Source: Clavelina lepadiformis
Lineage: Eukaryota > Chordata > Ascidiacea > Aplousobranchia > Clavelinidae
Assembly (NCBI RefSeq): GCF_947623445.1
Contig: NC_135242.1
Location: forward strand, 248,001 to 312,000
DNA length: 64,000 bases
Direction: 5' to 3'
Shown here one piece after another: positions 1 through 64,000 of this stretch. The notes below the pieces were generated by a model, which did not search any database, had not been told where the DNA came from, and was given only the letters and a program-made list of their open reading frames with translations. Every line of letters begins with the position of its first letter. The stretch's first letter is position 1. Both the position numbers and the translations under genes were made by a program.

Positions 1-130
1 CATACCTGTTTATCTCAAGGCAACTCTGTTCTATATAATATTTGAGAGATTTTGTATCCAATCATTTTGTCACAACTTTCATAACATTTGATATTTCACT
101 AATCATAGAAATAAGTTTAAAATTGATTAA

Positions 131-1000
131 ATGAACGTCACATCAAAGCTTCAGCTGAGCTCCGGAAACTTCATTCCTCTCGTCGGCTTGGGGACTTTCC
201 AAATCAAAAATCCTGAAGACGTTAAAAGAAGTTTGAATTGTGCTCTGAGTTGTGGATATCGGTTGATTGACACAGCAGCTGTTTACAAGAATGAGCAGCT
301 TATTGGGGACTGTTTGCCCTCTCTGCTTGCTGAGCATAAATTGACGCGGGACGATGTTTTTATCACGACAAAACTTGGGCCGAAAGACATGAGCCGGGAT
401 AAAGTATCTCGTGCATTTGAGGAATCTTTGACTAAGCTCGGAGTAGATCATATTGATCTCTATCTCATCCACTGGCCTGGGAGGCAGGGCACACAGGGAT
501 CAGATGAAAGGAACAAGATTTACCGCAGGGAGGTGTGGACTGCTTTGGAGGAAATTTACTTGAAAACTCAGAAGATCAAGTCCTTGGGAGTTTCCAACTT
601 CACTCTGAGGCACCTCCAGGAGCTGTCAGATCATTGCAAAGTGATGCCGGCTGTTGTGCAAAATGAACACCATCCTGACTTCCAAGACATCGAAGTTGTT
701 GAGTTCTGCAAGAAGTGCGACATACACTTACAAGCTTACTCTTCTCTTGGCCAATCAAAATTAGTCGCAGATGAAAGATATAAATCAATTGCTCAGAAAT
801 ATGACAAAACTGTCAGTCAAATTCTTCTGCGGTGGTCGCTACAAAATTCTCGCAGTGTCATCCCTAAATCAGTGCAGCCTGCTCACATAAGAGAAAACAT
901 TTCTCTGTTTGATTTCGAAATATCGGAAAGTGACATGAAGCTGATTTCTGATCAAGGCAAAAGCACAAAGTATGCCTGGGATCCTGATCATGTCTCATAA
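131..1000 (+). CDS. Aldo-keto reductase, single exon
   Basis: This uninterrupted 289-residue frame is an NAD(P)H-dependent aldo-keto reductase, which reduces aldehydes and ketones to alcohols in the cytosol. The TIM-barrel signature is complete. GLGTFQ opens the first strand, LIDTAAVY carries the catalytic Asp and Tyr, ITTKLG the Lys and LIHWPG the His. GVSNFT follows near residue 155, and the cofactor-binding IPKS and IRENI lie near the C terminus. At 289 residues it is closer to the short bacterial-like AKRs than to the roughly 320-residue vertebrate AKR1 enzymes. The first ATG is used because the family starts only a few residues before the first strand. The absence of introns is unusual beside its intron-rich neighbours and could reflect an old retrocopy. 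The substrate cannot be told from sequence. Confidence 0.96.
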   Translation: MNVTSKLQLSSGNFIPLVGLGTFQIKNPEDVKRSLNCALSCGYRLIDTAAVYKNEQLIGDCLPSLLAEHKLTRDDVFITTKLGPKDMSRDKVSRAFEESLTKLGVDHIDLYLIHWPGRQGTQGSDERNKIYRREVWTALEEIYLKTQKIKSLGVSNFTLRHLQELSDHCKVMPAVVQNEHHPDFQDIEVVEFCKKCDIHLQAYSSLGQSKLVADERYKSIAQKYDKTVSQILLRWSLQNSRSVIPKSVQPAHIRENISLFDFEISESDMKLISDQGKSTKYAWDPDHVS

Positions 1001-1196
1001 ATATGAACATAAACTACTCAAATTGAGTTAAATTTCAAAGCTGATATTTTACTTTAACTGTATGTTTTATGGTAAAGGCTAAATCATTGAGTTCAATAAG
1101 TTTCTTGTTTTTAGGTTGTCTCTTGTAAGTTTTAAATATGGTAAGCTTCAAATCTTTATAATTATGATGTAACAATGATGTGAGGATTTGAGCAAA

Positions 1197-2528
1197 ATGG
1201 GTTCATTGTTGCTGGCTCGAAGATTTATCCGAAAGCAAAAGGAGCTGACCCATGGAATGCAAGGAAGGTCGGGACGGCAATCACCTTTAACTAGGTTTTA
1301 TCTTAAAGATTCTAGATCCTGTCGCCAAACACTTCTCCCTGGTCAGATACGATCGTCTCGTTTCCCTCACCCCAAGTTGTGTGCGTCGGAACGTGTCGAA
1401 AAATTTGTGGAAAGTTTGAACAAAACTGAGCGGGAAAGTCTGATCAATGAATTGCAAAAGTACAAGGAAGCAGGTGAAGGTTCTGTTTATTTTCAACCAG
1501 ATACTTAAAGAATTTTTGTTTCATGAAGTTCTCTTTTAGAAGGCCCGGCAAGGAGCAAGGAAGTTTCTGTGGAACAACTTCGCTTGAGTAATGCAAAAAT
1601 ATTTATTGAAACGCTGATATGTTAAATGCGTTTGTTTTAACCATATGTCAGTGGTGTTTATTCAAAAGGATCAAACGTATTTGTGTTTTTTTTTCAGTTT
1701 TCATTTTTAATTGCATTCCTTTCATTGGTTTTGGGTTCTTGGATAATGCAATAATGATTTTGGCGGTAAGTAATTGCTAAATATATACTGATATCATTGA
1801 AAAATATAAAGGTATGGGAGCATTTTTCAGGGAGAATACATCGACTTTACAATAGGCGCTGCCCTTGGAATATCCACTATGGCTGGTCAGTCTGTCAACT
1901 GTCAAGATTTTATGAAACCTAAAAATAATTTCATGTTTTACATCGGTTGATTTTCCTTTCAGCTGCAGCTTTTGGCAATCTCATTTCTGACTTGGCTGGT
2001 GTCGGGTGAATATTGTTTGTCCCCGATCAATACTTGTGTCGATCCGATCAATATTTCATCACCATCTCGCTCGTTTGTAAATTATTCATTGCCCCAAACA
2101 CTATTAAAGGCTCTTGAATTTGCATGAAAACTCCCAAGTAATGGGGAAAATTTGAAGACAACTTCTCTCTAAGCCACATTTTTTATTGCTGAGAAATACT
2201 CATCTTATAATTGATTTCTTCCTAGATTGGCAGGTTACGTTGAAGTTTTATGCGGCAAAGCAGGGTTGCCCGCCCCAAATCTGACCCCGGAACAAATGGA
2301 GCTCAACAAAACCCGAATCGTGGCAAATGTGGTAAATATTAAAAAAGAAGAGTTTAATTTATCAATTCAAGCTTCTTGGTGAAACAATCGATTAGTAAAT
2401 GATGCTGCTGCCGATTTCCAACTTGTTTTGTATTTTAGGGCAAAGCTTTGGGGATTATGATTGGCTGCTTGGTGGGAATGTTCCCGCTGCTTTTTATTGA
2501 CGTCAAACACGACCAAGAAGGGGAATAA
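1197..2528 (+). CDS. TMEM65: TMEM65, mitochondrial inner-membrane protein (7 exons)
   Basis: Exons read at 1197-1473, 1540-1587, 1698-1765, 1831-1885, 1963-2005, 2226-2331 and 2439-2528; all phases agree and give about 228 residues (human protein 240). TMEM65 is a multi-pass inner-mitochondrial-membrane protein that known work links to mitochondrial sodium/calcium exchange and to intercalated-disc function. The family core is clear: IPFIGFGFLDNAIMI, GISTMAAAAFGNLISDLAG, GYVEVLCGKAGLPAPNLTP and the final helix IMIGCLVGMFPLLFID. The N-terminal 50 residues are rich in Arg and Lys with few acids, as expected of a matrix-targeting sequence. The ATG at 1197 is the first in frame. The gene follows the aldo-keto reductase by about 200 bases on the same strand. 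A polyadenylation signal AATAAA lies at 3053. Confidence 0.93.
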
Positions 2529-3640
2529 TTATCCATGGTGACGTCATAGCAACAGCATTTTGCGCAGATGCCGCCAAAACGATCGTTAAAATGCCGCTCT
2601 TAATAGAATTTCTTTCGCCTGTTGGCCATAGCCGCTATCAACGAAGTTTGGTGGAACTGGTCACTAAAATATTTGCACTGAACGTGAAGTGTCAGAAGTA
2701 ACCCTCGCGCTTGTGGTCTTCAACCGACCTTGCCCTTGTAACTAGTTTAACTTTTGCAGATCGTATTTGAAACAAAAATCTGTTTATGAGTTATGACGTA
2801 ACCGTACAGTGATTCCAAACTTCATGGATTTGACTGGCTATGTTTTTCGTAAATGACATAGGACGTTTTTGGTTTTTTAATCATTTAAATTAAACTATTG
2901 CTGTAGTCTGCGTCACTGTTCAATCTGCGCACTTTTTTCGTAGCTCTAGTAGTCTAGTACTTGTGTAGACATTTATCTCTCAACCTTACCTTAAACAATT
3001 ATCATGCATTTCAGCAGTAAACAGCTTTTATTGCAGTTTGGAAAAACTAGAAAATAAAGTTCAAGAAGTTTTAGGTAAAAAGTTTGTTTTATTTTAAAAA
3101 ACATTCACTTTGTCGCGGCTTTGCTTCCAGTTTTATTTCTTCTTGCTCAACATTTTGGACATGTGTGCTTTGCATCATATACACTCCACTGAGATCTGCA
3201 TGAAGTGATATGTCGCTTGCCTAGGTTATTTTTTTCATCCGCAAAGCACACGTTCAATTATAAACTCGACTTGGTCACGACGAACACAGGCAAAATAAGA
3301 ATATTCTCCTGCGTGTTGTAGATGTCTGTCGTCGGATTGATAAACCGCGCTCTTATTGTGTGTCCTGAAACAGGTCATGTTATGTCCGATTGTTCTATTT
3401 TTAACATCGTCCGCAGAATACATTGTAGCATTTACCTCACTAGATACTTGCAGCACGCCACGTTTATTTGCCGAAAGCATCGTTGTGTTTTTCAATCAAT
3501 CACAATTTGGTTTTCGAATCAGTCGTCTTTAACACAAGTAGAGACACTGACGCTATTTTTAGACGTCCTCCGCGTAAAGTTATGCCTGTGCTTCTACATA
3601 TGTTATTTTCCGATAAAATGATATCAAGCTAGTGGCAGGA
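2529..3640 (+). other. TMEM65 3' UTR and spacer
   Basis: No coding potential is recognised after the TMEM65 stop. The stretch from the stop to the AATAAA at 3053-3058 is the likely 3' untranslated region. The rest, up to the tandem-unit array of the next mobile element, is AT-rich spacer with only short unsupported frames on both strands. Confidence 0.6.
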
Positions 3641-5575
3641 ACGGTTCTACAACAATTAACCGTGGGAAATTGACCGCAAACAAACTGACGGTGACGTAAA
3701 TTGACCGCGAACAAACTAACCGTGATATAAATTGACCTAGAACCAACTGAGCGGATTGAAAATTGACCGTGCAAGTGCTGAATTATTGTGTTTAAGTTGA
3801 TGGTAGTATATGACGGGATCACGTGAAATGACCGTGAACAAATTCACCGGCGACAACTGGTAGTGGTCAACTGACCGGCAACAAATTGGCCGGCGATGAA
3901 ATTAACCGGCGACAAATTGGCCGTCAAAAGGTCAAAATTCTAATTCACCATCTAGTCACTATCCAATTTAGTATGTGTATTGCAGTCAAGGTTGCCACTC
4001 GTAGAGTTTTTTGGCCCCGTGTAGGGTGACCCTACGGGTTTTTCACCTTTATTCATAGATTTCCTATTGTTACATGCATTTTCCCGGTCTAGACGAGTTG
4101 TTTGATGAGATTATGAAACAATGCGTTGTAGCCTATCTCATGTAGTAACAATGGACTCACTGCACCACAATCTAATAAACAAGATGTTATCAATGCAATA
4201 CCCAACCATTTGGAAATTTATAGAAGCTTTGAGGAAATTGCAGAACATAAACAAAAACAAGATTGAGGCGCTCTGTGCCCAAGGGCCTCCTGTCAAAAGG
4301 AGAAAATACAAGGATCTGGATGCGCGACTTCAAACCATCGTTGAAGATTTTGCAAACCGTGACATTGTGACGATTACGTCACAACTCATGAGTTGTTTTT
4401 GAAATGTTTGGAATTTAATTTGGGATATTGGAATTCAGTTGTTTACCAGACTTGAGTTTTCCTTAATGACGTCAGATAATTTCCTCGCTTGAACTGGTGT
4501 GTTACATATAAATACTGATGTAATGTTTTCAATCTTTCCCTTTTACCGTCTCACGTGTTACTGAGCGCGATGTAACATTCAGCAAGCTTTGCCCGAAGGC
4601 GAAAGCCTTTGTGTTATAATAAATAAAATGGGAACTTTATAAGTTAGTAATTTGTATAGACAGAATTAAGCAACTAACAGCATAGTCACGCAAATTTGAG
4701 AAATGAGAACTCCTCCATCGAAGCAGAAGTAAAACAAGTTATCAACCATCAATCGTCCTCGCTCATATTCAAACAATTACCGCCAGCATATGCGGTCTTT
4801 ATGACAGATATGTTCGTTGTGTAATACCTCACACGAGTAGTGCACAATCGAATTATTAAATGTCATAACATATTAGATTTTCTCAGAGGCATCGCCCACA
4901 ACCTACAATTTGCGCAATAAACTTCCTTATTTGTCAAATAACAGTTTGTGTAAATTTTAGTGCCCTTATTATGTAGTGTCATATGTGTTTTGCAGTGAAC
5001 GTTTTTTAATGTTGTTACTCGTATTTCTCGTATTTCCGGAAATATTTCTGTTTATTTCAATAAATGTTTCAATGTGTATTGAAATAAAAAAAAATTTTGT
5101 TAAAAACAAAGGAAATAGTTACAAACAAATATTTACTTTACATATCATATACTACCATCAACTTAAATACAATAATTCAGCACTTGCACGGTCAATTTAC
5201 CTCCCGGTCAATTTTCATTCCGGTAAGTCTGTTCCCGGTTAGTTTGTTCGCGGTCAATTTACATCACGGTCAGTTTGTTCGCGGTCAATTTATGTCACGT
5301 TCAGTTGTCTCCGGTGAGTTTGTTCGCGGTCATATGTCGTGGAACCGTATATGACATGTAAAGTAAATATTGTTTGTAATTATTTCCTTTTTTTAACAAA
5401 ATTATTTTTATTTTAATACAAATTGAAACATTTATTTAAATAAACAAAAATACTTCCCGAAATACGAGTAATACATTAAAAGAACTTCGCTGCAAAACAC
5501 ATATGACACTACACTACTACACATTTGACCGCCGGCCAATTTGTTGCCGGTCAATTGACGTGATCTCGGCAGGAA
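3640..5575. mobile_element. Decayed Mutator-like DNA transposon with tandem-unit inverted ends
   Basis: Two arrays face each other. About 3650-3935 repeats units such as AATTGACCGCGAACAAACTGA, and about 5190-5345 carries the same units inverted (GTTCGCGGTCAATTT). A second unit type with GGCCGGCGA/CGGCAACAAATT lies at 3860-3935 and is met inverted at 5521-5572. A 50-base single-copy block at 3762-3812 recurs inverted at about 5142-5192. The interval 4975-5155 is repeated inverted at 5345-5520, making the right end palindromic. Between the ends lies a transposase remnant (separate entry). Long inverted ends and a MULE-like remnant suggest a Mutator-type element, but no clean target duplication was found and the outer limits are approximate. 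Confidence 0.7.
4151..4402 (+). pseudogene. Mutator-like transposase C-terminal remnant
   Basis: A roughly 83-residue frame beginning at the Met of MDSLHHNL resembles the C-terminal tail of metazoan MULE transposases, the kind often paired with FLYWCH fingers. YPTIWKFIEALRKLQNINKN matches the common tail pattern of P-x-(I/V)-W-(K/R)-F-(I/L)-E-x-L. It is followed by KRRKYKDLDARLQTIVEDF and NRD, which in full-length relatives precede the YLRGIA segment. That final segment is lost here, and no DDE catalytic domain is present upstream, so the copy cannot be active. It sits between the inverted tandem arrays and is what assigns this element to the Mutator group. Recognition is from memory of the family pattern, not from a search. 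Confidence 0.66.
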
Positions 5576-7348
5576 CAACTTAACTACCTGTAAATGTATA
5601 TTTATTGTAATGTCTTCCTTTACATGACATAACTTGGCGTTCGAGTTTGGATCGCGGTACAACGCAGTGGCTGCTTGACACGTGACCTCACATCTAACCA
5701 AAAACATAAATCAAATATTCAGTTGACTTAAACTTGAGTACAGTACTGGGAAAAAAGACGACGGTTAACTGAGAATGATTATGGTAGACATCTTAAACCT
5801 TCTGCTAACCGATGTTCACATTGACACCGCTAGTAGATTGCAAATAACAACCACAAATGACTAAGTTTCAAAGCTGCTGATTGTCGGAGGGCGTTGCTAG
5901 GATGTCCTGCCTCCTGGGGTCGAAGAGGTCGGATTTACCGTACCGAGAAGACAAGAAGCTGACGTTCGTTAAACAAGTATTAATACAAGGACCACGTTTA
6001 ACTGTGACTTTGCAGGCTAACGCAAGACTTAGTCTATTACCAGGCTCTGAGCCTGATAAATGATAATACTGTAGGCGTGACAGCCCACAACAGAAATCGT
6101 ACATTTCATCTCAGAAGATATGCGGCCACCCATTTGATCTCACCCACATGTTTTGAACAAAAGTCTGAAAGTTCCCATTATCGCTCACTTGTTTAGCATT
6201 ACCGGTACCTTTTTTATATAGCTTAGGCCAGACTGGAATAGGCTATAAACGGCAGTTTTTGACGAGAAATCGTGTGTGTAAAGACGCAAATTTTGACGTT
6301 AACTGAATCCTTATTTTTTGTCTACTTTTTATAAATCGGTGTGGAGATAAATAAATTTGGCGTGCACGTTGATAAATTTTGTGCATGCAAACCTGGCAAT
6401 TCTTATGAGATCAAGGACACACGACGGCTAAAAATGGGGTGTGAAAAGGTGTACAAGGTGCATTTTACAGTAAACCGTTTCCAGCCTACTCTGCATACAG
6501 TGTGGACAGTTAACCACCTGTCACCATTTTTCCATATATTAGGGCTTATGAGCAAAGCAAGTTAGTAACTTTCGTTTGTATATCTTCCACGTTGATTGAA
6601 GGGTGGTCATTGTGATGGGACCTCTTGTGCAGTGGAACCTTGCATATACATTTATAGCATTTATACTTATGAAGATTTTGTGTTGAGCGTCAATATATGC
6701 CAGTGTTTAAAAGGAATGCGGTCACTTTTACTCCCATATCAGGTCGAGTGTTGAAGAGATATTGCGACATAATTTCTTTTCTAATACCTTTTAACTCCAT
6801 TCTGTTGAAGTCGGAGTGCAAAGGCATAAGGGCCACAAGAAATGTTACTCGAAAGAGTGTAGTCTATGAACATGATCTTAAAACCCACAAGCAGTTTGTT
6901 TTGTTTGTGTTGTACTCCCTCATCGTTGATGTTTGCACCATTGAACAAATCAGCTTTGAGTCAGGCAAATGTCAACTTTTTGTCTTTTTTTTCTCATCGA
7001 GATTTATAATGTTTCTCTTGCAAAAAAGGCACGCAGACATTGCCTGTGACGAATGTATAATTTGTTGTGCTCCGCTGAGTTGATGTAATTCTTCGCTCCA
7101 TTAAATGCATGATCCCCAGTAAACTATGTTATCAACTATTTTTGCTTTGTGGTTCTGTAATGACTATTATCAAGTTCGTCCAGTGGTAACCAGACGCTTT
7201 TGGAGAATTCCTTTATTTTTGTCGTATTTAGTTACTTTCTGTTGTATTTGTGCTGCATTCCATTGTTTGTCGATAGATCGCGGCCAGTCTACACTTTCAT
7301 AACCTCGAGTCAATATTTTTGCAGAGTGTGTGACGTGGTTTTAACTGA
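5576..7348. other. Spacer with a dispersed-repeat copy
   Basis: No gene is recognised. A copy of a dispersed repeat begins near 6331 (see the repeat entry). The remaining frames, including one of about 128 codons near 6697-7083 on the plus strand, have no recognisable domain and no splice-site support, and their composition matches the surroundings. Confidence 0.5.
6331..6403 (+). repeat. Dispersed repeat with GTGCACGTTGATAA core, copy 1
   Basis: The block ATAAATCGGTGTGGAGATAA followed by TTTGGCGTGCACGTTGATAA and TTGTGCATGCAA recurs in diverged form at about 21311-21360 and 22625-22690. All three lie in non-genic DNA. The length and lack of coding suggest a short interspersed or miniature element; the family is unknown. 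Confidence 0.5.
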
Positions 7349-10300
7349 ATGATGTTTGAGAAAGTGAAGCAAGTTGCCATGGTGATGAACATCCCACTCT
7401 GGGTCATCTTCTCCTCCCTTGTCCTCATCTGCTTGGTCATCATCAAACTCGTCCAGATCCTCATTGGATCGAAATCTTCTAAGAAGCGAATTCTCCTTGT
7501 TGCTGGGAAGGAAGGCGCCGTAAAAAGTGGAAACAAGAAGAAAAGATCAAAGCGAAATCGACCAAACGACATTTCAAGCCAACCTGTAAGATTGTTATAA
7601 GATGTCTCTGTGAAGGCAAGAGTGGAATATTTTGATATACCAGTAATCGTCACTTCTTCTCATCTGTGCAGAAGAGTTTATCGTCCGTCACTGCGAAAGC
7701 CAACAAAATCGGTGAAGCAAACACTCCAACCCCGGAAAGTGGTCACAACCAGCCGACGAAAAAATTTGAAAAGAAAAAGGTAATTAGCCCCAGGGCAAGT
7801 CAGCGCCTCAATTAGTCATATTGATGGAGCTGTGCGATGTCACTAATATAAAGTTCCTACTGTGATGTCACAAGATTATATGTGTTGTTGGTATGCTAAT
7901 TGTGAATGGAATATTGAAATTAAGACTTCATTAACCTCACATTCTGAAGACCATCGGATTGTGGCGCAAACAACAAAAATTGTCAGTACTTTGTGTTTAC
8001 AATTCAATTAATTAATGTTTATATTATGTCGACTCGCGTTTATTGATTTTTATGAAGATATCTGAAACATGAAGCTAGATTTAATATTTACTCTGCATTA
8101 ACCAAGTGGTCTCAGGGTGAGGCCTGGTGCAAAGGTGGTGATGTCAGATGTAAAGAATTCTGTAGTCACACATATTATGGTAAATCCCCTTACGTGATAC
8201 CAAAATTTGAAAAATCGGCCAGAGGGCACTATTAGCCGTATAATAAATATATAATTATTAATTATGATATACATCGTAGCATTTTTAACTTTCTCCAAAG
8301 TATTTATTTACTGATGAATGCTGGATGTTAAGATTAACAGAAAAATGCGACTTTTACATTTTAAAAATTGAATGGGTGTTACTAACTGCAACATGCAAAA
8401 CATTTAATAAACAGTTTCAAAACTATTGGTACCATATTACCAACGCAGACAGAGAAGAACAATGTCTGTTATGATGTCATAATTGATCATTTTAAACATC
8501 ATAACATGTCCAATCCAAGCATGTTCCAGGCTTATATGACCAAATGGATATAGTTTAGGCCTAAATCAACTTGTTTCGCTTAACTTGTGTGTGCGCTATG
8601 GTGTTCAAATTGACAGTTTAAAGCGTTGGAGTTCTTGCTATTCATGTAAACTTATAAAAGATGTTACTTTAAGCCTAGCCACTAACTTGATGATATTAAC
8701 ATTTTGCCGCCCGAGATATTTTCGGACGTATGCGGCTATGTACAAGTCAAAAGGTAAATAAGCTTATGCAGAACAGTTTACTCTAGCTTAAGATGTTTAT
8801 GTAATTTGTTGTTTTCAGGCAAAATCTAAAAAGAAGAAGAACCAGGTTGTGGAAGTTGTCGATCATTCATCGATCGTGGAGGAGGGTAAGATTAAATAGT
8901 AATCTTAATTCCTGTGTTGTTTCTTGTCTACCCAGTCATCCGGTTGCTTCATGCAATGTTTATGAGGAAACAATGACTCTTATCACAAAACATAAACATC
9001 TTGTCATCACACACAGACAGAAACATCGTTACAGACTCATTATGTTTGTATATTCTGCACATTGGCCATCCAGATATAGAAATCACATAAACGTTTCATG
9101 CGATAGCCGTTAGAAGTGCAATGTCGCCAAAATGACTTTATCGTCACAATTCTGTCCAGCAATTGAATATCATTTATGCACAAATGACTCCACGTGCCGC
9201 GACCTCAGCTGAGTAAAACCGATGAACCCAACTCACAGTAATGACTTTGCTAGAGTCACTGCCTACAGGTGACTCTTTCAACTTCTCCTCAGCGACTACG
9301 CTTGCGCCTCTCGTATGCTCAGACTTAGAACTTTAATTTGAAACCAACCGACTTTCCTGTAATCTCTCACGATTTCCCGAGCGACACTAAGTTCATTTCC
9401 TTCATTTATATGTATCTTAGTTTAAGATTTCTATGTGCAGGTGGAGAGTGGCAGACGGTGGACACCAAGGAACAGAAGAGTTTAAGGAGAGAACGCAAGA
9501 AGCAAGATTCTGCCGATTATTTAATAACTTCAGTGGCGAGCAAATTGCCGTTGCCATCTTACAGCTCAGTCCCAAGCATGGCAAAAAGTAATTATATTTC
9601 TATGACATGACATAATGGAAAATAATAGATATCAAATTACTTGGTGTTGTGTAAAGTGCATCGTAGATTCTTTGAAGATATTTGACAAATCTTAAACAAG
9701 ACCCGGCACCATGTTGACATTTCCTCACAACATTGCACCATTTGTAGCATAACCACTAAATTAAGATTAAGGTGATTATGAGATCGCAAGTTACTTTGTT
9801 CATGTCAAATACTGTCTGCGATCTGGTTGTTTTCCAACTAACATGCTGTCTCAAATGACAATAGTCCTTTAGCTCAGTTGTATCAAGATATGAACTTAGA
9901 AGCAAAAAAGTAATTGTCTTGTTTAAACCCCGATTTATGTTACCTGGCTGTAACTCAACCAATTGTAGTTAGCTTGATGGAAATAATAATTTCATTGTGA
10001 TGAAACAATTATGCTTATTGTCTAACAATTGAGTTGCTGAATATACAAATTTCAGGAATGGCTGGGCACATTATTTCCGTGGCACTTCCCTTGTCGTATT
10101 AATGCTTTATTGACCTTCCACAAGATGGCAGTAGATGGCAAATTAACCGTGTCCACCTCATTGGTTTGAAATTCGAATGCTTCGTTATAAAAACAATCTG
10201 CAGTTCAAAGGATCAACGTCAAAATAGTTGGACGTCGTTCAAAACAAAATCAAGCTTTTTGAGCTCAGAGTCCTGTTTTGCAATTTCCTCTAGATGGCAG

Positions 10301-13300
10301 CAGTCAACCAATAAATTCCACATAAACACATGCTTTGAATTAAAGCGTCAAAATTGCTGAATGTGGAGCCAACCCAATCACCTAACATATATTGTGTCAA
10401 GCAATACATGCTTTGTTGCATCATTATGATGTAAACGTGACATTTGATCAGCTTTGACCTTATTATATTCCTTTCTCATTTGAAATACGTAATAGACATA
10501 ATATGATGTCATACAGCTCTATTTGTGATGTAAATTTGATTGACATGGCAGTGGGAAGTTGAGTGACGGCTTCCACCATTCACTGTGTTTGCTTTAAATT
10601 GTGTTGCCCCCGCGCATAGTGGTGTCAGATTCATAACCAACATATTTTGAGTCAGTCTTATTTCATCTGCAAAGTGCGCAGTTTTTCTCTGCATTCTTAC
10701 ATTTTGCTCTACATCTGTCACAGCAATTATGAAGCTTCTGCTTCTGTTCTTGGCTTAAATTTCTTCTCTTTTTTGTTTATCTGAAACTATTTTTCCTTCG
10801 ATGCAGTGAAGTGACCAACATGCTGCGACCCAAATCGTGACATGGTTCAACGCATGTTTTCTCTCCTATGGAGGGAGTAGCAGCCTGGCATGATTGAATA
10901 TTGCCAACATCCTTCCTTTATTGGGGGCAGAGCCTCACTGTGGCTGCCTAATCACTGCACAGCCAACCTATAGTTAGTCGAGTGAATATACAAGAAAAAT
11001 TTACAGTGTCCTTCTATCACTATGCACAGATATCGCTCCACGCTTTGCCCAAGCTGCTGGTGAGACTTGGCAGGATGGAGGGAGCAAGCGACAGTCAGGT
11101 TTTAAACCCAGCCCAGTTGTCAACCGAACTCCTATGGTTTCTACTATTTTGGAGCAATCAAACTGGCTTCCATCAAGCAAGTCAAATGTTCCACGTACGT
11201 ATCATGTTGTCTATGCTGCTCTTATTATGTCGATATTCAGCTTCAACATGAAGTAGTGGCAAGGCACTGCTTTGTGAGTTTATTTGGCCATCACTGAAAG
11301 TAATTAGTTCTGTGATTAGGTTAAGATGATATTTGCTGTTGCGCCGTTTGTTTAAATATTTTGTTTATGATGTCATTAGTGGTGTTGGAACCAAAGAAAT
11401 CGCCGGCGTTGATCAATAATTTTTCAACATCACAGGCGACATCCTGGACCCCGATGGGAGTAGGCGACGGTGAGTTATTTCCATCTTTTATATTACATAG
11501 ACATCACTCATCGCAGCAGTACGTTGCGTGGTAACTCTTTTTAACTGGTTTATGAGTGATTATTACCTCATAGGAATGATTATGACGCATTTTGAAAATA
11601 AAACTTCTCTTAATTGATTTTTGATGTAAGTTTGTGCGGATGCTATTCCAACAGATCCTACTACATCATAATCATCTGTTTGTTGCATCAGCAGGGTTGT
11701 CGTGGCCAAGTGTAACTTCCCCTCCGACGTGGATTGAGCCAGGTGCGTAAAATTTCCTCTGCTTACATTTGTGCTCATGATCATTGTGTGGACGAATGTT
11801 ATTATTTGCTCGACCTAAATTTATTAGATACTGGCAAAGCTGAGCTTTATAACGGCGCCAAACATTTGCAATTTGGTGACATCAGCCCATCATCTCTTAA
11901 ACAAGATGGCAATTTTATATTGTGGGAGCCGCATGCCAGCCAGGCAGCCTCCAAACATAGATTTACTGGCACTGGCTTGCTAGCTTCATCAATCTGGCAA
12001 AATTTGCAAGATAAATTCGGTGTGGATGAGGCTTCGTGTAAGATATCGGCTTTCATGTTTCGGTTACACTAACGCTAGGGGTTTATGATGTCACAGTAAT
12101 GTTTGTTGTAGAAAACTCCTTGCTTGAATTCTGTTTATACCTGAAATGATTAAAACTTGAATATGATTCTAAACGTTCTGTGTGTGCTGTGTTTGTATTA
12201 ACTGCTTGGCTTGGATTGTGTGATGAATGCCTCGCTCATCGCCTCGCATGTCACGACGTTTCACTTTCTATGTCTATGAAGAGGAAGCTGCTCGCTGTGG
12301 TTGACCTCGGCGCATTTAAAAACACGAGCGGTTTTCTATAAACATGGTTTGATAAATAGACGGCAGGAAATGATGTCAGCAAGGCGTGAAATGCTCTTGA
12401 TGGTCGACACAGGCAACCATCTAGTCAATGTTTCATTATTTCTGCTTCTACATGCGACAGTATTTGTCTGGTTAAGATATTTCTCTTCCATTGTTTGATT
12501 TTTCAGAAAGTTTTTTGTTTAATTTCTTCAGCTTTTCTGTTCCATCGAAGGCACGAGTCGTGCAATAAATCATTTAAGGCTTCCAGCAAGGAAACTGGAT
12601 CGTATGGTTTCATATTATTTCCTCTCTTTGTTTGCCTTCCTCTACTAATCCATCGCACAGGCTGCGCGCTCCATACGCTACAGCAGCATGCTTGTTAACT
12701 TCAAACCGTAGACAGACATTTTAATTTGCTTTGACTAGAAGTTGATGATTTAGAAGCTTGTGTTCAAAAGTAGCTCAGTAGTGGTCAGAGGCTTCGATGG
12801 ACCAAGTTTTTTACTAAACATTAACTTGTGTAAAATTAATTGGATTTAGAAGTTGTCAATGTGAGCTTTATGAGTTCTGACAAAAAGCTCGTTGTTAGGG
12901 GACCAAGCTGGGGAGTTGGGGGCTTGGAAAGATGAGGCTCAGACTGAAGATTGGGTCCATGTGAGCACGCCAACCCCAACACAGGGTAACGAAGACTGGG
13001 TGAGAAGCTCGTCAATGTACACCCAGGTAACCACCACGAACACTCTCTAAGAATCGAGTAAGCTCTGATGGGAGGGTTCTATATGAAGATGTAAGCTATT
13101 CAGGCTGGAATTGCCGACGTCTTCATTTGCAACCACCCCATTCATTTCGACGAATCAGGATGAAAAGCCGTCACTCGATGGCGAAACCTCAGAACGTGGT
13201 TCAAGCTCAACGAAACACTCTGGAGTTCCGTCAATCGATTTCTGGGCACTGACATCTCATAATTGTGTTCTAATGCTTTCATCAATTCATTGCCACTTAC

Positions 13301-14264
13301 CATGACAATTGCACTCGTCTGTACCGCCTTCTAGTGGTGGCGGACAGTGGTTGCAATGATCCTGGTGGTGGCAGCTGAGCATCACTAAAGTCCACTCACA
13401 AGACAGACCTGCGTTTTAAGGCGGGAGTTTGGGATTTCTCACTTGAAACCCAGGACCTGTTGTTGTGGGCGGAACGATCTTCAACAATTTCATCGCGATC
13501 TCATATTTTTATTATTTTCTCCGCTTTATTTCAATTTGTTCTTCAGGGGCTGTCCACTTTCTCACAACTTTCCTCCAAATTAATCCCGCCCGCGGTAACC
13601 ATGACAACGTTAATGGGAGGTGAAAACTTCGTGATGGAGCCAGAGGGATATTCTGTGTCGGCGTTGGTTGAAGAGGACCCGTGGAACATGGACATCTCAT
13701 CCAAGGATGAGGATTGGAATCCTCCGGAGGCACTGTGGAGCAACCCTAATGACGAGTGGAAAGTTGCAATCTCCCCGACCAAGCATCATCCAACCTACTT
13801 CGTGAGTTCATCTCGGGTCAACTTGGTTTTCACCTGTGTTTATGAGATGTCTGTTGTAGGAGGAATCAAGCGACAGCGAAAAAGTTCCTACTTCTAGCGC
13901 CACCCAGCAGAGTGTTGTTGGGGCGGGCGCAACAATAAATTCGACCAATCAAAGCGCAAATAAGAAACCTCGTCGACGCCGCAGAAAGAAGCAAACACAA
14001 GAAGTAAATACATATTGTAACGTCACCTCGTGATTGTGACGCGGTTAACATGACGACATATTTTGCAGACTGCGTGTGACGAGGAAGAATTGAGAGTAAA
14101 GTCACCAGTAACCGAGCAACCTGTCGAAGCAAGCGCGGACGTCCAAGGTGAGTGTCAAGGTCATAAGATTCGTGTCAGGCCGAGTATTTTCTCTTACTTC
14201 TGCCTCTACAGAGTGGTCGACCCCGGGCAAGAAGAAGCGAAATCGTCCGAGGAAAGCAGAATGA
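7349..14264 (+). CDS. MTDH: Metadherin/LYRIC-like protein (12 coding exons)
   Basis: Exons read at 7349-7585, 7672-7779, 8819-8885, 9441-9587, 11380-11469, 11695-11742, 11828-12037, 12899-12999, 13547-13801, 13860-14003, 14069-14147 and 14212-14264. Phases agree throughout and give about 512 residues (human MTDH 582). The protein has one N-terminal membrane segment (about residues 15-40, IPLWVIFSSLVLICLVIIKL). Long Lys-rich stretches follow, then GEWQTVDTKEQKSLRRERKK, a Trp-rich middle (AWKDEAQTEDW, DEDWNPPEALWSNPNDEW) and a basic tail ending KKKRNRPRKAE. The DWNxPxxxW stretch corresponds to the vertebrate MTDH segment known to bind SND1. In vertebrates MTDH is an ER and nuclear scaffold for RNA-binding partners. 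An acceptor at about 7322 implies a 5' UTR intron or trans-splice site. AATAAA is at 14322. The exon at 11828-12037 has the weakest family support. Confidence 0.86.
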
Positions 14265-17144
14265 AGCGAACAAATTTTATTGCACATCTAACCAGGCCGC
14301 TCACTATTATTCAGGATACTTAATAAATTACGTCATTTTGGCATTTTTCTCTTTTTATTGTCAGGTTTTAAAAGTCGGCGCTTATTTCGAGTTCTGTGCA
14401 CTTATTGCTATGGCTCCCGCACAAGCAAATCACAGGGCGGTTCAAGGAACCAGATCGATAGTCGCGGAAGCATAAACAGCAGCCTGAGTGTCAGAAGCTT
14501 GCACTTGAGTGAGGTCTGCAACCACGTAAATTTAATTTCGGTGGAATGTTGAATACCTGGCCAGTAGCAGGCCGGTGTTTGGTGGCGGCCATTACATACC
14601 GGGCTAAGTGGCCAGCATTGATCTGAAGCACCGCGTAGGCATTAGAGGTTCCATTACGAGGCAAATCGTAGAAAGTAGTGTATGGGTTGGTGTATTGCGT
14701 ACAAGGTGATTGAATTCACCACTTGGCAGCGTGCTTCGGAATCCAAGCACAGTATTTAGTCGTGCTGTCATGACATCATTGCTGCAGCTGCCTTGGCGGA
14801 TTGCAATGACGTATTTCCGTGTTCAGCCTGTTTCACTTTCAACCGATACTTTACATAGCAAACTCCCGGAAATTACGTCTTTATGGCGGTCTGCGCGCCT
14901 GATTGTCCTATAACGTTTCATAAAACTCCACAATGTGTTCAAGTAGAGTCAACTTGATGCGATCCGCATGAAAAAGCGTTAAACGCGACATTGCTTGAAG
15001 CTAAACGCGTAAGTTTGGTAAAATATTCTGTTACTCATTGAGCGAATTACCAAATGAAAATAACCTTTTCGGTTTCATTTTAGACAACCCTGGTGAACCA
15101 AGATGGGACAGGTATTTGTGTCGGATTTCGATGTTTGACGATTAAACCATGATTTAATTAACAAATAATTTCCTTTGTTATAAAGTTGCGTTGATAAATT
15201 GCATTTTCCCTCCATGACATGACAAATTAGGAAAAATCGGTATTAAATCTGGTACAAATGCAAACTTTTCCATCTAATACAAAAGAAATAAGTCTTAAAC
15301 ACCATAGATGTAGGTGGGTGATGACGCAATTTCACCAAGACGAAAGAATGTGTTCTATTTTAGGTCAAAACATTGCACTGTGAACAAACCGTTTCTAAAT
15401 GACAAGCGGTGGTATCAGCAAACTTTTAAGGTTGCAAGTATTTTGGTCGCTGGTAGGCTATTAAAACTTAAATGTGACGTCAAAATAAAAAGTAGTTATG
15501 GAATGTAAAGCACCAAAATCCCACAGAATTTAAATTTTGGCGGCTTTTTTCCTTCGATTAAACTGGTCAGTGAAGTAGATTTTTGTTGGCAATACTGGTA
15601 TCTTCGTTTGTGTGCTGAGATGCTCAACTAGCAATTATGCAATTTAACAAACGCGCACAGTTTTCAGTTGGATAAAAAAAAACTTCAACTAAGGTCTATT
15701 GTAGCGGCAATTGAACGAAATCCATCTCGTCGCTAGTTGACGCTATCACATTTGCTATTGATGAGGAAAAATGTCTTGGCATCTTTGTCGCTTTCTTTTC
15801 ATTCCGATTTCTAACTTTGTCTTAAGCAGGATAATAAAAAATTCAGATTTAGAGAATGTCAAATTAAGGCTGTAGCCTCATTGCACTAAATTCGCTCCAG
15901 ATGACTCAGGTGCCTTCATCGCACCTCATAAAACGAACCTGACAAAACATCATCCCCACCTCTCTTAGGTTGCCATAGGCTACTGCAACTCACATTGAAG
16001 GGTTAACCACAACCTTGTCCCAAATAAGATATTACACTTATTGTAATGCATCAAATTATTTTATCCTAATGTCTCTTTCAAAGTTTAATTAAAAAGTATA
16101 AAATTGAAATCACAAAGTTGTTACAAGTTACAATTAAATAAGCCAGAGTTTTCTGCGATGTCTAAATCGGAAGGCCTTCATGTGGTATCTTCTACGGGGC
16201 TTTCCCATGCAATGTTTTGAAATGTACTGAATCTCGGCAGTAGGCTTGGACCGGTATTAGGCGAATGCAAGCGATGCTACTACATTGGGCCTGTGCTACT
16301 TGGCACCAAAAGAAAATTAGCAAATAAGTTTTTTTGTGCGAAAATTACCGTGTTTTATTGAAATTGGCTTTCATGCGAGCTGAATTGCAAATATTTGCCA
16401 CTATTTCACCGAAAAAGAAACGTGCGTACTAATAGCCTAAGCTATTTTCAATAGTTTCTTGTTAACCTATCTGAGATGTTATTAACATAGAACACCTAAA
16501 CCTATTATAAATCTACTTTCTAATGTAAATCTAAGTCTAATGAAACCTCATTTCATTCATTCAAAACCCATTCTTTTAACCTGCTGCCTGTTTTTATCAT
16601 CAGGCTGCGTGACCTACATAAGGTGAAACAGTCACTACAATTTGCATCAAGTTATTAAAATTAACAATGGATTCCGCGCTTGCTAAAGCCGGCCCAGCCT
16701 ATGATAACTGGATGGTAACGGTACCTACGCTTTGGCACTCTACTGTAGCATGTGTTTTATTGTGCAGGACTATAGGAGTCTCACCAAGGCTGTTTAGTTA
16801 GGCTATTTATGTTCTAATTTTGAAGATCAAACAATGCACCGTTAAGAAGCACATCCTACATCCGTATGTAGTGTAATGCTAAAGGTTGTAAAATATGGGA
16901 CAGCAAGGTTGCAGTCATTTTATCAGTAGCACGGTGTGGGTAGTCTATGACGCGTTCGATATACTGTCATTCGTAGATATAGGGCGTTAGGTCAGTAGGT
17001 GAGAGAAGTGAATATGCTAGAAGTTGATTTTAGTCATTTAGGGTTTAAACTGAGTTTTAGATTACAAGGTAGATTTAAGTTTTTATATTATAACGTGCAC
17101 ATTAAGTTAACGTTAGCCGGTAATATTGCCTTCTTCTCTGTACG
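14265..17144. other. Gene-poor spacer
   Basis: Apart from the metadherin 3' end (AATAAA at 14322), no gene is supported. The frames are short and unlike any family I know. A short exon-like stretch at 16667-16712 ends in a good donor but has no partner exon. Confidence 0.5.
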
Positions 17145-17995
17145 ACTTGATTTGACTTGCATTATATTTTAGCTTGACTTGACTTGAGAAATTTAGTAAT
17201 TTGTCTCGACTTGACTTAAGTGAACTTCCCAAATGACTTGACTTGAGTCTTAAAAAAATTACTTGGTTACAGCCAGGGCTGGGGAGCCACTGCAAAAAAG
17301 CATAGGCTCCGGCTCCAGCTCCGGAGCTATCAAGCATTCATCCACTAGCTCCAGCTCCGGAGCTATAAACTTTTAAACAGCGACTCCGGCTCCATTAAGA
17401 GTGTATTGTAGCATTTGTCACAGTAGGATGCAATGGTTTAGAAGTCTGCACTGCAGCGCTTAAAATTCTGTTAAAAAATATAAACACACATTTCAGATTT
17501 AAGCTGAATGAAAAACAAGGGAAGCCACACTTTTGTTGACTTTTGTTGTGCTTTTTGCTAGTCTGAAATCAAACAACGAAATCACCACAACGAAAATGTA
17601 AAAAAAAACAATTCGAACAACAAAAATATTTTGAGGTCAGTGCCAACGGCTATTGTAGTTTTGTAAAAACAACAACAACACTGAAAACAGCGTTGGGGCA
17701 AATGCAGCGTTTTCAAGGTCTGGTGACTTCAGCTGATAAAGTCCAATGTAAAATTTAAGTGGCACGCGTGCCAGGGGTTGCCGACCCCTGCTATAGGTTT
17801 TAAAAATAGCAGCTAAGACAAATTATTAAAGTTTGTTATATTCAATACTGGAGCTGGAGCTGATAAATATTTTGTAGCTCCAGCTCCGGCTCCACAAGAA
17901 ATGTTTAAAAAGGCTCCAGCTCGGCTCCGGCTCCGGAGAAAATGCTTGGCTCCAACGCTTCCGGCTCCGGCTCCCCAACCCTGGTTACAGCACTG
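17145..17995. mobile_element. hAT end remnant interrupted by a younger hAT
   Basis: From 17145 to 17252 the sequence repeats ACTTGACTTGA-type words, a common subterminal pattern of hAT elements. The block ends, after the inserted element at 17274-17983, with GTTACAGCACTG at 17984-17995, a typical hAT terminus (reverse complement CAGTGCTGTAAC). The younger element therefore landed inside the terminal repeat of this older one. The other end of the older element was not found. Confidence 0.55.
17274..17983. mobile_element. Non-autonomous hAT element with 8-bp target duplication
   Basis: The 5' end CAGGGCTGGGGAGCC and the 3' end GGCTCCCCAACCCTG form a 15-base terminal inverted repeat with one mismatch. 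The element is flanked by a perfect 8-base direct duplication GTTACAGC at 17266-17273 and 17984-17991, diagnostic of hAT insertion. Both ends carry clustered GGCTCCGGCTCC words in opposite orientation, a subterminal array probably used for transposase binding. The 710-base interior has no transposase frame. Around 17760-17791 it holds what looks like the end of another hAT copy (GCACGCGTGCC then a short palindrome ending GACCCCTG). Confidence 0.88.
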
Positions 17996-18514
17996 CTATA
18001 GGTGATCAAAAAATCTTGCCACCCTGACAGTAAATCGAAAAAGGCTCTATTTGAGTAGCTGGAGTCTAAAAGGACCAACCTAATAACTATGGGTCTAGTA
18101 TACAAGTGCATAACCAGAGGACATCACAATGTGAGCGTGACGCGACACTTAATCGAAAGACAGTTTATCGAACAACACTTTATCGAACGACACTAAATCG
18201 AACGACAGCTGATCGAAACGACACTTTATCGAACCGACAGTTGATCAAACGACACTTTATCGAACCGACAGTTGATCGAACCGACAGTTGATCGAATCGA
18301 CTGTTGCTTCTCCCGCACACAGTCATAGCAAAACGTGGCGTACAGTTGCATTGTTTGCTATAGAAAATTGAAATTTGGTGACTTTTCATAAAAAATGTTC
18401 AGCTATCTGTCCATGTTTGTTTGATAAAGTTGGATTTTGTAATTTTTGAGATATTGTCATATTTTCATAATTTTGCTCTCTCTCCGCATTGAAGCGTATT
18501 ACTCATGGCATCCA

Positions 18515-19690
18515 GGCAGGATAGCAACTGTCAAAACAGCGACTGTCATAATGGCGACTTCATAATAGCGACGTAATCAAGTGAGCGACATTCCAAACAG
18601 CGATTGTCTAAATGCCGACCGCATTAAAACAGCGACTGTTATGATAGCGACTTAACTAGGCTTTCCATTTTTCCAAATCAAAACAAACCCGCAGGGAAGG
18701 CCTATTGTGATACACTAGATTGCGGATTATACGAGAAGACAGCTGGATACAGTGAAAATGTAACATATGATTTTATCATATAAATTTATTAGCGTGTTTT
18801 TGTAAAAGAAATAAAAACAAAAATTACATTAAAAACTTCTAATATCTCTCTGACTTTGGTAAATAAATAAACGTACCCAAAGTTACATCGAAGTGCAAGA
18901 GTGTTCATAAAAGAGTGAAAAAAATATAATACTGTACATACAAGGATCGTGAAAGCGAGATAAATTTACAATTTGCAAAAAAAATAATGTTTAGTAAAAT
19001 GCAGAGCTGTAATGGGGCCTTATATTTTTAACCCAAAACCGACCCAAAAGTAAAAACACAAGTCCGAACTGGAAAAGTTAATTTTAAGTCCGAGTCAGGC
19101 CCGAAAATTAAGTTTACCGATTGAATCAACTTCGTCTTATGATGTCATCCTTTTCTAAGTCGCGCTTTACTCTCTGCGGGTTTTTTAGCATTTAATCTCA
19201 TCTAAAGTCCGTCATTTACTGTCAAATTGCAACAGAATTTTTTCACGGGATACAGCAAAATCGAGGCCAGTATGATCTGCGGCAGTTCCTTCGAGCCCTT
19301 GCTCGCAATTTAGAAATAAACGTGTCTTGATTTTTATTGCATTTTTATTTTATTTTATTGCTTTTTAAATCATGTGACTTCATGTGACTATGGATAGTCC
19401 AAATAAAATGTTGTTTTAAAGTCCCTTTTGGTTTCAATCTTTCACTACGCAGTATTTGCCTGTTTCTGCGTGCATACGTGTGTAGAGAGGTGTGGGGGAT
19501 GGAAGTGCGTGTGCGCGTAAGCCTTGGATTTAATAAAAGAAGTGAGGTCGCTGTTGTGGCAGTCGCTGTTTTAAATGAATCGCTGTCGTGTAGTCGCTCT
19601 ATTGACAGTCGCTGTTTTAAATGAATCGCTGTCGTGTGGTCGCTCTATTGATAGTCGCTGTTCTGACAGTCGCTATTTGGAACCCGAGCC
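18515..19690. mobile_element. Nested DNA element with tandem AACAGCGACTGTCATAA ends
   Basis: About 18524-18658 repeats AACAGCGACTGTCATAATGG-type units. About 19550-19684 carries inverted counterparts (GTCGCTGTTTTAAATGAATC), so the pair forms the ends of a 1.2-kb element lying within the larger one at 18.1-20.8 kb. The right array includes a clean 46-base direct repeat starting at 19561, 19607 and 19653. No transposase is recognisable inside. Near 19002-19110 a hAT-like start (CAGAGCTGTAATGGGGCC) suggests a further fragment. Confidence 0.58.
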
Positions 19691-20276
19691 ATTACTCATG
19701 TACGCACCAATAACTTGACTAACTATTCTCTTTCGTTCTCTTCTCGCGGTCAGCTGGTTTTCCGCACAGCGGGGGCGCGGCATACAGGAAGCCAGATGAT
19801 GTTTCTACTAACCTGTAAAAATCTCATCAGTGTACGACGTATAGTTTTCTAGTAATTAACGATTGCAAATGTGTGTGCGGGGTCGGCCACACCTAGTTTT
19901 TTAGTAAACTCTCGAGCCTGGTTAGGATAGGGTTAAAAGAACCACAATTTAACGAAACAACTGACGATATGCACTGTTAAAAGCACGACAACTGACGAAG
20001 TGCACATTTCAATCGCATTCATTTAATTACAAGTTGTGTGCAATTGCTCGAAGATAACTTTTATGTCAATATTCGTTGAGTCATAATTTTCGACTATGCT
20101 CTTCAGCCGTTGGTTGACAGCGTCGTAGCGCCTCTTCTGAGGTGGGCCAGCAATTCCAGCACTCAATTGCTCAAATAAACATTTCGTTGGAACCTTGTTC
20201 CTGCTTTATTTTTTTGACGAGTCTGCGAAGCGTCGGATGGGACATTGAGACACGCTTGCTGAACGCATTGTGGCGA

Positions 20277-20318
20277 CTTATGGCGTAACAATACCAACTT
20301 ATGGCGTAACAATACCAC
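20277..20318. repeat. 21-base tandem duplication
   Basis: CTTATGGCGTAACAATACCAA occurs twice in direct tandem. It lies in the interior of the larger array-ended element, next to GC-rich hAT-like words, and has no recognised function. Confidence 0.7.
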
Positions 20319-21310
20319 AATTTTTTCAAACAGAGCTAACACTGCAGTTTGAAACTCAATAAGAAACGGCAGGCCGTAGTCTTGTGATAACTTATTAATA
20401 TGTTTCGGGCCGGACGATTTCACATGGCGGGCCGGCCGCCATGCGAAATCGTCAACTTTATGATACAAATATAAAATATAAATCGTCAACTTTATGATAT
20501 ATACATCACAATTCATTAATGCACACCATTACAAAGACCGCACATCACAATGGCTTATTGTCTCAATGTTTGAGAAACACGCAAAAATCTTGCTTGAAGC
20601 TATTGTCAAAGTTTGTCGTTCGATCAACTGTCGGTTCGATAAAGTGTCGTTCGATAAAGTGTCGGTTCGATTAACTGTCGTTCGATAAAGTGTCTTTCGA
20701 TAAAGTGTCATAGTACCCAATGTGAGTAGCTGGGACTAGCATACAAAGGCATCCTGTGATTGTGTACTTGTATACTAGACCCTTAACTATTCAACTGTTA
20801 GCAACGTAACTTTTGCTCCGCACAGTTAATGGCGAAAAATAAACAGAAGCAATACAAGAGCTTAAAAAGATGGTGTGTAGATAATTGTGTAATTGCTATT
20901 TGGGACCATATGTGCGACCTACAATCCAGACCGCAGAGTTTGGCATAGGCACAGTCAATACTTCTTTTCAACTTCTCCTCGCTCTATTTTCAATTGATTT
21001 GAATAAGTCAAACTGTGTAATTGCAGACTTAAGCTCACACTTCCATTGCATCTGAGCATTTTTGCGAACCTGCACTTGTCATTTTTGGTTGTTTGTCGCC
21101 AAGATCTTGCTGAAAACAGCCATACTCTGCAGTCCGGTCTGCAATCAGTGATTATTGTTTATCATGCAAGTTTTTCATTTTCTCGCGAATTTATAGAGAA
21201 TGAGAGAGATTTTATTTCGCCAAGTATACAGATTAACAAAATATTACAAATACAGATATAATACAAATAGGCCTATTACATTTTAACATTTATTTTAACG
21301 ATTATTTATT

Positions 21311-21360
21311 ATAAATTGGCACGAAGATAAATAATTTGGTGTGCACGTTTATGAATCACC
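21311..21360 (+). repeat. Dispersed repeat with GTGCACGTT core, copy 2
   Basis: ATAAATTGGCACGAAGATAA followed by TTTGGTGTGCACGTTTATGA matches the copy at 6331 with scattered substitutions. Only the first half of the block is retained. Confidence 0.5.
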
Positions 21361-21753
21361 TCTCAAGTAGTGTTTCTGTTGTGCCTTAACATTTTTCACT
21401 GCAAATAAGAAAGCATCAATTAAAATATACTCCAACCATCGCTTCTTTTTAACCAAACTGGAGCGCACTTTGGCCTGTTGGATTGCGCCCATCATTGAAT
21501 AGCAGATCATGGTGAACTAATACTTAAAATTTAGTTGTGTTTCAACCCCAGTGCAACACCTGGAACAAGCTTCCACTCACTATAACACCCAAACACTAGG
21601 CAGTAAAATGTTTTTATTTTACGAATGTTATGAATCACTAAGCTGAGTAGACTTGGCATTTGTGGTATTTTAGAGTTGAAGTAGCAGACCAGTTGCTATT
21701 GAAGTATGCAATAGACGATTGAAATCCCTAACTCACTAAACATTGCGTAAGAA

Positions 21754-21823
21754 AACTGTGCCAAATTGCAAATTAAATTAAACTGTGCCAAATTGCAAAT
21801 TAAATTAAACTGTGCCAAATTGC
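21754..21823. repeat. 27-base tandem repeat, about 2.6 copies
   Basis: The unit AACTGTGCCAAATTGCAAAT plus TAAATTA is repeated from 21754, 21781 and 21808, the last copy partial. The copies are nearly identical, so the array is young. Confidence 0.85.
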
Positions 21824-22624
21824 CGAAGAAAACTGGTTTGCTGATTATTATGATACGTGTTTTGGCTACAATCCAAATCTTCCCAAGCAAGCAATAAAGT
21901 TTGCGCATTCTTAGCCGGGCCATTGCTAGACATGATCCACACATTACAAAACATACTCTGTGGTATTTGTGAAGCATCTGCGCAAGCGTAAGAAAAATTT
22001 AAGTTTTTTACGCTCAGAGCAATTCGTGGATTTTAATCCCCTCAGCAAACTTTCCAATCTGGATTAGTCCATAGTGGAAAGTGTTGCACTGAATTGTGTA
22101 TGCATTTAATCAATGGTGAGGACAGGTTTTATGCATTTTTACATGATTCATGACAAGTTTTTTAGCAGACAGGCTGACAGAGACTTGATGAAACATGAAA
22201 ACCAGCGCCTGGCAGCCTGTCAATGAATGTGAAATCTACTTTTAGATCTTTTTCGCACCCAAGGTCTTGCCGAGGTCGACAATGCAGTTCTGCCTGGGGC
22301 TCAGGAAGCAGCGTGAGCATGAATGCACTGATGCATGACTGATGTGCGGCACCAATAGACCATGATGCCTGATGATGATGCATTTTTATCTGTAAAGTTT
22401 TAAATTTACATCATGGGGGATTTAAGGGGAATTTTATTTGTTTTTGCAGAAACTGAATGAAATTAAATCCCACAAATTCTAAATAAAAATACTGGCATGG
22501 AAAGTGGAAAGTACGACAGTCTTCAACAACAAAGGACACAAATTTTAGGGTGGCGTGCACTGAAGCCTAAATTCTTCATTTATTTATTATAATTACAAGC
22601 AACTGGATTTTATTTATTTATTTA

Positions 22625-22690
22625 TTATGAATTGACGTAAGGACGACAAAGTCCGGCACATTGATAACTTTTGTGCGTGCAATTGTCACA
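22625..22690 (+). repeat. Dispersed repeat with GTGCACGTT-type core, copy 3
   Basis: ATTGACGTAAGGACGACAAA followed by GGCACATTGATAACTTTTGT and GCGTGCAA is a diverged copy of the block at 6331, matching best in its second half. Confidence 0.4.
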
Positions 22691-23360
22691 CTTTCTACTC
22701 TGGGTTATTGACGAACAAACTTTACCTCGCAAGGAGCAATTAAAATATTTTATTTCCCTCAGATTATTGCTTTGTCTCGATTACAATTCTGTGTGAATGA
22801 AATTAGCTTTCAATGTTTTTTGCGAAGAAAATCGCCTCGGACACAACAGACTTTACTCTGTGATTCGCTCAAGATTTGAATCGCAAAAAGTTGCATACGC
22901 CAAGACACCGTTTGTCTGATGAATTTATGTGAAATTGTTGAAATTTATTTAACAAGATTCTTTTACTGTGGTCAATGGACAGATCCATGATGTTGCTCAA
23001 CACAAAATTGAGATAGCAGCTTTCATATGTGCTCAGCAGTCTACTAATTGTCACTTCACAATTTGTTACTGCTCAGATTTGTTCCACCTAGCATGCTATG
23101 GTGTGACCTGCTAGGTGCAAGGTGTTCATTTAAAACAAGTGAACATGGATGTGGACTGGGCCACTAAATTTACAGTGCAGACAAAATAAATGCCACACGT
23201 TTTTTATTCGGCAATAGAATTAGATGGTTGTTGGTGCACAAATTTCTCAGGCACTGAATGGATTTAGCCTGAGGTTGTGAGTGGGTCTAAATTGTTTCAC
23301 TAACTTTCCAATCTTGCATGACAGGAATGTAGAGTTACATAAATATTTGAAGCAGTGAAC

Positions 23361-26300
23361 ATGAGTGACCAGGAATCAGATGAAAATATCTACGAGGTTG
23401 AGAAGATTATGGACCATGTTGTGGTCAATGGCGAGTTGTATTACTGGTGAGTTTCTTCCATCAATTGTGTTGTGGTTATTGTGCGGAATCAAGAAATTAA
23501 GACGATACAGGGTCATGACAGGTCGAGCAAAGTTTCCCGCAGACAAGTGATTGTGAGTTATCAGCCAATAAAAACCTAATCCACCACCAGTAGGCTACAA
23601 AGTTAAGCACCAGGGCAACCTCACACGGCCAGTGCCAAAGTAGAATGTAAAACGTTTAGCCACGAGATGGCGGTAGATGCCATGTTCCACAGTTTCTTTG
23701 GCATCGTAGAGTTTGGCTTGTACCTTGCATTCACAAAATGTGCAGATTATTGATACAGTATTGGGAGTTTTGGTTGAGAAATAACGCTTGCTTGATACTG
23801 AGCCATGCTTTATAGATGGGTAAGTGGAGGTCCCATTTGTTACGTTATTCTTAAATTATTGTTCCAGTGTCATATGGAAGGGTTACGACGGCCCTGAAGC
23901 CCAGACTTGGGAACCTGAAAGCAATTTGCTGAGTTGCGAAGACCTCTTGAAGGTAATTGCCCTGTTTATTTTGTTGTGTCGTGCCGTGTTCATGACTGCC
24001 TGCTCACACAGAACTACATCGCCCAACATCCGATCAAGAAAAGTTCGCAAGGATCAGAATTAAGTGGTGAGTTCTTGGCATATGTCTCCATTAAATTTGA
24101 AGCTGTTGAACAAGACTTGATTTGCAGGAGATTCGATCTCCGACGAAGATTCAGAGGTGGATCAGAGGACAGGAGGAGGAGGCAGGAGAGGGAGCGGGAA
24201 AAAACAAAAACTTAAGGACTCCCCTATCAGGGTTCGGGGTCGTGGAAGGGGCAGAGGTCGCGGGAGGGGAAGCTCAGCTGAAGGTAAATTTTATGATGTT
24301 TATATTTGTCGTAAGTTCGTGAAGAATCTCGTCGTAAGTTGCAAGAAGATTGATCTGTTGTTCAGGACGGAGGAGGAAGATTGTTGCTTCATCCACAAGC
24401 GAGTCTTCCTCCTCAGATTCCTCAGAGGAGGAGCCACAGGTCAAGGATCCGTTCTGGGAGGACTTGGAGAAAGGCCGGATCGATGTTTTTGCCGGCGACT
24501 TGTATTCGAAGGTGAAACGAAGAAGGGGGACATCTAGTGGCAGCCATCCAAGTGAGCTCATTGTAACTTGGGAGATCCCCCTAATTATTGGGCTTCTGAA
24601 ATAATTTTTTATGATTTTCATAATGTAGTTAGCTCAACTCCTCTTCCACCAATCGGAAAGAAGCGCGGTCCGAAAAAGAAGCCGGCTATAGAGAGCGCTG
24701 AATCGGAATATCAGAGCGATAGAAAGGATGAGAGCAAAGTACGAAACTCAATTAGCTTTTCTTCTAGAATTAAATGATGAGTTCTTTCATGTTTAGAACG
24801 AAGAAGCAAAGAATGGCAAAGAGGAAGATCATCCCATGAGGAGTCCGGTAAGTGATGGAGGATGGTTGATGTGGAAGATGGATCTTAAAATGCTAGGTTT
24901 TGTGCAGGTTCTTGAGTACCTTGATGACCAGTTGGGTCAAAGCAGGAAGTTGAATTCTCAAGACACAAAGGAAATTCCCACGGAGCCTGAAGCACCACCT
25001 AGTGATGAGGTTTACATTTTATTATTTCTATGCCGAGATAAGATAGTGCACCAGATAGAAACAGTAACATACTGGATAAATATCCTGTTGACTCCAGTTT
25101 AATTGATTTGCTTTTTCAAACACTAACAGAGCTAGAGCTAGGGTTACAATCGACGCCGATGGTATGTGTGGTGCTGGTGTGATGATATATGTGTGGTGCT
25201 GGTGTGATGATATATGTGTGGTGCTGGTGTGATGATATATATGTGGTGCTCGTATCGATATTTCAAAATTAGTTGAAAACTTTCATTATTTAAGTGAAAA
25301 AGTTGCCAGTAAGTTTGTTCAAGAAATTGATCTGATTTTTTGGTAAACATTAAATTTTATATTTATGGAAAATAATAATCGGCTTAATCCAATAATCGGC
25401 TTAATTGTTCAAATTATTTGCATGAAAAGTTGATAAAATAATGATTAACCCAGAAATCGAACCATTGGATAAATTGTATAAAAGCAATATTTTCTTGGCC
25501 ATGGCATCTTAAGAGAAATTTAATTTATGGGATGTGAGATGAAGTTTTTATCAATGATTCTGACCTTTGGAATGAAAACTCCTGTGTTGTAAAGTGGTGA
25601 TGGTTTCATTTAAATTTATCAGATGTGGTTGTTTTTATTTTGAAGAGTTTTGAGGAGGAAGTAAGTTTTAGGAAAGCAGAAGAAAATAACGACAAAGAAA
25701 AAGCACAGAAAGAAAAAAGAGAAGCTTCAAATAAAAAGGAAAATCGCTCAAGTGAAGCGACATCTAATCAACTTGGTGAGTTGCAACAGACTCATTATCC
25801 TGACATTTACAAGAGAGTGCAGACATGTAAGTTAACTTCTCACGCAGCGACAAAAAGAGGCGTCGAAACACTGGCAGCTTTGAAATCTGCTGTTCATGAA
25901 AAAATGCAAGCGAAGAAGCGAGCAAAAGAAATTGTACGGAAAGAGAGAGAAGAGAAGAAAGCCGAGGTAAGAAGCTTAAAGTGTTACTCAGCAGTGGATG
26001 AAGTAATCAACCAACTTCTTGATCAGTTGAGGCCATTTTCTGCTCTTCTTGAGGAACTCGACGTCCCGACCATCACTCCGAGGAAAGAGAAGCACATCGA
26101 CAGGAAAGCAATGTAAGTTCAATTGTTATGTGATGTCTATGCACAAGTATGGCTCCCCATTTCTATTCACAGAATAGAAACAAAATCAAATAATCCGCTC
26201 CTGAGGCAGGAGGAGCCCCTTCCCAAGTCCCCTCCCAGGAGTGCCCCGGATAAAACCCCCTCAGTTAGAACCAAACCCCAGGTTGCGCCGAGTAAAGTGA

Positions 26301-28148
26301 AGAACGATGATTTGTTGAGTTCGAACCAAAAGGACGATACTCCTCACAAGGTGGCGCTTCCTGAACCCACAAAAACTTTGAGAAACCCCTCGGACCGGGT
26401 GAAGCCGGGTAAGGCGACCCGCAGTGCCCCGACAGACTCCTCGACCAGTGCCAATAAAGGGGATTTACCTCGAAGGGAGGGTATATCAATGTTCGAGGTC
26501 TTTGAGCAGGAGCTGAGTTCACCTTTGAACCCACCAACAAAGCCAACCCAGAACCAGGGTGAGCTCAAATTTCTTCAATGAAAATTTTCTTGTTATTTAA
26601 TCAAGAAAATACTGAAATGTTCGCAGAAACGTCGCCCTCGGACAAATATCAACTTCAAGATATGGCGGAATACTTGAAAGTGAAAGTGAACTTTGACCTT
26701 GATGAGGTGACAATAACACGTTTGTTACGTCAGATATATCGGTTGCGTAATGAATTTGTTCTCTTTCATCACAGGTTACTTTGAAAGAGATTGAGCAACA
26801 CCACGAATTAGGGGAACCCCCCTGCAGGCTGGAGCGAGATGTGACGAACGGAGAGTTCCGGCAGTTGATCCGCGCCAACAACTATGAGATGGTCTTCGAA
26901 GCGCTCAAGTCCGAGAGGAAGTTGTACAACCTCGAGCACCAGGTACTTCCCCTAACCTGTTACTGGATAATGAGACGAGATGACCTGAAATTTATGAAAT
27001 GCAGGACTCGGTCTGTGTGACTCAGCTGATGGTCGCCTCATCTGCGGGCTCCAGTGAGATAGTCAAGGTGGGTTGTCTCGGCTAATATTGGAACCTGCCC
27101 GGGTTTTGAACCTGCAACCTCTGTTTCAAGGTTCTCGCCTACCACGGGGCGCGAGTGAACGCGAAGACCAAGTCGAACCAAACCGCTTTGATGTTTGCCG
27201 CCGAGAAGGGTCACGTGATCACCGCGCGGGTGCTTCTCATGTTTGGTGCTTACGTCAATCTCCAGACCACCACCGGGGAGAGCGCTCTTATAAAGGTGAC
27301 GTCATCCTTCGATACGCGTAGTTGTTGAGGGACACGCATGAGTGAGTTTTTCTTGCAGGCGGTCAAGAACGGACACGCTGATATTGCTCATTGTCTCCTT
27401 CAAGCGGGCGCGGATCCATGCTTAAGATCGCCGCATGGTGTCAGTGCGCTCAATATAAGCTCAAGTCAGGCGGCTGCTGCTGTTGCCATGGTGAAGCGTC
27501 ACAAGCAGAGGTGAGGAGTTTCTTTTTTTCTCTCTGGCTCCAATGATGACCGACTTTTGCTGACCAGGGTCGAGGCGTCGGTGGATTCCTGCATCCGATC
27601 CCACCTGACCAAGCTCGGACTCCTCCTCCAAGGTCCTCCCCTCTTCTGCATCCGGACCTACAACATCCGGGAGCATCCACTCGTCACCTTCAACCAGCAC
27701 ATCAGCCCGCCCTCCTTATCCGCAAGTATGACGTCGTCGTTACGTCATATCATGATTACGTCATGGATTAATGACGTGTTTGTTGTAGAGCAAGGGGTGG
27801 TGTTATTTGCTGTCCACGGCATGGTCGGGGCCGGGTTAAGCGTCAAATGCAGAATGCGTGGTCCTTGTTACGTCAGCTCTGTCGTCATAAACAACCAGGT
27901 CATGGAACCAATCATGCCGTCTAGGGAGGTATCATAGTGACGTAATAATCGATTTTAGCAATCGCACGACATTGGTTCAAATGAGCGAATAATTGCGACA
28001 GATCTCGTTTCAGTCGGATGAATGTCGCCACTTCATGAGCAACGTTCTGTGGAGGGACGGACACAACTCTTTCCGGCTCCTCCTCTCACAAGATGGTTTG
28101 AGTCGCGAGAAGCTTTATCTCGTCGCTTACGTCGTCGGATTTTTGTGA
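23361..28148 (+). CDS. MPHOSPH8: MPHOSPH8-type HUSH chromatin reader (about 18 exons)
   Basis: Exons read at 23361-23446, 23868-23952, 24012-24066, 24128-24283, 24366-24551, 24629-24738, 24797-24847, 24908-25009, 25646-26112, 26173-26558, 26627-26706, 26775-26942, 27005-27067, 27131-27295, 27359-27510, 27568-27725, 27789-27928 and 28014-28148. Phases agree and give about 914 residues, or about 861 if two in-frame stretches in exon 9 are introns (human 860). Residues 10-55 are a chromodomain (IYEVEKIMD, WKGY, TWEPESNL) with Tyr, Trp and Tyr at the methyl-lysine cage. The middle is charged, with an RGRGRG stretch. Then come ankyrin repeats (NQTALMFAAEKGHV, GESALIKAVKNGHADIAHCL) and a C-terminal domain ending YLVAYVVGFL, as in MPP8. 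In mammals MPP8 reads H3K9me3 and recruits TASOR and periphilin to silence transposons. AATAAA is at 28682. Confidence 0.92.
25162..25247. repeat. 27-base minisatellite in an MPHOSPH8 intron
   Basis: The unit GTATGTGTGGTGCTGGTGTG plus ATGATAT is repeated about three times in near-perfect tandem within the intron between 25009 and 25646. The near identity points to recent expansion and likely length polymorphism. Confidence 0.85.
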
Positions 28149-28868
28149 CGACTTTTCTGGACGCCGTTTGCATCGATGACGTCACGGTGAGATAGCGTAA
28201 AACTTTGTTTGAGAATTGATGGAATTTGTTGCTCCTGTGTTCGTTGTGGCGTGAAATTGTTCGACCAATCAAATTTGTCTGGTGGTTTGGTAGAAGTCAC
28301 GTGGTTTTGGTCAACAATATTTTGATATTTTGCTCGACAAGTTCGCCTCAGCTTGCTAATTGTCATTCTGACGTCATAATCGCAAAATTAATTTCACGTT
28401 TCCACATTCCACTAAATTTAGCTTGAAAACGAATCATTTGATATTTTTGATATTTAGCTAAAGGGAGTATTGTGACGTCATAATTCCAAGGGTTTTAGAA
28501 GCAAAGGTTATTGTTCTTAAATGCTCCCACCCGAGGAGGATCGCCCTCCATTGCGTCAGAAGAAATCAATTAAACTGTCACGTGATCAGAAATCGATGTT
28601 CTTCGTGATGACGTCATAGACTGCCACAGTTTATATTTTGTGAAAATTTTTGAACAGTGAACACATTGTTACGTAACAAAGAATAAATATAAACAAAATA
28701 ACACTGAAATGATGTAATAAATAAAATTTTGGAAATGTTGCTGTGACGTTAGGACTTGAAATCTTCATCAAACGTGGCGTTTTTCTATTGGTCAAACGCA
28801 AGGTTCTTCACCATTGTTCCAGCCAATAGGAAATCAAAAAAATTCCTGAGAATTTCGTGACCAAGTCG
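28149..28868. other. MPHOSPH8 3' UTR and convergent spacer
   Basis: The stretch holds the MPHOSPH8 3' UTR, with AATAAA at 28682 and a further AATAAATAAA around 28710, and TGACGTCA-type motifs near 28369, 28470 and 28608. It separates two convergent genes; no coding region is seen. Confidence 0.55.
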
Positions 28869-29847
28869 TTACTCGCCACTCGCCAGTAACGCTTTCGTCC
28901 AACCTTTGAATAGGCGCAGAGAATCGTTCGACAATTGATTGTCTACGCCTCCGTCGTAATCACCTTCAGTAAATCTGTCGGAAAAATATTTTTTCTCCAA
29001 TTCGCGAACTAATCTGTCGATGATGCCGTATTCCTGTCGAAGCATACCGACATCGGGTCGTTCTTCTACATTCGCGAGATAATCGCGCTGGGATGTCCGC
29101 GAACTCAGTCTATATCTTCGAGCGTGCGCCAAAATGCTGCCTACATCACAAGCATTGAGATGAACTACATGCCGACAGGTTGTCTACAGCTCGGTTCAAC
29201 CCATGACGACACAACCAACATTCGTGAGTTTAATTGTACTTACGTAACAAACTACTAACAATGCAGCATTGTCGTAGGTTGAATCGACGACATTGGCCAT
29301 TTTGTTAACTAGTTATTATTTCAGTAATTATGATCTGATAATGTGATTTGTTATCAAACTTAGTTAGTTGAGTGAATAAATTTGTCCCGAAGTTGCCATG
29401 GTCTGAGAACCATTGTTTAAATATTGTGACATCATAGTTAAGTTGTCTTACCACAAGCTTTCTCGTATTTGATGACGGAGAGAACTTTCTTCAGATTTCT
29501 GCATCTCTCGACGTTCGAAATTCGCTTTCGAAAGGAGTCTGGAACAAAAAATTAATAATTTATGGGAAAGCACAAGAGACGAATTCGCCATTTCATCGAG
29601 CCGATGAGATAGCCCGGAAAGCTTTTCAAAAGATAACGAGACGAATGTTACGTCATAAATAATAGATGTTCCCATCTGAACCAAAATGTCATAATCACTC
29701 AGAGTTAAATAACAAACTTTAAAAAGAAATTCGAGAATAGAACTCACAGGATGATTCCGGAATGTTTCTGGCTTCGCTTTTATACGTCATAGTAAAGACG
29801 ACAACATAAACGACGAATATCTTGATAAATGATTTCAATGAAGTCAT
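28869..29847 (-). CDS. Predicted small secreted protein, family unknown (3 exons)
   Basis: On the minus strand the exons are 29847-29748, 29538-29452 and 29140-28869; phases 1 and 1 agree and give 152 residues. The protein starts MTSLKSFIKIFVVYVVVFTM, a good signal peptide with likely cleavage after about residue 26 (KSEA/RN). The mature part is basic at first (YSFRKRISNVERCRN, ILAHARRYRLSSR) and acidic later. A predicted helical stretch (GMLRQEYGIIDRLVRELEKK) is followed by FKGWTKALLASGE at the end. Only two cysteines are present (in VERC and KAC), allowing one disulphide. The RRYR and RKR sites could be processed by proprotein convertases. I do not recognise the family; a helical cytokine or peptide-hormone precursor is possible but unproven. 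It is convergent with MPHOSPH8. Confidence 0.52.
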
Positions 29848-32800
29848 AATAATAACCTTCTGTTACATAAGCGCTTGAAAATGATAAATCCTGCCAACAA
29901 ATTAAGAAAACTTTATAGTGACGACATCTTGAGTTTAAACATCTTCATCCTTAGACCTCGAAATCGTCTACATAATAATTTGAGAGTTGGCGCGATTCTC
30001 TGACATTTCGTTTCTGAAACTTTCCACGATTTCTGCGCCTTCGCTAAGTCAAAGTTGCGCTTAAATATTCGAAATCGCCTTTTTCTGGCAAAGTTAAAAA
30101 AAGATTTCTGATCAGCGAGATAAACACGGTTTGTTACGTCACGTTAAAATGTTGCTACTTCGAGCGGCGATCTCGCCAGAATTCATTTCTTTTGTTTCAA
30201 ACTTGTTCCATTCCATTCATTATTTAGTGTTTTTGTTAAACATTTATGACGACACAATGTTGCAGTTCAAAGCAAATTTTTTGACCGGCCTTGACAGCTT
30301 TGAAACACAAACGGGAATTTCTCCCAGGACATCTCACTTATGACGTCACAATGAGCTAAAATATTCAAAACCAGATCAATCATAGAAATATAAAATATTC
30401 ATCTCCAGCTTAAAATTTCAACCAATTTGTCTCGCTATCCGGGAAACCCCCAAATGCATTTCCATGATTCGGCCCATCCCCACGTAGATGGCGCGATATA
30501 AAAGCATCTCATATTATGACCTCATAAACGATTTGTTTGTTTGTTTAACACAATCTTCATTTTTCAACGGCAAGTTTTAAAATTATCTTCACACGTGACA
30601 GGCGGGGTCGAAAGGTCAAAGTTTATTCATTTTTAATCACGGAGGGAAACTCGGGGTATTCCCTGAATTGAGTTTTATTAAAATTAACTGACAAACTTTT
30701 CTTGAAGAAATTTTATCTTTATCAGAAGAAAATGTCAGAAAAGGAAATTTCCACGGAATGGTTTCGGCAAATTTCAAAATTTTGTTCACCTAAATTTATT
30801 TAAAAGAACTTCTTTTTTTAGTTTACGATCGGTCGAGAGAAATTCGATCGAATTCAAGAATAGTCGCCAACAGAGCAGACACTTTTCTCAACCCAGCTGA
30901 CGTACATTAACTGCTTGTTTGGTTATAATGCTCCATTGTGACATCTTCAAGACATTAATTACTTTTACTCAGCTTTTAACGAGCGGACTGAACCGACAAA
31001 CCCTTTCATTCAATTAAGTTTGCCTTGAAAAATATTTTCGGCTCGAGTTGCCGCAAAGATCGCGCAACTATTGTTGGTATAAACATTTCTAACGAGATTC
31101 TTAAAATAAATCGAGGAGATTTTCTCCTGGAATTTGCTGCTCTGTCGCGTCACGCTGTATCACAAATGATCTTTGTTACATCTTTCCTTTCAGTCAAAAC
31201 ACTGGTTAAAAATATTACGTTAAGTTTCGAAAACAAACAACGTTCTAAAGATTTTTGTCAAACTAAGAAGTTTATGAAAAAAATTCTTATTAGAAATGAT
31301 TATTACGTAACAAAGCGATGTGGTAAAAGGATCACCTTTTATGTCACCAATCTTTGTTTTCCAACAATCATTATGGCAAGCAGTGACGTCACTAAAACAC
31401 GGCAAAAACAACTTCGCGCTTCACTAAGCAAGTGGTGACGTAATAGCCTCACTTTGCTTCATTGAAGTCATTGTTAACGCATAATGACAATATCTTACAT
31501 CACAAAAGGTTGAGGTGTAAATTAAGTTGAGGAATTTAATCTTCTTAGCACTTGTTAGTCATTGGCCGCGACAAAGCTTCTTCTATCTCGTTCAGCACTC
31601 TCGCCTTCTATTAATCACCCGGCGCGCCTTGTGATGTCATAATCACTGCGCGACATCCATCGCGAAACAAAGCTTCGATTTCCCCGAAGCCAGGCTCGGG
31701 CGTGCCGTAGCTTATGTCGCTTCTGCGGTCACTTACCACAAACTCTATGTTCAATGCTGGGCCCCCCTCCATCTCAGCCATAATCGCTGCGGGATCGAGC
31801 CGCCCTTGTCCAAGCTGTCTCCTGACATCCCTCGGTCATTTCTAAAACGCTCGACACTTCGCGCGACGTGCGTGGCCCGGGCCGGCAGCTCACAAACTCG
31901 GAAAATTTCGATAAATTACTTTAACAGAAAAGTAAAGACAAGGTCATACCGGGCTCGGTTACCAAAGAAAAATCATCTTGTGTGATGTCTCCAGCAAGAA
32001 CTTACGTCATGGGTTTTGCAATTATTGCCACCAATCAGCCGAAGTCACGTGGAAGCTTGTGCAACGAACCATAAAGCGCCTGAACATGTGAACTTGCGAC
32101 ACAATCACGCACAGTAGGCTCACTATACTAGAATCCAATTGTGCAAATGCACAAAGCATGATAACATAAATTATACAACTTAGTGACTGCAATGCAGCAA
32201 TGTGCGCTCAGAGCGTTTGACACAAAACCCAGTGTGACAAATCGAGGCTTATAGGGATATGACGTCGTCTAAAAGATGTTTCGTTGAAAACTAACGGATA
32301 CGCGGTGGTATGGATCAATTCGATGACCGCACCATTGAACGTCAAAAAGTCAAGACACTTAACGGCCTCATTAACAAATTTATTTCAGCGCCAGATGTCC
32401 CTAAAGGTCCGATTTTTAATATTTTTGCAGTGTTCCGACATCATAGTGAGCCATTGTTTGGAAGCAGCGGACCATGAAGAATTATTCGATTGGGCTAGAT
32501 GAGGTGTAACATATGTGGCTGATGCTGTCGATGAAAGTTTGAAGTTTTAACTTGTTTGCGCTTATATCACGCGATAAACATAACGTATTGTGTCGTAATA
32601 AAGCCACCTTAAAGTGTATTTGTTGCTTTTTGTCTAAAGCACTGCTTCGTTGACGTCACACCAACAAGTTTGAGTTAAAATGCTGGCATGGCCTCGAAAT
32701 TGTTTGGCGAAGTCTAAACCCCTGACGATAATTGCCAACGCATTAAGATCGACCAACCAATAAGAACTTGCTTCTACTCGGCGAAGAATGCGACTGCACG

Positions 32801-34460
32801 GTCTGAATTAGTTGGGGGGGAGAGTTGCTGAATACTTTGAAATCTCAAATACTGCCACAACTAGAAAATTTTGTGCGCCATCATTTCAGTTGTGCGCCAC
32901 CTAATCTTAAGTATGGAACCACGTCATAGTTTTTCGTTATATCAAGAGCTGGAAGAACTTAAACTCGCAGAAGGTTACCGCTGGCGCTTTGTGAACTTCC
33001 GCGATTATGACAACCAATCATCTCGCTGCCTCCTGTCAATCATTTCATTCGAATCCGTTGTTAAAATTATTACGTCATAAATGCTGTTTTTATTGTAATT
33101 TGCTGCGAAATGTATTCAGTATGACGTTTATTTGGCGGGAATAATGTTAAGTGATAATCTCGAACGACACGACGTTACCATAGTTACGCGGTCATAACAG
33201 ACCGGTCGTTGAACCGATGTTTGTTGAGGGGGAGGGCCAGCTAATATCGAGACGAAGTTGGGAGTCGAACCCGTGCGCGAAGCATCGCAAATTATTCTCG
33301 AATTAGATCGTCAGGGAGATACGACAAATTCAAGTTTGTCCGCCTACGAACGCGTCAAATACGAAATATAAAGAATCGCGTCAAATGGGGTCCGCTTTGT
33401 CATGAACGATGCCAAATCAAAATAAATAAATGGGTCATAATTTTGCTGCTTAAGTTTAGTTTTCAAAGTTATTTTAAATCTAAAAGTTCATATTTTCCAG
33501 GTGAAACTAAAACATCGATGTCGCGCTCCCGACAGAGCTCATACCGCGTTGTCTAACCTTCCTTGTATTTGCACAGTTATCAGCATGACCATATAAGGAC
33601 ACATCCGATACACGACATCCCGATTTACATCTGTTGTAGATTCCAGAATCATGTCGCGTCCTTGTTGTTTTCAAGTTAATTCCTACCCCAAGCTATCAGC
33701 GACCATTTACCCATGTTTTATGACGTCATAAACTTTAAGAGCGTTTTACGTTCAGTCGCTTATTGCCTCATAAAGTAACGATAAAAGAAAGTTTCTCATA
33801 AAACTTCGTTTAAACTTGGGTTACAGGAAAAGTGCGAATTTATCGCGGTCGTTGAGGCCGGGGCTTCAATCGCACGTGTTCGCGGTTTTATGAATTGTTT
33901 TGTAATAAATATTTGCTCACGTGGTCTGGGGTCAAAATCAACATTTTTATGGTGAACCAATCAGTCAAAAATTTTGTTAGACTGAGTTCACAACCACTCT
34001 GTATGACGTCATATTCTGCATCAATCCTTAATAGTTGGGCACAAAATTCAATGCGCGCTGTAGAAGTTCGACGTCGACCTTATTAACAGAGGTGAAATGT
34101 CTGGTTTTACCATCTAACGTGGATTTAAAGTCCAATAAAAGTTTGATGGAAAAGTCAACGCGAGCAGGAAAACACCGACAAAGTTGGTCGCGCGTCCTTG
34201 AATGTTTCCCTACCAACGATTTTCGGCAATTATGCGCTGGTTCTCGTTAATCGTCATCAGTCATCACCCTGCACGTGCAACAAACACATTGATCTCGAAG
34301 CGGCTGTGAAGTTTATGTGCTTAGTATTCACTGGAACTAATGTTTCCGCTGTGAACGTCATAATCACCTTTTATGACGTGACCAGTCAGTGGAAATTTAC
34401 CTGGAAGGGTGGAAAGTTACCGGAAAAACGAACGAAAAAGTCATCTGCAAACATTCCTCC
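29848..34460. other. Largely non-coding interval
   Basis: No gene is firmly supported over 4.6 kb. TGACGTCA palindromes are frequent. A TATAAAA word at 30497-30503 has no gene downstream. A GC-rich open stretch at 31610-31850 (minus) is listed separately. The longest plus-strand frame (about 31025-31438) matches no known domain, and its composition matches the non-coding surroundings. Confidence 0.45.
31610..31850 (-). other. GC-rich open stretch, possible exon
   Basis: Within AT-rich DNA this stretch is markedly richer in G, C and CpG. On the minus strand it stays open for about 70 codons and reads DVRRQLGQGRLDPA, MAEMEGGPALNIEFV and SDRRSDISYGTPEPG in order. A consensus donor (GTAAGT) sits after the codons for IEFV. 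No start, upstream exon or known domain could be attached. It may be an isolated exon, a decayed gene or a CpG-rich regulatory region. Confidence 0.25.
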
Positions 34461-34463
34461 CCC

Positions 34464-34470
34464 TATATAA
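34464..34470 (+). promoter_or_regulatory. TATA box of the fatty-acid-binding protein gene
   Basis: TATATAA within CCCCTATATAAAGC lies about 160 bases before the coding start. A short non-coding first exon would begin near 34495 and end at a donor around 34519 (AAG then GTAAGT). Its partner acceptor TTTTCTAG lies about 20 bases before the ATG. A clear TATA box fits a strongly and tissue-specifically expressed FABP gene. Confidence 0.7.
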
Positions 34471-34626
34471 AGCACCCACCGCGACTGCTGGAGCTATTGG
34501 TCGCTTATTGAGTCCAAGGTAAGTGTGACGTAATAAAGAGATTAGGAGATCGCTTGGTGAGGCGCAAACGGATGTGACGTAGTGACAAATTACTTGTGAT
34601 TTTCTAGGATCACTTAAATCTGCAAG

Positions 34627-35180
34627 ATGGTCGACGCATTCGTGGGAAAATTTGTGGTGGAGAAACGCGAGAACTTCGATGGCTTCATGAAGGGCATCGG
34701 TGAGTTTTACAGTCGGTTATTTTCATGGTAGCATCATCGACGCTATTTAAATTGCCCCTCCCCAGGTGTTCCGGAGGAGTACGTAGAGAAAGCGCGAAAT
34801 GCCGAAGTCAAGACGGAAATCTCCAAGAACGGTGACGTCATATCGGTGACGCGCATCCGGCCAATGAAAACGACGACAAACTCGTTCAGTTTCGGGAAAG
34901 AAAGCGAGGTCGAGAACATCAAAGGCGAGAAGATGAAGGTGGGTTATGTGGGAGATGGGGTTATGTGGGGTGTAGATGGGGTGGTGTATATGTGTATGTT
35001 GCATGTGTGGGGTTTGAGTTAATCTCATTCTCCCCGCAGGTTGTCGTCAACTTTGAAGGCGGCAAGATCGTCAGTCGGGGGGACAATTATGAGGTCACAC
35101 AGGAAATGGATGGCGGGCGGCTCAAGGAGGTCATCACCTTTAAGGGTCACACCATGACAAGATATTCCAAGAGACAGTGA
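34627..35180 (+). CDS. Fatty-acid-binding protein (intracellular lipid-binding protein)
   Basis: Exons 34627-34699, 34766-34938 and 35040-35180 encode 128 residues, the standard FABP length. The N-terminal pattern FVGKFVVEKRENFDGFMKG is the family signature, followed by helix II (PEEYVEKAR). The C-terminal MTRYSKR carries the Arg-x-Tyr pair that binds the fatty-acid carboxylate. These cytosolic beta-barrel proteins carry fatty acids, bile acids or retinoids. Introns 1 and 2 sit at the ancestral positions (codons 25 and 82); the usual third intron near codon 115 is absent. The gene has a TATA box and a non-coding first exon upstream, and is convergent with the JmjC gene, its stop being 163 bases from that gene's stop. 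The subtype (ileal, liver or heart-like) cannot be fixed by eye. Confidence 0.94.
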
Positions 35181-35343
35181 TGTCATAATGACGTGTCTGC
35201 AGTTTATTGGCAAAATTACGAGTGTTTGTATGACGAAATACAATTGAACGAACCTTAATCCTTTGTTTTGAAAAATATCTTGAGTTATGACGTCACAATA
35301 AGGAGATTCACTAATTTTACAACAGCGTTAACAATCGATAGTA

Positions 35344-37378
35344 TTACATCATAAAGTAGTTCTGCTGTAGCGTTCCTGAAACTGCCTCCATTTCATCTGT
35401 TACGTCACAATTCATCTCTGAGTATTTTTTCGTCATCCTTCATTCTAGGCCGGATGTATAATGACGTCACACGTTCCAGTAATTTACCGGATAGCTTCTT
35501 GATGTCGCGCTCTGTGAGGAAGTTCTTCTTCTTTAAATCGAGCTGTCGGAATGCAGCATGAGGGGTTTGCTTCTTTTGGCGGGAAACCTCGTTTCGCGCC
35601 TTTTCAAAGTAAAGAGAAAATCTGCGGAAGAATATGAAGGTTAAGTCGCGCTTCGAGTTAAGATTTGGGTGAGAAAGTAAAAGAAAGTTTCAACCCGGTT
35701 GACCTTTCACGGGTTAGCCGCGGATCATCTCGTAACAACGACATTAGATGGTGACGTAAAACTTCGGCTTTGTCGTAGTTGTCTGTGTTAATGAGGCGCT
35801 CGCCCTGGGTTCAAAAGGTCATACATTATACGTCAGCCGCAACAAACTTGATATTTAACGACTATCAATTACGTCATAAAGCTTCCAAACGTAGTTTGCT
35901 TCGTCCATGAAGATTTGTTCGGTCGAATTCGCTACAGCGCAGTCGCTGTCGTTAAATTCCCGCGTTGGCGTCCACAGAGTGGCGATAGAGAGGCTTCGAC
36001 CGTATGATCTCACTTGGTGGAGATGACCTGCCATATCACGTGATATAGTTCTGTTCTTAAACAATTCATTAATTATGACGTCACCTGAGGGAATGAAGAT
36101 GCAATCTCCCGGCCACAATGTGGTCCATTTCCACGACGTCTTGCCCACTTGGGGGTGCTCGTACATATTAACCATCTCCATGTCAATGTTAGAATACCCG
36201 GTCCCCTCTGCTTTGTCCTCCTACGTCACAATATTTAATTTGAATACGGTCGATGTACTCAAAGAAAGTATGATTGTGACGTAACAAACCTCCATTTCTA
36301 ATCGTCCTTTGTACTTGGAGTCGACCATTATGACGTCTTTTCTTCCGGTTATCATACAATGGAGATTATGGTCAGCGTCATAATGCAGCTTCGAACTCGT
36401 CCCCCCACTGCTCATCCATATTTCCGGTTCCTAGCAATTAATCATTGTTTCGTCATAACGTTCATAGCTCAGTGAATATGACGACATAAATGCACCTGCA
36501 GGTATTGTTTGAAGATGCCGCAAGCAAGAGAGGGCGAGAGAGGAATTTGGTGCAACATCTCGTCCGGTATCGGACTCACCAGGTACCAGTCCTCCAGGTT
36601 GTATCTGTTACGTCATAAAAACCATTATTTGATGTCTCTTCCACAACAACCGGCTCAACTCTTTCATTTAAATAACTTAATCACGAAACATAAAAATTTT
36701 GCTGTACGTGACTTCATAATACCTCAGTAGAAACTTCTTCAACGTCATAATCTGCGGTTCGACAATTTTTCCAGGTTTCTTGGTGGTCACTTCGATTTGG
36801 ATCCCCCCATAACGTCCCTTCAAGTACTTGTCATCCCACAACGTGAAACATTCCGATGACTGGTTGAAGCCGTTTCTATGACGTCACAAAGCAACATCAG
36901 CGTCTGTCTTACTGGGTCGAGTAATAAAATTACGATGGAGGCGGAAAGTCTTTGGGTTCGAACCCCGAGCGCTCCAGCCTAAGGTTATGTCGTCATAAAC
37001 AGACCTGACAACCAACGGGATTTTATCTTTCACGTTTTCCTCCCAAAACTGTTTTGGCTCGCGTGATGACGTCACTTCCATAATTTTTCCTTCCGAAGAT
37101 CGTTGCCAACCTTTGACAACATAATCGAAATAATTTCGAAGACAATTTTAAAAAAAATTCTCCTCTAATACCGAAAATAAAGCTACTGTTAAACTAGACG
37201 TCAGGTTAGCAAGCTTAGTCCCACCTAGCGGTCTGAGATGACCATCAGGTATTCCGGTAGATGACCGATGAATGTTTGGTGGAAAAATAAAATCGACGGA
37301 TGTGTCCTTGGGGAATAAAATATCCGCTTTAGCGGGCAAAATAAAGAAGGCTAGAAGACTAATCACGTGAATAAACAT
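35344..37378 (-). CDS. Secreted or ER-lumenal JmjC (cupin-8) oxygenase
   Basis: Minus-strand exons: 37378-37225, 37089-37005, 36875-36723, 36604-36496, 36430-36290, 36220-36085, 36027 to about 35873, 35621-35488 and 35396-35344. The protein begins with a signal peptide (MFIHVISLLAFFILPAKA), then GHLRPLG and FWEENVKDKIPLVVR. The JmjC core follows: SSGGTSSKLHYDADHN with the iron-binding His-x-Asp, GRKDVIMVD, PGDCIFIPS, then HLHQVRSYGR with the distal His. An EF-hand-like tail (LDLKKKNFLTERD) ends the protein. These features match a family of uncharacterised invertebrate JmjC proteins predicted to be Fe(II)/2-oxoglutarate hydroxylases. Substrate unknown. Phases agree except at the exon 7/8 junction, where a donor of the right phase was not found; a small extra exon may be missing. 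Confidence 0.8.
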
Positions 37379-40300
37379 GCTGCCACGCTTGACTTAACAT
37401 GGAACCTGGTGATTAAACATTCTGATAATTATTATTCCTTGACGATGTCAGACCAAAGGTCGTGGCATTTTATAGAGTGGAAATACCGACATCTAAGATG
37501 AAACTTTTTTACAAAAACATAAACTAAATCCTTTAAAAATCCAATCAACTTGGTAAAGACTGAAAAATACGTCACTGTTTGCAACTAGGAAGGAGCCGAG
37601 ATTATTCGCTTGTTGAATAATTTCGGTCTCATTTAAATCTTATTCTACCTGCGGTTTATTCTTTACGTCATATTTCACTTTTAAATTGAAAAACACAAAA
37701 TGTTAAGCTGAGAATCCGCTGACAAGGTCTTTCTGCAGCCGCTACAGCCGCGCGCTCGATTTCAACGACCCAGCCCTGGTCAAGTTTGATAAAACTATGC
37801 ACTTTGTCCAATATAATTGTCCCATTGTTTGATCACACAGCTCCCTTTATCGCCTTTTCAATAGCAATACGTCATAATGCGCCGCTGTTTTTCTTTTTTC
37901 ATTCACCAATCGATGAAGGACGCGTTTCAAGAGCTTTTTGTTATGCGACGTGGTCCAACTCTGCGGGGCCAACTTCTCGCTGTGAAAATCTGTTTTCAAC
38001 AAATATCGCTCCATCTTGTTCAAACAACGAATTGTATTATGACATAGTAAGAGAAAGTTCCGGGTTAGGTGTGTCGTAATAATAACTAAATGTGACGTGT
38101 CCCTAACTCAAGGGTTAAACTTCTTCGTTTTGCCTTGATCTGCTTTCACTGTCTCTGCGCACATGAGCAGCCGATGTGAACACGACACAATGGAAACGAA
38201 AATCTTTCCTCTTTTACGCCACATATTTGCCAGTTCAAGCGTGGCGATTGGCTCGAAATAAACCCGAGGAAATTCCGGACACGTAAACTCACTCAAGCGA
38301 AGCGGACTTGAAGTTGCCCGAGATTGTCAACGTAAAGAATTATTGCTGAGAGCCATAAAAATCTATTGAAGGAAATCTTCTGTAATCTCGAAAAGGTGCC
38401 TCGTTTTATCTACGTTGTCAATAACAACAAGATCATAAAAACTTTTCGATCAAAGAATGCATCGGATGTTGAAAGGAAACAATTTTACAACAATTTTTTA
38501 CAATTTATTTTTTACAAACATTTTTTTACAATTTATCTATAATGACATCAATTAGTACGAAAATATATATACCTTTCACATTTAGTGTTTTGAGGACTCA
38601 ACCAAGTCCAGTCCAGTCCAGTCCAGTCCAGTCCTTTCCATTGACTTGAACCGGGTGATGTTATAAAATAACACGTCTTTAAAAGCCTAAAATGTAACCA
38701 ATTACGCTCATCGATGTCCTATTTTAGCTGCTGTGGAGAGTGATGTCTGAACCGTCATGAAGTTGAATGCATTGACTTTAACTCATTAACAAAAAGATTG
38801 GCCTTGACTCTAGCTTGCACGCGTTCGTCCCGCAGACATCAGGAATATGAACGCCGTTATATGTTTATGTTTCCGATGTCTATGGTTTGTACACAGAGAT
38901 TACTTTGCAGTTAAAAATGACTTTGAAAAAGGGGAAATCCCCCTAATGACACAAACTATAAATCAAGTTTTTTAAATTTCTTTTAATCTTTTTACTTACG
39001 GCTTAAAGTTGGAAGGTGACTGACTTTCGACTTAGGCCTATGTCTTATAACTATGAGGATCGTTCCTTAGAAGATTTTTAATTTTATTCGCAAAATTAAG
39101 GCTGTGTCTTTAAAGCAGATGGCTGGTAATAAGATCACAGCATAAAGGTCGGAACTAATTGATCTAAACTTTTATTATTTAATTTTTGCCATTACCAGTT
39201 CTAGCCTAAATCCAAAAGTCCAGTCCTGTTGTCCTCTAGGCCTAGGTGGCCTAGGCCCATATGTATAAGTACAAGGTGAACAGCTTGGCAGTGACAGAAG
39301 ATGGTCAGTTTCGTAACGTACCAGTACTCGTTAATTGCTATCCGTTATGTACAAATTTACGCCGGAGACGTACCAGGCCAGTAGGCTACATGCCAACCGT
39401 AAAATCTAGCATAAAACGAAGCGTCTGTAAACACGGGAGAAACGGAATGGTCAAAGTGATTTCGCAGTTACCATGGTTTCAATACGGTTGCCTAAATACA
39501 CGATTTCACAGATTTGTTCATTTCCCGTAATGGAAAGTGTGCCAGCTGCACGCAAAAGATTCATCTACGTGCACGCTAATGTTTTTGACGTCACTTCGTT
39601 TCATAATAGACAAAAAAAGAAAAGCTGGTCAATTGAATAACAATTTATCTCAGTATTAAATAAAAAAAGTTGTGGCTTCACTGACGCCATCACGCTAACA
39701 ATTGTTTTTTGCAAGCGCAATTTATCGTTGAAAACTGCTATGCTTCCCTGTCGAGAACACGCCAAACTTTTTGCCTTTACGCTGGTTTACAATAGCTTAA
39801 CTAACCAAAAAAAGGATGTTTGAATCCCAACATATAAAAAATAAACAAGGAATTAACTGTCTGACAGTGGGCACGTTATCACGGTAACATTTGCCTGTTT
39901 GCTTGCATGATTTCTCATCGGAAACTGGGACTCTTTCCAGTCGGGCTCAATGTGACACCAAGGTCAAACCGAGTGCACGCCGTATAACTGTAGGAAGATT
40001 GGTGTAAATGGTTTTCTGGTATGATATAGTTTCATAAACCTTTCACTTGAACTTAGCAAAGCCTTTGCAATATTTGAACTTGGCCATGATTTCTCATTGT
40101 TCCAGCCGATGTCCATTGTGGAAAGTGTTTTATCTTTTTTATGTTCATTTTTTATGTCATAAATAAACATATAATTGAGGCATCAGTGCCGTCGCACCAA
40201 AGTTTGCGTCTTTTCCCCCAGACTGCAAAGCATGGCAGTAGGAAAACAACAAGGAAAGCACCTGAGTTTTTTGGCCAAAATGTTCCTGCACATGGGAGAT

Positions 40301-41572
40301 AAGCGATCTCTCTAAAAAAAACTATAATTTTTTCTTTGGAACTTTCTTTTATAAAAGGCCACATCTTGTCTGCCACAAACGTGGGGCACGTTTGGAGAAC
40401 GAGTCGCAGTGCCCACCAGTTGCTTCCTTGCACTCTTAGATTTTGATTCTGAAAGCCCGAGTTCTCGGTGAAAACTGCTACTGCTACACTTTCCGGGCTG
40501 GGGTTTTAGCTTATTTTGTGCGTAAGGTTCAATTTATACAGATGCATAATTTATTTGTTGTTTTTTTTTTATTATTTTATATCGTATTGCTCGAATTTAG
40601 AACCATTCACTTGATCCATTAAATAGAAGCAAGTGTTGCAAATACCTTGTTCCCTTGTCCAAGGTCGTTACAACGGTTCATGCTGAAGCAAAACGGAACA
40701 TAGATCTGGGCTCGACTGGAAAGCATGAAAGTTTTCGACAAGAAATCGTGCAAAAACACAAATTTTTGCACAAAGACATTCATTGATGCCTCAATTGTTT
40801 GTTTATTTTGTATAAATTGGAGTTCAAATGACCAGGTTGATCGAATGACTGAAAGTAGCAATGTGGTGAGCTATGTATAACTTCATAAATCCAGCAATAT
40901 ATAATTCACTCTGGTCTACATAGAATCTAGTATACCTGGGTCAGAATTTCCCCATTTGAAATAAAAATGTAGGTTAATAAATCTACACTTCGCTTTGTAA
41001 TCCACTTTAATTCCATGTGCACTTTATTTGTGAATTGCAAATGCTTTCATCCAACAAAGGTGGTATTCTGATATAACTGACTGTTTTCAAATGTGTTGGC
41101 ATGATCTGATAAAGGTAAAATTATGATTAATAATGTGAAAATCGAAGTTGATAATCATCTTAGAAAGACATTTCCAAGTAAGCAACCATTTCTGCACTGA
41201 ATAAATGATTGACGACGTTTCCATCGTTTCTGTTTTGAGACTGGTCCAGGTGCACAGGGTAATAAAACTATAGTGCATTGAATCGGCATCACTTACTGGA
41301 TATAAAGTCAGTGTGTCCTGATCGAACTTGCCGATAAGATTTCACAAACTGCCACATCGCCGTACTTCTAATCTTGCACAATTGGTCGATCCTGGAGCAG
41401 ATTTATTGACTGGATTCTACTGCAGTTTGATAAGAAAGTCTTCTGCAAAATAAATGATTTTTTTTAAATGTTTCTTTTATAAAATAAATTCAAGTTTTTT
41501 GACACATTCTAGACAACTCACTGAGATATTTGTGAAATATTTTGTTTTTTAATCTGATACGAAAGTTTCAAA
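37379..41572. other. Spacer without a recognised gene
   Basis: It holds a short AGTCC microsatellite at 38605-38634 and scattered TGACGTCA motifs. Short frames occur on both strands (for example 40152-40433 minus, 93 codons), none with a known domain or a splice context. It may hold the 5' regulatory regions of the JmjC gene and TRIM37. Confidence 0.45.
38605..38634. repeat. AGTCC microsatellite
   Basis: Six tandem copies of a pentanucleotide (AGTCC) lie in non-coding DNA. Related AGTCCAGTCC words recur near 39218. Confidence 0.9.
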
Positions 41573-44500
41573 ATGGCGGACCACCAAGTGGAGGTAGAAA
41601 ACGAGTTCAAGTATCGTCAATTTTTTCCCTTTAATATTTTTAGTTTAAATATAAGATGTTTATTATGCAGCGAATGGCCGAGGTTTTCCGCTGCTTCATC
41701 TGCATGAGCAAGGTGCGAGATGCCAGGCTGTGTCCTCACTGCTCCAAGCTCTGCTGCTTCCTTTGCATTAGGGTAAGTCCCTGCATAATCACCATAATTT
41801 TCAGGTCTTTATGTTTTCTTTTCGTATCTTCAGCGATGGTTGACAGAACAAAGACAGCAATGCCCACACTGCAGGTGAGAACACAATGTGTGCACATGAC
41901 ATCACAATGATGCAATAATGATGAGTTATTGTGATGCAATAGGGCTTCATTGCAAGTTGGTGACCTCGTCAATTGTCGGTGGGCGGAGGAATTAACCCAG
42001 CAACTCGACACTTTGCGCCATCCGGTTACAGAAAACACTACATCGACATCACATAAACCTGAGGAGAGGAAAGACGTGTAAGTCGAGTAATTGAATGTTG
42101 AATAAAATCATATCTTAATGGAATTGTCGCTGCAGATGCGAGATCCATGAAGAAAAGTTGAGTGTTTTCTGCTGGACGTGTCAGCTCTGTATCTGCCACC
42201 AGTGCGCGCTGTGGGGTGGAACCGTGAGTTTGATTTTGATTTTTTCGGAGTTTGTTATCGTACAACCTCCCCAGAGTTCATCGACCTTCGCATGTGCGAG
42301 AATTTAAAGTGATATTCTTCCCAGCATGGAGGCCACACCTTCAAGCCACTCAACGAGGTTTATGATCAACATATCTCTGAAATAAGTGATGAGGAAATCG
42401 CAATCAGGAGGAGACTCATCGAGCTCATATCGCTCGTGCAGGTCATATCATGAAATCACGTGCATATCATATCATGAAACTGCTTTTTTTTAAGATCGAG
42501 AATGTTTGAAATTAATGTTGAAACAAAACAAATAAAAATCACTCATTTCATTAAACTACATTAAAATAGGACAAATTCTCATAACCTGTAAAACAAACCT
42601 TGACAAACAAAGCTCAAATGCTCCCTATCACCAAGATGCTCTTCTCGTTTAGGACGTGGAACGCAATGTGGAGAGCGTGAGATCTGCTAAAGATGAGAGA
42701 GTCCGCGAGATCAGGAATGCAGTGGAGATGATGATAGCAAGGTTGGGTTTTGAACATCTGCTCTCTGTTGATCTTCCTCTAATGTTTTGTTGCATCAGGT
42801 TGGACGGGCAGCTCAAGAACAAACTTATCACTTTAATGGGGCAAAAGAACCAACTCACGCAGGAGACGGAGATGCTTGAGAGTGTATTGAAGGAAGTTGA
42901 ACATCAGGTTTGGACGAAATTTAAAAGCAACGGCACGTCTACATTTTCACCGCTTTCATCTTGCAGAGGATGAGCTGCAGTCGGCAAGAACTAATCACTC
43001 GATCAAGTGAGATGTTGGAAATGTTTCGCGCCATCCATAGAAAGCCGATGGCATCGTTTGTGAGTGCGTCGGTGCCACCCGACTTTACAAGTGAGCTGGT
43101 GCCACAGTACGACTCCATCTCTTTCACTTTGCACAGATTCAGGTCTGCAGCCTCCTCCCTTGCTAAATACATTATAAAATTGCTCGTGTTGAAGTAATTT
43201 TCCAAATTTTTAGTCAGTTACGACAAAGCGCGGATCCTGTTTACTCCAAACCACTCTCAGTGTCTGGACTTTGTTGGAGACTAAAAATTTACCCAGTCAG
43301 TTTCAAATTGTCTTTTCTGAATATATTGTTATTTTGATAAAAAGATAATATTTTAGCACTGCCTTGTTTTGACACTTGAGCTATTAAGATCTACAATTGC
43401 AATTATGACATCATCAGGATGGGAATGGAGTGGTTCGGGGGAATTACCTCTCAGTGTTCTTGGAGTTGTCGTCTGGCCTTAGCGAGACCTCGAAGTATGA
43501 GTATCGCATCGAGATGGTCCACCTTGCCACCAACGATCCATCCAGGAACATCATCCGAGAGTTTGCGAGCGAGTTCGACGTCGGAGAGTGCTGGTAGGTT
43601 GCTCGTCATCACTTGCATCGGTCCGACAACACTCACCATAAAAATATCAGTGAATAGTTTGACACAATTACAAGTTCTGCTGAGACACGTGAGATGTTTT
43701 CTTGGACGTAACTTATGATTTTCTCCTCTGTCAATAATTATGATGTCACAAAGGGGTTACAACCGATTCTTCCGACTCGATCTTCTCGCCCAGGAAGGTT
43801 ACCTTGAGTCAACATCAGACACCCTCGCCCTTAAATTTCAGGTAAATGCTTGATAAAGCGCTTGGTAAATATAATGTCTATGGCATTACTACTTCCCCCA
43901 GGTGAGGGCGCCAACATTCTACCAGAAGTGTCGAGACCAGCAGTGGTATATAAACCAGGTCGGCGCGCAGCAAACACAGCAGCTGGACCAGATACGGAAC
44001 CTGAAGGACCGGCTCGCCATAGAGGTGGCGAGGGCAAACAGCTCGTGCGCCCCACTCAAGGGCGAGCACCGTGAGCAGGTGAGGTCATGAGCTATCATGT
44101 GATTAATCTTTTCAGTATCATGAACTTGTCATCAGAACATCGATGGTTCTTCATCGCTTGTGCAACCTTGCTCGCTGGAGCACGACGTGGTGGATGGTGT
44201 GTCACATGACTCCGCAGCAGACGGCTCACCCACTGATGATGTCAATGTATGATGTCATTTTTTATTATGACATGATAGTTACATAAAGCCTTGTTCATAA
44301 CTTGTGATCAATCACAGGCCCCTCTTATCCTGGCGGTGGTTCAAATTGATGACGTCATAGGAGAAAGCTGTGAGGATAATGATCTCACAGAGGAAGATGT
44401 AGATGCAGACCATGATCCAGGTTAATTTTGTGATTAACCATGTCATGTGATTCGTTCCCGCAACAAAATAATGTTCATGACATTGCTCCATGCGCAAATG

Positions 44501-47066
44501 TAACAATTCATGGGTTTCATGATTCGTGTGATGGCTCATGATTCATGTGATGGTTCATGATGATGTCATGTGACGCAGATATTAGTGAGTGGGAGATTGA
44601 GGAGGAGAGTGTGATGGTAGGAGATGTCGATGGACCCGCTTCCTACTTTCTCGAGGAGAACGATGTCGATAACGAGACCATGTGAGCTTTCAAGCGTGAC
44701 TTTGTCCAGGTCAAGTTTAACCCGAACTATTGATCCAGGTCAGGTGACAACGACGTTGATGACGCAAGATTAAGAAGTTCGACGGAAGACTCGACGTTGG
44801 ATTTATTCGGAGCCTTAAACCCCAATGACAGGTGTGTGGTGAGATTTTGTGCCTTCGAAGAGATGAGTTTTATCATACAATGGCCGAATATTTATCGCAG
44901 TGCATCATGGGAATTACCCAACTCGCAGCTGATGACATCACAGATGGGCAGCTTGTACTGGATCCAAAACTCGCATAAGTCGACTGCGAGGAAAAAGACA
45001 AACAAGAAGGTTGTTGCTCTTTGCAATCTGCGATAAGGTTACTTGTCGAATATTAGTTTCCTGGATATCAATTTATGTTATCTAGGTGCTATGTGGTCAC
45101 GTGACTGGTCATCGATTCTCGAAACATTTCTCATCTCGTTCCAAGCCGAGATCTGTGACATCATCCAAGAAGAAGCGGTATTCAATTGATGATGTCATAC
45201 AGTGGATATCGTCATGGAATTGTAATAATCTTATATTTTAGAATTTCATCGAATTTCACGTCAAATCATGAAGGAAACAATTCGCTGCTTGCACTATTAC
45301 GTCATACAAGGCATTGTGAGGTATCAACCCTTGTAATCATGAACAATCCATGAACATTTCTCAAATGAAAATTTTCCAGGCTGTCACGTCATCGATACCG
45401 TCGGCACTGACGACGATGTCATCAGGTTCATCCATGATGTCATCAAGCTCATCCATGATGTCATCAGAAAGCGATTACCATGGTAACAGCGGTCGTAGCC
45501 CGCGAGGAGCATCTTTTAAAGGTGAATCGTCCAAGAATGGAGCGGGCAGTGGGGATCGGAGAAGATGGGAATCTTCCTTTAAAAATCTTCGAGTAAGTTC
45601 AACCTGCCACGACCAATCACAAACTCGGTTTCATCCTCCATCTCATCCCAGGAGCAATTATCGGAGCTCACTGACACCGTGGCAACGGCGACCAACAGCA
45701 TCAACTCCGCCAGATCGCCGAGAAGAGCTCCCTCCTCCAATCCTGTCAGCGAAATGCGTGTTTCCAAGTCAGAAAATTCACTTTCATCGATGACTGTGAA
45801 GAAGGAGAGAAAGTCGAAAGTAAGACAAATAACTTCCTGGGATAACTTTGAACTTGAAATTAATTCTTCCCGATTGTTTAGTCTCCGTCGAAGCAGACTT
45901 CCAGCGCTGATGGAATCTCCGGCAACGATTTATTCTGGGCAGGTAGTTGTAAGAAAAATGATTGGAAACACTGTCCCTGCCATTACTCTTGTCGATTGTT
46001 ATGTCATAATTCAGAATCTCAAAGCTACGATTGGAAACGAAGTCAGTCATCGCATTCAACCAATCACATTCGCTCTCTGTTTGGTGACCATGGTGACGGT
46101 CGCCATAGGCAACGCGCAGTGGAGAAAGCTCATTGTTCGAAAGGTTGAGTTTGACGTCATTGGTGCAGATAAGAAAGCCAGTAATTGACCAGATGCTTGT
46201 GTTTAGATTCGTCGCCTCGGAAACGACCGACCATCGATGAAGCGTCCCCCCATAGCGTAGGTTGACCATCACGTGAATAATCTCGCGTTTTTTTTAGTAA
46301 CTTGCTACATTTTTAGATGCCGGCTCGTGGAGTGAACCCAACTGACCTCGCTTCTGCCCTTGCCTCAGTGACCATGTAAGTTGGCTTATTACGTCACAAT
46401 GTTCTATTGTGGTTTAATATTGTCTCAATTTACAGCGATGAAGAGAAAGCTAAAAAGAAGCCTGTGATTCCCCCCAAACCGAGAAGGAACTTGAACCCAG
46501 CTAACCTTGGTGAGTCTTTCGCTTTCTTTATTTCTGTTATCAAAGTTTATGACGTATTGGTGACGTTAACGTTATTTTAGATCATGACTCTTTACCGCTG
46601 GAAGTGGCAAGCTCTTTGCAACTTCACGCATCAAACTCACCACAAGATGGCGAACTTGAGAACACCTCAATGCTTGTCCCTGGAACGCCATCTGTCGTTG
46701 AGAGTGACGACATCATAAGGTAAATAATCTCAATGACGTCATAAAGAGTGTTGATATTATTTGCAGAAGATGACCTTCCATGCCCCCTATAACCACTTTT
46801 CTATATTTTAAGTTTTAATGAAAGCCCCCAACCTGATACTCGTTCTCAAGGAGTTTCAACCAATAAGCAAGCCGCTTCTTCCAATGTCGTCATATCCGGT
46901 GAGATTCTGTGACGTAATATGAAAGAATCGTCGTTAGCATTGTAATCTTTAGTTATGATTCCGCTACTTAGATGACGTCAGCTCAGATGGTCTGGACCTC
47001 ATTTATTTGCAAGGGAAGGGTTGCTATAGTGACGACAGTACTTACGTCATCAGTGATGACGATTGA
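41573..47066 (+). CDS. TRIM37: TRIM37 E3 ubiquitin ligase (about 29 exons)
   Basis: Coding exons start at 41573 (MADHQVE), 41671, 41834, 41943, 42136, 42325, 42653, 42799, 42967, 43214, 43418, 43754, 43902, 44136, 44318, 44579, 44739, 44901, 45086, 45380, 45652, 45882, 46015, 46207, 46317, 46436, 46581, 46813 and 46972; TGA is at 47064. Order of domains: RING ([20 protein letters not shown]), B-box ([24 protein letters not shown]), coiled coil ([19 protein letters not shown]), MATH ([37 protein letters not shown]), then an acidic, Ser-rich tail. Sequence and order match vertebrate TRIM37 closely through the MATH domain; the protein is about 1,000 residues. Vertebrate TRIM37 acts in centriole-duplication control, peroxisome biogenesis and histone H2A ubiquitination. 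Phase between 45009 and 45380 is not fully resolved. AATAAA is at 47145. The terminal exon is duplicated at 53.35 kb. Confidence 0.95.
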
Positions 47067-48506
47067 AATCCATAACATTTGTGTGTGGTGCTTGTTGTTA
47101 CTATTTTATATTACTCAAAATATTTCATTGTCGCCTTTACCTAGAATAAATATTTTATTTCTATGAAAATATCTTTGTGGCTTAGTAGTTGAATTTGTTC
47201 CAATAAAAGTAGCAGGAAATTTGATTTGTATTGAAACCATGAATTTGGCACTTTTTCTTTGAACCTGATGTAATAAGAGGTCAGCCTTGTAATTTCGCAC
47301 CAAGCAACTGGTGAGTCGTAAATATACTTGCTGCTGTTTTGCCGAAAGACCCAACTTGCTAATCTAATGATCTTCGTTGATGGAGCTAAATGTTGACTCC
47401 TCTTTAACTGCATTTTAAAAGGAGTCGAGTTCGTGCAGGGTAGCGACACCATGCAGATGATGCAAATGAAAAATCACTTTCTCAGCATTATCTTTTCCAC
47501 AGAAATACGCGTCACGAACAATGATTTCGTGATTGTGTTTTTTCCAGAATGTGCCAAGATCATGGCGGCAGCTCCGATCGAAGTCTCTTGTAATTCAATG
47601 GATTCCTCTTGTTCATTTTGACAAAATGAAGTAACGTGAAACCATTCAAACGCGTCCCTCGCATGCTCGTCTGCCAACTGGATCCTTTAATTAGCAGAAG
47701 GACGAGATCCTTTTATACAAAAGCAGTCGAGCTTAAAATCGTCAAATTCTCCAACTTTTTAGTGACTTGCGATCTGATGACGTATGTGGCGCGGTAAAAA
47801 GATTTTCCGCAAAATTAACTTCTTTAAAATTTCAGAATTTGCTTCAAATCTTTGCCGGGAACGAGTTTAGTTTGTGAGATGGCAGTCGGTGATAAAAACG
47901 AAATTACGTTAAAAACAGCGTATTCGAGACCTTGCATTGACGCAACAGCCTAGTTCAAATGATGCAAGATATTGTTCTCTATAACAAAATGAACATTTTC
48001 AGTCCTTAGGCCGCTGTTTTTAAAACAATCAGAATGTTCAAACAATTGAAGTAGCAGTAACCAATAGGCAGATATTTGAGATAGATTTCAAACCCAAACG
48101 CTTATGGCAGACGCCGGATATTTCTTAGAAAGGACCAAAAGGGCGGAATTATGCCAAAGTTACGCAAAAGATTATTTGCAGTTACCAATTGTAGAGCCCT
48201 ACCTCTTGAGTTTTATAGTTATGACGTCACATTGCCAATATAGTATCTTGCAACTGAAGGTCAACAGATTTTCAGAAATACGATGCATTTGTGACGTCAC
48301 TCTGTGAATGTCATGTCATCTTTACATTCGTATCAAGAATTGAACAACTCCGACGTTGTTTGAATTAGTTTCCGTCATACGATAGCGTTCTAATGGTTCG
48401 TCGTCGGAGAAAGCAACGATCTCACTCATCAATACAAACCAGCAGATAAAAATGCCGTCCTTCCGTGGAAGGAAATGGCAGTAAAATTTACAGAACGATC
48501 TGAAGC
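47067..48506. other. TRIM37 3' UTR and spacer
   Basis: The TRIM37 3' UTR ends near AATAAA at 47145. Past 47190 the sequence has no supported gene. Minus-strand frames of 67-103 codons between 47115 and 47677 have no known domain. Confidence 0.45.
47712..47719 (-). promoter_or_regulatory. Possible minus-strand TATA box
   Basis: TATAAAAG reads on the minus strand here (CTTTTATA on the plus strand). Minus-strand frames of 60-100 codons lie just downstream, but none resembles a known protein, so the promoter call is speculative. Confidence 0.25.
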
Positions 48507-51500
48507 ATGCTGGCTTCCTTTTGTGATGCAACGTCATATGCAATGCAGGTTTTTGTGTCTTTCCTGGCTTGCTTTCTACTTATCAAATATGTCATAGCTG
48601 GAACTTGGCACCAGTTTTCATCGAGCAAAGAATTTTTCGTTGAAAGTGACCGTTTTGTGCACGACGACGCAACCACCGATTGCACAGACAGAGGGGGCAC
48701 ACTGGCTGTTGTTAATAGCCAGGAAATCCAAAGTTTTCTGGAAACCATTCTAGGTATGAGTAGGCTGTTGTTTTCAAAATTTCAACATTGCAAAATTGTT
48801 GCTCTACATTCAACAACAACAGCAATAGTAAAAAATAACGATCTTGGCAATTTCTCCAGATTATCAAGGCCGCTACTACATCGGGTTAACAAAGACGAGC
48901 GAAGTCTTTGTGTGGGCGGACGGCACAGCGGAAACATGTTGTTACACCAACTGGCAAGTTTTTCAACCGAACTCAGATCCTAATGAACCGTGTGTCCTCA
49001 TTGGTTACCATAAATGGGAGGACTGGCCCTGCCCTGCCGCAAATGGATGCAAATGTAAACGAGGTAGTAATTAGCTTCTTAACGTTTCCGTATCAGACAT
49101 CACTGAACGGACGGTTCTGGTCTCCTTTGGCGCCGTGGACCAAGCAATAGCGTTTGACGTGAGAGGTAGTTTCAATAGAATTGTTTAGCACATAATGTTT
49201 GACACATTTGCTTGGTATCATTCCTACATAAATCTACTTTGTGCAATTTGACGTTAATAACAACTTTATCTTGTCGCTTGAAAGTAAGTAACTGTTACTT
49301 CTAAACACCCGTGACGTAGTATATGCTCTTAGTGGCGTGTGTTAGCAATGGAATCGTCATCGAGACTTCCTTATCGTCACGTGTAGTCGTGGACAACCTG
49401 CCATCCAACTCGCTCTGTGTAGCCAGCGTTCGGGCGCTTGCTGAAGCAACGAGCACGGCCGTCGCATATTCTCACTTTTCTTTGACGGTTTCTTTCACTA
49501 CAGGTGCATTAGAGCTATTGAAGGTCGTGCTTAATTGTCCGAACCAGGCTGACCTTTGAAATGATTTAAATCTTTCAAAACGTTCCAGCTCCGGTCGTCT
49601 TAGCTCTCGATGCCTCTCCATCCACCAACTTCATCGCTGTCAGCTTCTCGACTCTCGATCGAGCGATTTCTTATTCCATCGCTTCTGCTCCGGGAACAAA
49701 AAACTTTATCATTTTAGCATCTGATCTACTGTTTGATGTTCTTTCAATAAGAAGTTCAAACGCAAACAAACGCAACCATAGCGACCGAGTTCAAACAAAC
49801 GATCAAAACAAACGCAACCATAGCGACCGAGTTCCAACCGACAGTTTACCTCGACGAGGCTGCAGGCACCACCAGTGAGTTTCAGCCTGTTGCAGTGAGT
49901 GTCCCGGCCGAAGCGTTGGAAATTGCGCGAAGAGAAAGAAGAGGAAGAAGGAGGAGAAATGTAGATGATGCTGACCCTTTGCGGGTCGTTTTCTTTGCTC
50001 ATCGCACCAGTGAATTGTTCCCGTCTCCGGACAAGCCAAACTGGGTTTGTTTTTGTTCATTCTACGCAACAAAACAATGCCGCGGTCCACACACCACGTG
50101 ATAATGAGCTTGAAGTATCTTTCGAAAGCGATGGGAGAAAATCCTTTTGTGTTGGTTTCAGATTGTATCGGTTGATGTCGAGGACAGAGCCATCGAAGGC
50201 CTTTCCAATCCTGTTGTCATCAAACATCTCAGCGTTAATGTGAGTGCGGGACGGACGAGCAATGACGAACCTTTTAAGGTGGGATCAAACTCATATTAAA
50301 CAAACTTTTTCTAAATGTTTGTGTCTAGTGTTTGCTGATTTTCTGTTTTCTTTAGTTGTCTTACGTGAACGAGACTTGCGCTTTCTGGAACTTTTCAACA
50401 AATTCTTGGTCAACAGAGGGCTGCTGCTTGGTGGAGGGTTCGAATCCGCCCGAGTGCAGATGCAATCATTTGACCAATTTCGCCGTGCTCTTGGTGAGTG
50501 GAAAAGCTTTTGGACATTTTGTACTTAAAGTATTTTTGCCAAAGCTTTGAGTGAAGGTTTCAACAAGAACGACATAAAATATTATTTGACCCCTTATTTC
50601 AACTTTTGTTTTTGAGTTTTTTCCAGAAAATGTTGCACAAACATAAAACTTTCAAATGCAGCTGCTTCACAATCTTTGATGAACTTGCCAAAACTCCTGA
50701 CAAAATGTTTAGTTTTAATGATATCGTGAAGCATTTTGGTTCATGGGGAAATATTGTGATTTTGAGATCCACAAAGTCACGTCGTTTATGTTAAAAAAAT
50801 ACGTTTATGAGTAACTTTGCGTTTGCGCATTTGTGATTTCAACAGATTAACTCGGGATTATTTCCCCAGGCAATCTATGACATTCCGGACGATGTTGCGT
50901 TGTCGACCACGGCAGGATGCAGCATTTCCGTCGTATTTTTGGCCATCACCCTGCTCCTGCTCATTGTACCGAAGTAAGTCTCAGCTCTCTTTGATTTCCT
51001 TGAACTCTGTTGCCGCGTGGGGAATAATTTGCTTTCTCGATCCAGGCATATCCGCATGAGGCGCCATATAAAGATGCTCATCAACATGTGCCTCAACCTG
51101 ATGCTTGCTTACGTCATCTTCCTCGCTGGTGTGGGCAAGAGAAGGGACGCACCTTTATGTGTGGCTCACGCTGTGATGCTGCATTTTTTCCTTCTCTGTA
51201 CCTTCTGCTGGATGGCAGCTTACGCCCACAGCCTTTACAGATCCGTGGTACAGGTTCGTGATCTAATGTTAGCAGAGAGAGGTCCAAGTTTAAATTTAAT
51301 GAAAAAGCTCAGTTGGTTTTCAGATTTAGGCCCAAATTATTTTAACCCACCACTTTTAGGTTCTTCGTTTGAACTGGCACAGATATTTGACGAAGATGTC
51401 GGCAGCCTGCTATGGTGCTCCCCTGGTCATCGTGGCCGTCAACGCCGCCGTCACGCTTTATTTTTCCGAGCTCCCAGATGCACCACCCGTGTGTGACGCT

Positions 51501-52512
51501 GGTATGACGTCAGTTATTCTACCTATTTAAATTCCTTCTTATGATTTCAATGGATTCCTTATCTAAACCGGACAGCTTTGTATTATTACGTCACAGAACC
51601 CAGCTCTGAGCTGGCAGTGTCGGCCATGATTGCAGATAACATGTGTTGGCTTCATGGCAACTCACTCTACTTTTCATTCTTGCTTCCAGTCGGGCTGATT
51701 CTCACCTTCAACTTGATCGTGTTTTATTTCGTCATAAGAAACATCACCTGTAACCGGAAAAAGGTAAAATTTCATCGACTGTTGCATTCTTTCTGCCAAC
51801 GCAGATTAAATTTAAAGCGATTTCGATTTACAGTGAGTTGAGCCGCTGCTTCACGACCAGCTTCTTATAAACTCTAATATAGAAAAATTACAAGACTTAT
51901 TATTTTTGGTCGGTTAGACTGGGTTTAGTTTATAATTTTGAGTTCTGGACAATCAGTTTGAATGCACAAATTTCACCGCCTAATGCGTCAGTGCAACTCA
52001 CCAGGTATCTTCGACCACACCGCGATCGACAATCAGGCAACGACTGGTGGCCGCGGTGTTAATCGCGAGCTCGGTCGGTCTCGTCTGGCTGTTGGGATAC
52101 TTCTTGATGCTCTCAGATGACGTCATCTACTTTACTATAATGAACTGGTTGTTCACTCTGGCCACCTCCATCCAAGTAAGTGGTGAATTGGTCGGTGCCT
52201 CGTTTGATGGCTTCGATATAGACGAGTATCGACACAATCACCTGTGAGCGTTGTTGAAGTTAATGCATGAATATGAGTAGAATGCGCGATTTACACGGAG
52301 TGAATCTTTTGCTTCAGGGATTTTGTCTCTTTCTTCTGCTCTGCGTGCACAATGGCGACGTGAGAGACACCTGGTGGCCGGCCGTTTGTAAATTTCTTCG
52401 ATGCAAATGTCGACGTCGCGCACCAAGTGGTGGCAGTGTGGAGAAATGTGGACGTGTCTCGCAAATGACTGAAACCAAAGTGGGAAATTACTTTTACACC
52501 AGTGGCAGCTGA
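48507..52512 (+). CDS. Adhesion GPCR with N-terminal C-type lectin domain
   Basis: Exons read at 48507-48753, 48860-49063, 49097-49165, 49333-49503, 49752-50044, 50162-50278, 50356-50493, 50870-50973, 51046-51253, 51396-51501, 51576-51763, 52005-52175 and 52318-52512. A signal peptide precedes a C-type lectin domain (CTDRGGTLAVVNS, YIGL, WADG, EPCVLIG, WEDWPC). An FN3-like segment and a GAIN domain follow. The GAIN domain carries the polybasic run RRERRGRRRR and then VVFFAHRTSELFP. The GPS motif (CAFWNFSTNSW, CRCNHLTNFAVLL) keeps the canonical cleavage site His-Leu/Thr. Seven membrane helices follow (TM1 SVVFLAITLLLLIV; TM6 LVAAVLIASSVGLVWLLGYF), then a short Cys/Arg-rich tail. It should be a self-cleaving surface receptor; the ligand and coupling are unknown. 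Either ATG 48507 or 48543 could start it. The exon choice around 49504-49751 is uncertain (see findings). Confidence 0.92.
49589..49737 (+). other. FN3-like half exon that does not fit the frame
   Basis: Behind a good acceptor (CGTTCCAG) a phase-1 frame reads APVVLALDASPSTNFIAVSF and SYSIASAPGTKN, like the first half of a fibronectin type III domain. Continuing it runs out of frame with the downstream GAIN exon, and no phase-1 donor is visible. It may be an alternative or dying exon of the adhesion GPCR, or an assembly indel may lie nearby. Confidence 0.4.
49768..49836 (+). repeat. In-frame 42-base duplication in the GPCR stalk
   Basis: The words for TNATIATEF occur twice, 42 bases (14 codons) apart, at the start of the GAIN-region exon. 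The duplication keeps frame and repeats an N-glycosylation sequon (Asn-Ala-Thr). Confidence 0.85.
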
Positions 52513-53346
52513 TGGCACGTGCTGTATTTGTTTGTTTCTTGCTTCGTTGAGATCGGTTTTGTCTTTTCCTTCGCTGCAAATTATTTCCTACACATTCGTT
52601 CAATATTTTCACTCTTTTCCCTGCAAGTGTCTTGCACGGTTTAAAAATTTGCGGAATTCTTGACCTGTTCAATTTAATGAGTGATCTTAAAACCAGTTTA
52701 TGTCATTTTTCAATTTTCTAAAACGTGATTCCTGTTTTGCGCTCAGCTGCACACTTTGAAATTGCTTCAAATAACTTATAAACATGGACATTTCCAATCG
52801 TGAATAACAACCAACCCTGATTAAGAATTGACGTTAATTTCGACTCAGCAAAGCATTGCAGTTGGACAAATAGTTTATGGGACAGAACTTTGTAGTCTGC
52901 GCCATAATCTTTTCGTGTGTTCAACGCAATTACGTCAGTCATGTTGTTTCCATAGAGTTTCAATCGCTCGTCGCAATTTCACAATTTATTTCTTAGAATT
53001 TGTTTTAACAACATTTTCAAGTTGTGAAATGATCAGTAGTGCCTCTTAGTGAGCAGTAATCAATTAATCATTGAAATATTTTAACACTAAAGCACGCTAA
53101 TGCTAAACCTGCGTATGAGCTTTCAATCAAAATGCAATAAAAACTTTTTCCTCAGCATTTGCCGGGAATCGAATTTAGAACCTTCATTTCAGAAGACAAA
53201 AAATTATATGATCGTTCTAATTTTTTTTTTTGCCCCAAATTTCAAATATATGCGTTTCAAAATAGTTTGGTCAGATATAACTTTCTACCACTCCGCCCCT
53301 ACATTATAACCCTTGTCCCATCCTGACGTCACGTTGTGACATAACC
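52513..53346. other. Spacer after the adhesion GPCR
   Basis: This is probably the GPCR 3' UTR, with AATAAA near 53137, followed by spacer. No coding region is recognised. Similarity to the TRIM37 end begins abruptly at 53347. Confidence 0.45.
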
Positions 53347-53610
53347 TCGTTAGCATTGTAATCTTTCGTTATGATTTCGCTACTTAGATGACGTCAGCTC
53401 AGATGGTCTAGACATCAATTATTTGCAAGGGAAGGGTTGCTATAGTGACGACAGTACTTACGTCATCAGTGATGACGATTGAAATCGATACATTTTTGTG
53501 CTGTGTTTTTTTTATTACTATTTCATATTTCTCAAAACATTTCATAGACCCTTTACCTAAAATAAATATTTTTATTTCTTTAAAAATACTTTTGTGTTTT
53601 TATAGTAGCA
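53347..53610 (+). pseudogene. Second copy of TRIM37 terminal exon and 3' UTR
   Basis: From CGTTAGCATTGTAATCTTT onward this block matches 46931-47190 at roughly 90% by eye, offset by 6,416 bases. The copied acceptor (GCTACTTAG), the open frame starting DDVSSDGLD, reading [20 protein letters not shown] and ending at the same stop, and the AATAAA at 53562 are all preserved. In the exon I count one synonymous change and two amino-acid changes (Leu to Ile, Ile to Asn). No upstream TRIM37 exon is duplicated with it. It could serve as an alternative last exon spliced across the intervening GPCR gene, or be a recent non-functional duplicate. The surviving frame over about 30 codons is suggestive, not proof. 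Confidence 0.9.
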
Positions 53611-54662
53611 TTGTTGTGTGAATGCTTGAAGTTGTTTGTTCAAAATAGTGATGCTGATTGCTGAGGTATCAAAAGTAACCAAACACTGTCTGCAAAATAA
53701 ATAAGTGCATTTATTCGGACCTGAAGACCGTGAAGGCTTTTTCAGGCTCATTTGTTATCAGTTCGACAACGTATTTTTCGTGCATGCGAAAAACGTTTAT
53801 TGATTTTTGTTGCGAGGGCGAGACCGTACTCTCAAAGTTCGCCCTTTCGGCTGAGTTAAACAAGCTTAATATCAACTCGCAATACATCACAGCTTAAGCT
53901 TATTTTTATCTGTTTTGGTTGTAATTGTGAGTCATAGATATCTAATTAATTTTAATGTTATCACGTGGTTTATTCATGACCACAAACGCTGTGAGGCGTG
54001 CCACGCCAATTATGGCGGTTTCCTCTCTAAGCCTAGTTCTCACAAATTTTTCATACATGGCTGCTGTTAGCGCTAGATGCTCGCATACTTTGAACCAGGT
54101 TGTCGTTTGTAATGTGTGTGTAATCCTAGGATAGGTTAATAGGCTTTTTGCACAAAACTATAGACCAGCTTCAAAACATGCGCTCATTCAGTCATTTCGC
54201 AATTTTACCGACTCCTGCTGGTCTTAACCTTGCAGTCATTATAGCCTAGTTGTCTGAAATCAGAACTTTAAAAGTGAGTTGTACAGGTCTAGTCGGTAGG
54301 ATGTGTTTTTTGTTTTAAAAATGTGCGATTAGGCTATCAGCAGGGTATAAAATCTAACAATTCACAAAGTCGGGCTAAATTTAATGCCTGACGCTATCTC
54401 TTGAACCTCAAATTAATACGGATGGACAGATTTCCTGTGTTTGCAAAAGTCTGCAAGCTGGGTTGAAGTGCATAATACTTTTCCACAAGGTCACCGGAAT
54501 GCAGTAAAGGCAAAACAGTCATTTGCACCACTGCTTTCTGGTCCACATTGCTTCTGAGCACGATACCTGAAAGTGAAATATGTTTCTACTTCTTTGCATG
54601 GATGTATTGCTTTAGTTACTATAGACATCATATTTCTGTGTTTTCTTCTTCAATTTTCTAGA
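53611..54662. other. Spacer
   Basis: No gene, RNA or clear mobile-element end is seen. The segment ends in a pyrimidine-rich tract and acceptor one base before the FKBP start codon. Confidence 0.5.
54640..54661 (+). promoter_or_regulatory. Acceptor one base upstream of the FKBP start (trans-splice candidate)
   Basis: The pyrimidine-rich tract CTTCTTCAATTTTCTAG ends one base before the start codon at 54663. That is too close for an ordinary 5' UTR. Spliced-leader trans-splicing, known in tunicates, would place a leader almost directly on the ATG; a 5' UTR intron is the alternative. Confidence 0.5.
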
Positions 54663-56433
54663 ATGGTTGTTGAGGTTCAATTTACAAAACTAAATCAAGG
54701 TACGATTCTATCTTCGCATGTTCACTTTCTATGCTTGTTTCTGAAGTCTACTGGGTTTGCGTTTGACTGCCGATTGTATTTTGGATAAATGGTCGTGTTT
54801 ATTGTTTTGTCTTTATTGTTGTTGCTCTATTATTGAGCATTGTGATGTCATTAATCATCGGCTTGATTGCTTATGTCTTGCTTACCCATAGCTGCCACAT
54901 TTTGAAAGTATGACATCACAATTAGTAAAACCTAGAACACACACACTGTAAAACTTTGTTAAATTTAGGGATTTGTAGTTTATGTGTCGCAAGTGTTCTT
55001 TAAAGATTGACAATACCTGGTCGTCATCATTAATCAACAATTTTAAATATTAACCATTTCAAAAACATTTGCAACGAATTATTCCGTGGAGAGCGTGGAA
55101 CAAGCTTGCTTAACTATCCACACCACTCTTTGTCTTCGTACAAAAATGATTATCTATGACTAGCGATTATTAGCATTAATCTAACTCAAAATTCTTTTGA
55201 CACTAAAATCTTGTTTTATGTTAACAAGCAACGCATAGGCAGGAGTGTTCAACCTTTTCCTTTAAGGCCCAAATAAAGGATGTTAAACTATTCGGAGGGA
55301 CAGATACAACATATCAGCACAAAAATAGCAAATAGCTTAAACTAAAACAGTATTTCAAGTAACATTTCAGGCTGCAGAACTCTGCTTTCAGCGAATGTTT
55401 CTCGGCCCTACTTCCACTTGCTGATGATGTCATTACTTTTTACTAAGACTGAAAAACTGCCTTGCCCGACATCGTTTGGTTGTTACTCTGACATCACAAT
55501 GCTAAGCAATTTAACTGCTTCAAAAGTCAATGGAAAACAGGCATTAAGCAATCATAATGGCATTCAGAAAATATTTGGCCTACCTATGCAGCTAACTCGT
55601 GCTTAGGGCTTGTTACGGCTCATGTTATGCAGCGTTTTTGGCTGAATGGAAGACAAACTGTGTCCAAGTTTTTCTCACGGTGGCATTAGTGGCTGCTGCT
55701 CTCGCGAGTCAGATGAAAATTGTCGATGGGTGACATTCTGGCCCACGTGCCTGAAGTTGGACATCCCTTGTAGTGTCAGTGGGCAAATGCAGATTGCATG
55801 TGTTACACTTTGCATTGTCACTACTTCGTGATCTAGCTTCCTACTAACTGTGATGAATTTGTGCTCCTTGTCTTGAGTTTATTGCCTGCAAGTCTCTTGA
55901 TATTTTGCTTCTATATTTCGCTTTGGTTTTGATCTAGTTGATATGTTTTTCTATAGATGGCGAGCTTCCAAAGCAAGGTCAGGTTGCTGTCATCCACTAC
56001 ACAGGTATCTGTGTGTCAAGTAACTTCCTAAAATTTCGAGACTTTCATATTTTTGCTTCATTAAGGAACTTTGAAAAATGGACAAAAATTTGATTCGTCG
56101 CGAGACCGGGGAAAACCGTTTGAGTTCAGACTAGGTCAAGCTCAGGTTATCCGGGGTTTAGAGGATGGAGTTCTAAAGGTACTTGTCTGCAAATATATCA
56201 TTTCACATGATGATGTCACTCCTATGTAACAAATACAACTGAACCAGCCTAAGCTCGTTTAATTTTGCTTGGTGTTAAATGATGTCACAATGTGCTTTCT
56301 GCAGATGACTGTCGGTTCTCGTGCAACTTTGACCTGCTCGTCTGACTGCTCATACGGGAGAGCTGGTGTGTTTGGGGTAATTCCCTCAAATGCCACTTTG
56401 GTGTTTGACGTTGAACTTCTTGCTTTAAAATGA
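54663..56433 (+). CDS. Divergent FKBP12-type peptidyl-prolyl isomerase
   Basis: Exons 54663-54699, 55957-56004, 56066-56178 and 56305-56433 encode 108 residues, exactly the FKBP12 length. [24 protein letters not shown] and [10 protein letters not shown] are family hallmarks, and Tyr26, Phe36, Asp37, Phe46, Val55, Ile56 and Phe99 (FKBP12 numbering) are kept. The Trp59 that forms the floor of the FK506/rapamycin pocket is Leu here (RGLEDG), and the 80s loop reads [11 protein letters not shown] in place of DYAYGATGHPG. Folding and some proline-isomerase activity are likely retained, while drug binding and ryanodine or TGF-beta-receptor contacts may be altered. Its exon lengths equal those of the neighbouring FKBP, showing tandem duplication. 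The first intron is long (1.26 kb) and holds a hAT-like 5' end near 55242. AATAAA is at 56503. Confidence 0.94.
55242..55290 (+). mobile_element. Possible hAT 5' end in the FKBP intron
   Basis: CAGGAGTGTTCAACCTTTTC followed by TTTAAGGCCC has the look of a hAT terminal repeat (CAGGGGTGTCCAACC type). No matching 3' end or 8-base target duplication was found downstream, so this may be a truncated or decayed copy. Confidence 0.35.
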
Positions 56434-56618
56434 TAGAATTCGTGGCAAAATGTTTTGAACGAATGAACTTTGTTCCTTCCTCAGAAGTTCCGTCATTGAG
56501 ATAATAAATTGGCGATTGTCTGAATCTCGGATTCATTTCTTTCATTCAGTGTTGCAATAAATCTAAAACAACTTGTGAATTTGAGGCAGAAAGCATGATC
56601 TTTGCTATGTATTATGAC

Positions 56619-57818
56619 TAGGGCCATTTTTATTTTGACCTAAAAAAAATTTTTTTTGACTTTATTTTTATCAAATTTTGACCTAACGAAATTGCTCATT
56701 TGTAGAGGCCACAGTTCTTCCTCCAGTTACCCAAACATAATATTTTGTCGATTTCAGACCCAAACGTAATATTTTGTCGAAAAGGCAAGGTGTTTTATGG
56801 ATTATAAAAAGTGCGTCGTGTTTTTTGGCGACAGATTTAGGTAGCTTGTGTTATTTTGTCCTTGTGAAAAGGGCACTTTGCCTCGATTTTCTCCGCATGG
56901 TAAATTCTAATAAACAGCAAATTAAACAGGGAAGAAGTAATGTAACCCCCTTCACGCGGCATAAGGATTATTTAAATACGTAACAATGAATAAACAATGG
57001 ACAATTTGCGATAAAAGTTACTGCTGATCCAAGTGGGCATTGTGACTTATTTCCTGCTTTTATGGGTTAATATGGTTTAATTGTGTCGCAGTTCCTGATT
57101 TACAATGCTTCCACGAGGATTTTTAAAAATTACTCTCAAGAAACACAAAAGCCATAATTTGACAAATTTTGACTTTACTGTAAATTTTGACTTTATTTTG
57201 ACCTATAAACTTCTTAGAAACAATCCCCTAGGTCAGGGGTGGCCAAACTGCGGCTCTTTGAGCCTTTGATTGCGGCTCTTTAATGAATTAGCATTGTTGA
57301 ATTAGACATGCAATTTTCCCGGTCTAGACGAGTTGTTTGATCCGATTATGAAACAATGCGTCGTATCACACGTATTAACAATGGACTCATTGTTAGTAAT
57401 AATCAAATTACACTCCAAAAAGTACATTATTGTACAGAAGTGTGCTAACTAGTACACTGTAGTTAAGTAAACCGTCAGATTGAAGCTGTACGTCAGGGCT
57501 GACCTAGTTTTAAGTCTTGGTTAAGGTTATACTAATAATTGCAAAAAGAGTTGGTGAAGCCCAGTTGGAGACTCATAGTATCACCACGCAGCACTAATGT
57601 TTATCAATAGCTACAATTCGTTGTATGTGAATAAATTCGTGTTTTTTATTGTGTTTGTGTTGTGGCTCTTTTAAAACTGGAATTTGTTATATGCGGCTCG
57701 AGCATGAAGCAGGTCTGGCCACCCCTGCCCTAGGTGCTGAAAACAACTTTATTCTTTGATTCGTGGTCAGACAAGGTCCTTAAAAATTTTTGACTTTATT
57801 GACTTTTGCGGGCCCTAA
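56619..57818. mobile_element. hAT-like element hosting a second insertion
   Basis: The ends TAGGGCC and GGGCCCTA are inverted and flanked by ATTATGAC (56611-56618) and ATTATGAG (57819-57826), an 8-base duplication with one mismatch, as hAT insertions make. The interior is low-complexity with many TTTTGACTTTATTTT words near both ends. No transposase is present. The hAT element at 57234-57727 lies inside it; without that insertion it would be about 700 bases. It separates the two FKBP genes. Confidence 0.7.
57234..57727. mobile_element. Non-autonomous hAT element, perfect target duplication
   Basis: The ends CAGGGGTGGCCAAACTGC and AGGTCTGGCCACCCCTG form a terminal inverted repeat, and CCCTAGGT flanks the element perfectly at 57226-57233 and 57728-57735. 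The 494-base interior has no transposase frame. It contains an 85-base block (57306-57391) shared with the Mutator-like element at 4074-4157. The copy is younger than the element it interrupts. Confidence 0.92.
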
Positions 57819-57925
57819 TTATGAGTGGTTGTAAGCTGACCTGGTCTATTGCATGGTTATTAAATCACAAGTTTTAATGAATAGATTTCCTAGCGATTCA
57901 CTTAAGTTGACTCATTGCATTGAAC

Positions 57926-58814
57926 ATGGGTGTCACCGTCGAGACCACCAAGCCTGGTGATGGTGAGTTGAATTTGTCTAAAAGTTTTACAATGAATTGT
58001 TTGTTGGTTTCTAATAATTTCTTATTTCCAGGACGTAGCTTTCCTAAGCCGGGACAGACCGTGATCGTCCATTACACAGGTATTTGACTTGCACTTCAAT
58101 TTTTCTGATGTGAGTGGTTAAACACTGCAATGAAAAAACTGCTGCAGTTTAAGTTGTCTGTAGCATTATAAATAATCAACAAAAAGGTCTTATAATTGTC
58201 GCATCAGTTTCATAAAGTTTTATCGACAAAGAATCGTAATGTCAGTAATTAATATGCAATGGGTTTATGAAAGTTTTAGAATAATTAGTTTTGTGATGTC
58301 ATTCATTTTATGTTAACAAGGAACTTTGCTAAATGGGAACAAGTTTGATTCGTCGCGAGATCGGGGAAAACACTTCGAGTTCAAAATAGGTCAAGGTCAA
58401 GTTATCAAAGGGTGGGACGAGGGCGTGGCACAGGCAAGCGTGGTGTGAAAGGTTCCTTCATAATGAACAGGTTTGCTTGAATTGGGGAAGGAACCCAGAA
58501 ACTTCACCAGAGAGGTTTAATTCCTCAGTTTCCAACCCGCCGTCAAATGGCTCCTCCCAACCAAGTGAACCTGTATACATTGGAGGCAACCAATTGACTT
58601 TCAAACCACTACAACTGGCACATTTATTTAAAACTTGCAAGTAATGTTTACAAAATATGGTTTATAAAAAAATAAATCATTGCAGATGTCTGTTGGCCAG
58701 AGAGCCAATTTGACGTGCACCCCGGATTACGCGTATGGGGCCAGGGGCTATCCACCAGTCATCCCACCAAACTCTACTCTGATCTTTGACGTGGAATTGT
58801 TTGGAATGAAGTAA
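57926..58814 (+). CDS. FKBP1A: FKBP12 peptidyl-prolyl cis-trans isomerase
   Basis: Exons 57926-57962, 58032-58079, 58321-58433 and 58686-58814 encode 108 residues. The sequence is canonical FKBP12: [52 protein letters not shown] with Trp59, [20 protein letters not shown] and the final strand [13 protein letters not shown]12 is a cytosolic proline isomerase that in vertebrates binds ryanodine and TGF-beta type I receptors and the drugs FK506 and rapamycin. Intron 3 begins with GC, not GT (CAG then GCAAGC at 58434), the accepted GC-AG minor variant. It is the conserved partner of the divergent copy at 54.7 kb and convergent with TTLL1. AATAAA is at 58951. FKBP1A and FKBP1B cannot be separated by eye. 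Confidence 0.96.
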
Positions 58815-58973
58815 GCCTCCATCATGGATCTTGAGCATACCATCGCACATATCACGACCATCTTTCACATCACATGTGTATAATGTTTCTATAGAATAGC
58901 GAGATTACCCTCTTCTGTAAATTGAAATAGGCGAGTGCTAAAAAGTTTGCAATAAAAAAGAATTTGAGTGAAG

Positions 58974-62807
<3,834 letters not shown>

Positions 62808-63959
62808 CGGTGCTCTTCAACCTTTTTTGGTGTCGTGAACCCTTAAAGTTGCTGTGACGAACTTGTGATGTACGGCGCATACTATATTAGGCATTGCATT
62901 GTGCGCCGACGACTTCCTGTCTTCGAACATCCGCCTAGTGACCTAGTCAATCATTGCATTGTGTGCTTAACTGTTTCCTGTTTTCTACCTAAAGTCGTGA
63001 TATAAGTTATCCTACGTGCATTATGAGTTATTCACAATTATTCATTCATTCTTTTGTAATGAAAAGTGGTATATGTTCCCTTAACCTGTAAGGTTTACCC
63101 ACTTACACTACAAAGTCTGTTTCCTTGTGTATTACTTAACAGTGAACTTTGATAGACTTCAGCAATAATGACGCAGGAATGACTACTGTATAATCTGATT
63201 ATATTTGAAGCTTCTTTGAACGAATAAATCAAAATAGAACATTGTGACAGCAACAGCACAAAGACATGTTGCGGCGTTGAACGTAGAAACCAAAAGAGAC
63301 TGAATAAATCAAAATGCACGCACAGGGTAACAATCGATTACGTCACGCAGTGCTATGCTTCATTGATTCCATAGATGAGAATTCTATGTAGTACACAATT
63401 TTATATTACATTAATTGATATATTTATCACACTTTCTTTTGTGTTTTAAGAGGATGGCTGTAACATAGTTCCAGCAGTGGCAGTTTTTTATGCTGTTGCT
63501 GTACCAATGTTTTATCTAAATGTATTCGCTTTAAGAAGCTTCAATATAATCAGTATATACAGTTGACATTCCTGTGTAACCATTCTTGAATTCAATTTGA
63601 AGAAGTTCAGTGTCTAGTTGGACAAATTTGTTGTCACCTTTATAAGACAATAATTCGTTAAGGTGAACAATTAATTCTAAGATTGAGAAAAGCAGACAAC
63701 GACCTTATGACAGTCATTATACCATCAAGCGCAATAAATAATTCAACTAACAAACATTGCAGTGAAGTGGTCAACCTTACAGGTTAAGGTACAATAAACA
63801 ACCATTTCATTACAAAATTGTTGTGACGAACTCAAGCGCCCTGTTTACTTCGAAGGTAAACTGAGGTACAAAGCGATATGAAAAATCATTATCACCGTCT
63901 CATTATCATTATCATCATCACCGTAGGGCTGCACCGTACACACCTGTTGAAGAGCACTG
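62808..63959. mobile_element. Non-autonomous hAT element with internal inverted repeat
   Basis: The 5' end CGGTGCTCTTCAAC and the 3' end GTTGAAGAGCACTG form an inverted repeat with one mismatch. The flanks are CAATATAA (62800-62807) and CAATATGA (63960-63967), an 8-base duplication with one mismatch. No transposase is seen. Inside, about 63048-63110 and 63760-63822 are inverted copies of each other (AACCTGTAAGGTT core with TTTTGTAATGAAA), either subterminal repeats or the ends of a second element nested inside. A CATTATCATT-type simple repeat lies near 63895. Confidence 0.78.
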
Positions 63960-64000
63960 CAATATGAGATAGTCTGCATCTAGCTACAGCTGACACACTC

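Follow-up and report, generated by a model that had tools for sequence, protein, structure and literature searches.

A probable young adhesion-GPCR chimera, truncated and preceded by a C-type lectin, in the sea squirt Clavelina lepadiformis

The C-type lectin domain and the GPS are found together in one protein in the polycystin-1 family (PKD1), and no C-type lectin is known in the vertebrate receptors ADGRE5/CD97, ADGRL3 and ADGRG2. The presence of Lectin C-type domains in adhesion GPCRs of amphioxus was reported in 2008 (Nordstrom et al., PMC2246102, in the excerpts available). In GPR126/ADGRG6, a furin-type second cut besides that at the GPS was located in the SEA domain, and the halves stay associated (PMC6954182, in the portion accessible). 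The excerpts of the literature searched contained no description of the lectin-adhesion GPCR architecture beyond amphioxus. Within the genome of C. lepadiformis, 3 of the 57 GPS matches were preceded on their own strand, at no more than 10 kb, by a Pfam lectin match, and the number rises to 4 of 57 when the locus described here is included. A preliminary description of this DNA had placed the combination of lectin and adhesion GPCR outside the standard vertebrate architectures. The combination is not unprecedented, since it is known in amphioxus and lectin and GPS occur in this order at three other loci of the same genome.

The window analysed here is a stretch of 64,000 nucleotides of contig NC_135242.1, and the gene under study lies on its forward strand between 48507 and 52512. 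Thirteen exons joined through GT-AG introns gave a protein of 741 amino acids without an internal stop, and the exons for lectin, GPS and 7TM were found on one strand in this order. The Pfam domain search suggested in the preliminary description detected Lectin_C (residues 53-149), GPS (374-412) and 7tm_2 (423-680) on the spliced product; a weak sub-cutoff match to CLPTM1 (0.0032) was put down to chance. The reading frame was kept in chains A, B and C, in which 0, 1 or 2 Fn3 exons are skipped. The locus was thus supported as an adhesion-GPCR gene that is preceded by a C-type lectin and has both an HL/T site and a furin-type motif.

The lectin is encoded by exon 1 (48507-48753), which ends in a phase-1 donor GTATGA with a score of 8.7, and by exon 2 (48860-49063), which contains the second half with WADG, QPN and the terminal cysteines and ends in a phase-1 donor GTAGTA. 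The domain matched PF00059 Lectin_C (7.2e-14) with the conserved cysteines and WADG in place, as had been noticed earlier, and an NCBIfam search with exon 1 gave no match. The calcium/sugar site of such lectins is made of EPN or QPD, Glu and WND. The corresponding positions in the window lectin were QPN, NE and WED, of which QPN is neither EPN nor QPD, and sugar binding is not predictable from this combination of residues. HMMER paired the QPN (NWQVFQPNSDPNEPC) with FEPN of mannose receptor 2, and the alignment to solved lectins placed the EPC, formerly read as an altered calcium-site triplet, at the later Glu-x-Cys position, so that the former reading was rejected. The lectin modules of another locus, L039, are interrupted by an intron roughly where exons 1 and 2 of the window lectin meet. 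In this multi-lectin region, a phase-1 GT follows soon after the last cysteine in all four module ends read, as in the window, which suggests that the window lectin is built to splice onward and not to stop.

The window receptor belongs, in truncated form, to a chromosome-3 subfamily (L021, L026, L015, L017 and L022), in which GPS, 7TM and GAIN-B are homologous to those of the window gene and the furin-type motif is shared with it. The homology was followed exon by exon to the two nearest copies, and the identity of the receptor exons was mostly 65-84% with L021 and 53-80% with L026. These two copies have a longer GAIN region, and besides Fn3 they carry EGF-type arrays and a SEA-like module, whereas just Fn3 pieces and most of GAIN-B are left of these modules in the window gene. 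When the intervening EGF/SEA/GAIN modules (L021 7000-17401 of 17401) were sought across the window, nothing above 26 bits was found. A search of L021 and L026 with the window lectin as query, over the 17.4 kb that were read of either copy, found no match. The ancestor may already have carried a lectin, because the 5' ends of both copies lie beyond these 17.4 kb and the window's lectin was the sole lectin query; the paralogues suggest a local origin of the lectin-7TM combination.

The start of GAIN-B together with the furin-type site is encoded by exon 5 (49752-50044), and GAIN-B continues in exon 6 (50162-50278). The polybasic run RRERRGRRRR (49928-49957) contains the predicted proprotein-convertase site RRRR/N, and a furin-type motif R-X-K/R-R was present inside GAIN-B in every one of the six copies of the subfamily that were read. 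The earlier proposal of a furin site gained from the recurrence of the motif, and the cut predicted from the sequence would fall inside GAIN-B and not in a linker ahead of it. When a profile of the GAIN-B alignment was searched against solved structures, two designed helical proteins were the sole matches and the loop could not be positioned, and Pfam called no GAIN family on the window protein. A complete GAIN with subdomains A and B was not found, as the region preceding GAIN-B in L021 and L026 is unmatched in the window. From its place we infer that the missing region is subdomain A; Pfam called just the GPS on that region. The GPS in exon 7 (50356-50493) matched PF01825 (1.3e-13) and retains, within CRCNHL/TNFAVLL, the His-Leu/Thr noted previously. 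Exon 8 (50870-50973) encodes TM1 after the last part of the tethered-agonist stretch, and its start was set at 50870 because AVLL-AIYDIPDD then aligns with ADGRE5; a start at 50846 was discarded. TM2-TM3, TM4, TM5 and TM6-TM7 are encoded by exons 9 (51046-51253), 10 (51360-51501), 11 (51597-51763) and 12 (52005-52175), respectively, and exon 13 (52318-52512) contains the end of TM7, the cytoplasmic tail and the stop. The class-B 7TM matched 7tm_2 with 4.1e-28 over profile positions 5-249 of 250.

The remains of two Fn3 domains were found between the lectin end (49063) and the GAIN-B exon (49752). The lectin does lie upstream of an adhesion GPCR as first described, and a place directly N-terminal to GAIN would depend on splicing through weak sites. 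Pfam made no fn3 call on this remainder. Exon 3 (49097-49165), which is optional, carries an early portion of Fn3 #1 from which the domain start is absent, and exon 4 (49333-49503) carries the second part, with both ends in phase 1 and splice sites inside the reference range. The first half of Fn3 #2 is left as a remnant (49589-49728) with an acceptor of 1.9, and its old donor is lost.

Splice sites were scored against 24 reference donors, which ranged from 1.7 to 10.7, and 24 reference acceptors, which ranged from 3.6 to 14.1. The lectin exit donor (49063) scored 0.6 and the exon 3 donor, where both paralogues have GTATAT/GTATGT, scored 1.2, both under all 24 reference donors; the GAIN-B exon acceptor (49752, AATAAG) scored 1.7, under all 24 reference acceptors. 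At joint 1 (49064-49096, forward strand), 33 nt separate the lectin exon from the acceptor at 49097, an in-frame TAG at 49072-49074 stops the lectin frame 8 nt into the putative intron, and the Fn3 homology (NVSVSD) starts at 49081, upstream of that acceptor. At joint 2, the deletion joint (49729-49751, forward strand), about 20 nt resemble the tail of the former intron that preceded the GAIN-B exon. Splicing of exon 4 to 49752 is in frame and a straight read through the Fn3 #2 remnant is not; a stop or frameshift appeared in chains E and D, in which the joints stay unspliced, and the remaining exons were free of both. The exons are broken at both new joints, and an assembly error there is unlikely; the assembly is described as HiFi with QV 67.4 (PMC10884593, in the excerpt available). 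Most likely, the Fn3 #2 remnant is skipped in splicing; three donors within it scored -7.9, -2.2 and -4.2. Its retention is less likely, and would proceed in open chains through a mini-intron from about 49753-49754 (donor 2.8) to acceptors at 49845, 49866 or 49896 (2.2, 1.1 and 4.2), the last being a cryptic in-phase acceptor inside the reference range. Acceptors at 49782 and 49824 in a repeated stretch were rejected (-9.6). Adhesion domain and 7TM may share one transcript: the predicted reading frame permits it and the splice sites at the joints are weak.

On the window branch, omega was 0.15 and omega = 1 was rejected (2dlnL = 105; 517 of 587 codons). The value was 0.04 for the GPS and 0.16 each for GAIN-B, 7TM and exon 4. 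For the Fn3 #2 remnant it was 0.29 (0.16-0.45), indicating that constraint was lifted late or never, and a test against the value in the paralogues showed no difference (2dlnL 0.1), so the remnant could still be in use. The deletion looks young, and the selection signal may predate it and is no proof of present function.

We consider the window gene to be probably an adhesion-GPCR gene that became chimeric and truncated not long ago. A paralogue-like ancestor with EGF arrays, Fn3, a SEA-like module, two Fn3, EGFs, a longer GAIN, GPS and 7TM would have lost two long stretches. One rearrangement would have split the first Fn3 exon in the middle by bringing in a lectin module of two exons, and in the other, one half of the next Fn3 exon would have been fused to the intron directly ahead of the GAIN-B exon. 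Since phase-1 introns border the modules on either side of the joints, skipping the damaged pieces keeps the message open, and it would encode signal peptide, lectin, Fn3 remainder, GAIN-B without its front, GPS and 7TM. The protein, if made, would most likely be displayed on the surface, as a short receptor with the lectin at its head. A furin-like protease would nick RRRR/N inside GAIN-B, and a tethered agonist of the usual type (TNFAVLLAIYDIP) would be carried; since the GAIN fold has lost its front, autoproteolysis at HL/T would be inefficient. A broader and rather unlikely proposal is that GAIN in this subfamily is cut at two sites, an early loop of GAIN-B by a furin-like protease and the GPS by autoproteolysis, with a possible third cut in the SEA-like module of L021 and L026 (GSVVA), and that the window gene is a newly arisen version with a lectin head, in which most of the ectodomain was lost and both GAIN cuts were kept.

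Such a gene could be a decaying copy, recently broken by deletions, with exons open merely because they are not yet degraded and the lectin maybe made alone, ending at the TAG; this has nearly an even chance. The stop and frameshift of the unspliced joints (chains E and D), the weak splice sites and the young deletion argue for decay, which has to be set against the intact remaining exons, the GT at a phase-1 module end as in the L039 lectins, and the cryptic acceptor at 49896. Alternatively, the gene would make a functional fused receptor today, a possibility placed somewhat below even, in the form of a stable selected lectin-adhesion GPCR with lectin and 7TM exons in one gene, signalling on ligand binding. 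This would agree with 13 of 13 open exons, the in-frame chains A, B and C, the low omega in GPS, GAIN-B, 7TM and exon 4, and the order of lectin and GPS at other loci; however, sub-reference scores coincide with both new joints, exon 3 has a weak donor, the GAIN front is missing and the Fn3 #2 remnant dates the change as recent. Two genes, a secreted lectin and a 5'-truncated 7TM gene with its own promoter, would fit the early stop in the lectin's putative intron but are improbable, since the 17 nt from the lectin exon to the Fn3 homology (33 nt to the acceptor) leave too little room for a 3' end and promoter and the 7TM part would be without a signal peptide; the absence of AATAAA/ATTAAA from 49075-49332 is uninformative here because these are also absent from 52513-53000 past the 7TM stop.

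For the young chimeric gene, a fused message, if it exists, would mean that domain shuffling is seen soon after the event, and that deletion, phase-1 introns and exon skipping remade a giant EGF receptor as a short lectin receptor. If no fused message exists, a recently broken receptor gene can pass as intact by exon reading. The conserved furin-type motif within GAIN-B is the more general point: if it is cut, GAIN, the holder of both receptor halves, would be nicked at a second place, and ectodomain shedding and exposure of the tethered agonist would change. A role as self/non-self receptor had also been suggested, and nothing was found in the one haplotype analysed that links the gene to such recognition; according to the part of a review that was available (PMC7344649), there are no studies of allorecognition in Clavelinidae.

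Like the window gene, the amphioxus adhesion GPCRs have a C-type lectin in the N terminus, an arrangement taken here from the text and a figure legend of the report. The window gene differs from them in belonging to an EGF-rich sea-squirt subfamily and in being without the GAIN front. The vertebrate ADGRE5/CD97 and ADGRL3 were the best matches of its GPS, and its 7TM matched ADGRG2 best, followed by ADGRE5, ADGRG4 and ADGRL2, no orthology being claimed in either case. PKD1 has the 11-TM polycystin fold, whereas the window gene has a class-B 7TM (7tm_2). The furin cut of GPR126/ADGRG6 falls in the SEA domain, whereas the motif of the window gene lies in GAIN-B.

The exons between 48507 and 52512, joined at GT-AG introns, gave 741 amino acids in one frame without an internal stop, and the domain search suggested in the preliminary description, run with Pfam on the spliced protein, called Lectin_C (7.2e-14), GPS (1.3e-13) and 7tm_2 (4.1e-28; 245 of 250 positions), confirming the exons as described there. 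The GPS contains HL/T followed by TNFAVLLAIYDIPDD, and it is in this stretch that the receptor resembles ADGRE5. The genome searched comprised 209,060,895 bases in 95 contigs, with the window at C3:248001-312000; the published Clavelina lepadiformis assembly is given as 210.1 Mb in 102 scaffolds (PMC10884593). An aldo/keto reductase frame at 131-1000 of the window was open in one piece (Pfam 2.1e-51).

Among solved lectins, the best match to the window lectin had an E of 8.2e-11, and 93 distinct sequences fell within an E limit of 0.001. The EPC taken earlier for the calcium-site motif was a misreading, as it is a later Glu-x-Cys; the true position is QPN, which aligns opposite the EPN of mannose receptor 2, and Q, N, E, E and D occupy the calcium-site positions. 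Known sugar-site types include EPN and QPD, and because QPN is neither of them, binding by this lectin is not predictable. The best-scoring other genome match was at C8:18065896 (35% over residues 8-113, 1.4e-8), and identity was greatest, at 44% and 47% across roughly half the domain, at C5:15.29-15.30 Mb, a multi-lectin region. In L039, from this region, the lectin modules are split by an intron whose position nearly coincides with that in the window lectin, and a phase-1 GT lies shortly past the last cysteine in all four module ends read, as in the window, which argues that the window lectin was a module meant for onward splicing.

The frequency of the lectin and GPS combination was estimated from 57 GPS matches (67 of 67 candidates scored) and at least 142 Lectin_C matches, for which 150 of 291 candidates were scored. 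At least 3 of the 57 GPS matches had a same-strand lectin no more than 10 kb upstream, and none had one downstream among the lectin matches listed; at 20 and 50 kb, the lectin matches listed gave 3 upstream versus 1 downstream. Adding the window gene, whose split lectin was missed by the Lectin_C search, makes at least 4 of 57. Read in genomic order with splicing unmodelled, Pfam found two lectin domains, an EGF match below cut-off, GPS and a partial 7tm_2 at L033, and lectin, laminin-G-like, thrombospondin type 1, hormone-receptor-like (just below its cut-off) and GPS domains at L040 (C8:19322900-19331900), with no 7TM called in two frames past its GPS; at L005, a lectin frame precedes GPS-7TM frames. 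Lectin C-type domains are also named in amphioxus adhesion GPCRs (PMC2246102), and the architecture is a variant of something known. A Ciona survey gives a single GPS domain in 21 of 30 (PMC2396169). Separately, many closely similar 7tm_2 matches cluster at C4:0.49-3.24 Mb, and none of the 57 GPS matches falls between them; class-B receptors seem to have expanded locally there.

Among loci L001-L033, tblastn found close copies of the window gene at L021 (C3:6.77 Mb) and L026 (C3:6.74 Mb) and further ones at L015, L017 and L022. Most receptor exons share 65-84% identity with L021 and 53-80% with L026 (tblastx), the tail being less similar. A whole-genome protein search with GAIN-B to TM3 gave 72 matches, the 17 best all in these six chromosome-3 genes (the window gene included). 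It also picked up one more relative, at C5:1.26 Mb (59% across segments of 41 and 37 aa). In the 17.4 kb read of each of L021 and L026, whose 5' ends lie beyond the stretch and where Pfam was run on parts only, we found long EGF-type arrays (identified by eye), one Fn3-like stretch, one SEA-like module with the motif GSVVA (Pfam 5.1e-4, below curated cut-off), two Fn3 (fn3 match on L021, 1.2e-5), more EGF-type exons, the presumed front of GAIN, GAIN-B, GPS and 7TM; the window lectin had no match within these stretches. Near-identical EGF-type repeats in very long arrays, which include an open stretch of 6.3 kb that could be aligned, precede both paralogues (L034 and L035; C3:6.78 and 6.75 Mb).

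The window gene departs from this layout at two joints. At the first, 49064-49096, the lectin exon passes into Fn3 sequence; homology to L021 starts at 49081, upstream of the acceptor at 49097, with an in-frame TAG in between, and a 33-nt intron would be very short. Skipping exon 3 (49097-49165) by splicing the lectin exon to 49333 keeps the frame. At the second joint (49729-49751) the match to the Fn3 #2 exon ends at 49728 and the GAIN-B exon starts about 20 nt on; therefore the second half of Fn3 #2 and all up to GAIN-B are gone. The half exon has lost its donor, and the deleted modules gave no match above 26 bits elsewhere in the window. A splice from 49503, the end of exon 4, to 49752 preserves the frame, for which the chance expectation is one in three. 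In a weight matrix built from 24 splice sites of each kind in the three copies, two donors, 49063 (0.6) and that of exon 3 (1.2), and two acceptors, 49752 (1.7) and that of the Fn3 #2 remnant (1.9), all scored below every reference site of their kind (lowest 1.7 for donors, 3.6 for acceptors). A cryptic acceptor at 49896 scored 4.2 and is in phase by frame, and its use would cost exon 5 its first 48 codons; chains retaining the Fn3 #2 remnant via a mini-intron from 49754 are open too. The inherited sites at the joints are thus the gene's weakest, more than one splicing route is available, and a fused lectin-7TM message is possible but would depend on weak splice sites. Beside the deletion joint, where the GAIN-B exon begins, two near-identical copies coding NATIATEF, 42 nt apart, were seen by eye (49764-49833) and were not reported by Tandem Repeats Finder. 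A 250-bp stretch of 90% identity flanks the gene (~46931-47179 and ~53347-53596), perhaps a dispersed repeat and possibly a player in rearrangement.

A codon model with three branches, covering 517 of 587 codons, put omega on the window branch at 0.15; overlapping segments mapped one codon near YIDDESG twice, with no material effect expected. Fixing this omega at 1 cost 2ΔlnL = 105, and the estimate did not differ from that of the paralogues (2ΔlnL 3.0). With branch lengths held fixed, omega by piece was 0.04 for GPS, 0.16 each for GAIN-B, 7TM and exon 4, and 0.36 (0.16-0.55) for exon 3. The Fn3 #2 half gave 0.29 (0.16-0.45) in the window and 0.24 in the paralogues; a piece unconstrained over the whole branch is expected near 1, and under a simple mixture the upper limit of 0.45 leaves no more than roughly one quarter of the branch unconstrained, which indicates either a recent truncation or a half exon that remains in use. 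The low omega elsewhere may mostly be older than the truncation, and these values prove neither present function nor decay. Overall, the window receptor is probably a young truncated chimera, and the self/non-self or cell-recognition role proposed for it is unsupported.

The part most worth following is the conserved motif in GAIN-B. The polybasic run at 49928-49957 carries RRRR/N, with RRKR/N in L021, RKKR/N in L026, L017 and L022, and RKKR/S in L015, so that R-X-K/R-R occurs in six of six subfamily copies read, at a single alignment position flanked by VPAEAL and LRVVFFAHR and with both outer arginines invariant; L033, the one non-subfamily adhesion GPCR aligned, has no counterpart. Judged by its residues, the run is a furin-type motif as first proposed, but its position inside GAIN-B speaks against simple release of the lectin: a cut there would nick the GAIN domain, after which, by analogy, the fragments may remain associated. 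In GPR126, the cut at the site (R/K)-X-K-R is located in the SEA domain (PMC6954182), whereas the motif of the window subfamily lies in GAIN-B.
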